From positions 1 to 57,386 of the forward strand of contig DASZRO010000049.1 in the NCBI GenBank assembly GCA_035550055.1: a DNA stretch of 57,386 nt, given 5' to 3'. Source of the stretch: Mycobacteriales bacterium (GTDB taxonomy: Bacteria > Actinomycetota > Actinomycetes > JAFAQI01). A program made the translations under genes and the position numbers. Positions 1 through 57,386 of the stretch are shown here, piece by piece. Position 1 is the first letter of the stretch, and each line of letters starts with the position of its first letter. The notes beneath the pieces are model-generated. The model was given only the letters and a program-made list of their open reading frames with translations. It did no database searches and was not told the origin of the DNA.

Positions 1-217
1 GATGGTGGATGAGACGACGACTGCGGCCAAGGAGATCTCGGTGGCCACGCAGCAGCAGCGTTCGGCGTCTGATCAGGTGGTCTCGGCGATGACCCAGGTC
101 TCGGACGTGTCTCGCCAGTACGCGGTCGGGTCCAAGCAGGCTGCGGCGGCCGCCGCGCAGCTCAACAACCTCGCAGCCGAGCTCCGCGCCTCGATCGCCC
201 AGTTCAAGGTCGCCTAG
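1..217 (+). CDS. Methyl-accepting chemotaxis protein, C-terminal fragment
   Basis: This is the 3' end of a gene entering from the left edge; about 71 residues are visible before the TAG at 215-217. The heptad-rich, Ala/Gln/Ser-rich helix (ATQQQRSASDQVVSAM, then AAAAQLNNLAAELRASIAQF) is typical of the last part of the cytoplasmic signalling coiled coil of chemoreceptors, which relays ligand state to CheA/CheW. The true start lies outside the window, so the Met codon at position 2 is internal. There is no CheR/CheB-binding pentapeptide at the end. It implies a chemotactic organism. The call rests on composition and pattern, not on the highly conserved hairpin tip, which is not in the window. 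Confidence 0.75.
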   Translation, partial: MVDETTTAAKEISVATQQQRSASDQVVSAMTQVSDVSRQYAVGSKQAAAAAAQLNNLAAELRASIAQFKVA

Positions 218-226
218 GTTTCCCTA

Positions 227-290
227 CGCCGAGCCCAACGTAGTTGGTCCTTCAGCAGGGGTTGAAAGACCAACAGCGTTGGGCTCGGCG
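227..290. terminator. Long hairpin between convergent genes
   Basis: Arms 227-254 and 263-290 form a nearly continuous 28-bp stem with an 8-nt loop. The outer 14 bp are perfect (CGCCGAGCCCAACG against CGTTGGGCTCGGCG), and the inner 11 bp (244-254 with 263-273) have one mismatch. There is no U-run, as is common for actinobacterial terminators. It sits between the chemoreceptor stop (217) and the convergent acyl-CoA dehydrogenase stop (311), so it can serve both strands. Confidence 0.75.
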
Positions 291-310
291 GGGCTGGGGC
301 CGACAGCCCG

Positions 311-1258
311 CTAGAGGGGCAAGAGCGGCGGCAGAGCGCGGCGGTCCACGACGGCGGCGCCGACCTCCCGGCGCAGCGCGGCGCTCGAGCCGAGCAGCGC
401 ATCGAGCAGCATCGTTCGCTTCAGGTAGCGGTGGAACGGGTGCTCGCTGGTGAAGCCCATCCCGGCGAGGACCTGCTGGGCGTGCTTGGCCACGGTCCTG
501 GCAGCGGTTCCGGCGGCGATCTTCGCCATCGTCGCGGCGAACGGGGTCCGATCGGACCAGCCGGCATCCAGCACCGCTTCGGCGCCCTCGACCGCGACGA
601 GGGACTCGGCGAGCTTGTGGCGGACGGCCTGGAACGAGGCGATCGGCCGGTCGAACTGGCTTCGGCTGACCGCGTGCTCTCGGGCGAGACCGAGCATGGC
701 CCGGGCAGCGCCGGTGAGCTGCTGGGCGAGGGCGAGCTGACCCGCGGCGACGACCTCGTCCCAGGACACCGCCTTGATCTCGCTCACCGTCACCTGGCCG
801 TGCACCGCACGCCAGCCGCCGCCCGGGTCGATGCCGTGCACCGGCGTCGGCTCGACCGCACCGGCCGGCAGCCGGCACAGGAAATGCTGCTTGCCGCCGT
901 CGACGACGACCAGGACTTCGGTCGCCGTGTCGACCCGCGCGCTCGCCAGTCCGCGGATGGTCAGCTGGGCGCGGTCGTACGTCGCGGGCGGTGTGTGCCT
1001 GCCGATCGGCGGGAGCACGACCGCGCGTTCGGTGGACGGGTCGAGACCCAGCGCGAAGGTGAGCACGTCGTCGAGTGCGCTGGAGCCAGCGTTCAGCTCG
1101 CCGAGTACGCCGAACACCGCGCGGGTCGCGGCGGCGGGATCGTCAGCCAGGGCGGCCCGCCAGTCCATCGCGGCGAGCGCTTCGTCGACGCCGTCCTCCT
1201 GACGCGTCAGGGACTGCCGGAACGCGTCGGTGAACAGCCGAAGCTCCGCACTGTCCAT
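311..1258 (-). CDS. Acyl-CoA dehydrogenase family protein (short, partner subunit)
   Basis: A 315-aa flavoprotein-fold protein of the acyl-CoA dehydrogenase (FadE) family. The start is ATG at 1258, 16 nt after the stop of the upstream 376-aa acyl-CoA dehydrogenase. The C-terminal half carries the helical-domain pattern (AREHAVSRSQFDRPIASFQAVRHKLA) and a HAQQVLAGMGFTSEHPFHRY segment. The N-terminal region is short and diverged compared with the usual 380-400 aa. Two adjacent, unequal FadE genes are the hallmark of actinobacterial heteromeric acyl-CoA dehydrogenases that oxidise bulky, for example steroid or terpenoid side-chain, acyl-CoAs. That substrate class is inference from family and neighbours; the sequence does not show the substrate. 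Confidence 0.85.
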   Translation of the reverse strand: MDSAELRLFTDAFRQSLTRQEDGVDEALAAMDWRAALADDPAAATRAVFGVLGELNAGSSALDDVLTFALGLDPSTERAVVLPPIGRHTPPATYDRAQLTIRGLASARVDTATEVLVVVDGGKQHFLCRLPAGAVEPTPVHGIDPGGGWRAVHGQVTVSEIKAVSWDEVVAAGQLALAQQLTGAARAMLGLAREHAVSRSQFDRPIASFQAVRHKLAESLVAVEGAEAVLDAGWSDRTPFAATMAKIAAGTAARTVAKHAQQVLAGMGFTSEHPFHRYLKRTMLLDALLGSSAALRREVGAAVVDRRALPPLLPL

Positions 1259-1274
1259 CACGAGACCGGGCCCA

Positions 1275-2405
1275 TCAGGCGTCGGCTCCCAGGTCGAGGA
1301 GGCGCCGCGCCACGATGTTGCGCTGCACCTCCGAGGTGCCGCCGTAGATCGTCGCCGCCCGGGAGTAGAGGAACTCGGCCCGCCAGTCGTTGCTGCGTAC
1401 GTCGTCTGCGAGCAGGACCTGCTCGGGCACGGTTGCGGCGACCAGGTCGTAGACCAGCTGCTCGGCGGTGCCGAGCAGGATCTTGTCGATCGAGGTCTCG
1501 GCGCCGAGCTTCTCGCCGCGGGCAAGCCGGTGCTGCGTGGCGCGCGAGCGCGCCCGGAAGGCATAGAGCGCTTCGACGACGGCACCGAGGTCGCGTGGTT
1601 CGAGCAGCTCGGGGTCGGCGGTCTCGACGAGGCGTTGCAGCCGTTGCGAGAGGTACGCGCCACGCAACCACAGCGACGTGCTGCGCTCGTACGGCAGCAG
1701 GTCCATGGCGACGGCCCAGCCGTCACCCTCGTTGCCGAGGGTGCGCTCGGCGGGAACCTCGACGTCGTCGAAGAAGACTTCGCAGAACTCGTCCACGCCG
1801 TGCATCGTGCGCAGCGGTCGCACGGTGATGCCGGGGGAGTCCATGTCGACGAACAGCGCGGTGATGCCCTGGTGCCGCGACGCCGCGTCACCGGTCCGGG
1901 TCAGCAGCACGCACCGCTGCGCGAACTGCGCGTAGCTGGTCCACACCTTCTGCCCGTTGACCCGCCAGCCGGTGCCGGTCCGGGTGGCCGCGCACGTCAG
2001 CGCGGCGAGGTTGCTGCCGGTCGACGGCTCGGAGAACCCTTGGCACCAGGTCTCGTCGCCGCGCAGCAACAGCGGAACCATCTGCGCCGCCAGATCACGG
2101 GAGGCGAAGCCGATCATCGTCGGGGCGAGCACCTCGGTCATGCAGTAAGGCCCGGGCTGCACCAGGTCGCGCATGACCAGGGTCTCGGCGAGACAGGCGC
2201 GGCACAGGTTGTCACCGCCGAGCCCGCCGACCTCCGCAGGCCAGCCCCACCGTGCCCAGCCTGCGTCGTAGGTCAGCCGCTTGACCTTGTTGACCTGCGC
2301 GACGTGATCGGCGAGCGAGGCGGTCGCGCCGTGGGCCGGACGCAGCTCGTCGAGGTTGGCCTCCAGCCACGCCTCGAGTCCGTTGCGGAACTCGGTCAGC
2401 TCCAT
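1275..2405 (-). CDS. Acyl-CoA dehydrogenase family protein (large subunit of pair)
   Basis: A 376-aa acyl-CoA dehydrogenase starting at ATG 2405 (MELTEFRNGLEAW). An in-frame upstream extension to 2480 overlaps the preceding gene and looks non-coding. Family signatures are WCQGFSEPSTGSNLAAL and VNGQKVWTSYAQFA (FAD/substrate middle domain) and, near the C-terminus, the ATIYGGTSEVQRNIVARRLL helix. The usual medium/short-chain catalytic Glu position in this last motif is Gly, so the base must lie elsewhere or in the partner subunit. It is 11 nt downstream of the NTF2-like gene and 16 nt upstream of the short FadE, in one operon with the KshB-like reductase. Beta-oxidation-type dehydrogenation of an unusual acyl-CoA is likely. 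Confidence 0.9.
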   Translation of the reverse strand: MELTEFRNGLEAWLEANLDELRPAHGATASLADHVAQVNKVKRLTYDAGWARWGWPAEVGGLGGDNLCRACLAETLVMRDLVQPGPYCMTEVLAPTMIGFASRDLAAQMVPLLLRGDETWCQGFSEPSTGSNLAALTCAATRTGTGWRVNGQKVWTSYAQFAQRCVLLTRTGDAASRHQGITALFVDMDSPGITVRPLRTMHGVDEFCEVFFDDVEVPAERTLGNEGDGWAVAMDLLPYERSTSLWLRGAYLSQRLQRLVETADPELLEPRDLGAVVEALYAFRARSRATQHRLARGEKLGAETSIDKILLGTAEQLVYDLVAATVPEQVLLADDVRSNDWRAEFLYSRAATIYGGTSEVQRNIVARRLLDLGADA

Positions 2406-2415
2406 CGCAGGCAGG

Positions 2416-2850
2416 CTAGGCGCCGGCACCCGGCGCCGGCCGGCGAGGGTCGTGGGCCTTGCCCGCGTCGCGGGCGCCACTGCGCCGCAGGAACGTCATC
2501 GAGCGGGTCGCCAGCCGCCAACCGTCGGCGGTACGCCGGTAGGTGTCGGTGTACCAGCCGATGCGCATGTCGTGGTTGGACTGGTCGACGAAGCACAGAG
2601 GCTGCATGCCGGTGCCTTCGTCCCCGTCGAGGGCGAGCTGAGGTGGCCCGACCATGAACAGCCCCTTCGGTGCCGCCGCGACCAGCGCCGGGAAGTCGGC
2701 GAGGGCGTAGACCTCACCGAACGCGCTGTAGGTGCCATCCGGTGTGAACACTTCGACCACCGACGCGACGTCGTCGCGGGTCATGCCGACGGCGTACTTC
2801 GCGAGCAGCTGCTCGAGCTCGATGACGTCCTCGACCGGCAGGGTAGGCAT
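2416..2850 (-). CDS. SnoaL/NTF2-like protein
   Basis: A 144-aa protein of the NTF2-like (SnoaL_4) fold. It begins with an alpha-helical stretch (VEDVIELEQLLAKYAVGMT), continues with VVEVFTPDGTYSAFGE and ends with a beta segment (WYTDTYRRTADGWRLATRSM), the normal order in this family. ATG 2850 is preferred; a GTG at 2853 is just upstream. It abuts the reductase gene (stop 2853-2855) and precedes the FadE pair by 11 nt. SnoaL-like proteins act as cyclases, isomerases, hydratases or binding proteins, and the actual reaction here cannot be read from sequence. The last 20 residues are Arg/Pro/Ala-rich and probably disordered. Confidence 0.8.
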   Translation of the reverse strand: MPTLPVEDVIELEQLLAKYAVGMTRDDVASVVEVFTPDGTYSAFGEVYALADFPALVAAAPKGLFMVGPPQLALDGDEGTGMQPLCFVDQSNHDMRIGWYTDTYRRTADGWRLATRSMTFLRRSGARDAGKAHDPRRPAPGAGA

Positions 2851-2852
2851 CA

Positions 2853-3908
2853 CTAGTCCTCGTATCCGTAGATGACGTGCACGGTAGGCGTGGTCGGCAC
2901 CGACTGGCAGGTCAGGATCCAGCCGTCAGCCACCTCGTCGTCGAACAGCGCGTCGTTGACGTGCATCTTGACCTCGCCTTCGACCAGCTTGGCCATGCAG
3001 GTCGCGCAGTTGCCGGCTTCGCAGGAGAACGGCGGCGTCATGCCCATCTGCCGGGCGGTCTGCAGGATCGTGGCGCCCGGGTGATGGGTAGTGGTGGCGG
3101 TCCTGCCGTCGACCTCGATCGTCACCTGCGCTCGGTCGCCGGTGTCCGCGGTCGGTGCGGCGTACGCGGCGGCCTGCTCGGCGTCGTCGGCCGGCGTCAC
3201 GGTGAACCGTTCGATGTGGATCCGTTGCTGCGGCACCCCGCGGGTGAGCAGCGTCGACTCGACCAGGTCCATGAACGGCGCCGGCCCGCAGATGAACACG
3301 TCGGCGGTGAGCGCGGCGTCGATGAACGGCTCGATGTCGGCCGCGGTGACGAAGCCACGGTCGCTGTCGAGGTGATGGGTGGTGAGCAGTCGTCCGGGAT
3401 AAGTCGCGGCGAGCTCGTCGAGCCCGTTGTCGAAGATCACCGAGTCCACGTCACGGTTGGCATACAGCAACTGCGCGTTGCGGCTCGTGGTGGCGAGCGC
3501 GGTCTTGAGGATCGAGTAGATCGGGGTGATGCCGCTGCCCGCCGCGAACGCGACGAGGTTGCGGTCCTGCGGACCGAGTCGGAACACGCCGGCCGGGACG
3601 CTGGAGTCGATCGAGTCGCCCTCGTGCAGCGAGTCGTTGATCCAGTTGGACACCGCTCCGTCGGGCACCCGCTTGACGACCACGGTCAGCTCGTCGTCGA
3701 CCGCCGGTGCCGAGGACATCGAGTAGGAGCGGTAGAAGGTCCGATCGCCGATCGGCACCCGGAAGGTGACGAACTGCCCGGCTTCGTAGCGGAACGCGGT
3801 CGCCAGGGCAGGCGGGACGTCGAGGGTGTACGACCGTGCGTCCGGGATTTCGACGCTCACCCGCTTGACCGGCAGCGGGTGGTAGCCGCGGTCATGTGAG
3901 ACGCCCAT
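2853..3908 (-). CDS. KshB-like ferredoxin/FAD oxidoreductase (Rieske oxygenase reductase)
   Basis: A 351-aa single-chain reductase: an FAD-binding domain (RSYSMSSAP), an NAD(P)-binding domain (AAGSGITPIYSILK, then FICGPAPFMD), and a C-terminal plant-type [2Fe-2S] ferredoxin with a CEAGNCATC cluster motif and a fourth Cys in ILTCQSVP. This order and length match KshB/HmpP/PaaE reductases, which feed electrons from NAD(P)H to a Rieske oxygenase such as 3-ketosteroid 9-alpha-hydroxylase. No oxygenase component is seen in this window, so the partner must be elsewhere. The start at ATG 3908 is chosen over 3929 because alignment to the family begins near GYHPLPVKRV. It leads the operon with the NTF2-like gene and the FadE pair. 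Confidence 0.88.
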   Translation of the reverse strand: MGVSHDRGYHPLPVKRVSVEIPDARSYTLDVPPALATAFRYEAGQFVTFRVPIGDRTFYRSYSMSSAPAVDDELTVVVKRVPDGAVSNWINDSLHEGDSIDSSVPAGVFRLGPQDRNLVAFAAGSGITPIYSILKTALATTSRNAQLLYANRDVDSVIFDNGLDELAATYPGRLLTTHHLDSDRGFVTAADIEPFIDAALTADVFICGPAPFMDLVESTLLTRGVPQQRIHIERFTVTPADDAEQAAAYAAPTADTGDRAQVTIEVDGRTATTTHHPGATILQTARQMGMTPPFSCEAGNCATCMAKLVEGEVKMHVNDALFDDEVADGWILTCQSVPTTPTVHVIYGYED

Positions 3909-3911
3909 AAT

Positions 3912-4004
3912 CGGAAACGATAATCCCATTTCCGCTGCACGGTCAGGTCGTGCCGGATGAGTTCGCCCTATGGCTCCCTCCCATAGGGCAATGTGGCATT
4001 GCCC
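3912..4004. promoter_or_regulatory. Cluster of three inverted repeats upstream of the KshB-like gene
   Basis: Three dyads lie before the reductase start at 3908. CGGAAA (3912-3917) pairs with TTTCCG (3929-3934). GCCCTATGG (3965-3973) pairs with CCATAGGGC (3981-3989), 7-nt loop. GGGCAATG (3986-3993) pairs with CATTGCCC (3997-4004), 3-nt spacer. The second and third share GGGC at 3986-3989 and so cannot form together as RNA hairpins. They could be operators or a terminator after the VapC-like gene; the sequence does not decide. Confidence 0.5.
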
Positions 4005-4054
4005 TGCCGCAGTGTCCGACTTAGCGCTTTGCCCGCGCCCGCTCGAGCGGCCAG

Positions 4055-4432
4055 CTAGACACGGATTATCTCGACGTGACGCTCTGCCGCGCCGACGAGG
4101 ATTGCGATGTCGTCCGGATCGGATGTCAGGATCTCGTCGCCATCCTCGGCGATGAGGGCGAGTGCGGCATCGACTACGTCGCTAGTCCGCGTTGCGGCGA
4201 GCAGCTCGCCCGACAGCCGACCGAGGTCCTGATCGAGTGGGCGGACGTCGATTCCCGCCAGAGCCTGCGAAAGCCGTGCCTGACGTGGGGCTCCCCGCCA
4301 CACCTGTCCGAGCACGCCGGCGTGAGTGATCGGCACTGACTGCGCAAGCAGCGCGCTCTTCAGGCGAATCCACATCGCTCGGTCGCCGCGCTCGATTGCG
4401 ATGAGGCCACCGCTGTCCAGCACAAGTCTCAC
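4055..4432 (-). CDS. PIN-domain toxin (VapC-like)
   Basis: A 125-aa PIN-domain protein. Acidic residues of the Mg-dependent RNase centre are visible: Asp6 in VLDSGGLIA, Glu14, Asp85/Asp88 in TSDVVDAALA, and Asp105 in LTSDPDDIAIL. The GTG start at 4432 overlaps the stop of the upstream antitoxin gene (GTGA), the standard translational coupling of toxin-antitoxin pairs. VapC toxins cleave tRNA or rRNA and are held inactive by the partner protein; the target here is unknown. The pair sits alone between the P450 and KshB-like genes and looks inserted there. Confidence 0.85.
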   Translation of the reverse strand: MRLVLDSGGLIAIERGDRAMWIRLKSALLAQSVPITHAGVLGQVWRGAPRQARLSQALAGIDVRPLDQDLGRLSGELLAATRTSDVVDAALALIAEDGDEILTSDPDDIAILVGAAERHVEIIRV

Positions 4433-4752
4433 GCAACGCCTCGACGGGTTCGCTTCGTCGTCGCCGCGCGAGGGGTGCGGGAGCGTCGTCCGCGCACCAC
4501 GACCGCGGTGGCCTGGTCGGTGCGCCTCAGGTCTGTGATCTCCGCAGGCGAAATCTCGCCAAACTGGCTCTCGTAGTCAGCAACGGCCGCGGCGAGCGCG
4601 GTCAGCCGTCGGTCACGCGCCGCCCGTGTCGCGAGCGCCTCGTTCACCCAACCACTCAGTGAGTCGGCCAGCCCCGAGGCCACGGCGTCGTTTCCTGCTG
4701 CGACCAGATCTGGGTCGACCGTGACCGTCAGCCGTTCCTTACGACCGCTCAT
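4429..4752 (-). CDS. Antitoxin of the VapC-like pair
   Basis: A 107-aa protein. The N-terminus (ERLTVTVDPDLVAAGNDAVASG, then SLSGWVNEAL) has the beta-helix-helix pattern of ribbon-helix-helix DNA-binding antitoxins. The C-terminus is rich in Arg, Lys and Thr and would be the flexible arm that wraps the toxin. It overlaps the toxin gene by 4 nt. Upstream (4753-4800) the AT-richer segment contains GACT direct repeats that may hold the autoregulated promoter. The family assignment is by pattern and context. Confidence 0.78.
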   Translation of the reverse strand: MSGRKERLTVTVDPDLVAAGNDAVASGLADSLSGWVNEALATRAARDRRLTALAAAVADYESQFGEISPAEITDLRRTDQATAVVVRGRRSRTPRAATTKRTRRGVA

Positions 4753-4806
4753 ACTCCAATGCTAACGACTGTATGACTACCATTCACTACGGATACACCG
4801 TCAGCG

Positions 4807-4929
4807 GTGAAGGCACCTGTCACGGATTCGTTGTCCCACCGCAACCGGATCGGCATCTCGCAGAACGCGCGCGAGTTCGGGATCCACGAGTCGATTGTGC
4901 CCGAGGCCCTTGCGTCGTCGCGGACCTAG
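4807..4929 (+). CDS. Possible tiny ORF or C-terminal gene remnant
   Basis: A 40-codon frame starting GTG 4807 and ending TAG 4927-4929 encodes a peptide ending RNRIGISQNAREFGIHESIV plus PEALASSRT. Most third positions are G or C, as in real genes here, whereas the frame upstream is closed by a TGA about 10 codons earlier. It has no clear ribosome-binding site. The stop overlaps the convergent P450 stop within CTAG. It could be the tail of a gene lost when the toxin-antitoxin pair arrived, a small protein, or chance. I do not recognise it. Confidence 0.25.
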   Translation: MKAPVTDSLSHRNRIGISQNAREFGIHESIVPEALASSRT

Positions 4930-6197
4930 GCCGGGTCGAACTCGATGTGCAGGGCGCTCAGGCCGCGCAGCACCCAGGTCGGCTCGTAGCTGAACCGCCG
5001 GGCGCCGGCCGGCCCGTGATGCTCCTCCGAGAGCCGGATGTTGCGCATCCGGTCGAGCACCTTCTCGACGCTGATCCGCCCCTCGGCGCGAGCCAGCGGT
5101 CCGCCAGGGCACGTGTGCGCGCCGCGCCCGAAGGCGAGATGTGACCGGCCGCCGGGGCGGCCGACACGGAACTCGTTCGGGCACTCGTAGCGCTTCGGGT
5201 CCCAGTTCGCGGCACCGTTCAGCAGCATCACCGGCGTACCGGCCTTCACTTCGACGCCGCCGATCGAGGTGGTGCGGCGCGCCAGCCGGAAGTCGGCCTT
5301 CACCGGGCTCTCGATGCGCAGCGCCTCCTCGATGAAGTCCGGGATGAGCGTGCGGTCGGCGCGCAGCTGGTCCTGCAGCTCCGGGTTCTCCGCGAGGTAC
5401 TTCAGTGCGACCGCCAGCAGCCGAGCGGTAGTCTCCTGCCCGGCAGCGAACAGGAACGTCGAGCTGCGTACGACGTTCACGACGTCCGGCGTCGCGCCGT
5501 CGGGGTACTTCGCGAGGGCGAGATCGGTGAGGACGTCCGAACGCGGGTTGGCCCGCCGCTCCTCGATGTACTTCGTGAACATCTCGTCGCACCACGCCAG
5601 CGCGTTGAGCATGTTCGGGCCCTCGCTGTCGCCGAGGACGCCGGGGGTGTTGCCGTAGCCGAAGCCCTGCCGGAACGCCTCGTGGTCCTCCTCGGGCACG
5701 CCGAGGAGATCGGCCACGACGAGGAGCGCGAACGGCTGGGTGTAGGCGCGGATGAACTCGCACTTGCCGTCGGCCAGGAAGGTGTCGAGCTGGGCGTCGG
5801 CGAGCCGCGCCATGAACTCCTCGTTCTGCTGTAGCCGCCGCGGCGTGATCAGGCGCATCAGCAGTGCGCGCTCGCGGGTGTGGTCCGGCGCGTCCATCGT
5901 CACCATGTGCTCGAACATCGGGAGCTCGTGGCGGTGCCCGTCGATGATCGCGCTGACGTCGTCACCCTCGAGCGGCACCGGGAAGGTGGCGAACGGACCG
6001 ATCACGGAGTTGCACGAGCTGAACGTCTCGTTGTCGCGGTAGACCTCGTTGGCCTCGTCGTACCCGGTGACCGCGACCACGCCGTGGTGGGGGATCGGCG
6101 TGACCGGGCACTTTGCGCGAAGCGCGTCGTAGTAGGGGTACGGGTCCTCGTTGAGCGACTGGTCGGCGAAGAAGTCGACGTCGGAGAGGTCGGTCAC
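4926..6197 (-). CDS. Cytochrome P450
   Basis: A 423-aa soluble bacterial P450. The I-helix oxygen-activation motif is FLFAAGQETTARL, followed by the ExxR-type helix (EEALRIESPVKADFRLARR) and the haem-binding loop AFGRGAHTCPGGPLARAE with the proximal Cys near residue 363. The acid-alcohol pair is Glu-Thr rather than Asp-Thr. Start GTG 6197 follows a GGAAGG element. It lies 34 nt after an SDR gene and probably forms an operon with it (P450 hydroxylation followed by alcohol oxidation). Ferredoxin and reductase partners are not adjacent. Substrate unknown; the setting suggests lipid or terpenoid oxidation. Confidence 0.95.
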   Translation of the reverse strand: MTDLSDVDFFADQSLNEDPYPYYDALRAKCPVTPIPHHGVVAVTGYDEANEVYRDNETFSSCNSVIGPFATFPVPLEGDDVSAIIDGHRHELPMFEHMVTMDAPDHTRERALLMRLITPRRLQQNEEFMARLADAQLDTFLADGKCEFIRAYTQPFALLVVADLLGVPEEDHEAFRQGFGYGNTPGVLGDSEGPNMLNALAWCDEMFTKYIEERRANPRSDVLTDLALAKYPDGATPDVVNVVRSSTFLFAAGQETTARLLAVALKYLAENPELQDQLRADRTLIPDFIEEALRIESPVKADFRLARRTTSIGGVEVKAGTPVMLLNGAANWDPKRYECPNEFRVGRPGGRSHLAFGRGAHTCPGGPLARAEGRISVEKVLDRMRNIRLSEEHHGPAGARRFSYEPTWVLRGLSALHIEFDPA

Positions 6198-6231
6198 TGG
6201 TGTTGCCTTCCGCTAGTACTGCACGAGCAGG

Positions 6232-6972
6232 TCAGATGTACATGCCGCCGTTGACGCCGATCACCTGGCCGGTGATGTAGCCGCCCTCTTCCGAGCACAG
6301 GAACGCGCACGCCGCAGCGATGTCCTCGGGCGTGCCGGCGCGCCCGAGTGGCACGTGAGCCGCCATCGCCTCGACGCTGACGAGGCCTTTCGCCTCCGCG
6401 CCGCGCGCCATCGGGGTGTCCACGAGCGACGGCGGGATCGTGTTGACGGTGATCTGTTGCGAGGCGAGCTCTCTGGCGAGTGCCTTGGTCAGCCCGATCA
6501 CCCCGCCCTTGGACGCGGCGTAGTGCGCCATGTGGGGGGCGCCGGACTGCGCGCTCGAGGAGGAGATCGTGACGATGCGGCCCCAGCCGGCCTCGAGCAT
6601 GTCGCCGAGTGCCGCCTGCACGCAGCTGAACGTGCCGGTGAGGTTGATCGCGATGATCCGGTCCCACGACTCGGCGGACAGCGAGGACGCGGGCTCGAAG
6701 GCCTCGACTCCCGCCGAGGTCACCAGGACGGTGACCGGGCCGAGATCGGCGCGGACCTTGTCGAAGGCCGCCGCGACGGCGGCGCGATCCGCGACGTCGC
6801 AGGGGACGCCGATCGCCTCGGCCCCGGTGGAGCGCAGCTTCGCCGCCTCCGCCTCTGCCGCCTCGCCGGCTACGTCGAGCAGCGCGACCTTGTCACCGTC
6901 GGCGGCCAGCCGGCGGGCGATCCCCAAGCCGATGCCGGACGCTGCTCCGGTGACGACCGCGACACGACTCAC
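6232..6972 (-). CDS. Short-chain dehydrogenase/reductase (FabG-like)
   Basis: A 246-aa classical SDR. The cofactor loop TGAASGIG is at residues 9-16, Asn110 is in the AINLTG strand, Ser138-140 lie in ISSSSA, and the catalytic Tyr151-x3-Lys155 is in AHYAASKGG. It ends with the GQVIGVNGGMYI tail usual for SDRs with a C-terminal assembly interface. GTG 6972 is preceded by GAGGAG. It likely oxidises or reduces a hydroxyl/keto group using NAD(P)(H); its place directly upstream of the P450 suggests work on the P450 product. Substrate cannot be inferred. Confidence 0.92.
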   Translation of the reverse strand: MSRVAVVTGAASGIGLGIARRLAADGDKVALLDVAGEAAEAEAAKLRSTGAEAIGVPCDVADRAAVAAAFDKVRADLGPVTVLVTSAGVEAFEPASSLSAESWDRIIAINLTGTFSCVQAALGDMLEAGWGRIVTISSSSAQSGAPHMAHYAASKGGVIGLTKALARELASQQITVNTIPPSLVDTPMARGAEAKGLVSVEAMAAHVPLGRAGTPEDIAAACAFLCSEEGGYITGQVIGVNGGMYI

Positions 6973-7021
6973 CTGAACTCCTCGGGGCGGTACGTCGGAT
7001 GCTGTGCAAGTGCTCAGCAGC

Positions 7022-8080
7022 CTATCGGGCGAAGCGGGACGCCTGTGCCGGCAGGTCGGCGTAGGTCACGATGCCAGGTCGCGCCCCGACGACGGCGGGA
7101 ATCGCGTTGACGATCGGCATCGCGGTGATGACCGAGCCGATCGCGAGCATCTCGTCGAGTGACATCGACTCGAAGTCCTGCGGCAGCACCTCGGCGCGCA
7201 GGTTGACCTGCGGGTGGCCGCGGACCTCGATGAGGTAGGCCATCGCGATCTCCCAGGCAGGGTCGAGGAAGGGCGTGATCGTCCAGCGGACGTTGACCTC
7301 GATCAAGTCGGTGCCGGCCCGCGACCCGAACCATTTCGCGTCGATGCCCGCAACCGTTCCGGCCCTCACGTCACGGTTCGGCACGGTGAGATCGGTGGTG
7401 GCGTGGGCGAAGCCGACCTCGCAGCGGATCGCGTCGACGTCGGCGCCGAGCAGCTCGGCGAGGGCCTCCACCGCATCGCCGAACGGCGCCGTCGCCTTTT
7501 CGATGTCCAAGGCATGGCTGGGGTCTCCGGCGGGTCGGCCCCACCCGAGCTCGTCCTGATTGGCATCGCCCGCCCACGTCCCGATGTCGAAGGACTCGAG
7601 GATCCGCACGTAGTCGACCTGCCGGCAGACGCCGGAGGCGACGGCGGCGAGGTAGTCGGCAAAGCCGGGGTTGATCCCGCTGCCGAACAGGCTCGCGCCG
7701 CCGGCCTTGGCCGCTGCGTCGAGGCGGGCGCGTGCGTCGCCGCCGTACGCCCGACCGGTGAGGAACGACGCCGTCGTGAGGACGTTGATGCCCGCTTCGA
7801 GGAGGCGGATCATCTGGTCCACGTCAGGATGAAGCGGCATGTGCAGCACGCAGTCCGGCTGTAGCGCGATCAGCGCTTCGATGTCGTCCGTTGCGGTGAT
7901 GCCGACCGCTTCTGGGAGCTCGGCCAGCTCGCCGACGTCCTTGCCGACCTTGTCCTTGCTGAAGGCGTAGACGCCGACCAGCTCGAGATCCGGACGCTCG
8001 AGGATTGCGCGGATCGCCTGCCGCGAGACGTTTCCGGTGGTCCACTGCACCACGCGGTAGACGCGATCTCCAGGGTTCAC
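7022..8080 (-). CDS. Dihydrodipicolinate-reductase-like NAD(P)-binding oxidoreductase
   Basis: A 352-aa protein with an N-terminal Rossmann region (YRVVQWTTGNVSRQAIRAIL, then LELVGVYAF) and a C-terminal mixed domain. It belongs to the DapB-N-like oxidoreductases common in mycobacteria and relatives, which include 2,4-diaminopentanoate dehydrogenase; it is longer than true DapB (about 250 aa), so lysine biosynthesis is unlikely. GTG 8080 follows AGGAG and overlaps the stop of the preceding SUMF1-fold gene (GTGA). The motif GSGINPGFADYLA is well kept in this family. Actual substrate unknown. Confidence 0.8.
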   Translation of the reverse strand: MNPGDRVYRVVQWTTGNVSRQAIRAILERPDLELVGVYAFSKDKVGKDVGELAELPEAVGITATDDIEALIALQPDCVLHMPLHPDVDQMIRLLEAGINVLTTASFLTGRAYGGDARARLDAAAKAGGASLFGSGINPGFADYLAAVASGVCRQVDYVRILESFDIGTWAGDANQDELGWGRPAGDPSHALDIEKATAPFGDAVEALAELLGADVDAIRCEVGFAHATTDLTVPNRDVRAGTVAGIDAKWFGSRAGTDLIEVNVRWTITPFLDPAWEIAMAYLIEVRGHPQVNLRAEVLPQDFESMSLDEMLAIGSVITAMPIVNAIPAVVGARPGIVTYADLPAQASRFAR

Positions 8081-9195
8081 CGCTGCTCCTTCGGGTTGCT
8101 GGGAATGGTGGCGGCCAGGCGGAAGCCGTAGGTCTCGAACGGGTCGGCGGCGACGTCGCAGGACCGGCTCGACGACGCGTTGTAGGACCCGGCGTCTCCG
8201 AAGTCGGTGCCGCGAACCACGGCGAGCGGGCCGAAGCCGGGGGTGAACGGGGAGCCGATCAACGAGTCGAGCGCGTCGGTCAGCGGGGCGATCGCCGCGC
8301 CGGCTTGGTACTGGTCGATCACGGCGTCGGTGAAGTCCTCGGTCCACTGAAAGACGTCACCGCCCTGGTCGTAGGTCCCGTTGGGGCTCGGTGAGCCGGA
8401 GTAGGCGCCGACCGGCGTCTCGTCGTTCCAGAACCACGCGGCCACGCCGCGGACGCCCGGGTTGGCCGGGTTCGCGTACGCCGTCACCAGCGCGCAGTTG
8501 CCGGTGTTGGGCTTGGCGGTGGGCAGCGCGCAGGTCATGGGGCGGTCCGAGCCGGCCGGGTAGGCGTAGTAGCGCTGCTTGCGCGGGTCCCAGTACGCCG
8601 CCTTGTACCACTCGTTCTCACTGGGCAGGAAGACCTTGGCGCCGGGCGTGCGATGGATGTCCAACAGGTTGGTCGGGACGATCCCGTTGCCGTCGAGCAG
8701 GTACGCGCCGTGCTCGGTGCTCGCATCGCCCTGGCCGTTGTTCATCCAGTTCGCGAAGCGCATCGCGGAGAACAGGTTCACGTAGTTGACCGGCATCTGG
8801 CCGCGGCCGGGCTGCACCACGTAGTGGTAGTGGCCGGGGCCGCCGGTGCGCGCGATCCCGCTGCCCTCGTGGTAGCACTGCGACCGGTTCATGCAGGGGA
8901 AGAACAGCAGGTGCGGGTCTGCGGTCGAGGCGACAGCGTTGAGGAACGCGGCGTACTGCGTGTTGGTGACGTCGTACTTCCCGATCCGGTACGGGTAGGC
9001 GACCGAGCCGTAGCCCGTGGTGCGGTCGCTGGCCATCACGGTGGTGTCAGGCGGGTTGCCCGGATCGCCGATGCGGACCCAGTCGTAGTGCACCCGCTGG
9101 AGCGGGGCCGGCCGGTGCGGCGCCGCTAGGGCTGGCCCGTCGAAGGCCGCGAGGGCCAACCCGAACGCCACGGCCGCAGCCCAACGTCGCCTCAA
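8077..9195 (-). CDS. Exported SUMF1/FGE-sulfatase-fold protein
   Basis: A 372-aa protein with a Sec signal peptide (hydrophobic run, then ALA-AP near residue 25) and the formylglycine-generating-enzyme-like C-type-lectin fold: YRIGKYDVTNTQYAAFLNAV, VNYVNLFSAMRFANWMN, FLPSENEWYKAAYWDP, GGDVFQWTEDF, and a terminal ETYGFRLA. The paired active-site Cys arrangement of true FGE is not visible near the C-terminus (RSCDVAADPFETYGFR has one Cys), so sulfatase activation is doubtful; similar proteins bind or modify other targets. TTG 9195 has a strong GGAGGGG upstream. It is translationally coupled to the DapB-like gene, which is odd for an exported protein. Confidence 0.85.
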   Translation of the reverse strand: MRRRWAAAVAFGLALAAFDGPALAAPHRPAPLQRVHYDWVRIGDPGNPPDTTVMASDRTTGYGSVAYPYRIGKYDVTNTQYAAFLNAVASTADPHLLFFPCMNRSQCYHEGSGIARTGGPGHYHYVVQPGRGQMPVNYVNLFSAMRFANWMNNGQGDASTEHGAYLLDGNGIVPTNLLDIHRTPGAKVFLPSENEWYKAAYWDPRKQRYYAYPAGSDRPMTCALPTAKPNTGNCALVTAYANPANPGVRGVAAWFWNDETPVGAYSGSPSPNGTYDQGGDVFQWTEDFTDAVIDQYQAGAAIAPLTDALDSLIGSPFTPGFGPLAVVRGTDFGDAGSYNASSSRSCDVAADPFETYGFRLAATIPSNPKEQR

Positions 9196-9282
9196 AGCCC
9201 CTCCCGATGCGTGCTGTGCGGTCGCTCAGCACACACCATCCGAGCCCGGCTGTCTAGCGCCCTCGGTACGACGCGCGTGGTC

Positions 9283-10956
9283 TCAGCTGCGCCGCCACGA
9301 CCGGCCCGGCAGTCGCACTCGGATCACCCGCTCGGCGTACGCCATCTCGTGCAGGTCGCGGCGGCGCCCGACCAGCAGGTCGGCGAGGTCGATCGAGCCG
9401 ATCACGTGGTCCGGGCGGGCGCGGGTGACGACGGCACAGCGGGTCTGGTGTTCCTCCGCCATCACATACGCGGTCTGGCGCAGCGTGTCGTCCGTGCAGA
9501 CCGCCGGTGCGCCGTCGAGACCGTCGAGGTCGAAGCTCATGACGTCGCCGACGAACGCGGTCTCGAGCGGATCGACGTCGTACTCCCGCGAGAGGTGGTA
9601 GCCGCGCCGCGCGATCTTCTCGGTCAGCACGGATCGCTTGAGGACGAGCACGGAGGCGCCGAACGCCACCGACGCGCCGATCAGCAGCGGCAGGATCGCG
9701 TCGAAACGTCCGGTCAGCTCGACGGCGAACACGACTCCGGTGAACGGCGAGCGCATCACGCCCCCGAGGACGCCGGCAAGCGCGACGAGTGGCCAGAAGC
9801 CCGGCCCGACGCTGGGGAAGATGTGCGCTTCGAGCGTGCCGAGCGCACCACCGATCATGAACATCGGGGCGAGTACGCCGCCGGAGGTCCCGGAACCGAG
9901 CGACAGCGACCAGATCAGGGTCTTCACGACGAGGACGCCCGCGACGAGCCCAAGCCCGATCGACCCGGTCAGCTCGGCGTCGATCACGTTGTAGCCGACC
10001 CCGAGCGTCTGCGGCACTGCCAGACCGCCCAGGCCGATGATCAACCCGCCGATCGCGGGCCACCACATCCAGTGGATCGGCAGCTTGCGGAAGCCGTCCT
10101 CCGACGCGTAGACGAGGACGGTCGCGATCACGGCGAGGATCGCCGAGCCGACGCCCGACACGACACACAGCAGGTAGCTGACGGCGGTGATGTGCAGGGC
10201 GCCGTGGACCGGGAAGAGCAGCCCGCTGCCGAGCAGCGGCCGGCGTACGGCGGCCGCGACGGCGACGGCGGATGCCACCGGGACGTAGCTGCGCGGGCGC
10301 CACTCGAACAACAGCAGCTCGACGGCGAGCAGGACCGCGGCGAGCGGCGTGTTGAACGTCGCCGCCATGCCCGCGGCCGCGCCGGAGACCAGCAGCGTCT
10401 TCCGCTCGTCGGCGGTCAGATGGAGCAGCTGGGCGAACAGCGAACCGATGGCACCCCCGGTCATGATGATCGGGCCCTCCGCGCCGAACGGACCGCCGGT
10501 GCCGATCGCGATCGCCGAGGAGACCGGCTTGAGCACGGCGACTCTCGGCTGGATCCGGCTGCCGCCGATCAGGATCGCCTCGATCGTCTCCGGCATGCCG
10601 TGCCCGCGAATCCGCTCGGAGCCGTACCGGGCCATCAACCCGATGACGAGTCCGCCGGCGACCGGTGCCAGCAGGACCAGCGCAGGGTTGTGATGGTGGC
10701 TGTCCGGCGCGACGAGAGAGGTGTCGAGGCGGTGGTAGAACACGCCGTTGGTGATGAAGCCGATCAGCCGTAGCAACGCCCAGGACACGCAGGCGCTCAC
10801 CGCGCCGATCGGCAGGGCCAGAGCCGCTATCAGCAGCAGTCGCGGGGTGGCGCTGAAGTCGCCGAGATGGCTGACGTCTCGGACCTCGGTCGCCGCCGAG
10901 TCGAGCTGTTCGCCGTCGGAAGCCTCATCTGTCACCGGTGCCATCCCGGCGTCCAT
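9283..10956 (-). CDS. ClC-family chloride channel/antiporter with CBS region
   Basis: A 557-aa polytopic membrane protein. ClC selectivity-filter motifs are visible: GHGMPE (equivalent of GSGIP), GTGGPFGAEGP with the gating Glu, and GSGTSGGVLAP. About ten further hydrophobic helices follow, then a soluble C-terminal part (FVGDVMSFDLDGLDG... VIGSIDLADLLVG) that fits a CBS-type regulatory domain. It would move chloride across the membrane, possibly with proton exchange because the gating Glu is present. The start overlaps the 3' end of the MarR gene by 25 nt (an alternative ATG is at 10944), so the two are probably co-transcribed. Confidence 0.93.
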   Translation of the reverse strand: MDAGMAPVTDEASDGEQLDSAATEVRDVSHLGDFSATPRLLLIAALALPIGAVSACVSWALLRLIGFITNGVFYHRLDTSLVAPDSHHHNPALVLLAPVAGGLVIGLMARYGSERIRGHGMPETIEAILIGGSRIQPRVAVLKPVSSAIAIGTGGPFGAEGPIIMTGGAIGSLFAQLLHLTADERKTLLVSGAAAGMAATFNTPLAAVLLAVELLLFEWRPRSYVPVASAVAVAAAVRRPLLGSGLLFPVHGALHITAVSYLLCVVSGVGSAILAVIATVLVYASEDGFRKLPIHWMWWPAIGGLIIGLGGLAVPQTLGVGYNVIDAELTGSIGLGLVAGVLVVKTLIWSLSLGSGTSGGVLAPMFMIGGALGTLEAHIFPSVGPGFWPLVALAGVLGGVMRSPFTGVVFAVELTGRFDAILPLLIGASVAFGASVLVLKRSVLTEKIARRGYHLSREYDVDPLETAFVGDVMSFDLDGLDGAPAVCTDDTLRQTAYVMAEEHQTRCAVVTRARPDHVIGSIDLADLLVGRRRDLHEMAYAERVIRVRLPGRSWRRS

Positions 10957-11426
10957 TCTGCCTCGGGTCCCTCGCCGGCGGCGGAGGTGAAGGTGCGCAT
11001 CGCGTCCACCATCGTGTCGCGCTGGTCGGCCGGGATCCGCTTGGCGATCTTCGAGATGACCGCCTGGCGGCGCGCCGTCACCGACGTGACGACGGTGCGC
11101 CCGCTCGGGGTGATCGCCAATCGGGTCGCCCGCCGATCGGTTTCGTCGGCGGTGGCCGTGATCAGGTTCTTGCGCTGCAGGCGGGTAGCCATGCGGGTCG
11201 CCGTCGAGCTGTTCACGTCGAGTAGCGCAGCGAGGTCCGACACCCGCAGCCGAGGGTGGTCGTTCAGCGTGGCGAGCGCCCGGAACTGCACGAGAGTCAG
11301 GTCCGGGGACTCCTCGTGGACCGAACGGAGCGCGATCCCGACCAGCGCCCGGCTCAACCCGAGGACGGCGTCGGTGAGGGCATCACTTTCTGCCTCGGAG
11401 GTGCGAACTTGCCGTACAGTGGGCAT
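10932..11426 (-). CDS. MarR-family transcriptional regulator
   Basis: A 164-aa winged-helix protein: helix LTLVQFRALATLNDHPRLRV, recognition region SDLAALLDVNSSTATRMATR, and wing TADETDRRATRLAITPSGR. ATG 11426 is preferred to 11441, since the operator-like palindrome ends right before it. MarR proteins are dimeric repressors released by small ligands. It precedes the ClC gene with overlap, and it faces a small membrane-protein gene, so it likely controls both from the shared spacer. Confidence 0.9.
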   Translation of the reverse strand: MPTVRQVRTSEAESDALTDAVLGLSRALVGIALRSVHEESPDLTLVQFRALATLNDHPRLRVSDLAALLDVNSSTATRMATRLQRKNLITATADETDRRATRLAITPSGRTVVTSVTARRQAVISKIAKRIPADQRDTMVDAMRTFTSAAGEGPEAEWTPGWHR

Positions 11427-11447
11427 AGATGCATTATGCATGCATCT
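11427..11447. promoter_or_regulatory. Candidate MarR operator
   Basis: A perfect dyad AGATGCAT (11427-11434) and ATGCATCT (11440-11447) with a 5-nt centre sits between the MarR start (11426) and the divergent small gene (ATG 11465, with GAGGAGG at 11448-11454). Its size suits a MarR dimer, and its position would block both start regions. Confidence 0.6.
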
Positions 11448-11464
11448 GAGGAGGCGACTTGCTG

Positions 11465-11686
11465 ATGGACCCTCTGCTGGCGGTCATCTTCGTACTCGGG
11501 GCAGCGCTGCTTGCCGCGTCGGTCTACATGGAGTGGCTCGGCCTGCTCAGCGTCGCGTCGTCACACAGCAGTCCCCGTCACGCGTTGTGCGGGCACCGCA
11601 AGCTCACGCCCGGCAACGACCGCGAGCTGTGCTGGCACTGCCGTCACCGGCATCTCGACGAGGCGTTACACGCCCTGCACCACTGA
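11465..11686 (+). CDS. Small membrane protein with C-terminal Cys/His cluster
   Basis: A 73-aa protein. Residues 3-31 are one hydrophobic helix (LLAVIFVLGAALLAASVYMEW). The tail holds LCGHRK, then CWHCRHRHLDEALHALHH, giving three Cys and at least five His that could bind Zn or Fe. GAGGAGG lies 10 nt before ATG 11465. It is divergent from the MarR gene and convergent with an SDR gene. I do not recognise a family. It may be a metal- or redox-responsive membrane peptide under MarR control; that role is a guess. Confidence 0.7.
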   Translation: MDPLLAVIFVLGAALLAASVYMEWLGLLSVASSHSSPRHALCGHRKLTPGNDRELCWHCRHRHLDEALHALHH

Positions 11687-11690
11687 CGCG

Positions 11691-12482
11691 TCAGGTCGCG
11701 AGGCCGGGAAGCGTTGCGGAGTGGGCTGACATGCCGCCGTCGATGACGATCGTCTGCCCGGTGATGTAGGCCGACTCGTCGGAGGCGAGAAACCGTACGA
11801 GCGCCGCCACGTCACCAGGCCCGCCGACGAAGGGTGTCAGCGTCCGCGTCGTGTACTGGGCGAGCAGATCCGCAGGAATGCCGGCGCGGGCCGCGTCGGT
11901 CAGGATCAGGCCCGGGACGACCGTGTTGGCTCGTACGCCGGAACGGCCGTACTGCGTCGCGGTCGAGCGGGTGAGCGACTCGACGCCGGCCTTCGAGGCG
12001 CTGTAGGCGGTCCGGATCAGGTCGCCCTTCCACGCCGCACCCGACGACATGTTGATGATCGAGCCGCGGCCGCTGCGCACCATGTGGGGCACGACGTGCT
12101 TGGTCATCAGGAACTGGCTGCGCAGGTTGACGGCAAAAGCGCGATCCCAGACCGACGCCGCGATGTCGGCGATCTCGGTGTCCTCGGCGAGGACGGCGGC
12201 GTCGGTGAGCGCGGCGTTGTTGTCGAGCACGTCGATCGTCCCGTAGCGGTCGATGGTCGCGGCGACCAGGGCGGCGATGCTCCACTCGTCGGCGAGGTCG
12301 ACCGGGATGGCGCTCGCCTCGCCTCCCGCGGCCACGACCTCGCCGGCGACCGCTTGCGCGCCCGGCTCATCGATGTCGGCGACGACGACCCTGGCGCCGC
12401 TCGCGGCCAGGGTCGCAACGACGGCGGCGCCGATGCCGCGTGCGCCGCCCGTGACGATCGCGACGCGGTCGTTCAACGTCAC
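11691..12482 (-). CDS. Short-chain dehydrogenase/reductase
   Basis: A 263-aa classical SDR: TGGARGIG cofactor loop at residues 11-18, DNNAAL in place of the common NNAG motif, Ser146/147 in NMSSGAA, and catalytic Tyr160-x3-Lys164 in AYSASKAG. The ending YITGQTIVIDGGMSAH is typical. GTG 12482 overlaps the stop of the epimerase gene (GTGA), so it is the last member of a translationally coupled operon running down from 15096. NAD(P)-dependent alcohol/ketone chemistry is expected; the substrate is unknown. Confidence 0.92.
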   Translation of the reverse strand: MTLNDRVAIVTGGARGIGAAVVATLAASGARVVVADIDEPGAQAVAGEVVAAGGEASAIPVDLADEWSIAALVAATIDRYGTIDVLDNNAALTDAAVLAEDTEIADIAASVWDRAFAVNLRSQFLMTKHVVPHMVRSGRGSIINMSSGAAWKGDLIRTAYSASKAGVESLTRSTATQYGRSGVRANTVVPGLILTDAARAGIPADLLAQYTTRTLTPFVGGPGDVAALVRFLASDESAYITGQTIVIDGGMSAHSATLPGLAT

Positions 12483-13465
12483 AGCCTTCCGACCGCGCGC
12501 AGCCAGTCGACGAAACGGGTCATGCCCTCGGAGATGCTCATCGGGGCGTAGCCCAGCGCTGCCCTCGTCGGGTTGTCAGCGCCGCGCGGCGGGCGCGCCT
12601 CGCCGGCGGCAGCCTCGGCGATGGCGCACAACGTCGGTCCGAACATCGCCAGCTGCTCCGGCGTCGCGGAGCGCAGGTCGAGGTCGGCGACGCGGTGCTC
12701 GACGCCGGCGATCTCGCAGGCGACGTTGCAGCCTTCCGCCGTACTCAGCTCGTCCTCGGGGCGTCCCATCAGCCAGTACCGGGCTCCCGGAGTGCCCCGG
12801 TCGAGCGCGGCGATCGATCCCGTAGCGACGTCGGCAGCAGCGACCCAGGTGACCGGGAAGCGGAGGTACGCCGTGATCTTGCCGCGGATCGCGGAGAGCA
12901 GGACGCGGTTGAAGCTGGTGCGGTGCAGGGCGCGTTCGACGACGAGGCCGGGGCCGTAGATCGCGCCGGGATGGCACGTCAGGACGTCCTCGCCGGCGGC
13001 GGCTCGGCGATGCGTCTCCTCGAACGCCGCCAGCTTGGTGACGGTGTAGGGATCTTGTGGCGGCTCGGCAAGGACCGGCGCGTCCTCGCGCTCGCCCGCC
13101 ACCGTGAGGTCGAAGAAGGTGCTGGTGCTGAGTGCGACGACGCGCCGCATCCCGTGGGCGCGGCCGGCGTCGAGGACGTTGACGGTCCCCTGGTAGTTGA
13201 CGGCGCGGAAGTCCTCGATGTCCTGGCTGGCACCGCCGAGCAGCGCGGCGCTGTGGATCGCGGCCTCGCATCCTTTCGACGCGCGCAGGACGTCATCGGC
13301 GTCGGTGATGTCGCCCTGGGCCAGCTCGACCCCGATGCCGGCGAGGGCATGCGCCTCGTCGGGGTTGCGCACCAGCGCCCGGACGGCGTCGCCGCGACGG
13401 ATCAGCTGCTCGCAGATGTTGGCGCCGGCGAGGCCGGTCCCGCCGGTGACGAAGACCGTGCTCAC
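12479..13465 (-). CDS. NAD-dependent epimerase/dehydratase (extended SDR)
   Basis: A 328-aa extended SDR. The N-terminal VFVTGGTGLAGANI is the nucleotide-binding loop, ALSTSTFFDL carries the Ser/Thr region, and Tyr140-x3-Lys144 lies in DPYTVTKLAAFE. The extended substrate domain continues to residue 328. Proteins of this subgroup include dihydroflavonol-reductase-like and 3-beta-hydroxysteroid-dehydrogenase-like enzymes as well as sugar epimerases. GTG 13465 overlaps the AhpD-like gene and the 3' end overlaps the SDR gene, both by 4 nt. Confidence 0.9.
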   Translation of the reverse strand: MSTVFVTGGTGLAGANICEQLIRRGDAVRALVRNPDEAHALAGIGVELAQGDITDADDVLRASKGCEAAIHSAALLGGASQDIEDFRAVNYQGTVNVLDAGRAHGMRRVVALSTSTFFDLTVAGEREDAPVLAEPPQDPYTVTKLAAFEETHRRAAAGEDVLTCHPGAIYGPGLVVERALHRTSFNRVLLSAIRGKITAYLRFPVTWVAAADVATGSIAALDRGTPGARYWLMGRPEDELSTAEGCNVACEIAGVEHRVADLDLRSATPEQLAMFGPTLCAIAEAAAGEARPPRGADNPTRAALGYAPMSISEGMTRFVDWLRAVGRL

Positions 13466-14055
13466 TGTGCGGCAGGGACTGGCTGGCTCGCCTCGTGTCG
13501 GGTGTCGATCTGGTCGGCCGAGAACGGCAGCGCGGGCGGCGCCGTACCGAAGATGTCGAGGGTGTGCACGAACCGGTGAGTGCCCATCATCTCGGCGCAC
13601 GAGAAGCCGAGCTCGACGATCTGCGCGGTCGTGAACACCTCGGCGAGCGCGCGGTAGAAGTCGGCGTCCAGGGCGTGGTGGTCGGCGGAGAGCAGGTCGA
13701 GGAACTCCAGCGCCATGCGCTCCTGCGGGTCCATCCCGCTGCGGTCCTCGGTGACCAGGCAGGCCGTCACGTCCTCGTCGGTGATCGAGTCGTGTTTGCG
13801 CGACTGCATGCACGGCTGGCATTCCCCGAGCTGGGCGCTGCGGATCCGCAACAGCTCGAGGATCCGCCCGCCGAGCAGGTTGCCCGCCCCCATGGTCAGC
13901 CGCTTTGCGTGGGTCGCTTCGAGTCGCTGGGAGTTGTACGCGAACACCTGCAGAGGCAGTGTCGTCGCGTAGAGACCGTCGGCGTACCCGCCTTCGATGA
14001 TCTCGCGGGAGCGCGGGGGGAGATCCTCGATCGGGATCGGCTCGATGATCGGCAT
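13462..14055 (-). CDS. Carboxymuconolactone decarboxylase/AhpD-like protein
   Basis: A 197-aa all-helical protein with the AhpD-type redox motif GECQPCMQSRKH (Cys79, Cys82, His88). In AhpD this CxxC-His unit reduces lipoyl groups; many relatives act in aromatic or lipid degradation with unknown chemistry. The extra length beyond the roughly 110-aa core comes from both ends. It is 12 nt downstream of the alpha/beta hydrolase and overlaps the epimerase gene by 4 nt (GTGA), so the four genes 15096-11691 form one unit. Confidence 0.85.
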   Translation of the reverse strand: MPIIEPIPIEDLPPRSREIIEGGYADGLYATTLPLQVFAYNSQRLEATHAKRLTMGAGNLLGGRILELLRIRSAQLGECQPCMQSRKHDSITDEDVTACLVTEDRSGMDPQERMALEFLDLLSADHHALDADFYRALAEVFTTAQIVELGFSCAEMMGTHRFVHTLDIFGTAPPALPFSADQIDTRHEASQPVPAAQ

Positions 14056-14067
14056 CCCCCAAACATC

Positions 14068-15096
14068 TCAGCCGCTCGTTGTGCCCGCAAGGACCTCTGA
14101 GCTGATCGGCATCGTCGGGCGCGAGCTGTCGATGAGAACCGGCGAGCCGGCGACGTGCTCGAGCGGTCCGGCGGCGCCGTCGCTGTCAGGGTCCAGCGCG
14201 TGCTGCAGCACAGCGAGGACCGCGTCGGGCCGGTCGTTCTGCAGGTAGTGGCCGGCGTCGGGGACCAGATAGATCCGGTTGCGGCCGGGCTTGAACATCA
14301 GGAAGTCGTCCCATGCGTGCAGCGCTACTCGCGGTGGGGCGACGGTGTCGTTCATCCCCCAGATCACCGTGGTCGGGACGTCCAGAGTGCCCAGCGTCTC
14401 CAGCCACTCGGTCTCGTGCTCGGAACGTTCGACGAGGTACTGGACGGTCTCGGGCAGCACCTTCATGCCGTCGTCGTGGGCGAACGTTGTGGCGAGTGCC
14501 TGGATCTCCGGGTCGGCGCCGTCGCGCGGCGGGGAGAACGTGGCCTGCCCCATCCCCGCGGCGAGCAGATCCGCGGTCACGACCTCCAGGACCGCCGCGG
14601 CGCTGTCGGGGTTGAGGATCAGCCGCTGGAAGTCGGTGAGGTGCGACAGCGGCAGGAAGATGTTGCCATTGGTGAGCACGAGGTGCTCGACCGTCGTACG
14701 TGTCCGCCCGGACGCCGCATTGATGGTGTGCAGCAGCGACACGCTCGTGCCCCGGTCGTGGGACACGACGATCGCCGACTCGTTGCCGACGACCTCAGCG
14801 AGGTAGTGGTCGAGCAGCTGCGCGTCGCGGCCGAGCCGGTAGCCCCACCCTTGCGGCTTGGCCGAGAACCCGTAGCCGGGAAAGTCGAGGGCGCAGACGT
14901 GGTAGCGGTCGCTGAGCATGTCGGCGAGGGCGAACCAGTCGACCGAGCACGTCGGGAAGCCGTGGACCAGCAACAGAGGCGGGTTGGCCGGATCGCCGAT
15001 CTCGACGTGGAAGACGTCGACCGCCGGCACATTGCTGCCGGGCGACCACGAGAAGGAGCTGCCTTTGCTGCGCCACTGCTCGGCGAGATCTGTCAC
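14068..15096 (-). CDS. Alpha/beta hydrolase (epoxide hydrolase/haloalkane dehalogenase-like)
   Basis: A 342-aa hydrolase. The oxyanion-hole HGFPTCSVDW motif is at 45-54 and the nucleophile elbow is VSHDRGTS with Asp114 as nucleophile, as in epoxide hydrolases and haloalkane dehalogenases rather than Ser esterases. The acid is probably in GMNDTVAPP, and the His in PDAGHYLQND. GTG 15096 (VTDLAEQW) is chosen; longer readings add an unlikely Arg/Ala-rich leader. It heads the operon with the AhpD-like, epimerase and SDR genes, suggesting a short degradative or modifying route starting with C-O or C-halogen hydrolysis. Confidence 0.85.
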   Translation of the reverse strand: MTDLAEQWRSKGSSFSWSPGSNVPAVDVFHVEIGDPANPPLLLVHGFPTCSVDWFALADMLSDRYHVCALDFPGYGFSAKPQGWGYRLGRDAQLLDHYLAEVVGNESAIVVSHDRGTSVSLLHTINAASGRTRTTVEHLVLTNGNIFLPLSHLTDFQRLILNPDSAAAVLEVVTADLLAAGMGQATFSPPRDGADPEIQALATTFAHDDGMKVLPETVQYLVERSEHETEWLETLGTLDVPTTVIWGMNDTVAPPRVALHAWDDFLMFKPGRNRIYLVPDAGHYLQNDRPDAVLAVLQHALDPDSDGAAGPLEHVAGSPVLIDSSRPTMPISSEVLAGTTSG

Positions 15097-15169
15097 GCGG
15101 GCAGCGTATGAGGCGCGCGGGTAGCGTGCGGCCGCCGACTGGGCGAATGGCACATGCGCGTCGCCGCCG

Positions 15170-16645
15170 TCAGAGCCAGCCGTCGATTAGCCCTGATTTG
15201 CGCAAGGCGTCCCACGCCGGGCGAGCGGTCGGTGTCGCAAGCGGTATGCCGCCGGCGGGTAGCACCGGGATCTCGCACCCGCTCGAAAGGAACGGCGTCG
15301 CGTGCGGGAGGTCCGGCACCTTCGGTTGCGGGTTGGCGAAGTCCAACGCGTAACGAAGATTCGACAGGCGCCTGGTCGACGCGCCGGTCAACGGGATCGA
15401 CGCGTCTCGTGGCGTCATCGCGTGCAGGCTCCAGTTCCACTCGACGAAGCGCAAAACCGAGGCGTGGTCGAAGGCAACGGAGCTGATCCGCGGCTTGTCC
15501 GGGTGGCCCTTGGTGTACGGCGAGGCCAGGATGCACGGCACCCGAAACCCGGTCAGCACCCGCGTGATGTGTCCGGTCCTCGGGTCACGCACGACGTCCT
15601 GCGTGTCCAGGATCTGGTTGCCCGGTGCGGCCAGGGGCGGCGCGACGTGGTCGAAGAAGCCGCCCCACTCGTCGTAGTTGATGACCAGCAGCGTCTTGTC
15701 CCAGACCGGACTGTTCGCGAGGGCGTGGAAGACCTCGGACAGAAAGGCGTCTCCGGCCCGCAGGTCGGACAGCGGATGGTCGTCGCCGGAGATGCCCTGT
15801 CCCTCGCCGGCAAAGCGGGGGTCCACCATCGTGAAGTTCGCAAGCGTCCCGCTGGCGGCATCGGCGAGGAACTCGGCGTACGGCGCGGCGATCGCGAGAT
15901 GCTTCAGGCCCCACAGGGCGAGGAACGGGACGTCGCTGAAGTAGTAGCGACCGGTTGGGCCACCCGGCGTGTTGAGCTGGTCCCAGATGGTCGCCATCTC
16001 CGACGGCGCATACAGGGCGTTCGAGGAGTCCGGCTTCACCGTGTCGTTCTGCCGGTCCGTCTGTGCCGAGTGCTGGAAGAACCGGTTGGGCCAGGTCGGG
16101 CCGAGGTAGGAGCAGAAGTAGTTGTCACACGTCGTGTAGTGCATCGCGAGCGGCGAGGAGAACTGCCGCTGATCGGCGAGGTAGTAGCTCAGCGCCAGCG
16201 TGGTGTTCTCCGGGTCCTGCACGAACCCGTTCATCCGTCCGCGGTTCCACTGGATCCGCCCGCCCGTGTAGCCGTGGTCCTGGTCGGCCTCGCCGCAGGC
16301 GTTGAGCTGCGTGTTGTGGTAGATCCGATGCGCCTTGCCGGAGCGGTCAATGAACCGGAAGGATTCGTAGCGCTCCGCGTCGACGACCTTGCCGTCCGGC
16401 CCGACCCCGATGCCGTTCGCGCCGGGCAGCCAGCCCATGAAGTGGTCGAAGCTGCGGTTCTCCATCATCACCACGACGACGTGCTCGATGGGCGAACGGC
16501 CGGCTACCGACGTCACCGAGTCGAGCGAGATCGGCCCGAGGGTCCGCACCGGCATCGCGGGGATCGCGTCGAGACGCTGCCCGAGCAGGACGGCACCCGA
16601 CGCGACGGCCGCGCCTTTGAGGAACGAACGTCGAGGCAGCGACAC
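15170..16645 (-). CDS. Tat-exported phospholipase C/acid phosphatase-type phosphoesterase
   Basis: A 491-aa secreted enzyme of the phosphoesterase (PLC) family. The N-terminus SLPRRSFLKGAAVASGAVLL is a twin-arginine signal. The metal/active-site block VVVMMENRSFDHFMG follows at about 57-71, then DQDHGYTGGR, and the distal INYDEWGGFFDHVAPP and FDHASVLRFVEW motifs. These are the conserved pieces of bacterial non-haemolytic PLC and AcpA-type enzymes, which cleave phosphodiesters or monoesters outside the membrane. GTG 16645 begins it. It lies downstream of katG with a 46-nt gap, but functional linkage to katG is not obvious. Confidence 0.92.
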   Translation of the reverse strand: MSLPRRSFLKGAAVASGAVLLGQRLDAIPAMPVRTLGPISLDSVTSVAGRSPIEHVVVVMMENRSFDHFMGWLPGANGIGVGPDGKVVDAERYESFRFIDRSGKAHRIYHNTQLNACGEADQDHGYTGGRIQWNRGRMNGFVQDPENTTLALSYYLADQRQFSSPLAMHYTTCDNYFCSYLGPTWPNRFFQHSAQTDRQNDTVKPDSSNALYAPSEMATIWDQLNTPGGPTGRYYFSDVPFLALWGLKHLAIAAPYAEFLADAASGTLANFTMVDPRFAGEGQGISGDDHPLSDLRAGDAFLSEVFHALANSPVWDKTLLVINYDEWGGFFDHVAPPLAAPGNQILDTQDVVRDPRTGHITRVLTGFRVPCILASPYTKGHPDKPRISSVAFDHASVLRFVEWNWSLHAMTPRDASIPLTGASTRRLSNLRYALDFANPQPKVPDLPHATPFLSSGCEIPVLPAGGIPLATPTARPAWDALRKSGLIDGWL

Positions 16646-16691
16646 AGTGCAGATTGTGCGCTACCCGGCTTGCCGCGTGGCGAGGAAGCCG

Positions 16692-18925
<2,234 letters not shown>

Positions 18926-19001
18926 GCCTATCGCGATCCGACATCGATCGCAAGGACGAGTTCGTGAACTCCCCGGCAGCGTTCGCCGTCGGCCGCGGGC
19001 C

Positions 19002-20009
19002 TCACCAGCCGCGCATGTCGACCGGCCAGACGTCGACGACCTCCTCGCCCGCCAGGACGTGCATCCGTTCGTGCAGCGCGCACGTCGGGTCGATGTGAGC
19101 CGGCTCGAGGCGCACGCGGGTGCCGACCGGCGGCAGGCCGCCGTCGTCCGCGGAGAACACCACGTGCTCGTCGGAGCAGTACCAGACAGTGCAGCCGGGC
19201 AACCGCGGGTTCCCCTCGTCCATCCCGAACGCCTTCAGTCCGGCGTCGGCCACCGCCCAACCGTCACCGACCGAGATCACGGTCGCGAGAACGGTCAGCG
19301 CCTGCTCGAACGGCAGGTCGCTCAGCCCGCGGTACGTCGTGTCCATCAGCGCATAGGAGCCCGCCTGCAGCTCGGTGACGCCGCGGTTGGCGGTCCAGGT
19401 GCCCGTGCCGCCGCCCGAGACGACGTCTCCGCCGACGTCGGCGTGCGCGCTCGCGAGCAGGCCCATGGCCTCATCCGTCTGGTCTGCGCGACGTACCGCG
19501 TCCGGTTCGTGCATCAGGTGACCCTCGTAGCCCATGACGCCGCGAACCTCGATTCCGGCTGATCGGGCGCGATCGGCAAGGGCGCCGGCGGCGTCCGGCG
19601 CGCAGCCGCATCGGGGGAGGCCGACGTTGACGTCGATCAGGACCTCGCGGACGCCGCCCGCGACGGCGGCCTGCAACGTGGCGTCCGAGTCGATCGCCAC
19701 CGTCACCCGCGCGCCGCCGTCGACCACCGGTCCGAGCCGACGCGCATCGATGACCTCGTTGGCGAGCAGCAGATCCTCGCCGAAGCCCGCGGCCGCCATC
19801 ACCTCGACCTCGCGGATGGTTGCGCAGGTGAACCCGGTGTGACCGAGGGCCGCCTGCCGGCGTGCGATGCCGGTCGTCTTGTGCGCCTTGACGTGCGGCC
19901 GCAGCTTCCGGCCCGGCCACGCCGTCGCCATCGTCGCCAGATTGCGGTCGAGGGCCGCCGAGTCGACGAGCAGCGCGGGAGTGACCAGGTCGTCGACGGT
20001 GGAGGGCAC
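19002..20009 (-). CDS. D-threonine aldolase/D-serine dehydratase-like PLP enzyme
   Basis: A 335-aa protein of the alanine-racemase-fold (type III PLP) family. The PLP Lys is expected in LRPHVKAHKTTGIARRQAA, followed by IREVEVMAAAGFGEDLLLAN, and the C-terminal domain has the metal-site-like AHIDPTCALHERMHVL used by D-threonine aldolases and D-serine dehydratases. It would act on beta-hydroxy D-amino acids, cleaving them to glycine and an aldehyde, or dehydrating them. GTG 20009 is chosen as start; it diverges from the lactone oxidase gene with a 48-nt spacer. Confidence 0.87.
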   Translation of the reverse strand: MPSTVDDLVTPALLVDSAALDRNLATMATAWPGRKLRPHVKAHKTTGIARRQAALGHTGFTCATIREVEVMAAAGFGEDLLLANEVIDARRLGPVVDGGARVTVAIDSDATLQAAVAGGVREVLIDVNVGLPRCGCAPDAAGALADRARSAGIEVRGVMGYEGHLMHEPDAVRRADQTDEAMGLLASAHADVGGDVVSGGGTGTWTANRGVTELQAGSYALMDTTYRGLSDLPFEQALTVLATVISVGDGWAVADAGLKAFGMDEGNPRLPGCTVWYCSDEHVVFSADDGGLPPVGTRVRLEPAHIDPTCALHERMHVLAGEEVVDVWPVDMRGW

Positions 20010-20057
20010 ATGCGCAACGTAACCATCCGAACGCAGTGGCGGCGTTATCGTGCGGGC

Positions 20058-21365
20058 GTGACGTCGCCGGGGTGGCAGAACTGGGGCCGTAACCAGGCGG
20101 TCACGCCGCGCGAGGTCGCCGTAGCCCGCGACGTCGAGGCGGTGTCCCGGGTTGTCGGGCGGGCGGCGGCGGACGGCCGCACCGTCCGGGCCGTCGGCTC
20201 CGGCCACAGCTTCACCGCAACGGCCCTCGCGCCTGACATCCAGCTACGGCTCGACGGGCTGGATCGCATCCTCGCGGTGGACCGGGACAGCGGCGTCGTC
20301 ACCGCGGGAGCCGCCATCACGTTGCGCCGGCTCAACGGCGAGCTCGATGCGGCCGGGCTGTCGATGAGCAACCTCGGCGACATCGATGCGCAGACACTCG
20401 CCGGTGCCCTCTCGACCGGTACGCACGGTACCGGCGCACGCCTCGGGGGCATCGCGACGCAGGTCCGCGGCCTGCAGCTCGTCCTGGCCGACGGCTCGGT
20501 GGCAGAGGTCTCGGCGCAGGCGGACCCAGAGCTGTACGCCGCTGCCCGGGTCGGCGTCGGCGCCTTCGGTGTGGTGACGGCCGTCACCTTGCAGTGCGAG
20601 CCTCGGTTCGAGCTGACGGCGGTCGAGCAACCGATGCCGCTCGAGCAGGTGCTCGAGGAGTTCGACGCCCTCGCGGATGGCAACGAGCACTTCGAGTTCT
20701 ACTGGTTTCCCCACACCGAGGTCGCGCTGACCAAGCGCAACAACCGCCCGAAGCCCGGCGAGGCGCGCACCGCGCTGCCGCGCTGGCGCGAGCTACTCGA
20801 CGACGAGCTGCTGTCCAACGGCGTGTTCGAGGCCGCCCAGCGGTTCGTCTACCGGCGGCCGTCGTCGATCCCGGCGCTGAACCGGTTGTCGGCCAAAGCG
20901 CTGTCCGCTCGCACTTTCACGGACGTCTCCCATCGCGTCTTCGTCTCACCGCGCCGCGTCCGGTTTCGCGAGATGGAGTACGCCGTACCTCGCGACCGGC
21001 TGGTCGCCGTCTTCCGCGAGGTGCGCGACTGGATCGAGCGCAGCGGCGCCACCATCTCCTTCCCGGTCGAGGTTCGGGTCGCGGCGCCGGACGACATCTG
21101 GCTGTCGACTGCGCAGGGCCGGGCGAGTGGCTACCTCGCGGTGCACCAATGGCATCGCGTCGACTACGAGCCGTACTTCCGGGCGGTCGAGGCGATCGCC
21201 ACCGCCGCTGACGGCCGACCGCACTGGGGCAAGCTGCACTGGCTGGGCCCCGCCGCGCTACGCGAGCGTTATCCGCACTTCGACGACGCGATGACAGTCC
21301 GTGACCGGGTTGACCCCGACCGCGTGTTCAGCAACGTCTATACGACGCAGGTGTTCGGATCCTGA
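20058..21365 (+). CDS. FAD-linked sugar-1,4-lactone oxidase (gulonolactone/arabinonolactone type)
   Basis: A 435-aa flavoprotein. The N-terminal WQNWGRNQ start and the FAD-binding PP-loop RAVGSGHSFT are followed by GALSTGTHGTG, and the C-terminal ALO domain ends with RPHWGKLHWL. These motifs define aldonolactone oxidoreductases that convert L-gulono- or D-arabinono-1,4-lactone, using O2 or another acceptor. GTG 20058 gives the usual family length. A TATCGT hexamer at 20046-20051 lies 6 nt before the GTG with no ribosome-binding site, so the mRNA is probably leaderless. An ATG at 20010 would add 16 residues. Confidence 0.9.
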   Translation: MTSPGWQNWGRNQAVTPREVAVARDVEAVSRVVGRAAADGRTVRAVGSGHSFTATALAPDIQLRLDGLDRILAVDRDSGVVTAGAAITLRRLNGELDAAGLSMSNLGDIDAQTLAGALSTGTHGTGARLGGIATQVRGLQLVLADGSVAEVSAQADPELYAAARVGVGAFGVVTAVTLQCEPRFELTAVEQPMPLEQVLEEFDALADGNEHFEFYWFPHTEVALTKRNNRPKPGEARTALPRWRELLDDELLSNGVFEAAQRFVYRRPSSIPALNRLSAKALSARTFTDVSHRVFVSPRRVRFREMEYAVPRDRLVAVFREVRDWIERSGATISFPVEVRVAAPDDIWLSTAQGRASGYLAVHQWHRVDYEPYFRAVEAIATAADGRPHWGKLHWLGPAALRERYPHFDDAMTVRDRVDPDRVFSNVYTTQVFGS

Positions 21366-21381
21366 TGCCGGCGCGGACCGC

Positions 21382-22380
21382 CTATCGGCTCGGCGGCCGG
21401 GTCAACGGCCGGGTCAGTTGCCGGCCGAACACGAGCAGGGCCGCGAGCACCAGCAGCGGTACGAGGAAGACCGCCGGATAGTCGAAGCCCCTGGCGCGCG
21501 ACGGCAGCGCCACCAGCCGCGGCGCGATGACGGGTTCGGGCGCCGCCTCACCCGGTGCCTCGCTCGCTCGAGGGGGCGGCGCCAGCCCAGGGACCGCGAT
21601 CGAGGGAGCCGGGCCGGAGTCCGACGCAGCCGACGTGTCTGACGGCGACGGCGCGGGGTTCGACGGCGCGGGGTCCGGCGGCGAGCCCGTCGCCGCGCCG
21701 TCGGTCGTGGCGTTGTCGAGGATGAGGACGGGTGCGGTGGCGGAGCCCTTCGGCCGGGTGTCCGCCGAGACCGTGACGTCGAAGGTCGCGCCGAGTGAGA
21801 GCACCGGCAGCAGCGCAAGGCTGGTGCCCCGCTTCTCGAGGCGAGCGGCGATCGGTTTCAGGCCGATGTCGAGCTCCACCGCCGGGGTTCCGATGAGGTG
21901 GCTGACGGGCGCCCCCTGGCAGTCGACCGGAGGCGGCGGAGTCGTCGCTGCTTCGACGGCCTTGATCGGCGTCGTCGTCGTACACGCCTCGACCTTCGCC
22001 AGGTCCGGTGCGAGCGAACCGTCGAGTGGGCTGGTGTCCAGGGGCAGCCGCAACGTACCGCCGCTGATCGAGGTCGACGGGGGCAGCGGACGGCGCAACG
22101 CGAGGTAGCTGCGGGCCGACTCGCTGCCGCCGGCTGCGCCGATGTGCAACGTGCCGGCCGGGTAGACCTGGGGGAACGGCGACGGGATCGGCAGACAGAT
22201 CGACGCGATGCACAGCTTCGGGCTGCTGTACCAGGCTTCCGCACCCAGCGCGACGACCGTTTCACGGGCGGCGCTGGTGCCGCCGCTCGCGCTGGCGCCC
22301 GCCGACTGGACCGCCAGTGCCCCGGGAGCCAGCGCCGTACCGGTCAGGATCAACGGCAGCGCGTGCCAGCCGGCGTTCAT
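21382..22380 (-). CDS. Exported, C-terminally membrane-anchored protein of the hybrid transporter operon
   Basis: A 332-aa protein. It has an N-terminal signal peptide (HALPLILTGTALAPGALA), a folded Thr/Pro/Ala-rich extracellular part with four Cys (two in KLCIASICLP), a Pro/Ser/Ala-rich stalk (PPDPAPSNPAPSPSDT), then one transmembrane helix (AVFLVPLLVLAALLVFG) and a short Arg-rich tail. No enzymatic motif is seen; the mid-part, with AYLALRRPLPP-like beta repeats, could be a cell-surface structural domain. The ATG at 22380 overlaps the preceding membrane-protein gene (ATGA). As the last gene of the operon it may be a surface-exposed accessory of the transporter. I do not recognise the family with certainty. 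Confidence 0.75.
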   Translation of the reverse strand: MNAGWHALPLILTGTALAPGALAVQSAGASASGGTSAARETVVALGAEAWYSSPKLCIASICLPIPSPFPQVYPAGTLHIGAAGGSESARSYLALRRPLPPSTSISGGTLRLPLDTSPLDGSLAPDLAKVEACTTTTPIKAVEAATTPPPPVDCQGAPVSHLIGTPAVELDIGLKPIAARLEKRGTSLALLPVLSLGATFDVTVSADTRPKGSATAPVLILDNATTDGAATGSPPDPAPSNPAPSPSDTSAASDSGPAPSIAVPGLAPPPRASEAPGEAAPEPVIAPRLVALPSRARGFDYPAVFLVPLLVLAALLVFGRQLTRPLTRPPSR

Positions 22381-22742
22381 GCCCCACCGCGTTTCGCGCT
22401 CGCCCGCCGCGGCCGCGGGCGTGCCGCGGGTGCGGCCACGGGCGGCGCGGCGAGTCGGCGCCGCTCGAGCGCCGCGAGCGTGCCGACCCGCAGGAGCACG
22501 GCGTCGTCGTCGGCGCGCTCGCGTTCGGCACAGGCGCGCCCGACCTGGACGTAGCCGAGGACACATCCGGTCACCACCAGGGCGATGCCACCGATCCCGC
22601 CGCTCACCAACGCCGGGATCTGGTCGAACACGTCGAGGGTGCGGGCAGCGATCACGTAGCCGACCGTGATGGCGACGCCGCCGGCCACCACCAGAGCCGC
22701 GCAGGACCACAGCGCGAGGGCGAGCGGGCTGGACCGCTTCAT
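22377..22742 (-). CDS. Two-helix membrane protein of the hybrid transporter operon
   Basis: A 121-aa protein with two transmembrane helices (ALALWSCAALVVAGGVAITVG and ALVSGGIGGIALVVTGCVLGY) and a basic, Pro/Ala-rich C-terminal tail (PAARPRPRRASAKR) that would face the cytoplasm. No known domain. It overlaps its neighbours by 4 nt on both sides, so its translation is tied to them. Its likely role is an accessory or scaffold of the transporter; this is inference from position. Confidence 0.8.
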   Translation of the reverse strand: MKRSSPLALALWSCAALVVAGGVAITVGYVIAARTLDVFDQIPALVSGGIGGIALVVTGCVLGYVQVGRACAERERADDDAVLLRVGTLAALERRRLAAPPVAAPAARPRPRRASAKRGGA

Positions 22743-23047
22743 CGACCCTGCTCGCTCAGCCGGACGAGCTCGTCGAGGGCGTCGGCCATCCGCAGCGACT
22801 GCGCGCGCCGGGCCGCGGAGTCTCGCAGGCGCACGTCGATCGCGACCAGGGTGACTCCGAGGCAGACGAGGGCGAGTCCCGTGAAGCCCGCGCTCATCAC
22901 GTACGGGAGCTGGAGCGGTACGTCGATCTCGCCCGCCGTCTTGCCCCATGCGACGGTGATGAGCACGAATCCTGCGGCGGTGAGCAGCAGTCCGAGCCAG
23001 GTCCCGAGGTGGGGGATCCGGCGCAGCGGCGCGATCAGGTCCTTCAT
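22739..23047 (-). CDS. Two-helix membrane protein with C-terminal helix, hybrid transporter operon
   Basis: A 102-aa protein: helices at about 16-34 (LGLLLTAAGFVLITVAWG) and 47-67 (VMSAGFTGLALVCLGVTLVAI), then an amphipathic, charged helix (RLRDSAARRAQSLRMADALD). It resembles the next gene in layout, which suggests an old duplication or a paired complex. The ATG at 23047 overlaps the LivHMG stop (ATGA). Family not recognised. Confidence 0.8.
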   Translation of the reverse strand: MKDLIAPLRRIPHLGTWLGLLLTAAGFVLITVAWGKTAGEIDVPLQLPYVMSAGFTGLALVCLGVTLVAIDVRLRDSAARRAQSLRMADALDELVRLSEQGR

Positions 23048-26007
23048 CCGGCTGTCCTCACGAGAGCGGGCGTGCGACTTCGGCTGTCAGGGCGTGGGTG
23101 TTCCGCGTCGATCGATCCCGATCGCTGGATGGCGGTCAGGCTGCCCCCGAGGTAGGCCTCGACGACGTTCGGGTCGTTGCGCACGCGGTCGGGCGTGCCT
23201 TCGGCGATGATCTCGCCGTCGGCCATGCACACGATGCGATCCGCCATGGCCATGATCATCGGGATGTCGTGCTCGATGATGCACAGCGTCAGATCCAGGT
23301 CGCGTTTGAGCGTGGTCAGCAGGTTCTGCAGCGCCTCGGTCTCACACTGCGCGATTCCGGCGCACGGTTCGTCGAGCAGCAGCACCTCGGGCCCGAGGCC
23401 GACCAGGCAGGCGATCTCGGCGATGCGCCGGGTGCCGGTGGACAGGTTCTGGATCTGCGCGGCGCGATAGCGGTCCAGGCCCATCCACGACACGAGCTCG
23501 CGTGCCCGTTGCTCCTTGCGGCGCTCACCGCCGGTCAGGCCGAGAACTGCCGCCGTCAGGGTGCTGGGATCGGTGCGCTCGAGGGAGAGCGTGACGCACT
23601 CGAGAACGGTGAGGGTCGGGAACAGTGCGGCGTCCTGGAAGCTGCGGATCAGGCCGCGTTGGGCCCGGGCCTCCGGGCCGAGCGTTGTGACGTCCTCGTC
23701 GTGGAGGCGCACCTGGCCGGCGTCGGGAGTGGTGAAGCCGGCGAGCAGCTCGAACGTCGTGGTCTTGCCCGCCCCGTTGGGTCCGATGAGGCCGAGCGTC
23801 TCGCCGCGGTTCACCGCGATCGACACGCCGCGAACCGCGTGCACGCCGCCGAATGACTTGACCAGTCCGGTCGCCTCCAGGATCGGACGTACGCCGACCG
23901 GGCGTGGCGGCACGGTCATCGGCGGGGCCTTGGTGGGCGCCGCGATCTCGACCGCGCTCGCACTGCTCGACTCGGCGAGGTACGCCGCCTCGGCGTCGAC
24001 TCCGGCGCGCCGAGCGAGTGCCTTGACCACCGCGTCGCGGAGCGGGGTGAGCACGTGGATGAGGCCGCCGGGCAGATAGACGATGATCAACAGCTGGCCG
24101 AGCGCGGTGCCGGCGATCGCCAGGCTCTGGAGGTGACCGAAGTCGGGCAGCACGAACACGACAAGGGCACCGAGGACGGGCCCGATCAGGCTTCCGATCC
24201 CGCCCACCACGGTCATGACCGTCACCGACAGCCCGTCGTTCGGGTCGAAGCTCGCCCCGCCGAGCGTGAACAGCGAGTGCGCGTAGACCGCCCCACCGAT
24301 GCCGGCGATGAAGCCGGCGATCGCAAAGCCACGAATCTTGATCGCGGTCGCGGGCACCGTGAACGCGCGGGCGTTGTCCTCGTTGTCGCGGACCGCGACG
24401 AACAGCCGGCTCAACCCGCCTGACCGGATGTTGCGCGCGACCGCGAAGCAGACGACGGTCATCGCGAGTGCGAACCAGTAGTAGCGCTTGCCGGTGTCCA
24501 GGTGCACGCCCATGACGGACGGGCTGCCGGGACTCACCCCGTCGTACCCGAACAGCCAGCTCGCCGGAAGCAACCAGTTCGTGACGAGCAGCGCGAACGA
24601 CAGGGTGGTGACGGTGATGAACAGGCCTTTCGCACGGATCGCGAACAGCCCGAGCACCACCATCACGAGCGCGGCGGCGACACCCGCGTAGAGGAAGGAC
24701 AGGACGTAGTCGTGGGTACGCGAGGCGACCTCGTAGCTCGCGATCGAGCCGACCGCCGCGATCCCGAACTGTCCGATCGTCAGCTGACCGCCCAGCCCGG
24801 TGATGATCCCGACGGACAAGCCGACGATCACGAACGACAGGATCTGCGTCATCCGGACCGAGTTCGAGTTGGTGATGCCCAGCGGCAGGACCGCCAGCCC
24901 GGCCAGCACGACGAGCGTGATCGTCGGCGCGAGCGCGCGCACCGCCGGCAGCCGGCGCAACGCAGCAGGGATCGGTGCCGGTGCCGCGACCGTAGCCCAG
25001 GACCCTTTCTCCTCGGACCGGCCGGTGGGCGTCTTCAGGAGCACGAGCGCGCCGACGACGATCAGCACGAACAGGATGAGGCTTTCCACGCCGAGACCGC
25101 CGTAGTTCCAGAGCAACAGCTGCTCCAGGACCCCGATCGCCGTGCCCGCGACGAGAGTGAGCGGCAGGTTGTCCATCCGGCCGATCACCGCGGCGGCGAG
25201 CGCGACCTCGAGCAGCTGCGGGCCGAACTGCCCGGGCTCGACGCTCAACGTCGGCGCAGACATGATCGCGGCGAAGGCGGCGACTCCCGCGCCGAGGGCC
25301 CAGGCGAGCGAGTTCATCCGGCCCGAGAAGATGCCGGCCATCCGGGCGGCCTCGGGGTTGTCGGCCGCGCAGCGCATCGCGACGCCGACTCGGCTGTAGC
25401 GCAGGAACCCGCCGACCAGCAGGACGAGGATCGGCGAGAGGATCAGCATCGCGGAGTATGCCGGTCCGACCTCGAGCGCACCGACCCGGAACGACGGCAT
25501 GCCCGGTGGCGACGGGAAGACCCCACCCGCTCCTGCGCTCGGATCGATCAGCGTTGCGAAGACGACCAGGAACAGCCCTACGCCGAGCGTCGCCACGACA
25601 CTGACCGCGAGCGGCGCCTTGCCGAGCCGGCGGATCACGGCGGTCTCCGTCACCGCGCCCACTGCGCCCGCGATGGCCAGGGCAGGGACAAGTGCGACCC
25701 AGTACGGGAGGTGGGCCTTGGTGACCAGCAAGAAGAACGCCACCGACCCGAACGCGCCCATCTGCCCTTGCGCGAAGTTGATGACCCGGCTGGAGCGGTA
25801 GATCAAAACCAGGCCGACCGCGAGCAGCCCGTAGGTCACGCCGACCGTCAGGCCGAGCACGATGGCCGACGCGGGGGTCTGCCACCTGCCGCTGATCGTG
25901 CCCGAGACGTGAAGGACGTGCGGCAGCAGGAACTCCGCGACGAGGAGCGCAGCCGCGAGGATCGCGACCGTCACGGCGGCGGGGCGCGCCGCCCGGACCG
26001 CCGTCAC
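23044..26007 (-). CDS. LivH-LivM-LivG fusion: branched-chain-amino-acid-type ABC permease/permease/ATPase
   Basis: A 987-aa single polypeptide joining three normally separate proteins. Residues about 1-330 form a LivH-type permease (YGLLAVGLVLIYRSSRVINF, AMRCAADNPEAARMAGI). About 360-650 form a LivM-type permease (ITGLGGQLTIGQFGIAAVGS, AVRDNEDNARAFTV). About 707-960 form a LivG-type ATPase: Walker A GPNGAGKT, Q-loop IRSFQDAALF, Walker B VLLLDEPCAGI and switch His in IIEHD. The ABC signature is LSTGTRR instead of LSGGQ or the usual LivG form. GTG 26007 overlaps the MFS-LivF gene. It should make the membrane core of an importer powered with the partner's LivF-like ATPase. Confidence 0.95.
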   Translation of the reverse strand: MTAVRAARPAAVTVAILAAALLVAEFLLPHVLHVSGTISGRWQTPASAIVLGLTVGVTYGLLAVGLVLIYRSSRVINFAQGQMGAFGSVAFFLLVTKAHLPYWVALVPALAIAGAVGAVTETAVIRRLGKAPLAVSVVATLGVGLFLVVFATLIDPSAGAGGVFPSPPGMPSFRVGALEVGPAYSAMLILSPILVLLVGGFLRYSRVGVAMRCAADNPEAARMAGIFSGRMNSLAWALGAGVAAFAAIMSAPTLSVEPGQFGPQLLEVALAAAVIGRMDNLPLTLVAGTAIGVLEQLLLWNYGGLGVESLILFVLIVVGALVLLKTPTGRSEEKGSWATVAAPAPIPAALRRLPAVRALAPTITLVVLAGLAVLPLGITNSNSVRMTQILSFVIVGLSVGIITGLGGQLTIGQFGIAAVGSIASYEVASRTHDYVLSFLYAGVAAALVMVVLGLFAIRAKGLFITVTTLSFALLVTNWLLPASWLFGYDGVSPGSPSVMGVHLDTGKRYYWFALAMTVVCFAVARNIRSGGLSRLFVAVRDNEDNARAFTVPATAIKIRGFAIAGFIAGIGGAVYAHSLFTLGGASFDPNDGLSVTVMTVVGGIGSLIGPVLGALVVFVLPDFGHLQSLAIAGTALGQLLIIVYLPGGLIHVLTPLRDAVVKALARRAGVDAEAAYLAESSSASAVEIAAPTKAPPMTVPPRPVGVRPILEATGLVKSFGGVHAVRGVSIAVNRGETLGLIGPNGAGKTTTFELLAGFTTPDAGQVRLHDEDVTTLGPEARAQRGLIRSFQDAALFPTLTVLECVTLSLERTDPSTLTAAVLGLTGGERRKEQRARELVSWMGLDRYRAAQIQNLSTGTRRIAEIACLVGLGPEVLLLDEPCAGIAQCETEALQNLLTTLKRDLDLTLCIIEHDIPMIMAMADRIVCMADGEIIAEGTPDRVRNDPNVVEAYLGGSLTAIQRSGSIDAEHPRPDSRSRTPALVRTAG

Positions 26008-28190
26008 GCCACGCCCGCCTTGCTCGCGCCCTCGAGGAAGACGGCCCGCAGCAGGTCGTCGCGCGCCAGCAGCTCGCCCGCCTTCCCGTCGAATCGCATC
26101 TCGCCCTTCTCCATGAAGTAGGCGTGGTCGACGAGGGACAGCGCGATGTTGACCGACTGCTCGACGAGTACGACGGCGGTGCCGGCGGCGTTGATCTCGC
26201 GGACCAGGTCGAGCAACTGCCCGACGACGACCGGTGCGAGCCCGAGCGAGAGCTCGTCGATCAACAACAGCTTCGGCTCGAGGATCAGCGCCTTGCACAG
26301 GCCGAGCATCTGCTGCTCGCCGCCCGACAGGGTGGCCCCCAGCGACGCCTTGCGTTCGGCGAGCCGGGGGAAGGCGGTGAGGCACCGCTCGATGGCATCG
26401 TCGATCGTGCGCTTGTCGGCGCCGAGGGTGTAGCCGAAGCCACGCAGGTTCTCGACGACGGTCATCCGGCGGAAGACGGCGCGACCGCCCGGGATCTGGC
26501 TGATGCCGAGCCGCACCCGACGTTCGGCGTCGAGGTAGGTGATGTCGTCGCCGTTGAGGCGCACGGTGCCGGAGGATGGCAGTCCGATCCCGGAGATCAC
26601 CTTGAGCAACGTCGATTTGCCCGCGCCGTTCGTCCCGAGCAACGCGACCATCTCGCCCTCGTCAACCGTGAAGTCGACGTCGAAGAGCACTTGCAGCTTG
26701 CCGTAGGAGAAGTTGACCCCGGTTGCGGCCAGCAGCGGCGGCCGTCGCCCGTCGCGGTGAAGCGCGGCGAGATCCTGCTCCTCGAGGATGGCGTCGACCA
26801 TCCGGTCGATGTCGCTGTCGATCAGCTTGCCGGCCGACCGTACGACGAGGGAGCCCAACGTGCCGGGGACCAGCAGCGCGATCATCGTCCCCGTCGACCC
26901 GTACTCCTCGTAGACGCTGTTGAGCAACAGCACGCCCAGGATCGCGCCGAACCCGAGGGAGATGCCGATCATCGCGGCGGCGTGCGGCCGGTAGCGCGCG
27001 TCGACGATCGAGAGCACGATCGCGTTCAGGCCCGGCAAGGTGAGCACCAGCGCGGTGATCGCGAATGCGAACATCGCGACCATCGCGATCTTGTTGGGCA
27101 TGACCGCGGCGAGCGCGATGAACAAGACGATGCCGAAGATCGCGTAGCCGACCTGTTCCACGACCTTGGCCGGGCTGTGAGCGAAGGTCGTCTCGGCGAC
27201 CTTGCCGTAGACCAGCAGACCGAGGGTGGCGATGCCGTACGCCGTCGAGATGACGACGCCGCGCGCTGCCGAGTCGAAGTGCCAGCGGTCGACCAGGAAC
27301 GATGACAGGAACGTCGTGAACGGGATCGCGATGATGCCGAACACGAGAGTGCCCACGCAGATCCGCTGGATCGTGGGGATCAGCAGGATCCTCCTGACGA
27401 TCTCGAAGAACCCGAGCTGCGGCCCGCCCTCGACGGCGCGGTCGGCGTGCAGCTGTTCGGTGTCGAAGCGTCCCGCACCCGGGTCCCGAACTCCGATCGC
27501 GCACAGCGAGCTCAGCACCGAGATCCCGCCGAGCACCAGGAACACCCCGCGCCAGGTCAGGTCGAACGGCCCGGTCAGCAGCGACACCAGTAGCGGCGCG
27601 ACGATCTGCCCGACCACGGTGATCGCGCGGTATCCGGTGAGCACCCGCAGCCTGGCCTGTGGCGGATAGGTGTCGGCGAGGAGCGGCGTGTGCAACGCAT
27701 TGACGCTTCCGGTCGACAATCCGTCGGCGACCAGGACGAGAAGCAGTGCGACCAGCGACGTCACGAACCCGGTGAACAGCGTGATGACGCTCCACCCGAT
27801 CGCGGTGATCAGACAGAGCAGGCCGCGCCGCCCCCAGCTGCGGGCGAGTGCGGCCATGGGCAACGGCGCCACCGCCTGGGCCAGGAAGCCCAGCGACTGC
27901 GCCAGCCCGATCAGCCCGAACGACAGACCGAGGGTGTTGCGGACGTCGGGCGCGACGACGACGAGCGCGCTGCCCTGGAACAGGTCGACGAAGCCGAGCA
28001 CCCCCAACGCGACCATCGGGTAGAGCCCGACGCCGTGCTCGCGCAGGACGGCGCGAAGCGACCGCGGATCGTCCTGGGCCGGTTCAGCCTGCGTTCCCTG
28101 CAAGCCGAGTGTTGCGCGGGCGGCCTGACGCCGTGCCGCGAGACGGTCGCCGACCGGCGCCGGCACGGCCGCGCCGTTCGCGGCGGTCAC
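26004..28190 (-). CDS. MFS transporter fused to a LivF-type ABC ATPase
   Basis: A 728-aa fusion. Residues about 50-470 are a 12-helix major-facilitator domain (DLFQGSALVVVAPDVRNTLG; RSWGRRGLLCLITAIGW between helices 2 and 3). From about 485 on there is a complete LivF-like ATPase: Walker A GTNGAGKST, signature TLSGGEQQ, Walker B LLLIDELSLGLAP, and VEQSVNIAL. The Q-loop segment reads SQIPGGRAVF, with Gly where LivF proteins usually have Glu or Gln. No frameshift separates the two parts. GTG 28190 overlaps the lipoprotein gene (GTGA). An MFS carrier is a secondary transporter, so its covalent joining to an ABC motor is mechanistically puzzling; it may supply the ATPase partner to LivHMG. Confidence 0.95.
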   Translation of the reverse strand: MTAANGAAVPAPVGDRLAARRQAARATLGLQGTQAEPAQDDPRSLRAVLREHGVGLYPMVALGVLGFVDLFQGSALVVVAPDVRNTLGLSFGLIGLAQSLGFLAQAVAPLPMAALARSWGRRGLLCLITAIGWSVITLFTGFVTSLVALLLVLVADGLSTGSVNALHTPLLADTYPPQARLRVLTGYRAITVVGQIVAPLLVSLLTGPFDLTWRGVFLVLGGISVLSSLCAIGVRDPGAGRFDTEQLHADRAVEGGPQLGFFEIVRRILLIPTIQRICVGTLVFGIIAIPFTTFLSSFLVDRWHFDSAARGVVISTAYGIATLGLLVYGKVAETTFAHSPAKVVEQVGYAIFGIVLFIALAAVMPNKIAMVAMFAFAITALVLTLPGLNAIVLSIVDARYRPHAAAMIGISLGFGAILGVLLLNSVYEEYGSTGTMIALLVPGTLGSLVVRSAGKLIDSDIDRMVDAILEEQDLAALHRDGRRPPLLAATGVNFSYGKLQVLFDVDFTVDEGEMVALLGTNGAGKSTLLKVISGIGLPSSGTVRLNGDDITYLDAERRVRLGISQIPGGRAVFRRMTVVENLRGFGYTLGADKRTIDDAIERCLTAFPRLAERKASLGATLSGGEQQMLGLCKALILEPKLLLIDELSLGLAPVVVGQLLDLVREINAAGTAVVLVEQSVNIALSLVDHAYFMEKGEMRFDGKAGELLARDDLLRAVFLEGASKAGVA

Positions 28191-28654
28191 GGCGCGCTCT
28201 TCGGCAGGTCGAACTCGCGTACCCACGCGCTCTCGTTGAGTCGGTCGCCGTTGGGTGCGAGGAGTACGACGGTCGCTTGATGACGTTGGCGGGAGGCGCG
28301 GTCGTAGTCGAGGTCGGGGATGATCCGGATCGTGATGTGGTCCTGATCGGTCTCGTACACATTGGTGGCCGCCAGCAGCGCGGGCGTCGCACGGGTGCCC
28401 TTGGGCAGCACCGAGTCGATGTTGTGCCCGACTTTGACGGCTTGCTGGTCGATGAAGATCCCGAAGCGGTAGTCGCCCGGCGGCTTCATCGTCCACGACA
28501 GCGTCACCGGGAGGCGGGTCAGCTGGTCCTCCGCCGGCGCGGTGAAGCTGAGGCGGTGATCCTGGACGAACTCCAACCCGCTGCAGCCGCTGATGGCGGC
28601 GGCGGCCGTGACGGCGAGTGCCGTGGCCGTGAGCGATGGACCGGAGATTCGCAC
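28187..28654 (-). CDS. Small lipoprotein of the hybrid transporter operon
   Basis: A 155-aa protein with a signal sequence ending in the lipobox AISGC (Cys about 24), so it should be lipid-anchored on the outer face of the membrane. The mature part (LPVTLSWTMKPPGDYRFGIF, HITIRIIPDLDYDRASRQRH) reads as a small beta-sandwich. No known domain recognised. The GTG at 28654 starts it and its stop overlaps the MFS-LivF start. It could be a ligand-presenting or gating partner for the importer. Confidence 0.82.
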   Translation of the reverse strand: MRISGPSLTATALAVTAAAAISGCSGLEFVQDHRLSFTAPAEDQLTRLPVTLSWTMKPPGDYRFGIFIDQQAVKVGHNIDSVLPKGTRATPALLAATNVYETDQDHITIRIIPDLDYDRASRQRHQATVVLLAPNGDRLNESAWVREFDLPKSAP

Positions 28655-28661
28655 GGTGTGG

Positions 28662-29462
28662 TCAGGCGCTCGCCGGCGTCGTGGACGCGTCGACCTCGGC
28701 GTAGAAGTCGAGTGCCTCGCGGGTGACCCGCTCGATGTCCATCAGCAGGTAGTTGTGTGCCGCGCCTTCGTAGCTCGACAGCCGGGCGCCGGGGATGGTC
28801 CGGGCGATCTCCTGGCCCTTCTCGTACGGCACGAGGTTGTCCGCCGTGCCGTGCTGGACGAGGGCCGGAACCGAGATCGTGGCGGCGTCGCCGAGCGTCA
28901 TGCTGAACTCGGAGATGCCGACGTGTTGTGCGACGACCCCGCGGGTGGAGAACCGGTCCTTCTTCAACATCGCGTAGTCGCGCCGGGCGACGTCGGCGGG
29001 CACGTTCGGGTAGGCCTTGCTGCCGGTGAACACTCTGAGGACGCCCGGCGGGATCCGTAGGAGCACCGACCCGAGCACCGGATGCGGCTTGACGACCTCG
29101 GTCTTGATGGCCGTGCAGCCGAGGATGAGGGAACGTACCCGCTCCGGCGCGGTGATCGCGAGCTGTTGGGCGATGCCGCCCCCCATCGACACACCCCAGA
29201 CATGGGCCGAGTCGAGTCCCGCCGCGTCCATCACGGCGAGGGCGTCGGCGACCATCTCGGCGACCGACGCGGTCCGCGCCGCCCGGCTCTGCCCGGTGCC
29301 CCGGTTGTCGAACCACACGACGTGGTGCTGCTCGGTCAGGGCGTCGCGCACCGGCCACCACATCTCGGCGCTGTACTTGTGGCCCATGATCAGCAACAGC
29401 GGGGAGCCTTCGCCCTGCTGTTCCCAGTGGATCCGGACGCCGTTGCTGCTGACGAATGGCAT
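28662..29462 (-). CDS. Alpha/beta hydrolase
   Basis: A 266-aa Ser hydrolase of the alpha/beta fold. Nucleophile Ser92 lies in WGVSMGGG, the acid is probably Asp in HGTADNLVPYE, and the His in GAAHNYLLMD. FDNRGTGQSR is the usual loop after strand 4. The 7-nt gap to the lipoprotein and 24-nt gap from the binding-protein gene place it inside the transporter operon. It may hydrolyse an ester or lactone form of the imported compound, freeing an acid for the divergent acyl-CoA synthetase. Confidence 0.88.
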   Translation of the reverse strand: MPFVSSNGVRIHWEQQGEGSPLLLIMGHKYSAEMWWPVRDALTEQHHVVWFDNRGTGQSRAARTASVAEMVADALAVMDAAGLDSAHVWGVSMGGGIAQQLAITAPERVRSLILGCTAIKTEVVKPHPVLGSVLLRIPPGVLRVFTGSKAYPNVPADVARRDYAMLKKDRFSTRGVVAQHVGISEFSMTLGDAATISVPALVQHGTADNLVPYEKGQEIARTIPGARLSSYEGAAHNYLLMDIERVTREALDFYAEVDASTTPASA

Positions 29463-29486
29463 GTGAGGTCCTCGGGTCGGTGACGG

Positions 29487-31100
29487 TCAGGAGAACGGCG
29501 TGACGGGGCCGGTGTAGTGGAAGCACCGGCAGCTCGAGTCGAAAGCCAACGGTCGGTACGCGCTTGCGCCCGCGTGGTGTTGCGGGTCGAGAGTCGAGGT
29601 GAACGTCACCGCGTCAGCCCGTGACGAGCCCAGCTTGTTGTAGCCGTCGAGCAGGCTGGCTCCGGTGATGTTCGAGGCGCCAGAGGCGTTCGCAGCGGCC
29701 TGGACGAACAGCATGGCGTCGCAGTACTGGAAGGTCGCGAACTCCTGCACGTTGTTGGTGAGCTGGCCGGTCGGCCGCTCGATCTCGGCGCACAGTCGGG
29801 TCGCGGAGTTCTCGAAGACGCTCGACCCGTAGGTGCCGACATCGGCGGTGGGCTGCCAACCGACACCGATCGCGCCGGCCAGCGCGCCGAGGACCATCTT
29901 GGTGTGCGCCTCGGCGAGTGCCCACGGGCTGTCGAGCGAGGTCAGCGCGTACTTGGGGTACCAGTGCTGCTGGTAGGCGTCCTGGATGAAGCTGCCTTCG
30001 ACGCCGGGCGCAAGGAAGAGCACGTTCGTCACGCCGTTCGCCCGCATGTGGAGTTCGTCGTTCGAGACGGTTTGCGCCTCGGCGACGGCCGCCTGCGTCG
30101 ATGGCGGGTACTCGATCCCGTACGAAGTGACCGAGGCCACCCTTCCCTTGAGCATGGGTACGACCACGTCGTTGTAAGCGTCGACCGCTGCGGTCTCGTT
30201 GGTGCCCAGCATGACGCCGACGCGGCTCTTCGAGCTCAGCACGTGGTCGGCCAGCATCGTCTTCACCAGCGCGGACATGACGTCCGTCGTCGTCGCCTCG
30301 TACGGGCTCACGAGGTAAGGGATGTTCCGGTAGGAGTTGTTGTCGTGGAGGTAGCCGCCTCCCGAGACATACGGGATGTGGTGGCTGCTCAGACAGGCGG
30401 CGAGATCGTTCGGGATGGCAAAGCCGACGGCGACGCCGATCGCGACGTGGTGGTCCTGCGTCCAGTCGCTGCAGATCGCCGCCATCGTGGTGGAGTACGG
30501 CTGCGTGCTCGTCAGCGGGATCGAGTAGTAGACCGGTTCGAGGACGTGCCCGGCGAGTCCGCCGTGCTTGTTCACGTAGCCGATGGCCGCGTTGGCGTCG
30601 GTCTGCAGGTTGCCGAGGTCGTCACTGCCCCCGAACAGCTTCGCGAAGGCACCGAGGTCCCCGCTGTAGACGATCCCGACCTCGACCGCCGACAGCTTCG
30701 CGGGACCCTTGTAGACCTTGCCCGTCGGCGTCGGCGTGGACGGCGGCGCGGTGGAACTCGGCGTCGCCGCCGAGGTCGCGCCGGTTGGGGCAGTAGCGCG
30801 CCCGGCGCGGCCCGTCGGGCTGGCGCTCGCCGAAATCGTCGGTTCCGCGCCGCCCGCGGTCGCCCTCGGGACGGCGGGGACCGTGCCGCTCGGACCGGTC
30901 GGGCTCGAGCCGGTCGCGGCGGTCGGGACGACCTCGCCGGGGACGATGACCTGGGTCGACCCGTCGAAGCCTTCGTCGGCACGCTGGCTGAGGACGGCGT
31001 GTGCGTTGCGGACCGTGGTGCCGCATGCCGCCACCGACAGCAGCGCGATGCCGGCGACCGCGGTGGTGCGTAGACGGCTTCGGCGGCTGCTGCGGTTCAT
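29487..31100 (-). CDS. Liv-type solute-binding lipoprotein of the hybrid ABC importer
   Basis: A 537-aa lipoprotein. ATG 31100 (MNRSSRRSRLR) gives a short signal with lipobox SVAAC at Cys26. A long low-complexity Pro/Thr/Ser/Ala linker follows (about 60-130), then a periplasmic-binding-fold type I domain (VEVGIVYSGDLGAFAKLFGG, LQTDANAAIGYVNKHGGLAG, HIPYVSGGGYLHD). This is the family that delivers amino acids, amides or aromatic/short acids to LivHMGF transporters. The linker is much longer than usual and would hold the receptor far from the membrane. It is first in the operon and diverges from the TetR gene. Confidence 0.92.
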   Translation of the reverse strand: MNRSSRRSRLRTTAVAGIALLSVAACGTTVRNAHAVLSQRADEGFDGSTQVIVPGEVVPTAATGSSPTGPSGTVPAVPRATAGGAEPTISASASPTGRAGRATAPTGATSAATPSSTAPPSTPTPTGKVYKGPAKLSAVEVGIVYSGDLGAFAKLFGGSDDLGNLQTDANAAIGYVNKHGGLAGHVLEPVYYSIPLTSTQPYSTTMAAICSDWTQDHHVAIGVAVGFAIPNDLAACLSSHHIPYVSGGGYLHDNNSYRNIPYLVSPYEATTTDVMSALVKTMLADHVLSSKSRVGVMLGTNETAAVDAYNDVVVPMLKGRVASVTSYGIEYPPSTQAAVAEAQTVSNDELHMRANGVTNVLFLAPGVEGSFIQDAYQQHWYPKYALTSLDSPWALAEAHTKMVLGALAGAIGVGWQPTADVGTYGSSVFENSATRLCAEIERPTGQLTNNVQEFATFQYCDAMLFVQAAANASGASNITGASLLDGYNKLGSSRADAVTFTSTLDPQHHAGASAYRPLAFDSSCRCFHYTGPVTPFS

Positions 31101-31134
31101 CGCACCTCGTCGTAGAGCAAGCACTGCGGGCCGG

Positions 31135-31150
31135 ACTATCAGTTGATAGT
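31135..31150. promoter_or_regulatory. Candidate TetR operator 1
   Basis: ACTATCA (31135-31141) and TGATAGT (31144-31150) form a 16-bp dyad with a 2-nt centre in the spacer between the binding-protein gene (31100) and the TetR gene. It lies 35 nt upstream of the binding-protein start, where it would cover a promoter. Confidence 0.55.
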
Positions 31151-31201
31151 TAGCCGTGAAGTAAGCCACCTGCTGTCCTGCAAGTCAAGGAAGGTTTGAT
31201 G

Positions 31202-31217
31202 CGATCGAACGATCGTT
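31202..31217. promoter_or_regulatory. Candidate TetR operator 2
   Basis: The sequence CGATCGAACGATCGTT contains the perfect 10-bp palindrome AACGATCGTT (31208-31217) and a repeated CGATCG. It lies just before the TetR coding region, and the TTG at 31216, an alternative start, falls inside it. It may serve autoregulation. Confidence 0.4.
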
Positions 31218-31251
31218 GACAGAGCGGCTCCGAGTTGGGTTTGCTTTCGGC

Positions 31252-31923
31252 GTGGGCAAGCGCAACGAGCGGCTCGCCGTTGCGCCTGCGACGGTGGTGA
31301 CTCGGCGCTGGCGAAGCGACCTCGATCCCCGCGCCCTGCCGCCCACCGAGCACCTGACGCTGGGGCAGCGCCGAGTGCTCGGCGCCTGCCTCGTGCTGTT
31401 CGCCGAGCAAGGCTTCGCCGCGACGTCGATCAGGGACGTGGCTGGCGCTGCCGGGATGCAGTCGGCAAGCCTCTACAACCATTTCGCGTCCAAGGACGCG
31501 ATGCTGACCGAGCTGGTGACGCTCGGAGTGGGCACGCACCTCGAGCGGCTGATCGCCGCAGTGGTGAACTCCTCAGCCGGACCGGTCGAGCAGCTGCGAT
31601 CGGCGATCCGCACCCATGTCGCGGTGCACTGCGAGTACCCGAACCTCGGTCTCGTCGTGAACCACGAGGTGCGACACCTGACGCCCGAGGCAGCGATCGC
31701 ACTCGAGTCGGTACGCCGGAAGTCCGGCGGCCTGGTGAGCGAGGTGCTCAACCGTGGGGTCGAGGAGGGAGTGTTCACCCTCGACGCGCCGCAGGCCGCG
31801 ATCTTCGCGATGGCCAGCATGGGGGTCGACGCGGCCCGCTGGTATCCCTATCAAGACGAGATCTCGGCAGAGCAGCTGTGCGACGTCTACGCCGAGCTGG
31901 CACTTCGGATGGTTGGAGCCTGA
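31252..31923 (+). CDS. TetR-family transcriptional regulator
   Basis: A 223-aa regulator if started at GTG 31252; a TTG at 31216 would add 12 residues. The HTH is clear: VLGACLVLFAEQGFAATSIRDVAG followed by MQSASLYNHFASKDAML. The C-terminal ligand domain matches TetR_C proteins near fatty-acid and CoA-ester genes (LGLVVNHEVRHLTPEA). It ends 3 nt before the acyl-CoA synthetase and diverges from the hybrid transporter operon, so it probably controls uptake and activation together, perhaps released by an acyl-CoA. Confidence 0.9.
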   Translation: MGKRNERLAVAPATVVTRRWRSDLDPRALPPTEHLTLGQRRVLGACLVLFAEQGFAATSIRDVAGAAGMQSASLYNHFASKDAMLTELVTLGVGTHLERLIAAVVNSSAGPVEQLRSAIRTHVAVHCEYPNLGLVVNHEVRHLTPEAAIALESVRRKSGGLVSEVLNRGVEEGVFTLDAPQAAIFAMASMGVDAARWYPYQDEISAEQLCDVYAELALRMVGA

Positions 31924-31926
31924 CGC

Positions 31927-33363
31927 ATGACCTCGATCCCGGCGGCACTGCGCGCGTTCGCGGCCGCCAAGCCCGACGCCCCGGCGGTCACCGACACCAA
32001 AGCGACACTGTCGCGTCGGGAGCTGCTCGACCGCGCCGACACCGTGGCTCACGCACTGCATGACCAAGGCGTCGGGGTGGGCGACCTGGTCTCGATCGGG
32101 CTGCCGAGCGACGCCTCCCACGTGGTGGCTTCGATCGCCACGTGGCTGGTGGGGGCGACGCCACAGCCGGTAGCGGCGAACATGCCGCGCGCCGAGCTGG
32201 ACGCGGTCCTCGAGCTGGCGAAGCCGGCGATGGCGATCGGCTTCGACGGCGGCGACCTCGCGCCGACGATGCTCACGCTGCCCGAGCCGACCGGGCAGGC
32301 TCGCGAGCCGTTGCCCGACGTGGTCTCACCCAACTTCAAGGCGCCGATGTCCGGCGGGTCGACCGGTCGGCCGAAGCTGATCGTTGCCACGAACCCGGCC
32401 GAGGTGGAGGGGCTCGCCCTGCTCGGCCAGGTCATGCGGATCAAGGCCGAGGACACGTCCTTGATCACTGCGCCGATGCACCACAACGGGCCGTTCCTGA
32501 CCTCGACCGCGACGATCGCGCTCGGCGGCCATGTCGTCCTGCCGGGCCGCTTCGACGCCGAGACCACCCTCGCGCTCATCGAACGGGAACGTGTCGGATG
32601 GGTCTACCTCGTGCCGACGATGATGTCGCGGATCACGAAGCTGCCTGACGACGTCCGCCTCCGCTACGACCTGTCGACCCTGCACACGGTGATGCACATG
32701 GCGGCGCCGTGCCCGCCGTACCTCAAGCAGGCGTGGATCGACTGGCTCGGCGGAGAACGCATCATGGAGCTCTACGCCGGGACCGAGGCGCAGGCTGCGA
32801 CGTTCATCAGCGGCACCGAATGGCTCGAGCACCGCGGCTCGGTCGGCAAGCCACTGATCGGGCAGATGCAGATCTGTGATCCGGACGGCAAGCCGTTGCC
32901 GACCGGCGAGGTCGGCGAGGTGTGGATGAAGTCCGACGCCGGCCCGACTTACAAATACATCGGAGCGGAGCCGAGGGCCCGCGAGGACGGCTGGGAGTCA
33001 CTCGGCGACCTGGGCTGGATGGACGCCGACGGCTACCTCTACCTCAACGACCGGTTGACGGATATGGTCCTGGTCGGCGGCAGCAACGTCTACCCCGCCG
33101 AGGTCGAGGCCGCGCTCGATGAGCATCCGCACGTGCTGTCGTCATGTGTCATCGGGCTGCCGGACGACGACCTCGGCAACCGGCTGCACGCGTTGGTGCA
33201 GCTTCGCGACGAGGTCAGTGACGACGAGCTGCGGTCGTGGTGCGGCGAGCGGTTGACGAAATACAAGGTGCCGCGGACCTTCGAGCGGGTGGCGCAGCCG
33301 CTGCGCGACGATGCGGCGAAGGTACGCCGCTCGCAGCTTCGCGCCGAACGCCTTCCCGGTTAG
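31927..33363 (+). CDS. Acyl-CoA synthetase (AMP-forming)
   Basis: A 478-aa ANL-superfamily ligase, a little short of the usual 500-550 aa. The P-loop-like motif SGGSTGRPKLI, the adenylation motif ELYAGTEAQAA, the hinge region YLNDRLTDMVLVGGSNVYPAEVEA and a Lys in the C-terminal RDDAAKVRRSQL are present. It would activate a carboxylic acid with ATP and CoA. Co-transcribed with TetR (3-nt gap) and divergent to the importer, it likely handles the imported acid. Which acid cannot be told; the family includes fatty, aromatic and steroid-acid ligases. Confidence 0.92.
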   Translation: MTSIPAALRAFAAAKPDAPAVTDTKATLSRRELLDRADTVAHALHDQGVGVGDLVSIGLPSDASHVVASIATWLVGATPQPVAANMPRAELDAVLELAKPAMAIGFDGGDLAPTMLTLPEPTGQAREPLPDVVSPNFKAPMSGGSTGRPKLIVATNPAEVEGLALLGQVMRIKAEDTSLITAPMHHNGPFLTSTATIALGGHVVLPGRFDAETTLALIERERVGWVYLVPTMMSRITKLPDDVRLRYDLSTLHTVMHMAAPCPPYLKQAWIDWLGGERIMELYAGTEAQAATFISGTEWLEHRGSVGKPLIGQMQICDPDGKPLPTGEVGEVWMKSDAGPTYKYIGAEPRAREDGWESLGDLGWMDADGYLYLNDRLTDMVLVGGSNVYPAEVEAALDEHPHVLSSCVIGLPDDDLGNRLHALVQLRDEVSDDELRSWCGERLTKYKVPRTFERVAQPLRDDAAKVRRSQLRAERLPG

Positions 33364-33457
33364 GCGCCGGCCGGCAGCGGTCCGGCTGAGACGAAGTCGC
33401 GCGTTTGCCCGACCCGCAGCCGGGGATTCGTCTGACATCTGTCGAGGAGGTTCTCGG

Positions 33458-33958
33458 ATGTCGAACGACGCCATCGTGATGCTGAAGGAAGACCACAAGA
33501 GGGTTCGCGCGCTGTTTCGCGAGTTCAAGGGCGCCGGGGAGAATGCGACGGCCACCAAGGCGAAGCTCGTCGACAAGATCCTCGAAGAGCTCACCGTGCA
33601 CACCTACATCGAGAACGAGGGGATGTACCCGGCCGTCCGGGAGCAGGTTCCCGAGCTGGAGGACGACATTCTCGAGTCGCTCGAGGAGCACCACGTGGCG
33701 GACGTGCTGTGCATGGAGCTCGCCGCGATGAGTCCTGAACACAAGCATTTCGACGCGAAGGTCGCCGTTTTGATCGAGAACGTCGAGCACCACATCGAGG
33801 AAGAGGAGACCGAGTGGTTCCCGCAGGTGCGCGAGAAGCTCGGTCGTAACGAGCTCCAGGCGATCGGGACCCGGCTCGAGGAGCTGAAAGCCAAGTCGCC
33901 GCGCCGGCCGTCGAACCCGAAGTCGCTGGTCAAGGCCGTCAAGGCGCTCGTCTCCTAG
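33458..33958 (+). CDS. Hemerythrin HHE domain protein
   Basis: A 166-aa four-helix protein. Metal ligands are visible in order: MLKEDHKRVRALF, TVHTYIENEGMYP, EEHHVADVL and NVEHHIEEEETEWFP, matching a di-iron hemerythrin-like site. Such proteins bind O2 or NO or protect against oxidants. ATG 33458 is preceded by GAGGAGG (33444-33450). Eight nt later the PfpI gene begins, so the two are one transcript, and with the peroxiredoxin they form a stress-defence group. The C-terminal tail is Lys/Pro-rich. Confidence 0.93.
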   Translation: MSNDAIVMLKEDHKRVRALFREFKGAGENATATKAKLVDKILEELTVHTYIENEGMYPAVREQVPELEDDILESLEEHHVADVLCMELAAMSPEHKHFDAKVAVLIENVEHHIEEEETEWFPQVREKLGRNELQAIGTRLEELKAKSPRRPSNPKSLVKAVKALVS

Positions 33959-33966
33959 GAGCAGCG

Positions 33967-34524
33967 ATGGCCAACGAACTCGACGGCAAGACGATCGCCT
34001 TCCTGGTGGCCAACGAGGGCGTCGAGCAGGTGGAGCTCACCGAGCCGTGGCGGGCGGTCGAGGCGGCCGGCGGCACCCCCAAGCTGGTCGCACCCGAAGC
34101 GGGGAAGGCACAGGGGTTCAACCATCTCGACAAGGCGGACGAGTTCCCGGTCGACGTCAGCGTCGCGGACGCGAGCGCGCAGGACTACGACGCCCTCGTG
34201 CTGCCGGGCGGGGTCGCCAACCCGGACCAGCTGCGGACCGAGCCGGCCGCGGTCGCGTTCGCGAAGTCGTTCTTCGACGCGGGCAAGCCGGTTGCCGCGA
34301 TCTGCCACGCGCCATGGACGCTGGTGGAGGCCGACGTGGTCCGTGACCGGAAGATGACCAGCTGGCCGAGCCTGCAGACGGATCTGCGAAACGCGGGCGC
34401 CGACTGGGTGGACGAGCAGGTCGTGGTGTGCACAGGCGGGTCGAACGTGCTGATCTCGTCGAGGAAGCCGGACGACCTCGACGCCTTCTGCCGGGAAATG
34501 GTGGATCGGTTCGCGGCTGCGTAA
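33967..34524 (+). CDS. PfpI/DJ-1 family protein (type 1 glutamine amidotransferase-like)
   Basis: A 185-aa protein of the DJ-1/PfpI family. The nucleophile elbow AAICHAPW holds Cys113-His114, and a Glu that shields the Cys is expected in ANEGVEQVELTEP near the N-terminus. Members act as proteases, glyoxalases, deglycases or oxidative-stress chaperones; the sequence does not decide. The ribosome-binding AGGAG overlaps the end of the hemerythrin gene. Confidence 0.92.
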   Translation: MANELDGKTIAFLVANEGVEQVELTEPWRAVEAAGGTPKLVAPEAGKAQGFNHLDKADEFPVDVSVADASAQDYDALVLPGGVANPDQLRTEPAAVAFAKSFFDAGKPVAAICHAPWTLVEADVVRDRKMTSWPSLQTDLRNAGADWVDEQVVVCTGGSNVLISSRKPDDLDAFCREMVDRFAAA

Positions 34525-34595
34525 CCGGCGGCGACTAGATTCAACGTCGCCAGGGCGGCACTCTGCACCGCCCGTTTCCCCTCAAGAGGAGCACC

Positions 34596-35222
34596 ATGAG
34601 CATCCGGCTGGGCGACGACGCCCCCAACTTCACCGCCGACACCACAGAGGGCGAGATCGACTTCTACCAGTGGAAGGGCGACTCGTGGGCGGTGCTGTTC
34701 AGCCACCCCGCTGACTTCACGCCCGTCTGCACGACCGAACTCGGTCGCACCGCGGCGTTGAAGAGCGAGTTCGACAAGCGGAACACGAAGGCGATCGCCG
34801 TGTCGGTGGACTCCGTCGACAACCACAACGGCTGGGCGCCCGACATCGCCGCGGCCACGGGCAGCGAGGTGAACTTCCCGATCATTGCCGACGAGTCGCA
34901 CAAGGTGTCTGAGCTCTACGACATGCTCCACCCGGGTGAGGGCGACTCGAGCACCGTACGGTCGGTGTTCATCATCGCGCCGAACAACAAGGTGCGGCTG
35001 ACCCTGACCTACCCGAAGTCCGTCGGCCGCAACTTCGACGAGATCGTGCGCGTCATCGACGCGCTACAGGCCACGGACCGGGACCCGATCTCGACCCCGG
35101 TCGACTGGAAGCCGGGTGACCGCGTCATCGTGTCGCCGACGATCTCGACCGAGGACGCGCGGGCGAAGTTCGCGAACGTCGAGGAGAAGAACTCCTACCT
35201 CAGGTACGCCGACCAGCCCTGA
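34596..35222 (+). CDS. Peroxiredoxin (Prx6-type, 1-Cys)
   Basis: A 208-aa peroxiredoxin. The peroxidatic Cys45 is in HPADFTPVCTTELGR, and the long C-terminal domain (DRDPISTPVDWKPGDRVIVS) is typical for the Prx6/AhpE-like 1-Cys group. No resolving Cys is seen. It would reduce H2O2, alkyl or lipid hydroperoxides using a thiol partner. AGAGGAGCACC precedes ATG 34596. The 71-nt spacer from the PfpI gene could hold its own promoter. Confidence 0.95.
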   Translation: MSIRLGDDAPNFTADTTEGEIDFYQWKGDSWAVLFSHPADFTPVCTTELGRTAALKSEFDKRNTKAIAVSVDSVDNHNGWAPDIAAATGSEVNFPIIADESHKVSELYDMLHPGEGDSSTVRSVFIIAPNNKVRLTLTYPKSVGRNFDEIVRVIDALQATDRDPISTPVDWKPGDRVIVSPTISTEDARAKFANVEEKNSYLRYADQP

Positions 35223-35282
35223 TCGTCGCGTCGGATGCCCGGCGGAGGAGTAACGATCATGACCGCCGGGCATCAATGACGT

Positions 35283-35504
35283 GTGAGTACCACTTCCCAC
35301 CTATCGACAGACCTCTGCGACGGCAGGCAGCGCTACGCGACGTACGCCGACGCGGATCGACAGGCGTGGTACGCCATGGCGCGCCGGCGTAACGCCGACG
35401 AGGACTTCATGCTTGCGGCGCACTATTGCCCTCGATGCAAGGGCTGGCACATAGGCAATCCGCGCAAGCAGTCTGCGGAACGGTGGAGCGCCTCGCTGTC
35501 CTAG
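35283..35504 (+). CDS. Small protein with CPxC-GWH zinc-knuckle-like motif
   Basis: A 73-aa protein from GTG 35283. The N-terminal half is polar (RQRYATYADADRQAWYAMARRR), and the C-terminal half has HYCPRCKGWHIGN, a Cys-x2-Cys followed by a His, giving a possible metal knuckle. GC-rich third positions and a downstream terminator support it as real. Similar short proteins with a CPxCxGWH motif are often seen in actinobacteria and their phages without assigned function. Confidence 0.65.
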   Translation: MSTTSHLSTDLCDGRQRYATYADADRQAWYAMARRRNADEDFMLAAHYCPRCKGWHIGNPRKQSAERWSASLS

Positions 35505-35520
35505 TCGGCAGCGAGGCGCT
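35487..35520. terminator. Bidirectional terminator overlapping a stop codon
   Basis: A perfect 12-bp stem, AGCGCCTCGCTG (35487-35498) with CAGCGAGGCGCT (35509-35520), and a 10-nt loop. The left arm lies inside the last codons of the small zinc-knuckle gene and the loop contains its stop (35502-35504). The convergent gene stops at 35544. Confidence 0.8.
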
Positions 35521-35543
35521 TCGGCGTCCGAGGGGGCGAAAGC

Positions 35544-35870
35544 TCAGGGCTTCGGCAGCGGCGGCGTGTACATGCTCGCCGACGGCTCAGAAGCTCGGCG
35601 GCGGCGGGTGATGCCGAACACCGCGGCGGCCGCGGCCACTCCACCCAGCACGACGCCCAACATCGCCCATCGGCTGCGTCCCTTGGGCAGCCGATCGGTG
35701 ACCGCGGACGGATCGACGTCCTTGAGTGACGGCAGATGCGAGCGGACCGTCTCGACATCCACCGACGGCAGATGCGACCGAACCGCTTCGGTCGCGTCTT
35801 TCGCCGAGGGCATGTTCTTCGGTGCCTTCTCGCGCAGGTTCGACAACACGTCGCTCACAGCTTCACTCAT
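35544..35870 (-). CDS. Single-pass membrane protein with internal VRSHLPS repeat
   Basis: A 108-aa protein from ATG 35870. The N-terminal cytoplasmic or surface part is helical and holds a tandem repeat: AVRSHLPSVDVE followed by TVRSHLPSLKDV. A single hydrophobic helix (WAMLGVVLGGVAAAAAVFGI) is followed by RRRR, so the C-terminus should be inside, and a short Pro-rich tail. Function unknown. It lies 17 nt after the secreted esterase gene and may be co-transcribed with it. Confidence 0.7.
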   Translation of the reverse strand: MSEAVSDVLSNLREKAPKNMPSAKDATEAVRSHLPSVDVETVRSHLPSLKDVDPSAVTDRLPKGRSRWAMLGVVLGGVAAAAAVFGITRRRRASEPSASMYTPPLPKP

Positions 35871-35887
35871 GGCGGCGTTGTGCCCGC

Positions 35888-37123
35888 TCACCTGACGACT
35901 AAGCAGTCCCGGCTCGCCAGGTCCAACGTCGCCGGAGTGGCGGTATGGATCCGGCAGCCGCCTGAGGTCTCGACGGTGACCGCAGACCCCGCGTGGCTGA
36001 TCGTCAGCCTGCCGTACGCCGCGGTGAAGCGCACGACCGCAGTCGGCGGCCGATCGAATCGATAGCTGATGTTCCACAGGTGTCCGCTGGTCGCGACCGT
36101 CTGGTTCGTCCAGGTCCGCGGATGGTCGACGACGGGCTTGAACAATCCCCAGGCGATCGCGGCGGCCAGTTCTTTGGAGAAGTCCGGCCCGTCGTGTCCG
36201 CCAGGGTGAGGCACGTACGTGACTGCGACACCGGCACGCTGCGCGGCCTGCCTGAACAGCACGTTCATCGGGTAGATGATCGGGCCCTCGAGCCCGCCGC
36301 CACCGAGTGCGAGGACCAGGTTCTGGTCGATGCCCGCCTTGCTCGGTACGCCGGTGCCTGTCGTCAGGAAGACGTGCGTGTGTTGCAGGTTCTGCACCAG
36401 GCGGGTGGGGTTGTGGCCGGTCGCGTAGAAGCCGTCGGGCGGGCCGAGCACCGGGTAGGACGCGTGGTCGTCACGCAGCGGGGCCGCCGAGACGATCCCC
36501 ATGCCCTCCTGGGTGATCGCACCGAAGTACTGCGGGTCGAGGAAGCCGGACAGGCTCGCGACGGTGCCGAAGAAGCCCGGCAACCGGCCGCCGAGGTAGG
36601 TCGCGCCGAGCCCGCCCATCGAGATCCCGATCACGGCGTGCCAGCGTCGCTGCGGGCGGATCCGGTAGTGGTGGAGGATCCACGGGACCACGTCGTCGAG
36701 GAAGTAGCTCTCCCACGCGGGGTCACGGCGCTTGCCGTTGTTCCACCAGTCGTCGTACCAGCCGTTGTACGGCTCCGGGGTGACCACGATCGCGTTGATG
36801 TGGACGCTCGTCCCGAGCGCCGCCTTGGCGTAGTCGCCGCCGAGCCCGCCCAGGTTGAGCACCAGCGGGTAGCGCTCGGCGGGGTCGTAGCCGGCCGGCA
36901 GCAGCACGTCCGCACGAGGCTGACCGGGGTAGGGCAGCCACTTCGCCGGAACGTAGTCCTGCGGGTCCGGGATCGTCGTGGTGACCAGCCGCGGCCCGAC
37001 GCTCGCCACGGCGCTGTGCGCTGCGGGCGCGCTTCCCGCTGCGCCTACCGCCGCGCCTCCCGCCGCGCCGAGCGTCAGCGCCGCGCTGAGCGCTGCTGCT
37101 ACCGGCCAACGGACGCGGATCAC
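35888..37123 (-). CDS. Exported esterase (alpha/beta fold, feruloyl/mycolyl-esterase-like)
   Basis: A 411-aa protein with a signal peptide (AAALSAALTLGAAGGAAVGAA) and an esterase-D-type alpha/beta domain. The nucleophile Ser is in IGISMGGLGATYLGG (near residue 170), and the His is probably in HPGGHDGPDFSKEL. A C-terminal extra beta domain (YRFDRPPTAVVRFTAAYGRL) ends in a Cys pair that may form a disulfide. The family covers acyl-transfer and ester-cleaving enzymes, including antigen-85-like proteins. GTG 37123 is the likely start; it diverges from the thioesterase-like gene. Confidence 0.85.
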   Translation of the reverse strand: MIRVRWPVAAALSAALTLGAAGGAAVGAAGSAPAAHSAVASVGPRLVTTTIPDPQDYVPAKWLPYPGQPRADVLLPAGYDPAERYPLVLNLGGLGGDYAKAALGTSVHINAIVVTPEPYNGWYDDWWNNGKRRDPAWESYFLDDVVPWILHHYRIRPQRRWHAVIGISMGGLGATYLGGRLPGFFGTVASLSGFLDPQYFGAITQEGMGIVSAAPLRDDHASYPVLGPPDGFYATGHNPTRLVQNLQHTHVFLTTGTGVPSKAGIDQNLVLALGGGGLEGPIIYPMNVLFRQAAQRAGVAVTYVPHPGGHDGPDFSKELAAAIAWGLFKPVVDHPRTWTNQTVATSGHLWNISYRFDRPPTAVVRFTAAYGRLTISHAGSAVTVETSGGCRIHTATPATLDLASRDCLVVR

Positions 37124-37148
37124 GTCCGGGACACTAATCGGCAACCCT

Positions 37149-37160
37149 GCAGATATCTGC
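37149..37160. promoter_or_regulatory. Perfect palindrome in divergent promoter
   Basis: GCAGATATCTGC is a perfect 12-bp palindrome in the 63-bp spacer between the divergent esterase (start 37123) and thioesterase-like (start 37187) genes. It could be a shared operator; no regulator gene is adjacent. Confidence 0.4.
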
Positions 37161-37186
37161 CGACCTCCGCCCGGCAGGATGGTCCG

Positions 37187-38005
37187 GTGACCGACCGCCG
37201 TACCTTCCTGACCCGTTCCGACGAGCACACGTTCGTCCCGACGCGCGCCGCCGTGGGCCCGTGGGGTCCCGACACGGTCAGCGGGCTCGTCATCACCGGC
37301 CTGGTCGGGTACGCCGCGGAGCGGGCGGCTGGCAATGCGGATTTCGTCGGCACCCGGCTGACCGTCGACATGGTGCGCATGGCGATGCAAGGCGAGCTCC
37401 GCACCGAGGCGACCGTGTTGCGGGAGGGCCGCCGGCTGCGGATGGTCGACGTGACCATCAGCCAAGGTGAGCGCAACGTCGCGCACGGGCGAGGCATCTT
37501 CGTCCGCCGCTGCGAGCCGCCGCCCGGAGCCGTCTGGTCCGCGCCGGTGGCGATGGCGAAGCCGCCCGAGCCCGCCGACACCCCGCAGTACGGGCCGAAG
37601 CCGTACGTCGGTCCCGACGCGACGGCGGCGGCCGACTTCGAGCCGTGGCGGGACGCCACCCAGCCGAAGTACGTCTGGTACGACTTCGAGGCCGCGCTGG
37701 TCGAGGGCGAGCCCACCTCGCCCTTTGTCCGCGCCGCCGCAGTCGCCGACGTGTCGAACCCGCTCATGAACTGGGGCAGCCACGGCCTGCAGTTCGTGAA
37801 CTCCGACATCACGATGCTGCTGGCCCGCGAGCCGGAGGGGACGATGCTCGGCCTGGCCGCTCGCGACCGTCAGGAAGCCGGGGGAGTGTCCGTCGGGTCG
37901 GCCGTCATGTTCGACCCGGCCGGACCGATCGGGCTCACCACGGTCACCTCCCTGGCCTCCGAGGTCCGGATGTCGATCCCGGACCACCGCGCCGCCAGCA
38001 GCTGA
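37187..38005 (+). CDS. Acyl-CoA thioesterase-like (double hotdog) protein
   Basis: A 272-aa protein of the thioesterase-like superfamily with two hotdog repeats. The first has VGTRLTVDMVRMAMQGELRTEATV and GERNVAHGRGIFV; the second has MNWGSHGLQFVNSDITMLL and SVGSAVMFDPAGPIG. This TesB-like layout suggests hydrolysis of an acyl-CoA, consistent with the lipid-related genes around it. GTG 37187 is the start. It is monocistronic, and a hairpin at 38060-38080 follows. Confidence 0.8.
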   Translation: MTDRRTFLTRSDEHTFVPTRAAVGPWGPDTVSGLVITGLVGYAAERAAGNADFVGTRLTVDMVRMAMQGELRTEATVLREGRRLRMVDVTISQGERNVAHGRGIFVRRCEPPPGAVWSAPVAMAKPPEPADTPQYGPKPYVGPDATAAADFEPWRDATQPKYVWYDFEAALVEGEPTSPFVRAAAVADVSNPLMNWGSHGLQFVNSDITMLLAREPEGTMLGLAARDRQEAGGVSVGSAVMFDPAGPIGLTTVTSLASEVRMSIPDHRAASS

Positions 38006-38059
38006 GACCGCCGCTGTCCACGTGCGTGTGGGGTGCGAGCGGAGCTGCTCATGTCTGTC

Positions 38060-38080
38060 ATTGGCGATCCCGGCGCCAAT
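38060..38080. terminator. Hairpin between convergent genes
   Basis: ATTGGCG (38060-38066) pairs with CGCCAAT (38074-38080) around a 7-nt loop, between the thioesterase-like gene (stop 38005) and the convergent MarR gene (stop 38111). A modest but well-placed terminator. Confidence 0.5.
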
Positions 38081-38110
38081 CGTTACATCTCCGCGGTCAT
38101 CTCACCTGTG

Positions 38111-38581
38111 TCAGGGCGACTCGGAGTCGTCCTCACCAAGCCCTTCCATCACCTCGACCACCCGCTCGAGGACGGTGATCGCGGCGGCGATGCTGCGGCC
38201 CGGTACGTCGGCGAAGATCTCCGACATCCGCCGCCGCCAGTACGCCTGCTTCTCCTCGACCACTCGCTGCCCGGTCGGGGTGAGGGTGATGAAGCACTGC
38301 CGGCGGTCGTGTACATCGCGCTGACGGGTCAGCAGCCCGCGGGCTTCGAGCTGGTCGATCGCCACGGTCATCGATGCAGGCGTCAGATCGGCTGCTCTCG
38401 CCAGTGCGCCGACCGTCGCGTAGGGCTGTTCCAGGAGCAGATGGAGAGCGCGCAGGTGGGTGCTGCTCAACCCGGACTCGGCGTTGTGGTGCTCACGGTG
38501 CCGCAGCCGACGGTCCGCAGACAGCAGTCGGCTCACCGAGCTGCGCAGCGCGTCCAGCTGCTCGTCGGTAGGCGTGGTCAC
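38111..38581 (-). CDS. MarR-family regulator (downstream of MFS 1)
   Basis: A 156-aa MarR protein: STHLRALHLLLEQPYATV, recognition helix ARAADLTPASMTVAIDQLEARG and wing RDVHDRRQCFITLTPTGQ. GTG 38581 overlaps the MFS stop (GTGA), so the repressor is translated with the efflux pump. It is the last gene of the MFS-MarR-MFS-MarR operon. Confidence 0.92.
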   Translation of the reverse strand: MTTPTDEQLDALRSSVSRLLSADRRLRHREHHNAESGLSSTHLRALHLLLEQPYATVGALARAADLTPASMTVAIDQLEARGLLTRQRDVHDRRQCFITLTPTGQRVVEEKQAYWRRRMSEIFADVPGRSIAAAITVLERVVEVMEGLGEDDSESP

Positions 38582-40038
38582 GCCGCTCCCACCAGGGCGT
38601 CGGAGGTGACCTCGCCCGCCAGCGGCGGCGCGCCGTCGAGCCTGGCCCGCCGTTCGATCCACCAGAGCAGAACGGTGGGCAGCGAGGCGACGGCGGTGAT
38701 CGCGAGCACCCAGCCGAAGCTCACCCCGAAGGCGTGCGCTTGTCCCGCGGCGGTGCCGGCGTGGTCGAGATGGTTCTGCAGGATCACGGTGAGGATGGCC
38801 GTGCCGATCGAGGAGCCGACTCGCTGAACGACGTTGATCTGCGGGGTCGCGTCGTTGACCTGATCCGGGGTCAGCCCGCGCAGCGCCGCGGTCATCGCGG
38901 GCATCGAGGACAGGCCCACGCCAAGGCCGCGCGCGAGCATGGCGAACTCGACCGGCAAGTACGCCGTGTGCGCGCCGAGGAAGAGGAACGGCACGGTCGT
39001 CGCGATGCTGACGAGCGCTCCGCAGATCGAGACCAGGCCCGCGCCGTACCGATCGACCAGACCGCCGGCCCACCACACGGCAAGCGCGGAGCCGATCCCT
39101 TGGGGCCCCAGCAGCAGTCCGGTACGAAGGGCGTCCTCGCCGCGCACGGTCTGGAAGTACAACGGCATCAGGATGAGCCCGCCGAACATCGCGGCACCGA
39201 GGCAGAACGTCGTCAGCGAGGCGGCGCTGAAGGACTTGTCCTTGTAGAGCCGCATGTCCAACAACGGCCGGTCGACGCGCAGAGCCCGGATCACGAACAC
39301 CGTGACGAGCGCCGCGCCTGCCAGCAGGGGAGCGAGGACGGTGGCGGACAGGAACGGATCGACGCCGATCTTGGCGAGGCCGTAGGTGATGCCCACGAGT
39401 CCGGGTGCGACGATCGCGAGCCCGCTGATGTCGAGCGGGCCGGCGTCTTCCGGTTGGTCGGCCGGGAGCAGTCGTAGCGCCGCGACGAAGGCCGCGACGC
39501 CGACCGGCAGGTTGACGTAGAAGATCCAGCGCCATCCGGCGTGGTCGAGCAGGAGTCCGCCGATGGTGGGCCCGACGACCGGGCCGAGGATCACCGGCAC
39601 GGAGATCGCACTCATCACCCGCGCCAGGCGCTGCGGGCCCGCCTTCTTGACCACCAGCATCATGCCGAGCGGGACGATCATGCCGCCGCCGACGCCTTGC
39701 AGCACCCGAAACGCGATCAGCCATGCGATCGACGGGGACAGCCCGCACAGCGCCGACCCGAAGGTGAACACGACGATCGAGATCAGGAACAAGCGCTTGG
39801 TGCCGTAGCGCTTGGCCGCCCACCCGGTGGTGGGGATCACGGCCGCCAGCGCCAGCAGATAGCCGGTGACGACCCACTGCACCGTGTCCAGCGAGGTCTT
39901 CAGGTCGCGGGAGAGCGAGATCAGCGCGACGTTGACGATGGTCGTGTCGAGGGTCGACATGACCATGCCGAGGATGACGACGACGCAGACCCGCCAGACG
40001 TCTGCGCCGAGCGGGGGACGTGCCGCCGATCGTTTCAT
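38578..40038 (-). CDS. MFS drug exporter, DHA2 (EmrB/QacA) family
   Basis: A 486-aa, 14-helix major-facilitator protein. Motifs of the DHA2 group are clear: LDTTIVNVALISLSRDL in helix 1, WVVTGYLLALAAVIP, the AKRYGTKRLFL loop, and GPVVGPTIGGLLLDHAGWRW (motif C, antiporter). It probably exports drugs or lipophilic compounds using protons. It begins 34 nt after the upstream MarR stop and overlaps its own downstream MarR gene. Confidence 0.94.
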   Translation of the reverse strand: MKRSAARPPLGADVWRVCVVVILGMVMSTLDTTIVNVALISLSRDLKTSLDTVQWVVTGYLLALAAVIPTTGWAAKRYGTKRLFLISIVVFTFGSALCGLSPSIAWLIAFRVLQGVGGGMIVPLGMMLVVKKAGPQRLARVMSAISVPVILGPVVGPTIGGLLLDHAGWRWIFYVNLPVGVAAFVAALRLLPADQPEDAGPLDISGLAIVAPGLVGITYGLAKIGVDPFLSATVLAPLLAGAALVTVFVIRALRVDRPLLDMRLYKDKSFSAASLTTFCLGAAMFGGLILMPLYFQTVRGEDALRTGLLLGPQGIGSALAVWWAGGLVDRYGAGLVSICGALVSIATTVPFLFLGAHTAYLPVEFAMLARGLGVGLSSMPAMTAALRGLTPDQVNDATPQINVVQRVGSSIGTAILTVILQNHLDHAGTAAGQAHAFGVSFGWVLAITAVASLPTVLLWWIERRARLDGAPPLAGEVTSDALVGAA

Positions 40039-40043
40039 GACGT

Positions 40044-40080
40044 AAAGATTAGGTGGCTAACTTTCTGGTGTCTAACTTTC
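40044..40080. promoter_or_regulatory. Operator-like repeats in front of MFS 1
   Basis: AAAGATTAG (40044-40052) and CTAACTTT (40057-40064) form an imperfect dyad, and CTAACTTTC is repeated directly at 40057-40065 and 40072-40080 (15-bp phase). They fill the spacer just upstream of the MFS start (40038) and reach into the preceding MarR stop. A MarR site is plausible. Confidence 0.5.
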
Positions 40081-40479
40081 CCGGATGCTGTCGAGGATCC
40101 GCTGCAGGTCTTTCAGGTCGGCGGCCGGCAGCCTGCTGAGCGCCGCCGGGGGGCAGCTGAGGATCTCGTCGGCGGTGCGAGCGAGGGCGAGCCCGCGCTT
40201 GGTGGTCTCGACGACCTTCGCGCGCCGGTCGGTGGGGTGGGGCCGGCGCTGCACCAGGCCGAGCTTTTCCAGGTCGTCGACGAGCGTGGTGGCGTTGGGC
40301 GGATCGATGCCGAGGGCCGCGGCGAGCTCACCCATGGACATCGGTTGGCGGGCAAGCCGGCGCAGCGCGCGCGTCTTGCCGAAGCTGAGCCCGACGGCCT
40401 CCGACACCTCGCGGCGACGCTGGTTGCTCAGAACGAGGTCGGCCATCATCGCCCAGACCTCTCGCGCGTCCGTCGTCAT
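40072..40479 (-). CDS. MarR-family regulator (downstream of MFS 2)
   Basis: A 135-aa MarR protein: LSFGKTRALRRLARQPMSMG, recognition region AAALGIDPPNATTLVDDLEKLG, wing RPHPTDRRAKVVETTKRGLA. ATG 40479 overlaps the stop of MFS 2 (ATGA). It sits between two pump genes and probably regulates the whole operon through sites at 40044-40080 and 41947-41965. Confidence 0.92.
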   Translation of the reverse strand: MTTDAREVWAMMADLVLSNQRRREVSEAVGLSFGKTRALRRLARQPMSMGELAAALGIDPPNATTLVDDLEKLGLVQRRPHPTDRRAKVVETTKRGLALARTADEILSCPPAALSRLPAADLKDLQRILDSIRES

Positions 40480-41948
40480 GAGCCGAGAAACTCCGGGTTC
40501 AGCTCGGCCGCCGCGCGGCGGGCAGATTCGGTGGCGACGGGCGTGGTGGCGAACCAGCCGAGCAGGGCGACAGCGGCGCCGCAGCTGAACATCACCCACC
40601 AGCCCGGGTGGCTCGCCGCGGCGAGGCCGTCGTACGAGCGCTCGCCGATCCGCGAGGTGACCAGCGCTCCGATGACGGCGACGCCCAGGGTCGATCCGAC
40701 CTGACGTGAGGTGGAGGCGACCGCCGACGCGACACCGGCCTGCGCGCGTGGCATGCCGGAAACGGCGGCGTTGGTGATCGGCGCGTTGACCAGTCCGAAC
40801 CCGAGGCCGAAGACGAGGTAGGCGGCGAACAGCCAAGCGAAGGAGGTCGTCGCGGTCAGCTGCGTCAGCATCGCGCTGGCGGCCATGAAGCAACCGCCGG
40901 AGGCCAGCAGCGGCAGCCGCGGACCGCGTCCGCCCACGAGGCGGCCGGAGATCGGTGAGGCAATCATCGTCATCGCTGCCATCGGCAGGGTGTCGAGCCC
41001 CGCGTGCAGCGGGGAGAGGCCGCGGACGTTCTGCAGGTACAGCGTGTTGACCAGCAGGAAACCGCCGAGGGAGGCGAACGCCGCGACCGCGGTCAGTGTC
41101 GCGGCGGAGAACGGGATCGAGCGGAAGAAGCGCAGATCGATCAGGGGCTCTTCGCGGCGCGACGCGTGGCCCACGAAGCAGGCGAGCGACACGGCGGCGA
41201 CCGCCAGCGCCGCGACGATCGTCGCGGAGGTCCACCCGCGCCGCGGCGCCTCGATGATGCCGAAGGTCAGCGAGGCCAGCAGGACGACCATCAGCGCCTG
41301 CCCGATCGGGTCGAACCGCCGCGGTCGCGGGGCGCGCGACTCCGGCACGAACCGCACGGCAAGCAGGATCGCGAGGACGCCCACCGGGATGTTGATCCAG
41401 AACACCGAGCGCCAGCCGGCGGAGGAGACGAGCAGGCCGCCGACCACCGGCCCGAGCGCCATCGAGACACCCACCACCGCACCCCACACGCCGACTGCCT
41501 GGGCACGCTCGCGCGGCACGGTGAACGTGTTGGTGATGATCGACATGGCGACCGGGTTGAGCATCGAGCCGCCCACGGCCTGCACCATCCGGAACGCGAC
41601 CAGCCACCCGAGGCCCGGGGCGAGGCTGCACAGCAGTGACCCGACGGAGAACAGCGTCAGCCCGACGACGAAGGTGCGCTTGCGGCCGAGCCGGTCCGCG
41701 GTGGACCCCGACAGCATCAACAGGCTGGCGAGGACCAGGGTGTACGCGTCGAGCGCCCACTGCAGCCCGGAGAGGCTGCCGTGAAGGTCGTGCCCGATCG
41801 AGGGAAGCGCGACGTTCACGATGGTCACGTCGAGGCCGACGATCAGCAGGCTCATGCAGCAGATGAGCAGAATGCCGACGCGACGCCGGCGGCTGAGCTC
41901 GTGGATCTCGGTCGCCGGCTGGTGTGGCGAAAGTAGTTGTGATCGCAT
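40476..41948 (-). CDS. MFS drug exporter, DHA2 family (MFS 2)
   Basis: A 490-aa, 14-helix DHA2 transporter: LDVTIVNVALPSIGHDL, ALDAYTLVLASLLMLSG, TADRLGRKRTFVVG (motif A) and GPVVGGLLVSSAGWRSVFWI (motif C). First gene of the alternating pump/regulator operon. It is distinct from MFS 1 in sequence, so the pair is not a recent duplication. An operator-like dyad covers its start codon. Confidence 0.94.
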   Translation of the reverse strand: MRSQLLSPHQPATEIHELSRRRRVGILLICCMSLLIVGLDVTIVNVALPSIGHDLHGSLSGLQWALDAYTLVLASLLMLSGSTADRLGRKRTFVVGLTLFSVGSLLCSLAPGLGWLVAFRMVQAVGGSMLNPVAMSIITNTFTVPRERAQAVGVWGAVVGVSMALGPVVGGLLVSSAGWRSVFWINIPVGVLAILLAVRFVPESRAPRPRRFDPIGQALMVVLLASLTFGIIEAPRRGWTSATIVAALAVAAVSLACFVGHASRREEPLIDLRFFRSIPFSAATLTAVAAFASLGGFLLVNTLYLQNVRGLSPLHAGLDTLPMAAMTMIASPISGRLVGGRGPRLPLLASGGCFMAASAMLTQLTATTSFAWLFAAYLVFGLGFGLVNAPITNAAVSGMPRAQAGVASAVASTSRQVGSTLGVAVIGALVTSRIGERSYDGLAAASHPGWWVMFSCGAAVALLGWFATTPVATESARRAAAELNPEFLGS

Positions 41949-41965
41949 AACTATTATGAAGTTAT
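41947..41965. promoter_or_regulatory. Operator-like dyad over the MFS 2 start codon
   Basis: ATAACT (41947-41952) and AGTTAT (41960-41965) with a 7-nt AT-rich centre straddle the MFS 2 ATG (41946-41948). Size and AT content fit a MarR site, and binding here would block initiation directly. Confidence 0.55.
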
Positions 41966-41993
41966 CACGATCCCGGCGCGACGCCGGCGGCGG

Positions 41994-43229
41994 CTACTTC
42001 CAGGTGAGCATCAGGTCGCGCACGTGGCGCAGCCCTGGCGGGTAGGAGAGGCTCTCGTGCCCCGGGGTCAGCCAGTAGTCCGGGATCCGGCGATGCCACT
42101 CCTGGAGGACCACCTTCAGCTCGCGGCGGGCCAGGTGAGAACCGAGGCAGCGGTGCGGGCCCATCCCGAACGTGATGTGGCGGTTGCGGCCGCGGTCGAA
42201 ACGCACCTCGTGTCCATCCGGGAACTCGATCGGGCAGACGTTCGCCGATCCGTACGCCGCCAGCACCATCGAACCTGCGGTGACCGGGCAGCCGTTGGGG
42301 AGCGTGACGTCCTCGGTCGCCGAGCGCGGTGAGGAGAACGGGACCGGCGCCTCCCAGCGGAGCATCTCCTCGACGGCGTTGTCGATGCAGCCGGGGTCGT
42401 CGACGAGCTGCTGACGGTGTGCGGGATTTTGCGCAAGGAAGGCGTAGAAGCAGGTCAGGGTGTCGCTGACCGTGTCGAGCCCGGCGATCAGGAACAGGAA
42501 CAGCACATCGAGGATGTCTTCGTCGGTGAGCCGCACGCCGTCGATCTCCGCATCGATGAACTGCGAGATCACATCGTCGCTGCGGTGCTTCTTGCGCTCC
42601 TCGATCAGGCCGGTGAACAGCTCGTAGATCTTCTCGCCGGTCCCGAACAGCACCTTGGTGCGTACTTCGGGGTCGAAGGCCGCCATCTCGTCGATCTTCT
42701 CGGGGTGCAGGATGCCGTCCCGCAGGTGCAGGAACTCCTCGAGTCGCTCGATCGGCAACCCGGTGAGGTCGAGGAAGATCGTGCTGGGCAGCAGGTCGGC
42801 GAAGTCGTCGGTGAAGTTGCACGAGCCGTTGTCGATGAACGTGTCGATGAGCGCGTTCGCGCGCATGGCGATGTCGGGCTCGTACGCCGCCATCTTCTTG
42901 GGGGAGAACAGCGGGTCGAGCAGCCGGCGGTAGTTCGAGTGCTTCGGCGGGTCGACGTTGAGCGGGATGAGCGGGCGGACGTTGCCGAGCCCGAGGTCGA
43001 CCTTGGAGGAGAACAGCTGCGGGTTGTGCAGGATGTACTCGATCGTCTCGCGATCGAAGTGCATCGACATCCCCTCGATCGGCACCAGGAAGCGGCTGCC
43101 TTCGATCAGCGAGCGGAACCGGCTGTGCGGCGCCGAGAAGTCGAGCAGCGCGGTCATGTCGTCCATGACCTGGACCTCGCCGAGGTTGGCTTCCGGGTTC
43201 GCGTCGGGGCTCATCACTACTTCAGTCAC
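41994..43229 (-). CDS. Cytochrome P450 (second)
   Basis: A 411-aa P450. The I-helix is FLFLIAGLDTVSDTLTCF (AGxDT), the ExxR helix follows at EEMLRWEAPVPFSSPRS, and the haem loop is TFGMGPHRCLGSHLARREL with the Cys near residue 358. It differs clearly from the P450 at 4926-6197 (Asp-Thr instead of Glu-Thr pair). GTG 43229 or ATG 43214 may start it. No redox partner is adjacent; it diverges from the LacI gene. The sub-family looks like those acting on terpenoids or fatty acids, but the substrate is not readable. Confidence 0.95.
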   Translation of the reverse strand: MTEVVMSPDANPEANLGEVQVMDDMTALLDFSAPHSRFRSLIEGSRFLVPIEGMSMHFDRETIEYILHNPQLFSSKVDLGLGNVRPLIPLNVDPPKHSNYRRLLDPLFSPKKMAAYEPDIAMRANALIDTFIDNGSCNFTDDFADLLPSTIFLDLTGLPIERLEEFLHLRDGILHPEKIDEMAAFDPEVRTKVLFGTGEKIYELFTGLIEERKKHRSDDVISQFIDAEIDGVRLTDEDILDVLFLFLIAGLDTVSDTLTCFYAFLAQNPAHRQQLVDDPGCIDNAVEEMLRWEAPVPFSSPRSATEDVTLPNGCPVTAGSMVLAAYGSANVCPIEFPDGHEVRFDRGRNRHITFGMGPHRCLGSHLARRELKVVLQEWHRRIPDYWLTPGHESLSYPPGLRHVRDLMLTWK

Positions 43230-43250
43230 GGACTAACTGTTGCACGTTCT

Positions 43251-43266
43251 CTGACGTCTGCGTCAG
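43251..43266. promoter_or_regulatory. Palindrome between P450 and LacI genes
   Basis: CTGACG (43251-43256) and CGTCAG (43261-43266) around TCTG make a 16-bp dyad in the 88-bp divergent spacer between P450 (start 43229) and LacI (start 43318). It may be the LacI-family operator for both directions. A GCATAAAAT stretch further right could be the LacI -10. Confidence 0.45.
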
Positions 43267-43317
43267 CAAAGTGTGGGCCAGTTTCCGGCGCAGGGCTTGT
43301 ATGCATAAAATCAGCCG

Positions 43318-44337
43318 GTGGTGACGATGCTGCCGGCCCCGACGCTCGACGACGTCGCGGTCCGTGCCGGGGTGTCGCGGATGACCGTGTCCAACGTCTA
43401 CAACCGTCCCGAAGTGGTCGCCGAACCGACCACGGCGAAGGTCCGGCGCGCAGCCGCGGAGCTGGGGTACGCCGGGCCGAGCCCTGCGGGTCGAGCCCTT
43501 CGCCGGGGCCGCACCGGCGTACTCGGGTTGGTGACCGCGGACCCGTTGTCCTACCTGTTCACCGACCCGGGCGCCGCCAGCTGGATGCACGGGTTGACCG
43601 AGCAGGCGGCCGAACGAGATCTGGCCCTTCAGGTCATCCACGCCTCGGGCGCCGCGGTACGCCGCAAGATCGCCGACAGCCTGGTCGACGGCTGGATCGT
43701 CTTCGGGGTCGCCGCTGACGACCCCGCGATGGCGGCCGTGATCGATCGGCGCCAGCCGTTGGTCACCTGGCCCGGGCCCCACGTGCCCGGGGCGCACTGC
43801 ATCCGCGCGGACGTCGCAGGCGGCGCCCGGGCCGCAACGGGTCACCTCGTCCGGCTCGGTCATGAGCGGATCGCGATCGTCACGCCGCCGCCGGTCGGGC
43901 CGACCTGGCGTACCCGGCTCGCGGCGTACCGGGACGCGTTGGCGGCCCACGACAGGGACTGGTCGTCGGTCGTCGTGGCCGAGACCGTCGCGAACTCTCG
44001 TCCGGCGGGCGCTGCGGCCGCGGCCGGCCTGCTGGCGGCGGGTCGACCGACCGCCGTGCTCGCCGCGACCGACGCGCTCGCGCTCGGGGTGTTGGACGCG
44101 GCGCACGCGCTTGGGCTGCACGTCCCGCGCGACCTCAGCGTCATCGGCTTCGACGACATCGACGACGCGGCGTCCGCGTCGCCGCCACTGACCACCGTTC
44201 GCCAGGACCTGCCATCTCAAGGCCGGCTGGCGGCCCAGCTGGTGTCCGACGCCGCAGCCGGCGACGGCGTGCTTCACGTCCAGCCGACCGACCTGATCGT
44301 CCGGTCGACCACGGCGCCGCCTGGCGGCCGGAGGTGA
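43318..44337 (+). CDS. LacI-family transcriptional regulator
   Basis: A 339-aa LacI protein. The N-terminal HTH TLDDVAVRAGVSRMTVSNVYNRPEVVAE and hinge ARRALRRGRT-type segment are followed by a periplasmic-binding-like effector domain (LGLVTADPLSYLFTDPG; GFDDIDDAASASPPLTTVRQD at the end). It senses a small ligand, commonly a sugar. Starts GTG 43318, GTG 43321 or ATG 43327 are all possible. The stop overlaps the SemiSWEET start (GTGA), linking regulator and sugar carrier. Confidence 0.93.
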   Translation: MVTMLPAPTLDDVAVRAGVSRMTVSNVYNRPEVVAEPTTAKVRRAAAELGYAGPSPAGRALRRGRTGVLGLVTADPLSYLFTDPGAASWMHGLTEQAAERDLALQVIHASGAAVRRKIADSLVDGWIVFGVAADDPAMAAVIDRRQPLVTWPGPHVPGAHCIRADVAGGARAATGHLVRLGHERIAIVTPPPVGPTWRTRLAAYRDALAAHDRDWSSVVVAETVANSRPAGAAAAAGLLAAGRPTAVLAATDALALGVLDAAHALGLHVPRDLSVIGFDDIDDAASASPPLTTVRQDLPSQGRLAAQLVSDAAAGDGVLHVQPTDLIVRSTTAPPGGRR

Positions 44338-44681
44338 GCCCTGATGTGGTCGGGCTGATCGCCGGTGCGCTCACGACAGGCGCGTGGTTGCCGCAGCTGC
44401 ACCGGAGCTGGCGCAGCCGGTCCACCCGCGACCTGTCGTGGGCCTATCTGCTCGTCATGACGACCGGGATCGCGCTGTGGCTCGCATACGGCGTCGCCAC
44501 GCGCGACGTCGCGGTGATCGCGGCGAACTCGGTCACCCTGCTGCTGCTGGCGGCGCAGCTGGTGCTGAAGACCGTCGACCACGCTCGGTCAGGCAGCGAT
44601 TCGGTCCAGCTCGGCGAGGTCGACCTCGGACAAATGCAGCGAGGCCGCGGCGACGTTCTCTCGCAGATGGACGCGCGATGA
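44334..44681 (+). CDS. SemiSWEET-type sugar transporter (PQ-loop)
   Basis: A 115-aa protein with three helices. Pro20-Gln21 in TTGAWLPQLHRSW is the PQ motif, and RSTRDLSWAYLLVMTTGIALWLAYG carries the Ser-Trp and Gly/Tyr pattern of SWEETs. SemiSWEETs dimerise to pass mono- or disaccharides by diffusion. The core ends at about residue 85; the remaining 30 residues are hydrophilic and their codons lie antisense to the aldo/keto reductase gene (44589-44681). GTG 44334 overlaps the LacI stop. Confidence 0.85.
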   Translation: MSPDVVGLIAGALTTGAWLPQLHRSWRSRSTRDLSWAYLLVMTTGIALWLAYGVATRDVAVIAANSVTLLLLAAQLVLKTVDHARSGSDSVQLGEVDLGQMQRGRGDVLSQMDAR

Positions 44682-45455
44682 GGTGCCGGGAATCAGCAAG
44701 ACGTTCGGAGACCGGTGCAGCAGCCATGCCAGTGCCACGGCCATCGGCGTAGCGCCGACGCGTTCGGCGACTGCGTCGAGCTTCCCGGACTGCAGCGGCG
44801 AGAACCCCCCAAGCGGGAAGTACGGCACGTACCCGATGCCTTGCGCCGCCAGTGCGTCGATCAGCTCGTCGTCGTTGCGGTGCGCGACGTTGTAGTAGTT
44901 CTGCACGCACACGACCGGGGCGATGGACTGCGCCTCGGCGATCTGCTCGGCGTTGACCGTGCTGACGCCGAGATGCTTGATCAGCCCGTCGCGCTGCAGC
45001 TCGGCGAGCGCCTCGAACTGCGGGGCGATCGATCCGGGCTCGGGCGCGCCCAGGCCACCCATCCGGAGGTTGACGACGTCGAGCGCGTCCAGGCCGAGCC
45101 GGTCGAGGTTGTCGTGGACGGCGGCTGTCAGCTCGCGTGGCTCGCGGGCGTTGACCCAGCCGCCGGCGGCGTCGCGCCGGGCGCCGACCTTCGTCACGAT
45201 CCGCAGGTCGGCGGGGTAGGGATGCAGCGCCTGCCTGATGATCTCGTTCGTGACGTGCGGTCCGTAGTAGTCGCTGGTGTCGATGTGGGTGATGCCGAGC
45301 TCGACTGCCTCGCGCAGCACCGCGATCGCCTCGTCGCGGTCAGCCGGCGGTCCGAACACACCCGGGCCGGCGAGCTGCATCGCGCCGTAGCCCATCCGCG
45401 TCACGGTGAGGTCGGGTGCCAGCGTGAAAGTTCCGCCGGGCGCGGTTGCGGTCAT
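44589..45455 (-). CDS. Aldo/keto reductase
   Basis: A 288-aa AKR. The catalytic Asp/Tyr pair is in HIDTSDYYGPHVTNEII, the Lys in RIVTKVGARRD, and the cofactor segment is in VLLIPGTSSRVHLRENVAA. NADPH-dependent carbonyl reduction is expected. ATG 45455 is used; a longer frame upstream is Arg/Pro-rich and shadows nadC. Its 3' end overlaps the SemiSWEET tail in antisense. It begins 10 nt after nadC ends, so it may be read through from the nad operon. Confidence 0.92.
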   Translation of the reverse strand: MTATAPGGTFTLAPDLTVTRMGYGAMQLAGPGVFGPPADRDEAIAVLREAVELGITHIDTSDYYGPHVTNEIIRQALHPYPADLRIVTKVGARRDAAGGWVNAREPRELTAAVHDNLDRLGLDALDVVNLRMGGLGAPEPGSIAPQFEALAELQRDGLIKHLGVSTVNAEQIAEAQSIAPVVCVQNYYNVAHRNDDELIDALAAQGIGYVPYFPLGGFSPLQSGKLDAVAERVGATPMAVALAWLLHRSPNVLLIPGTSSRVHLRENVAAASLHLSEVDLAELDRIAA

Positions 45456-45465
45456 GGGTCGAAAC

Positions 45466-46365
45466 CTAGGACGTGCTGTCCAGCCCGATGTCGAGGCTCG
45501 GGGCAGCGTGGGTGAGCGCGCCGACGGCAAGGTAGTCGACGCCGGTGGCGGCGACGGCGCGGGCGTTGTCGAGCCGCAGCCCGCCGCTGGCCTCCAGGCG
45601 TACGTGCGGCGCACGGCTGCGGACCAGCGCGACTGCCTCCGTCAGCTGCGCCGCGGAGAAGTTGTCCAGCAGGATCTCCGTGGCGCCATGGTCGAGTGCC
45701 TCCCCGAGCTGCGCCAGCGTGTCGACCTCCACCTGCACCACGTACTCGGCTGCGGGGTAGGCCTCGGCGACCCGCTCGAGAGCGGCACCGACCCCACCCG
45801 CCGCGACGACGTGGTTGTCCTTGATCAGTACGGCGTCGTCGAGGCCGCGCCGGTGGTTGACGCCGCCGCCGCAGCGCACGGCGTACTTCTCGAGGTTGCG
45901 AAGTCCCGGCGTGGTCTTGCGGGTGTCGCGAATCCGGGCGCCGGTACCAGCGACGGCGTCAACCCATGTCCCCGTGACGGTCGCGATGCCGGACAGGTGA
46001 CCGAGCAGGTTCAGCGAGAGCCGCTCGATGCCGAGGATGCCGCGCGCGTCGCCGACCACCGTCGCGATCACCTCGCCCGCCGCGATCGGCGCGCCGTCGT
46101 CGGCTCGCCACTCGACGCGGGCCCGGTCGCCGAGGACCAGCTCGTAGGCGGCGAGCAGAACCGGCCCGCCCGCGAGGACCCCGGGCTGGCGGGGGACGTA
46201 GCTCACCGCGATCTCGGTGTGCGGACTCACCGTCGCCAACGACGTGAGGTCACCCCGAACGCCGAGGTCTTCCTCGACGGCGGCCCGGATCACTCGCGCC
46301 ACGTCGCCGGGGTCCAGCCCCGCGCGTTCGAGCAGTGTCGCGGTGCCCGTCCGAAGCTCGTTCAT
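45466..46365 (-). CDS. nadC: Nicotinate-nucleotide pyrophosphorylase (quinolinate phosphoribosyltransferase)
   Basis: A 299-aa enzyme converting quinolinate and PRPP to nicotinate mononucleotide, the third step of de novo NAD synthesis. Family motifs: AVEEDLGVRGDLTSLA, RDTRKTTPGLRNLEKYAV, GGGVNHRRGLDDAVLIKDNH and VQVEVDTLAQ. Complete length. ATG 46365 overlaps the nadB stop (ATGA). Confidence 0.97.
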   Translation of the reverse strand: MNELRTGTATLLERAGLDPGDVARVIRAAVEEDLGVRGDLTSLATVSPHTEIAVSYVPRQPGVLAGGPVLLAAYELVLGDRARVEWRADDGAPIAAGEVIATVVGDARGILGIERLSLNLLGHLSGIATVTGTWVDAVAGTGARIRDTRKTTPGLRNLEKYAVRCGGGVNHRRGLDDAVLIKDNHVVAAGGVGAALERVAEAYPAAEYVVQVEVDTLAQLGEALDHGATEILLDNFSAAQLTEAVALVRSRAPHVRLEASGGLRLDNARAVAATGVDYLAVGALTHAAPSLDIGLDSTS

Positions 46366-47963
46366 GCCGTCCGCTCCAGCGCCGGCCGAGAGCGAGCGAT
46401 CGGTTCGACCGTCGTGACAGGCAGGCCGTCGGCACCGAGCGAGGTGAGCACCCGGTGGCGGTGCCACCATTCGCTGGCGGCGGGATGGTCGTCGCGCCAG
46501 TGGCAACCGCGGCTTTCCCGACGGGTCGACGCGGCGGCGACGACGGCGCTCGCCGCCAGCCACTGGTCTCCGACCGAGTCCGCGTCGTCGACGCCTTGTG
46601 CGGAGGGCATCGAGGCGAGCCGGTCGGCGGCGTCAGCGAGCGCAGCGCCGTCACGCCGGATGCCGGCGTCGTCACTGAGCAGCAGCCGGATGCCGTCGAG
46701 CCGAGCCCGGTTGACCGCGGGCCGCGGTGTGAGGGTGTCGGGCTGCGACGTCGTAAGGGGCAGGCTCAGACACAGCCGCGCGGCGAGCCGGGCACCGAAG
46801 ACGAGTCCTTCGACGAGGCTGTTGGAGGCGAGCCGGTTCGCGCCGTGGACGCCGGTCGCTGCCGCTTCCCCGACGGCGAACAGGCCGCGGACGTCGGTGG
46901 CGCCCCACTCGTCTGTGCGGATGCCGCCGCAGCTGAAGTGCTGTGCCGGTGCGACCGGAATCGGTACGGCGGACGGGTCGATCCCGTGCGCGGCGCATGC
47001 GGCGACGACCGTGGGAAACCGGCTTGTGAGATCGTCGACCGAGGTCGCGTCCAGATAGACCCGGCCGGCCGCGGCGCGTACCTCGGCGACCCGCCTGGCC
47101 ACCACATCGCGCGGCGCCAGGTCGCCGAGCGGGTGGCGGCCGGCCATCACCGGCCGCCCTCGTCCGTCTCGTAGGACCGCGCCTTCACCACGCAGGGCTT
47201 CCGTGATGAGTGGGACCTGGCCCGCGCCGCCACCGGTGTCGAGGGCGGTGGGGTGGAACTGGACGAACTCCAGGTCGGTCAGGGTTGCGCCGGCTCGAAG
47301 TGCCAGCCCGAGCCCGGCGCCCGTGACCTCCGCCGGGTTCGTCGACGTGGTGAACAGGCCGCCGATTCCCCCGGTGGCGATGACGACCGCTGCGGCCGAC
47401 AAGACCTGCTCACTGCCGTCAGGGCCGACGGCGACGACCCCTCGCACCGCCCGGTCCAGCCCGCGCCCGACGGTGAGCAGGTCGCGCGCCTCGGTGTGCT
47501 CGAGGATGTCCACGTCGTGCTGTCGAACCGCCGTGGCAAGACTGCGACTGACCTCGGCGCCGCTGGCGTCGCCGCCGGCGTGCGCGACCCGCCGCTGACT
47601 GTGGCCGCCTTCTCTGGTCAGCGCGATCCGGCCGAACCCGTCGCGGTCGAGCCGGGCGCCGCGTCGTAGCAGATCACAGACCGCTTCGACCGCCGAGCCG
47701 GTGAGGATCTGGATCGTGGCCGGATCGCCGAAGTCACTGCCCGCCGTGACGGTGTCGACGGCGTGGAGCGACGCCGAGTCATCCTCGCCCAACGCCGCGG
47801 CAAGCCCACCTTGCGCCCACGTGGTGCTGCCGCCGCGCAGCTCGCCGCTCGTGACGAGTGCGACCCGGCGTACGCCGGCCAGGCCGAGTGCGGTGGCGAG
47901 CCCCGCGACGCCCGACCCGATCACGACGACGTCGTAGAGTCCGTCGGCGCGCGCGCCCGTCAT
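46362..47963 (-). CDS. nadB: L-aspartate oxidase
   Basis: A 533-aa FAD enzyme oxidising L-aspartate to iminoaspartate. The FAD loop [16 protein letters not shown] is at the N-terminus, then [17 protein letters not shown], the substrate-side HPTALDTGG, and [20 protein letters not shown]. The C-terminal helical domain carries REESRG-type residues ([16 protein letters not shown]). It overlaps both nadA and nadC by 4 nt, consistent with channelled production of quinolinate. Confidence 0.97.
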
Positions 47964-48958
47964 TCCCCGCCGCCTGGGGTGCCGATCGCGATCATCCGTT
48001 CGACGGCGCGGCGCGCGCGGGCCGCGATGGGCTGCGGGACGTCCACCTCGTCACGCTCTTCGCGCAAGCTGGCCAGCAGCAGCTCCGGGGTCGTCATCTT
48101 CATGTAGCGGCAGGACGCCTTCGGGTTCATCGGAAGGAACGTCACTCGTTCGTTGGCGAGCCGCAGCTGGTGGAGCATCCCGATCTCGGTCGCGACCAGC
48201 ACCGTCGGGGTGGACAGCTGCGGCGCAAGCTCAGCCATGCCGCCCGTCGACAGGACGTGGGTGCGATCGGCCGGCAGGTCCCCGGTGTCGGCGAGATAGA
48301 GGGCGGAGGTGGCGCACCCGCACTCGGGGTGGATCAACAACGAGGCGTCGGGGTGCGCTGCAACCTGCGCGCGGACGTCGGTGGGGGAGATCCCGGCGTG
48401 GACATGGCACTCGCCGAGCCACACGTGCAGGTTCTCGCGACCGGTGACGCGCCGGACGTGCGCGCCGAGGAACTGGTCGGGAAGGAAGAGCACGGGCTGG
48501 TCGGCGGGGATCGACGCGACGACGTCGACGGCGTTGGAGGAGGTGCAGCAGACGTCGGCTTCGGCTTTGACCGCAGCGCTGGTGTTGACGTAGGCGACGA
48601 CTGCCGCATCCGGGTGCTCCGCCTTCCACGCCTTGAGCTGGTCGGCGTCGATGGTGTCGGCGAGCGAACACCCGGCCTCGGCGGTCGGGATCAAGACCTT
48701 CTTGTCAGGGGCGAGCAGCTTCGCCGTCTCGGCCATGAAGTGGACGCCGCAGAACACGATGATCGCGGCGTCGGTGCGCGCCGCCAGGCGCGACAGTGCC
48801 AAGGAGTCACCGACGTGATCGGCGACGTCCTGGATCTCCGGCCGCTGGTAGTTGTGGGCCAGCACCACCGCCTGTTTGCTTCGGGCGAGCGCGCGTATCT
48901 CTTCGCGCCAGTCGGCGGACGTCGCACAAGGCGCATCGGCCAGATCGCTCGCAGTCAT
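47960..48958 (-). CDS. nadA: Quinolinate synthase A
   Basis: A 332-aa [4Fe-4S] enzyme condensing iminoaspartate with dihydroxyacetone phosphate. It has the NadA triplicated fold: [52 protein letters not shown] and [11 protein letters not shown]. Cys residues in these motifs provide the cluster ligands. ATG 48958 is chosen over a longer frame reaching 49075, which would cross the operator. First gene of nadABC. Confidence 0.97.
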
Positions 48959-48985
48959 GGTTGCCTCCAGCGGCGTCGCCAAACC

Positions 48986-49010
48986 GGTTTTCGCCTCAAA
49001 GGCGAATACC
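48986..49010. promoter_or_regulatory. Candidate NrtR operator between nadA and nrtR
   Basis: A 25-bp dyad with GGTTTTCGCCT on the left and AGGCGAATACC on the right around CAA. Ten of eleven arm positions match, and the inner 7 bp on each side are perfect (48990-48996, 49000-49006). It lies between the nadA start (48958) and the nrtR start (49036), as expected for NAD-regulon control by NrtR. Confidence 0.8.
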
Positions 49011-49035
49011 TGTACCCGAACCGTAGCATTGCCGG

Positions 49036-49770
49036 GTGCCCGCTTCCGCCGCCGGACCCCCTGCCGCGTCCGCAACGCGGCCGGTCCCCAACCGGCCGGC
49101 GTACCCGCACGAGGTGGTGGCGGTCGTGCTGTCGGTGCGCGAGGGCGTGTTGTCGGTGCTGATGTGGCGGCGCGCGCAGGCGCCGTTCGTCCGGCGGTGG
49201 GCGCTGCCCGGAGGAGGGGTCGGGGAGGACGAGCGGCTGCGCGCCGCGATCCTGCGTCATCTCGCCGAGAAGGTGGACGTCACCGAGGTCGCCTATCTCG
49301 AGCAGCTTGCGACCCACAGCAACATCAAGCGCGACCCCCGAGGGCGCGTCCTCGCGACCGCCTATCTCGGGCTGGTGCCGTCTTCCGTCGTACCTGACCT
49401 GCCGCCGGACACCGGCTGGCACCCGGTGTGCGACCTGCCGCCGACGGCGTTCGACCACGCCGACTTCATCAGCGCCGGAGTGGAACGGCTGCGGGCGAAG
49501 CTGACGTACACCAACATCGGGTTCGCGCTCGCACCCGAGGAGTTCACGATGTCCCAGCTGCGCGACGTGGTCAGCGGCGCCCTCGGCTACTCGGTCACCC
49601 AGACGAACCTCGCCCGGGTCATGACCCGTCGGCAGCTGATCGAGCCGACCCGGGCGCGCAGCCAGCCGGGGCCGGCCGGCGGGCGGCCCGCCATGCGCTA
49701 CCGGTTCAGGTCGCGAGAGCTGGCGGTGACCGATCCGTTCGCTGTGCTCAAGCCCAGTCGTCGAAGGTGA
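49036..49770 (+). CDS. nrtR: NrtR-type Nudix-fold transcriptional regulator of NAD synthesis
   Basis: A 244-aa protein: an N-terminal Nudix domain ([45 protein letters not shown]) and a C-terminal winged helix ([29 protein letters not shown]). The Nudix box lacks the REUxEE catalytic Glu residues, as in NrtR proteins that sense ADP-ribose or related nucleotides instead of hydrolysing them. It diverges from nadABC and faces the palindrome. Starts at GTG 49036. Its 3' end overlaps the convergent FadE gene by 73 bp. Confidence 0.92.
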
Positions 49771-50837
49771 AGCTCGGCGTCCCCGAACAGCGCATCGTTG
49801 GCGAGCAGCCGCTTGAGCAGGTGGCCGACCGCGAGCTCGTCGGTCATGCCGACGCCGCCATGGGTCTGCACTGCGGCTTCGGCGAGGGCCCGGCCGAGCC
49901 GGCCGGTCTGCGCCTTGAGGACAGAGATGTCAGAGGCAGACGCCAGGCCGGCCTCGCAGAGGGCGGTGACGTAGAGCAGCGACGCGTGTGCCTTGGTGAG
50001 GGCGATCTTCATGTCGGCCAGCCGGTGCGCGACGGTCTGGAAGCTCGCGATGGGTTTGCCGAACTGGGTACGCGTGGTGGCGTACGACGCCGTCATCCGG
50101 AACAGCGCTTCCATCGCGCCGACGGACTCGGCCGCAAGATAGACCGTCGCGTCGGCGACGACCTGATCGATGCGCGTCGCCGCGTCACGGAGTAGTAGCG
50201 ACTCGGCCGGCAGGACGACGTCTCGCAAGCGGACCCGACCCGCACCGCGCCCGTCGATCGTGATGTACGGCTCGATCGTCACGCCGGCCGCGTGCGGATC
50301 GACCAGAAAGACCGCGAGGCCGTCGTGAGCTTGTGCAGTCACGACGAGATGGGAGGCATCGCCGGCCGCCAGGACCAGCGGCTTGCAGCCGGTCACGACG
50401 AAGGTGTCGCCTGCGGCGCGCGCCGAGGTCTCGATCAGCTCGGCCGGTCCGCCGCTCACGGTCTCGTCGTGGGCGAAGCCGACGATCGCCGCGCCGGATG
50501 AGATCTCGGCGAGCACCTCGCGCGCCCGCTCGGTGACGGCGAGCTCGAGGGTGGCGCCGGCGAGGATGACGGTGGCCAGATAGGGCTCGGTGAGCAGCGC
50601 CGCTCCGAACCGCATCGCGATCGCCACGACGTCGACGATGGTGCCGCCGCCGTCGGCCCTGGGCAGGGAGAGCAGACCCTGCTCGGCGAAGTGCCGCCAC
50701 ACCGCGGGGGCAACGGTGACGCCGTCGGCGAGCTGGGCGCGGCGCGCCGGGAAGTCGCGCTCCTGGTCGAGGAGCCGGCCGACCGTGTCGGCCAGGGCGC
50801 GCTGCTCGTCGGAGAAGGCGAGGTCCATCTGGCTCAC
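49698..50837 (-). CDS. Acyl-CoA dehydrogenase family protein (second pair, subunit B)
   Basis: A 379-aa FadE-family flavoprotein, diverged in the middle domain (no SEPxAGSD). The C-terminal half has SYATTRTQFGKPIASFQTVAHRLADMKI and VQTHGGVGMTDELAVGHLLKRL, as in the partner-type subunits of heteromeric acyl-CoA dehydrogenases. GTG 50837 overlaps the stop of the upstream FadE (GTGA); ATG 50828 is an alternative. Its 3' end is antisense to nrtR. Confidence 0.9.
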   Translation of the reverse strand: MSQMDLAFSDEQRALADTVGRLLDQERDFPARRAQLADGVTVAPAVWRHFAEQGLLSLPRADGGGTIVDVVAIAMRFGAALLTEPYLATVILAGATLELAVTERAREVLAEISSGAAIVGFAHDETVSGGPAELIETSARAAGDTFVVTGCKPLVLAAGDASHLVVTAQAHDGLAVFLVDPHAAGVTIEPYITIDGRGAGRVRLRDVVLPAESLLLRDAATRIDQVVADATVYLAAESVGAMEALFRMTASYATTRTQFGKPIASFQTVAHRLADMKIALTKAHASLLYVTALCEAGLASASDISVLKAQTGRLGRALAEAAVQTHGGVGMTDELAVGHLLKRLLANDALFGDAELHLRRLGLSTANGSVTASSRDLNR

Positions 50838-52036
50838 AGTCCGATCGTGCGCGCGATGAGGTCGCGCTGGATCTCGTTGGTCCCGGCGTAGATCGTGGTC
50901 GCCCGGCTGTTGAGGTAGTAAGGCATCGCCACGAGGGAGAAGTCGTCGTCGAGTGGTGGGGTCGGTGATCCCACTTCGAGGGCAGCGGTCTGCACAGCGA
51001 GGCCGCGCAGTCCTGCGACGCGGGTCATGAGGACCGACAGCGCCTGGGTCACTTCGGTGTTCATCACCTTCGCGATGGACGGGAAGGCGATGTCCTGAGC
51101 GATCGGGTGGCCGCTGGTCGCCAGCTTCTCGAAGTGTTCGATCGACCCGATGTCGGCTTCCAGCACACCGAGGTCACGCTGGAACGCGGGGTCGTCGGCG
51201 ATGACACCGCCGAACGCGGTCGGCTGGCGCGCGGCCATCTCCCGAAGCGCTTCGACCCGACGCCGAAGCGCTGGGCTGGCGACGGCGCCACCGCGCTCGT
51301 GGACGAGCAGCTGCTTCGCGACCGACCAGCCGTCGTTCTCGGCACCCACGCGGCCCGACTGCGGCACCCGTACGTCGCGAAAGAAGACCTCGCACTGCTC
51401 GGGCACCCCGTCCAGTCCGATGATCGGGCGAATCTCGATGCCCGGCAGGTCGACGCGGTCGAGCAGCAGGAACGTGATGCCGGCTTGCTTCTTGCCCTCC
51501 GTGCTGGTGCGCACCAGCATGAACATTCGGTTGGCGTGGTGGGCGTAGGTGGTCCAGATCTTGCTGCCGTTGATGATGTAGTCCTCGCCGTCGGCGACTG
51601 CCGAGCAGCTCAGCGCCGCGAGGTCTGAGCCGGCGTTGGGCTCGGAGTAGCCCTGTGTCCAGTAGTCCTCACCGGCCAGGATGCCGGGCAGGTAGCGGGC
51701 CTTCTGCTCCTCGGTGCCGAGGTGCATCAGGAGCGGGCCGACCATCTGCAGCCCGTTCGGCAGCAGGGGCGGCAGGTCGCGCTTCCAGTACTCCTCGGCG
51801 TAGACGTAGCGCTGCTCGACCGACCAACCTGTCCCGCCGTACTCGACCGGCCAGGCCGGGGCGGCCCAGCCCTTCTTGGCGAGGATGCGGTGCCACTCCA
51901 TCACCTGCTCGAAGGGCGCGAACACGCTCGTGGTCTTCCGGCCGGCTTCGCGGATCGCCTCGGTGGGCGCGGTGTCGAGGAACTCGGCCACCTCCTGGCG
52001 GAACGCATCGAGCGCCGGATCCTGGTCGAGATTCAT
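50834..52036 (-). CDS. Acyl-CoA dehydrogenase (second pair, subunit A)
   Basis: A 400-aa acyl-CoA dehydrogenase from ATG 52036, with GGAGG 8 nt upstream. Motifs: WTQGYSEPNAGSDLAALSCSA, INGSKIWTTYAHHANRM, and the C-terminal ATTIYAGTNEIQRDLIARTI, where Ala replaces the Glu of simple acyl-CoA dehydrogenases. With the overlapping downstream gene it forms a probable alpha2-beta2 enzyme. It oxidises an acyl-CoA of unknown, probably bulky, structure. Confidence 0.93.
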   Translation of the reverse strand: MNLDQDPALDAFRQEVAEFLDTAPTEAIREAGRKTTSVFAPFEQVMEWHRILAKKGWAAPAWPVEYGGTGWSVEQRYVYAEEYWKRDLPPLLPNGLQMVGPLLMHLGTEEQKARYLPGILAGEDYWTQGYSEPNAGSDLAALSCSAVADGEDYIINGSKIWTTYAHHANRMFMLVRTSTEGKKQAGITFLLLDRVDLPGIEIRPIIGLDGVPEQCEVFFRDVRVPQSGRVGAENDGWSVAKQLLVHERGGAVASPALRRRVEALREMAARQPTAFGGVIADDPAFQRDLGVLEADIGSIEHFEKLATSGHPIAQDIAFPSIAKVMNTEVTQALSVLMTRVAGLRGLAVQTAALEVGSPTPPLDDDFSLVAMPYYLNSRATTIYAGTNEIQRDLIARTIGL

Positions 52037-52532
52037 CGCATGCCCTCCGGCAATCGGCGGTCGCGCCGAGGCGTGCTTCGTCGCCCCGGCATTCGCGCCC
52101 AGTCTCACAGTTGTGCCGCTCGCGCCCGTGCCCGCTGCGCACAGCTCACCACCAGGGTGACGGGACTCGGCGATGTACGGGAAAAATTTTGTGCCCCCGG
52201 TGGGACCCGGACCAGTCCTCCGCAGATTGCTCCGGCTGAACAGGCGGGTCTGCCTTGGTGAATGAGCGTCGCGGCCCGTCGGCGCTCGCCGCGTCGAATT
52301 GCGTCGGCGATGAGGCGGTCATCACCGCAAATCACTACCCCGCTGCTTGATCAACAGCAGCCGCGGCGCCGTCACTCGGATCGGCGAGGTCGGGGTGGCT
52401 TACGACACTGATTTCGGCCGGGCCTATGTGCCGGTCCTCCGCGCCGGCGGCACGGCCAGCCCATGATGCTCGCGGTCGGTGAGCCAGCGGTATCCGGTGA
52501 TCGACGGAAGGCGCTCTTCTCGGACTGACTCG
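52037..52532. other. 496-bp gap; only a weak tRNA 3'-end-like remnant seen
   Basis: No convincing gene. At about 52193-52240 the minus strand reads like the T-arm/acceptor end of a tRNA (GGTCCGGGTCCCACC then GGGGGCACA), but stems do not pair properly, so it may be a degenerate att-like remnant or chance. An AT-rich AAAAATTTT (52183-52191) is nearby. A short plus-strand frame ending near 52465 (GVAYDTDFGRAYVPVLRAGG) lacks a good start. The upper part may hold the promoter of the FadE pair. Confidence 0.4.
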
Positions 52533-54065
52533 TCATCCGGCGACGCAGGCAAGCTGCTCGTGCTTGGCTTGCTCACCCGGCTGGTCGGTCGCGGTGTGTC
52601 CGCGCAGCAGGACGAGGACGCTGAGCGCGCCAACGGCCGCGGCTGCGGCTGCGTAGAGCAGTCCGCTGTGGATCCCGTCGACGAACGCGCTTTGCGCGTG
52701 GGCGCCGGTGGTTCCGCCGGCGTGGATGGCGACGCCGAAGGAAGCTCGTGCGCTTGAGACGACCCGGGCCGGGGCGCTGGGCAGGGACAGGTGGGAGCGG
52801 TAGACGGCGGTGACGATGCTGCCGAGGACGGCCGTGCCGAGGGCGCCGCCCACTTCGCGGGACAGGTCGTTGAGCGCGGAGCCGACTCCTTGTTGCACCA
52901 GCGGGAGCGCTTCGGTGATGGCGGCGGTGGCGGGGGTCATCGCGGCTCCCATCCCGATACCGAGGGGGATCAGGCCGGCGAGCAGCAACAGGTAGGGGGT
53001 GTCGATCCCGATCCGGGACAGTGTCGCTAGCCCGGCGGCGACGAGCAGCAGGCCGGTGACGCACACTGTGCGGGCGCCGTGCCGGGCGACCAGCCGTGGG
53101 GTGAGCCTGGCGGTGGGCATCATCGCTGCCGAGACCGGGAGGATCGAGCAGGCGGCGACGAGCGGGCTGTCGCCTCGGACGCCTTCGAGGTACTGCATGG
53201 AGACGAAGGTGAAGCCGAAGAAGGCGAAGAACTGGATGCAGATCGACAGGGCACCCGCCGACAGTGACCGGTTGAGGAACAGCCGCGGATCCAACAGTGG
53301 ATTGGGCTGACGGAGTTCGTAGAACACGAACCCGGTGAGCGCCGCGAGACCGGCGGCGAAGCCGCCGAGTGTCCGGACTGTGGTCCAGCCGGCGTCGGGA
53401 GCCTCGATGATGCTGAAGACCAGGGCAACCAGCCCGATCGTGGCGAGCGCCGCGCCGCCCTTGTCGATGGCAGGGGCCTCGGGGTCGGAAGACTCCGGGA
53501 CGAACCGAAGGGTCCCCACCAGCGCCATCGCCGCGAGGACGACGTTGACCGCGAAGGCGGAGCGCCAGGAGAACCAGTGCAGCAAGACTCCGCAGCACAA
53601 CAGTCCCAGGATTGCGCTGCCGCCCGCTACCGCGGCCCACACGCCGACGGCTCGGGTTCGCTCCGCTGGTGAGAATGTGCTGGTGATCGTTGACAGGGTC
53701 GCCGGCATCACGAACGCTGCGCCGAGACCGATCAGCCCTCGAAGCACGACGAGCTCGTTCGCCGACGACACTGCCATCGCTGCCGCCGACGCACCCCCGA
53801 AGACCAGCAGGCCGATGACCAACGCCCGGCGGCGCCCGTAGCGGTCGCCGAGCGCGCCTGAGGGAAGCAGCATCACCGAGAAGACCAGCAGGTAGGCGTC
53901 GATGATCCACTCCAGCTGCGTCTGCGTGGCGTGGGTGCTGCGCACCAGGTCAGGAATGGCCACGTTCAGCGACGCCATCGCCGCGGTGACGCCACCGAGC
54001 GCGAGACACACGACCGCAGTCACGACCGAGGGATTGACGGGCTTGGACTTGGTGAAATCAGACAC
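52533..54065 (-). CDS. MFS drug exporter, DHA2 family (MFS 3)
   Basis: A 510-aa, 14-helix DHA2 transporter: MASLNVAIPDLVRSTHATQ, WIIDAYLLVFSVMLLPSG, ALGDRYGRRRALVIG and the proton-coupled motif C region AVAGGSAILGLLCCGVLLHW, which is altered from GPxxGG. GTG 54065 has AGGAG about 8 nt upstream. It diverges from a TetR gene with two dyads between them, the usual arrangement for an inducible efflux pump. Confidence 0.93.
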   Translation of the reverse strand: MSDFTKSKPVNPSVVTAVVCLALGGVTAAMASLNVAIPDLVRSTHATQTQLEWIIDAYLLVFSVMLLPSGALGDRYGRRRALVIGLLVFGGASAAAMAVSSANELVVLRGLIGLGAAFVMPATLSTITSTFSPAERTRAVGVWAAVAGGSAILGLLCCGVLLHWFSWRSAFAVNVVLAAMALVGTLRFVPESSDPEAPAIDKGGAALATIGLVALVFSIIEAPDAGWTTVRTLGGFAAGLAALTGFVFYELRQPNPLLDPRLFLNRSLSAGALSICIQFFAFFGFTFVSMQYLEGVRGDSPLVAACSILPVSAAMMPTARLTPRLVARHGARTVCVTGLLLVAAGLATLSRIGIDTPYLLLLAGLIPLGIGMGAAMTPATAAITEALPLVQQGVGSALNDLSREVGGALGTAVLGSIVTAVYRSHLSLPSAPARVVSSARASFGVAIHAGGTTGAHAQSAFVDGIHSGLLYAAAAAAVGALSVLVLLRGHTATDQPGEQAKHEQLACVAG

Positions 54066-54080
54066 GATCCGACTCCTATA

Positions 54081-54138
54081 GCGAGGGAACGTTCGCTTTA
54101 TATGACGAAGCGCCTTTTCTGTCAAGACGAAGATTCGT
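54081..54138. promoter_or_regulatory. Two dyads between divergent MFS 3 and TetR genes
   Basis: GCGAGGGAACGTTCGC (54081-54096) contains the perfect GAACGTTC palindrome and GCGA/TCGC ends. ACGAA-GA-TTCGT (54127-54138) is a second dyad. They lie near the MFS and TetR starts respectively. A TTAGCG hexamer at 54149-54154, 7 nt before the TetR ATG, suggests a leaderless TetR mRNA. Confidence 0.55.
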
Positions 54139-54161
54139 TCTGTTTGTGTTAGCGTCGTGAC

Positions 54162-54785
54162 ATGCCGCGGATCACCGACGAGCGCCGCGAGGCCCGTCGC
54201 GAGCAGATTCTCGAAGCCGCACGCGCGTGCCTTCAGGAGCACGGTCTGGAAGCCGTTTCGATGGAGATGATCATCGCCCGCTCCGGCCTGTCCACAGGTG
54301 CGGTGTATGGCTACTTCATCGGCAAGGATCAGATCATCAACGCCGTCATCACCGAGGGCACCGCGGCGATGGCCGAGCACCTCGCGCCCGTCCTCACCAA
54401 CCCCGAGCCACCACCCCCCGCCGAGTTCGTCGAGCAGCTGCTGCGCGCCATCGCCCGCTTCGGCCGCCACAAGAAAGGCGACATCGACCGACTGCTCGTC
54501 TCCCTCCACGGCTGGAGTCACTCTCAAAGCAATCCCGACCTGAGAAAGGCGACAAACGCCGCCTACGCCGGCCTGCGCAAGAGATTCCGCGACGTGGCAC
54601 AGCGATGGCAGGCAACCGGCACGCTCGCGGCCGACACGAACCCGGACGCCATGGCCCAACTACTCACGACCATCACCCTCGGCTTCGTCGCCCAGCGAGC
54701 CCTCGCCGGTTCAGCCGACCTAGCAGCCCATGTCGCCGCCCTGAAGTCGCTCGCCGGCCGCGTCCCCATCAGCGGTGCACGGTGA
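54162..54785 (+). CDS. TetR-family regulator (divergent to MFS 3)
   Basis: A 207-aa TetR protein: REQILEAARACLQEHGLEAV, HTH SMEMIIARSGLSTGAVYGYF, then GKDQIINAVI. The C-terminal domain (FRDVAQRWQATGTLAADTNP) fits TetR_C groups. Likely represses MFS 3 and itself. ATG 54162 has no Shine-Dalgarno and follows a -10-like hexamer directly. Confidence 0.93.
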   Translation: MPRITDERREARREQILEAARACLQEHGLEAVSMEMIIARSGLSTGAVYGYFIGKDQIINAVITEGTAAMAEHLAPVLTNPEPPPPAEFVEQLLRAIARFGRHKKGDIDRLLVSLHGWSHSQSNPDLRKATNAAYAGLRKRFRDVAQRWQATGTLAADTNPDAMAQLLTTITLGFVAQRALAGSADLAAHVAALKSLAGRVPISGAR

Positions 54786-55095
54786 GCCCGCTCGGCACAT
54801 CACCAGCCGTCACGCGCGCCGGCCACTCCTCGGCTGACTATGCCCTGCACGGAGTCAAAGTCTGCAAGGCCGTCGCCGCCGAGCCGCCACGCGCAGGTTG
54901 CCTCCGGGTGCTTGGCTGTCCAGGATTTCTCTGGGGTGCATTCGGTTGCCCGCGCAGGTACGAATCACCCCTGCTCTCGCCAGACCCAGTCACGACGGGT
55001 TCCTACCTTGGTCCAACAAGGCTCTGACCAGCGCAAACGCACGCACAGTATCGATCTCCGACAACGGCGCAGCTGGCCCATAGTCGGGCGTCCGT
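54786..55095. other. 310-bp gap without a supported gene
   Basis: The base composition is visibly less GC-rich than in genes around it. One frame from GTG 54782 to TGA 55027 stays open (81 codons) but has poor third-position GC and a Cys-rich, non-homologous-looking product, so it is not called. No hairpin of note before the convergent 55096 gene stop. Confidence 0.4.
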
Positions 55096-55794
55096 CTAGC
55101 CGGTGCATGCCGAGGTTGTGGCCACCAGTCGTGGCAGCAGGATCGCGACAGATCCGGCGGAGGTAGACGAGGCCAGTTGTACGCCGGCCCCTTGTGGCAG
55201 GGCTGACGGGTTGATCACGACAACCGTGCTGCCCTCGGTCGGCATCGTCACCGTCGGGCTCGGTGGTGGCGCGTCGGGGGTGGCGCGGGTCATTCGGGGG
55301 GTTCCGGCCGGCGGCGTGGGCAGTTGGTGATCGGACGGGAAGACCTCGTCCAGCACCTCCGAGCTTGCCGGGTAGGTCCGGCATGACGAGTTGAGCTGAT
55401 CGAAGGTGACGCTGGCGGGCACCCCGTCAGCACGCAGCGTGGCCTGCAGGCCGCCCGGGTCTCGCAGTTGACGGAGAGTGATGGAGATGTCGCCGTCGGC
55501 TTGCTTAGCGACGGTCCAGGCGGCGAGCCGCACGTGGGTGGCCGGCGTACGGGGCGAGCGGTTTGCGCCGCTGCGGCTGTCGGTCGCCTGCTGCGTCGGG
55601 TGCCCCGATGCGGTCAGTGTGCTCGCGGCCAGGGCACCCGCTCCGGCGACAGCGACCGTGGCCGCTGCCGCGACTGGCGCGCGCCGGCGAGCTCGGATGG
55701 TGTGGCCGCGACGGATGATCTGCGTGAGGGGGGTGTCCGCGTGCACGTCGGCGACCGAGTCGCGCACCATGGTGGCCAGCTGACTGTCGTTCAT
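55096..55794 (-). CDS. Membrane-anchored partner of ECF sigma factor (putative anti-sigma-like)
   Basis: A 232-aa protein. A short cytoplasmic N-terminus (MNDSQLATMVRDSVADVHAD, then IIRRGHTIRARRR) precedes one transmembrane helix (VAAAATVAVAGAGALAAST), and the rest is an external domain rich in Thr, Pro and Ser with two Cys. This layout is common in proteins encoded right after SigE-family ECF sigma factors in actinobacteria and suggests sequestration or signal relay, though no ZAS zinc motif is seen. ATG 55794 overlaps the sigma gene (ATGA). Confidence 0.75.
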   Translation of the reverse strand: MNDSQLATMVRDSVADVHADTPLTQIIRRGHTIRARRRAPVAAAATVAVAGAGALAASTLTASGHPTQQATDSRSGANRSPRTPATHVRLAAWTVAKQADGDISITLRQLRDPGGLQATLRADGVPASVTFDQLNSSCRTYPASSEVLDEVFPSDHQLPTPPAGTPRMTRATPDAPPPSPTVTMPTEGSTVVVINPSALPQGAGVQLASSTSAGSVAILLPRLVATTSACTG

Positions 55795-56309
55795 GATCGC
55801 TGCTCCTGTCGTAGGTCGGGTTCGAGTTGGCTGCGAAGCGTGGTCATGGCGCGGGCGAGGTGGGCCATCACGGTGCCGGGAGCGATCCCGAGGGTGGCTG
55901 CCGTCGTGTTGGTATCGAGGTCGAGGATCAGCCGCAGCGCGACCACCTGCCGCTGCCGCTCGGGGAGTCGACGCAGCGCCGTCATGATCTGCGGGTCAAC
56001 CCAGCCCGCCGACGTGGCGCCAGCTTGGGAGGGCTCGGCGCCCGCGACCGGTGCGGGCACAGGTATCTCGCGGCGACGCCGCCGCCAACGGGACACGCCG
56101 GCATTCAGCGCGGTCCGCACGATCCAGGCCTTGGGCGCCGGGTGGTGGCCCACGGTGGACCAGGACGCCCAGGCGCGGGCGAACGCCTCGTCCACCAAGT
56201 CTCGTGCGACATCGGCGTCTGCGACGCTGACCACCACCGCGCGTAGGCAGTCGTCGACGGCGTCGCGGTAGAACTCCGCGAAGTCCAGCCGATCGCCCAC
56301 CACACTCAT
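55791..56309 (-). CDS. ECF RNA polymerase sigma factor, SigE family
   Basis: A 172-aa sigma factor with region 2 (FAEFYRDAVDDCLRAVVVSV, ARDLVDEAFARAWASW, AWIVRTALNAGVSRWRRRRR) and region 4 (LPERQRQVVALRLILDLDTN, APGTVMAHLARAMTTLRSQL). The -10-binding region 2.3/2.4 and the -35 HTH are both present. It directs polymerase to a small regulon; the target promoters are unknown. ATG 56309 is the first sensible start. Confidence 0.92.
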   Translation of the reverse strand: MSVVGDRLDFAEFYRDAVDDCLRAVVVSVADADVARDLVDEAFARAWASWSTVGHHPAPKAWIVRTALNAGVSRWRRRRREIPVPAPVAGAEPSQAGATSAGWVDPQIMTALRRLPERQRQVVALRLILDLDTNTTAATLGIAPGTVMAHLARAMTTLRSQLEPDLRQEQRS

Positions 56310-56541
56310 ACAACGCCCGAGATGATTGATCGCATTACACGATGGCCGATCTCGATCCTGGGCCCGCTCAGTCCCGGTTGCCGCGGCAGTGAGGAGTTGA
56401 CCGCAAACGCAGGGCACTGCAGTCTGCGTCATCCCACGGACCGCGCACGTGCGAATCGCCCCTCTTGTCGGCGGCCGACTGGCTTCCTACGCCATCGGGC
56501 CGAGCATGATCGGCATCTGGTGTCCGTCGTGCGAGGAGGAG

Positions 56542-57000
56542 TCAGGCGACGCGGAGACGCTTGGCGATCACATGCGGGTCGATGTCCAAAGACGCGAACA
56601 GTGCCGCTGCGGGATCAGGGCGCTCACGCTCCAGTAGCGCGAGCAGGACATACTTGGGCTGCAGCCGTCGCCGCGAGCCAGCGTGCCTGATCGACTCACC
56701 GAGCACCGCCTTGACGGCTGCGGTCACGGGGACCCGACCCCGCTGTGGGTTCGTCACCTCGAACCTCTCGGGTGCCGCGTCGACGCCGACGGCCCTGAGG
56801 GCCTCGTGGTCGAGTTCGTCCAACGCGCGGCGCGCGGCCTGCAGGTCGCGGCCGAGAATCTTGGACGCGTTCGAGTCGGGGTCGGCGAGCAGCGCCAGCA
56901 CGAAATGCTCGGTGCTTATTCTGCGGTCACCCCGACGCTTGGCCTCGTCGCGAGCCGCGGCGTACGTGGAGCCGAGGCTGTAGCGCTTGCCGGCGTTCAT
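56542..57000 (-). CDS. Clp N-terminal-domain protein (ClpC N-like)
   Basis: A 152-aa protein made of two Clp-N repeats: YAAARDEAKRRGDRRISTEHFVLALLADPDS and AVLGESIRHAGSRRRLQPKYVLLALL. The AAA+ ATPase modules are missing. In ClpA/C this domain docks substrates and adaptors, so a free copy may act as an adaptor, decoy or a small-molecule binder. ATG 57000 overlaps the stop of the small HTH gene, so they are made together. Confidence 0.9.
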   Translation of the reverse strand: MNAGKRYSLGSTYAAARDEAKRRGDRRISTEHFVLALLADPDSNASKILGRDLQAARRALDELDHEALRAVGVDAAPERFEVTNPQRGRVPVTAAVKAVLGESIRHAGSRRRLQPKYVLLALLERERPDPAAALFASLDIDPHVIAKRLRVA

Positions 57001-57209
57001 CGCGATTCCTTTCCGTACTTGGTGTGGACCGACTGGCGGGTGACGCCGAGGGCGTCACCGATCTGCTGCCAGGACCAACCTTGGCGGCGCGCGGCGGCGA
57101 CTTGCGTGGCCTCGACCTGCTCGGCCAGACGACGTAGCGCCAGCACCGCGCGGAGCCCGACCGCGGGGTCATCGGAGGCGATGGCAGTAGCGATCCCGGC
57201 AGCGTTCAT
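56997..57209 (-). CDS. Small HTH protein upstream of the Clp-N gene
   Basis: A 70-aa protein from ATG 57209: VLALRRLAEQVEATQVAAAR followed by an HTH (QGWSWQQIGDALGVTRQSVHTKYGK) of the sigma-70 region-4/AsnC-like type. It has no other domain, so it may need the Clp-N protein for stability or signal. Two operator-like copies lie immediately upstream (57211-57258), fitting autoregulation. A further upstream Met (57278) would put the operators inside the gene and is less likely. Confidence 0.85.
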   Translation of the reverse strand: MNAAGIATAIASDDPAVGLRAVLALRRLAEQVEATQVAAARRQGWSWQQIGDALGVTRQSVHTKYGKESR

Positions 57210-57210
57210 T

Positions 57211-57258
57211 CTGTCAGTTTGGACTGACAGCCCCGATCTTGTCAACTCAGACTGACAC
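57211..57258 (-). promoter_or_regulatory. Tandem operator copies and promoter of the HTH/Clp-N pair
   Basis: Copy 1, CTGTCAGTTTGGACTGACAG (57211-57230), is an 8-bp perfect dyad with a 4-nt centre. Copy 2, TTGTCAACTCAGACTGACAC (57239-57258), matches it at 14 of 20 positions, 28 bp away. On the minus strand copy 2 contains TTGACA (57245-57240), and 18 nt later CAAACT lies inside copy 1, so both promoter elements are covered. Transcription would then begin at or near the ATG (57209), a leaderless mRNA. Confidence 0.65.
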
Positions 57259-57386
57259 GTGTCGGGGAGCGCTTTCATCGGCCCGTTCCGTCTGGAGCCG
57301 AACGCGTAGATTCGTCAACAACTGCGCAAGAAACGTGCCGATCCTAACGAGAACGGGAGGTCGTTCGTTCGGTCGTGTCGGGCTCT

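Follow-up and report, generated by a model that had tools for sequence, protein, structure and literature searches.

Among the described systems closest to the locus reported here is E. coli LivKHMGF (HAAT family, TC 3.A.1.4). Like that system, the locus encodes two BPD_transp_2 permeases, a LivG-type and a LivF-type ATPase with Gln at the LivF H-loop position, and an upstream binding protein (putative here). Unlike it, the locus carries H, M and G in one chain, F is fused to an MFS domain and lies upstream, and several extra genes are present. The LivG signature reads LSTGTRR instead of LAYGDQRR, and the LivF Q-loop position is Gly instead of Glu. Two ATPase structures are also related. Thermotoga TM1139 (1JI0) is LivF-like and shares 40% identity over the LivF domain, the Walker/signature layout and the VEQ H-loop, but it is a single domain with a VPEGRR Q-loop. 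MJ1267 (1G6H, 1GAJ) is LivG-like and shows the same fold and about 30% identity to the LivG domain, whereas it too is a single domain. The predicted 12-helix MFS fold is that of OxlT and other MFS carriers, from which the domain differs in low sequence identity, a missing motif-A Asp and the fusion to an ABC ATPase. It is customary to regard primary transporters (ABC) and secondary ones (MFS) as distinct machines. The two ATP sites of an ABC dimer are each built from Walker motifs contributed by one domain and a signature contributed by its partner. Heterodimeric ABC exporters such as TM287/288, TAP and ABCB11, in which one site is degenerate, resemble the present system in having two composite sites that are unequal by sequence. 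PMC7544095 gives as a hallmark of such exporters that the degenerate site lacks its catalytic Glu. In contrast, both catalytic Glu residues are present here, in what has the look of an importer.

The window (the whole stretch of DNA analyzed, 57,386 nt) comes from a 3.5 Mb genome in 122 contigs. The two fusion genes and the genes of their chain are all on the minus strand. The first fusion gene (23044..26007) is one open frame of 987 aa plus stop with a GTG start at 26007. Pfam found two stretches of BPD_transp_2 (PF02653, 156 bits), ABC_tran at residues 726-883 and the LivG C-terminal motif BCA_ABC_TP_C (PF12399, 42.5 bits) at residues 932-955. The frame and these domains bear out the triple fusion that the earlier note had read from the sequence. 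The LivH-type permease domain covers residues about 46-323 (25039..25872) as judged by PF02653, hydropathy and the predicted model. An extra N-terminal hydrophobic helix (residues 10-28, 25924-25980) lies ahead of it; near relatives have this helix and distant relatives do not. The LivM-type permease domain (residues about 354-668, 24004..24948) was assigned from the second PF02653 stretch, likeness to relatives and the predicted model. It is followed by a linker of residues 669-708 (23884..24003), part of which was modeled at low confidence (pLDDT about 48-74). The LivG-type ATPase domain occupies residues 709-955 (23143..23883). Its best NCBIfam model is LivG, and its score against the LivG equivalog (200 of 362 bits) is under the curated cut-off. 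The signature LSTGTRR is found at residues 855-861 (23425..23445), the Q-loop Gln at residue 791 (23635..23637) and the H-loop His at residue 913 (23269..23271). The AlphaFold model of the whole chain has a pLDDT of 83.1 and a pTM of 0.84, and ATPases were the sole matches listed in a Foldseek search with this model as the query. An assembly artefact or frameshift as the origin of the frame was ruled out, since fused frames of this homologous kind number about 100, of which this genome has four. It was concluded that the frame from 26007 to 23044 is a LivH-LivM-LivG triple fusion (LivHMG) with the signature LSTGTRR.

The partner gene (26004..28190) encodes an MFS-LivF fusion of 728 aa and overlaps LivHMG by 4 nt. 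The listed frame of 830 aa runs into the preceding gene, and the GTG at 28190 is the likely start. A 12-helix MFS domain is found at residues 57-479 (26754..28022; PF07690, MFS_1, 100 bits). The AlphaFold2 model of the chain (41 sequences; pLDDT 86.2, pTM 0.83) shows 12 long helices in this domain, the last of which ends at residue 479; the ATPase begins at residue 487, 8 residues on. By structure comparison (VIA-align) OxlT is the top match to the predicted domain (Z 40.9, rmsd 3.0, 380 residues, 13% identity). Many other carriers score close to OxlT, so no substrate can be deduced for the MFS domain. The LivF-type ATPase domain (residues 487-722, 26025..26732) matches ABC_tran, and its best NCBIfam model is LivF (189.9 bits). 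This amounts to 190 of 441 bits against the LivF equivalog, which is under the curated cut-off. At the Q-loop position the sequence reads IPGGRA with Gly568 (26487..26489). The signature LSGGEQQ (residues 621-627, 26310..26330) is canonical, and the H-loop position is occupied by Gln678 (26157..26159).

Six minus-strand genes, running from a putative lipoprotein through MFS-LivF, LivHMG and two small two-helix membrane proteins to an exported protein, are linked by 4-nt overlaps. The first (28187..28654) encodes a small putative lipoprotein of 155 aa with a lipobox-like ISGC, whose relatives adjoin other copies of the fusion pair. The two-helix proteins (22739..23047, 102 aa, in a cluster of 12 loci, and 22377..22742, 121 aa) are in tandem and mutually related, and similar small proteins are also found 3' of other copies in the genome. 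The last gene (21382..22380) encodes a putative exported protein that has a membrane helix at its C-terminus and no Pfam match; its relatives adjoin all three other copies in the genome. Upstream of the chain, also on the minus strand, are an alpha/beta hydrolase gene (28662..29462, 266 aa, assigned by Pfam) and a putative substrate-binding lipoprotein gene (29487..31169, with ATG at about 31100 as the likelier start); genes for a TetR regulator and for an acyl-CoA ligase are divergent from both. The putative binding lipoprotein has no Pfam match of its own. It has relatives in 51 loci, and relatives match Peripla_BP_6, one of them at 39.5 bits (cut-off 31.7). The neighboring genes vary from copy to copy. 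P450s, acyl-CoA dehydrogenases and the acyl-CoA ligase are encoded nearby, none of which names a substrate for the importer. A steroid catabolism context was considered and rejected: the FAD_binding_2 protein at 46362-47963, by Pfam a possible ketosteroid dehydrogenase, is L-aspartate oxidase adjoining quinolinate synthase. These two NAD synthesis genes (46362-49075 of the window) are located near P450, MFS and acyl-CoA dehydrogenase genes. Scans for promoter and terminator patterns gave nothing above chance, and comparison with PHROGs gave nothing useful.

The genome carries three more close LivHMG fusions (52-57% identity) and exactly three more MFS-LivF fusions, one beside each of them, so that pairing is 4/4. 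Canonical LivFs, which the earlier note had considered as possible partners from elsewhere, do exist in this genome, but they are mostly found beside their own LivG where the flanks were examined. The note's proposal that the second ATPase comes from MFS-LivF is supported by the 4/4 pairing, by the 4-nt overlap and by the fusion of F to G in other loci. About 100 homologous LivHMG/LivF pairs were found across Actinomycetota. Among the genomes of the class (246), LivHMG is matched in 22 at E<=1e-150, and MFS-LivF in 25, from 14 of 103 genera, at E<=1e-85. A genome scan gave 80 loci from Frankiales, Kribbella, Haloechinothrix, Actinomadura, Pseudofrankia, Micromonospora, Nocardioides, Acidimicrobiia and others. 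LivF overlaps the fused LivHMG frame by 4 nt in 74 of 93 loci. In one locus (L168, 4689-9853) LivHMG is seemingly split over two frames beside MFS-LivF, by a frameshift or sequencing error. Nine loci (L169, L170, L171, L173, L175, L178, L179, L181 and L182) carry the domains re-partitioned as [LivH-LivM] and [MFS-LivF-LivG], a layout confirmed by Pfam in L179 and L182; the signature in the nine loci is LSTGSRR or LSTGTRR. More distant fusions are also present in the genome of the window, among them ones with LivH, LivM, LivF and LivG in a single chain (G000, contigs C5, C20 and C31; loci L017, L018 and L019). The constant adjacency with a 4-nt overlap, the pairing of all four copies and the re-partitioning of domains suggest that the five domains form one complex, for which the [MFS-LivF-LivG] chains in particular argue. 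Together with the single-chain fusions, they also support F-G pairing and a 1:1:1:1 core.

The LivG and LivF ATPases were paired in 133 loci, 97 of the LivHMG clade and 36 ordinary. Walker A and Walker B are intact in both ATPases, and the Walker-B catalytic Glu is present in 133/133 of LivG and of LivF. The Q-loop Gln and the H-loop His of LivG are likewise invariant (133/133 each). The LivG signature is LSTGT in 92 of the 97 clade pairs, the rest being LPTGT, LPTGV and LSTGL; in the ordinary pairs it is mostly LxYGx and never LSTGT (0/36). At the LivF Q-loop position the clade has Gly (71 pairs) or a one-residue deletion (26), so that Glu is replaced in all 97, while ordinary pairs have Glu in 34/36 and Gly in 1/36. 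The two substitutions are thus not common in ordinary LivG/LivF pairs; had they been, this would have spoken against the earlier note. The H-loop position in LivF is Gln in every pair (97/97 clade, 36/36 ordinary). E. coli K-12 LivF reads VPEGRR at the Q-loop and LVEQN at the H-loop, as does 1JI0, and E. coli LivG reads LAYGDQRR and EHD. By the architecture of the ABC dimer, every oddity falls in one composite site, formed by the LivF Walker motifs and the LivG signature, and the other site is consensus.

These results modify the earlier reading of the motifs. It was right that LSTGTRR is non-canonical and that the partner has Gly at the Q-loop position; the ordinary LivF residue replaced there is Glu and not Gln, and LSTGTRR as a private local defect is ruled out by the 92 clade pairs with LSTGT. 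The odd letters are a marker of the family rather than a local defect. The inequality of the two ATP sites stands by sequence, with both oddities in the same site. Since the LivF H-loop Gln is also present in ordinary pairs and in E. coli LivF, the asymmetry is mostly an ancestral LivF/LivG trait that has been extended in this clade. In a tree built without the motif columns the 97 clade rows are united in a single group (SH-aLRT 97). Its sister, row L165, is intermediate in state, with an LSYGT signature and a Gly Q-loop. The changes in signature and Q-loop have one origin, and hence their joint occurrence is not independent evidence of co-adaptation. The motifs could be neutral lineage markers with equal hydrolysis at both sites. 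The single origin fits this explanation, as do the Ser and Gly kept in the LivHMG signature here and the fact that E. coli LivF, which is part of a working transporter, is already without His and Gln. However, the Q-loop and signature changes are constant in Actinomycetes as well as in Acidimicrobiia and lie at one and the same site, and we consider neutrality unlikely. It is highly improbable that the changes have abolished ATPase activity and left a receptor or sensor in place of a pump: the unusual signature and Q-loop in one site speak for this, but Walker A, Walker B and the catalytic Glu are intact in both domains and the second composite site is consensus in the whole clade. The weak composite site of the earlier note is a prediction, set beside a signature that keeps its Ser and second Gly here and a catalytic Glu in each Walker B.

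We propose that LivH-LivM-LivG and MFS-LivF, two large chains probably present in one copy each, would assemble into a HAAT-type (branched-chain-amino-acid-like) ABC importer, which may be fed by the upstream putative binding lipoprotein. The main ATP hydrolysis would most likely take place at the consensus site, composed of LivG Walker A/B, Q791 and H913 with LivF LSGGE. At the second site, which combines LivF Walker A/B, G568 and Q678 with LivG LSTGT, ATP is probably bound and hydrolyzed slowly. The F-G fusions support the F-G pairing that underlies this assignment. The last helix of the MFS domain is followed by a short linker to the LivF N-terminus, which should place the domain next to the importer. 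The domain is most likely a secondary carrier tethered there, with a related compound as its substrate, as in the export of a product, a surplus or a counter-solute. As a whole, this chain of a HAAT-type importer with one strongly hydrolyzing ATP site and a tethered MFS carrier is held with moderate confidence. Within it, assembly of the importer from two fused chains is likelier than a carrier function of the MFS domain. The sequences directly show the fusions, the overlaps, the motifs and their conservation; the stoichiometry, the formation of the complex, the difference in hydrolysis and the MFS function are inferred from them.

A different arrangement would have LivF energize or gate the MFS domain as an ATP-coupled carrier, with LivHMG separate or with a LivF homodimer. 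In the loci examined the MFS domain, where present, is always on one chain with LivF and the linker is short, which fits such a carrier. Yet almost all copies whose flanks could be used have LivG adjacent or on the same chain, the nine re-partitioned loci have F and G fused together, and LivF on its own is without the H-loop His. This arrangement is quite improbable.

The MFS domain itself is accessory and not the core of the importer, because some lineages have LivF without it (loci of Nocardioides, Mumia, Actinoplanes and Catellatospora). On the tree the MFS label, which was assigned by BLAST similarity, must have been gained or lost three times or more, and some rows labeled as having another N-terminus are really MFS (e.g., L093 and L015, MFS_1 in Pfam). 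LivF with other hydrophobic N-terminal domains and no MFS_1 match is encoded in L117 (4948-6243), L094 (3415-5532) and L106 (7632-9971). The motif-A Asp in loop 2-3 is replaced by Gln in 94% of 32 close relatives and by Arg in the MFS-LivF studied here. Loss of this Asp could mean altered or lost transport. The domain may then be a transport-dead anchor or regulator, keeping LivF at the membrane or sensing a ligand, in an otherwise ordinary HAAT importer. The MFS domain is also the fastest-diverging one between copies in the genome (42-43% identity where aligned, compared to 71-77% for LivF and 64-68% for LivG), and the MFS-free lineages as well as the multi-helix LivF N-termini without an MFS_1 match in Micromonospora and L117 fit such a role. 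Against it, a full 12-helix fold is predicted and an inert anchor would not need 12 helices kept across classes. In helix 4, His167 is 100% conserved and Asp156 91% among the 32 close relatives, and Acidimicrobiia members retain a motif-A-like ADR. We regard a transport-dead anchor or regulator as rather doubtful. A functional hybrid, with the ABC importer and the MFS carrier permanently joined and coupled in function (e.g., uptake driven by ATP together with export of a product or counter-solute by the MFS carrier) and widespread in Actinomycetota, is possible and is put forward tentatively.

The transporter family, HAAT-type ABC importers, is known, and the variant with a tethered MFS domain appears to be new. 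No report of an MFS-ABC importer fusion in the LivHMG/MFS-LivF arrangement was found in the literature searched, which is weak evidence of absence, and the same literature gave no report of the LivF H-loop substitution. The MFS carrier welded to an ABC-importer ATPase, with the five domains variously partitioned, would provide a natural test system for ABC-MFS coupling. LivF is without the usual H-loop His in all pairs examined and in E. coli, and unequal ATP sites can thus be tested in a standard laboratory organism.

Follow-up and report, generated by a model that had tools for sequence, protein, structure and literature searches.

Primary transporters, driven by ATP, and secondary transporters, driven by ion gradients, are usually treated apart, yet in the gene considered here the two are covalently joined, across a whole phylum and in association with one importer. 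The gene lies on contig 49 of the genome of an uncultured Mycobacteriales bacterium. All 57,386 nucleotides of this contig were analyzed (hereafter the window), and within them a major facilitator superfamily (MFS) carrier runs without interruption into a LivF-type ABC ATPase. An initial annotation made from the DNA alone offered three readings of this arrangement, namely a hybrid transporter, the delivery of a LivF subunit to the adjacent LivH-LivM-LivG (LivHMG) chain, or a carrier turned into a scaffold. The locus therefore raises three questions: whether the fusion is genuine, which transporter its ATPase serves, and what its MFS domain does.

A fusion gene conserved across Actinomycetota

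The fusion gene occupies positions 26004..28190 of the minus strand, from a GTG start at 28190 to a TGA stop at 26004, and encodes a protein of 728 aa; the initial annotation had the coordinates right but left the strand unstated. Pfam places MFS_1 at residues 64-419 (E 1.2e-28) and ABC_tran at residues 503-646 (E 1.9e-29), and an AlphaFold2 model based on 70 sequences (mean pLDDT 91, pTM 0.87) contains 12 MFS helices and a LivF-type ATPase. The GTG-to-TGA frame, the Pfam domains, and the model thus all agree with the earlier description of a single 728-codon frame holding an MFS carrier and a complete LivF-like ATPase. Combining Pfam, the model, the structural match to SPNS2, and a table of residues by clade, we assigned the 12-helix MFS domain to residues 50-456 (26823..28043; this and all operon coordinates below are on the minus strand). 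It is followed by a helical linker of 30 residues (residues 457-486; 26733..26822), delimited from the model and an alignment of clade A, the window's own clade, and by the ATPase (residues 487-728; 26004..26732), which carries Walker A TNGAGKST, PGGR at the Q-loop, LSGGEQQ, LLIDELSLG, and VEQS at the H-loop. In the model, a helix following TM12 (residues 457-479) runs into the ATPase, and of the 39 clade-A proteins, 38 have a linker of 28 residues when measured between fixed points.

MFS-LivF is a hybrid conserved across Actinomycetota. A frameshift, misassembly, or annotation error merging two genes, a concern raised by the initial annotation, is exceedingly improbable, given that the source genome alone holds four full-length, stop-free MFS-LivF genes, on contig 49 (the window) and on contigs 83, 106, and 28 (54, 55, and 41% identity to the window protein, respectively), and that fused homologues occur in many independent assemblies, including those of the cultured genera Kribbella, Actinomadura, Actinocrispum, Haloechinothrix, and Phytoactinopolyspora. 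With near-duplicates taken out, we counted 79 distinct fused loci across the phylum. In a survey of the class, 27 of 394 genomes had a match in a frame of at least 683 aa, and in a survey of the phylum, fused copies were present in 19 of 396 genomes; both counts were read off match tables and then checked on fetched loci. A scan of genomes of all species with two clade-A peptide patterns returned 29 loci, every one fused and every one from Actinomycetota, and plasmid records yielded one distant fused copy (Embleya), unannotated there. Consistently split homologues, the other objection anticipated at the outset, did not turn up either: none of the 79 fused operons contains a split MFS/LivF pair, and no clade-A homologue was found split. 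Two candidates that resembled fusions by frame length (L118 and L104) were rejected because they are without LivF, and PADLOC matches were set aside as generic ATPase matches.

In the open-access literature we found no published work on MFS-LivF or MFS-ABC fusions. In the sensor kinase-MFS family TC 2.A.1.34 (PMC3924187), a complete MFS carrier is likewise joined to a second functional domain, but that domain is a sensor kinase and not an ABC ATPase.

Association with a LIV-type importer

The operon is transcribed in the order binding protein, alpha/beta hydrolase, lipoprotein, MFS-LivF, LivHMG, and three further genes that we call TMa, TMb, and SURF. The gene adjoining the fusion on its downstream side (23044..26007) encodes LivH, LivM, and LivG as a single chain of 987 aa, in which PF02653 matches two stretches, corresponding to two LivH/LivM-type permease domains, along with ABC_tran and BCA_ABC_TP_C. 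Overlaps of 4 bp (GTGA) are found at both ends of the fusion gene, its start overlapping the lipoprotein stop and its stop the LivHMG start, and from these overlaps the three genes are probably translationally coupled.

Each of the four copies in the source genome adjoins a LivH-LivM-LivG chain. The initial annotation had asked if MFS-ABC fusions always keep such company, and they do: LivH, LivM, or LivG lies near the fusion at 79 of 79 distinct loci (78 in the fetched flank, and L114 once the region was extended). None of these loci contains a second, separate LivF. Because Liv genes are present near every fusion and no other LivF accompanies them, the fused LivF very probably serves the nearby LivHMG importer, and the delivery of LivF to LivHMG is for the same reason the best supported of the three readings proposed initially. 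The MFS domain directly precedes LivF in every layout, of which there are three: clades A and C pair MFS-LivF with LivHMG, most of clade B combines LivHM with MFS-LivF-LivG, and in the third layout LivHM accompanies MFS-LivF. Pairwise distances of the MFS and LivF parts correlate with r = 0.85 (permutation maximum 0.26), and the main clades of the LivF and MFS trees match; these were quick trees, of which the fine branching was not relied on. Judged from these distances and trees, MFS and LivF diversified together.

We consider it fairly likely that MFS-LivF is an obligate hybrid LivF subunit of a LIV-type (HAAT) importer, one that brings along an N-terminal MFS domain of 12 helices. Its partners in that importer would be the LivH-LivM-LivG chain and the binding protein encoded in the operon, and the Ig-like lipoprotein would sit alongside. 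Under LivHM, LivF has to form a pair with LivG, so a helical linker whose length is fixed would keep one MFS domain next to the ABC permease in each complex. Such an importer would share with LIV-I/HAAT systems (LivKHMGF), which use ATP to take up amino acids or related solutes, the two BPD_transp_2 permease domains, the LivG and LivF ATPases, and a binding protein in the operon, but it differs in that LivH, LivM, and LivG form one chain, in that LivF is joined to an MFS domain, and in its additional lipoprotein and small membrane proteins. Annotation as 'MFS' alone or as 'ABC' alone would then hide a subunit of one system.

The extracellular substrate-binding protein (29487..31169) is putatively of a divergent LivK type; it has no Pfam match of its own, and its operon homologues match Peripla_BP_6 (E 2.4e-11 and 3.6e-8). 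Ahead of the conserved part, its N-terminal stretch seems to be of low complexity, and the homologues share several invariant cysteines. It is followed by the alpha/beta hydrolase (28662..29462; Abhydrolase_1, E 5.9e-24). Esterase-like hydrolases and acyl-CoA ligases recur near fused loci, which hints at an ester, a fatty acid, or an aromatic acid as the candidate substrate of the importer. The small lipoprotein (28187..28654), directly upstream of the fusion gene, adjoins MFS-LivF in most clade-A loci and has the invariant residues P40, W54, D69, R138, and E141. It has no Pfam match, but its model is a beta sandwich, which suggests an FN3/Ig-like fold, although its structural matches are all weak, with a Z of 7.4 at best.

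Downstream of LivHMG lie two small membrane proteins, TMa (102 aa; 22739..23047) and TMb (121 aa; 22377..22742), and the secreted protein SURF, which has a C-terminal membrane anchor (21382..22380). None of the three matches a Pfam family above the cut-off; one SURF homologue shows a weak, sub-threshold CBM96 match. All three genes recur in the paralogous operons (contigs 83, 106, and 28) as well as at loci L133, L134, and L145, and SURF or a relative is also present at L136, L141, and L148. Divergent from the operon, positions 31216-33363 of the plus strand encode a TetR regulator and an AMP-dependent acyl-CoA ligase; some of the other fused loci have ligases too.

ATPase motifs of the fused LivF

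For the two ATPases of the system, the best NCBIfam profiles were LivG (PRK11300) and LivF (PRK11614), each far under its equivalog cut-off; for the LivF equivalog NF008626, the score was 190 bits against a cut-off of 441. The LivF part is nearest to the E. coli LivF and UrtE profiles, also with scores under the cut-offs, and it shares 41% identity with Thermotoga 1ji0 (structural Z 32.8). Its Walker A, signature, and Walker B motifs are intact. The Q-loop site is PGGR-like and the H-loop is VEQS in all fused clades, whereas ordinary LivF, as in LIV-I/HAAT importers, has PEGR and mostly VEQN, VEQF, or VEQY. LivG keeps canonical Q- and H-loops, and the composite ATP sites of MFS-LivF/LivG are therefore probably asymmetric, as they would be in LIV systems generally. 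The initial annotation correctly reported a glycine at the Q-loop position, from which it proposed weakened coupling to a permease. This proposal receives little support, because the glycine is fixed across the fused LivF clade as a whole and because even ordinary LivF departs from the canonical residue here, having Glu and not Gln.

The source genome also encodes LivH, LivM, LivF, and LivG in one chain at three loci (L034:8006-11656, L035:7611-11468, and L037:4812-10373), with open frames of 1217 to 1854 aa. These chains share the VEQS H-loop with the fused proteins, and two of the three share the Q-loop hallmark; one falls inside the fused LivF clade, but they are without an MFS domain.

Coupling residues and possible role of the MFS domain

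The nearest structure to the MFS domain is human SPNS2 (Z 37.9 over 397 residues, rmsd 2.3), followed by SotB and SLC17-type carriers, and the nearest solved sequences are HnSpns and DgoT. In DgoT, neutralization of D46 (the TM1 Asp) or of E133 ends active transport (PMC6532931); in HnSpns, D41 (TM1) and R122 (TM4) form a salt bridge, and E129 is the proton switch (PMC9440201). We placed these functional residues by profile alignment to HnSpns and DgoT in clades A (n = 39), B (n = 20), and C (n = 10). At the position of the TM1 Asp (HnSpns D41, DgoT D46), clade B has Asp in 20/20 proteins and clade C has Glu in 7/10, whereas clade A has Asp in 1/39 and Gln in 33. The TM4 Arg (R122/R126; RxxxG) is present in 20/20 proteins of clade B, 7/10 of clade C, and 1/39 of clade A, and the TM4 Glu is missing from all three clades. 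The Asp of motif A, in the TM2-TM3 loop, is common, if not universal, across the MFS; it is present throughout clades B (20/20) and C (10/10) and in 0/39 proteins of clade A. The window protein has Gln72 in TM1, Arg117 at the motif-A position, and Leu153, Asp156, and Thr160 in TM4, the last at the Glu site. The comparison with active carriers recommended by the initial annotation thus reveals that clade A has lost the known H+-coupling residues, which clade B retains and clade C mostly retains, and that the window's clade differs from Spinster (Spns) and SLC17/DgoT-type carriers, despite the common fold, in both these residues and the ATPase fusion. The single clade-A member with TM1 Asp and TM4 Arg (L116) is sister to the rest of the clade; for this reason, the losses look stepwise, with motif A lost first.

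These losses speak for an explanation in which the clade-A MFS domain transports nothing and either anchors and positions LivF or senses the membrane or a ligand and regulates the ATPase, and it fits the same explanation that the most conserved loops are on the cytoplasmic side, facing the ATPases. We nevertheless think it rather unlikely, as no helices of clade A are better conserved than TM1 and TM4, which line the cavity, as new residues have become fixed, such as the clade-specific Asp156 on TM4 in 34 of 39 proteins, and as clades B and C, with the same fusion, mostly keep the coupling residues. The new TM4 Asp argues for re-specialization rather than decay of the clade-A MFS. The initial suggestion of a carrier turned scaffold therefore agrees with the lost H+-coupling residues but not with a domain that stays conserved and has gained a clade-specific Asp. 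As part of the hybrid LivF subunit that we favor, the MFS domain may offer an organic-acid or lipid-like solute, either the importer's own or a related one, a second route or a gate that does without the known Spns/DgoT proton-coupling residues.

Relatives in which one part stands alone weigh against the hybrid subunit and bear on a further alternative. Among the loci seen were 11 standalone MFS relatives, all on the B/C side of the MFS tree and 8 inside clade B, with no LivF in the fetched flanks, indicating that this MFS type can act without LivF. Conversely, some MFS-free LivHMFG chains carry LivF of the fused clades, as at L007, whose LivF is inside the clade-B LivFs, so the MFS domain is dispensable in some lineages. 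That each part exists alone, and that clade B retains all three coupling residues and clade C most of them, would suit two independent transporters that are merely co-translated: the MFS would be a conventional secondary carrier whose coupling is rewired, the ABC system would be a conventional LIV importer, and the fusion would set only their ratio and location. This explanation also appears somewhat improbable to us, because the junction is conserved throughout the phylum, because clade-A linkers hardly vary in length, and because no split pair was found in any fused operon. The independent-carrier and scaffold-only explanations differ on the role of the MFS domain, and both partly overlap with the hybrid LivF subunit.

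For that hybrid subunit, one may speculate that the ATP cycle of LivHMGF is mechanically coupled to the MFS cycle via the rigid linker, with ATP hydrolysis serving to gate or drive an MFS domain that lacks the known proton-coupling residues, a mechanism we regard as doubtful at present. Clades with and without these residues, together with MFS-free relatives, form a natural series for asking if an MFS carrier can come under the regulation, or even the drive, of an ABC motor, and what becomes of a carrier once its source of energy is a different one.

At L033:5644-9414 and at L049, the MFS domain fused to a clade-A LivF is very divergent; in the MFS tree these two domains lie on a long branch, and more of their signature residues are gone.
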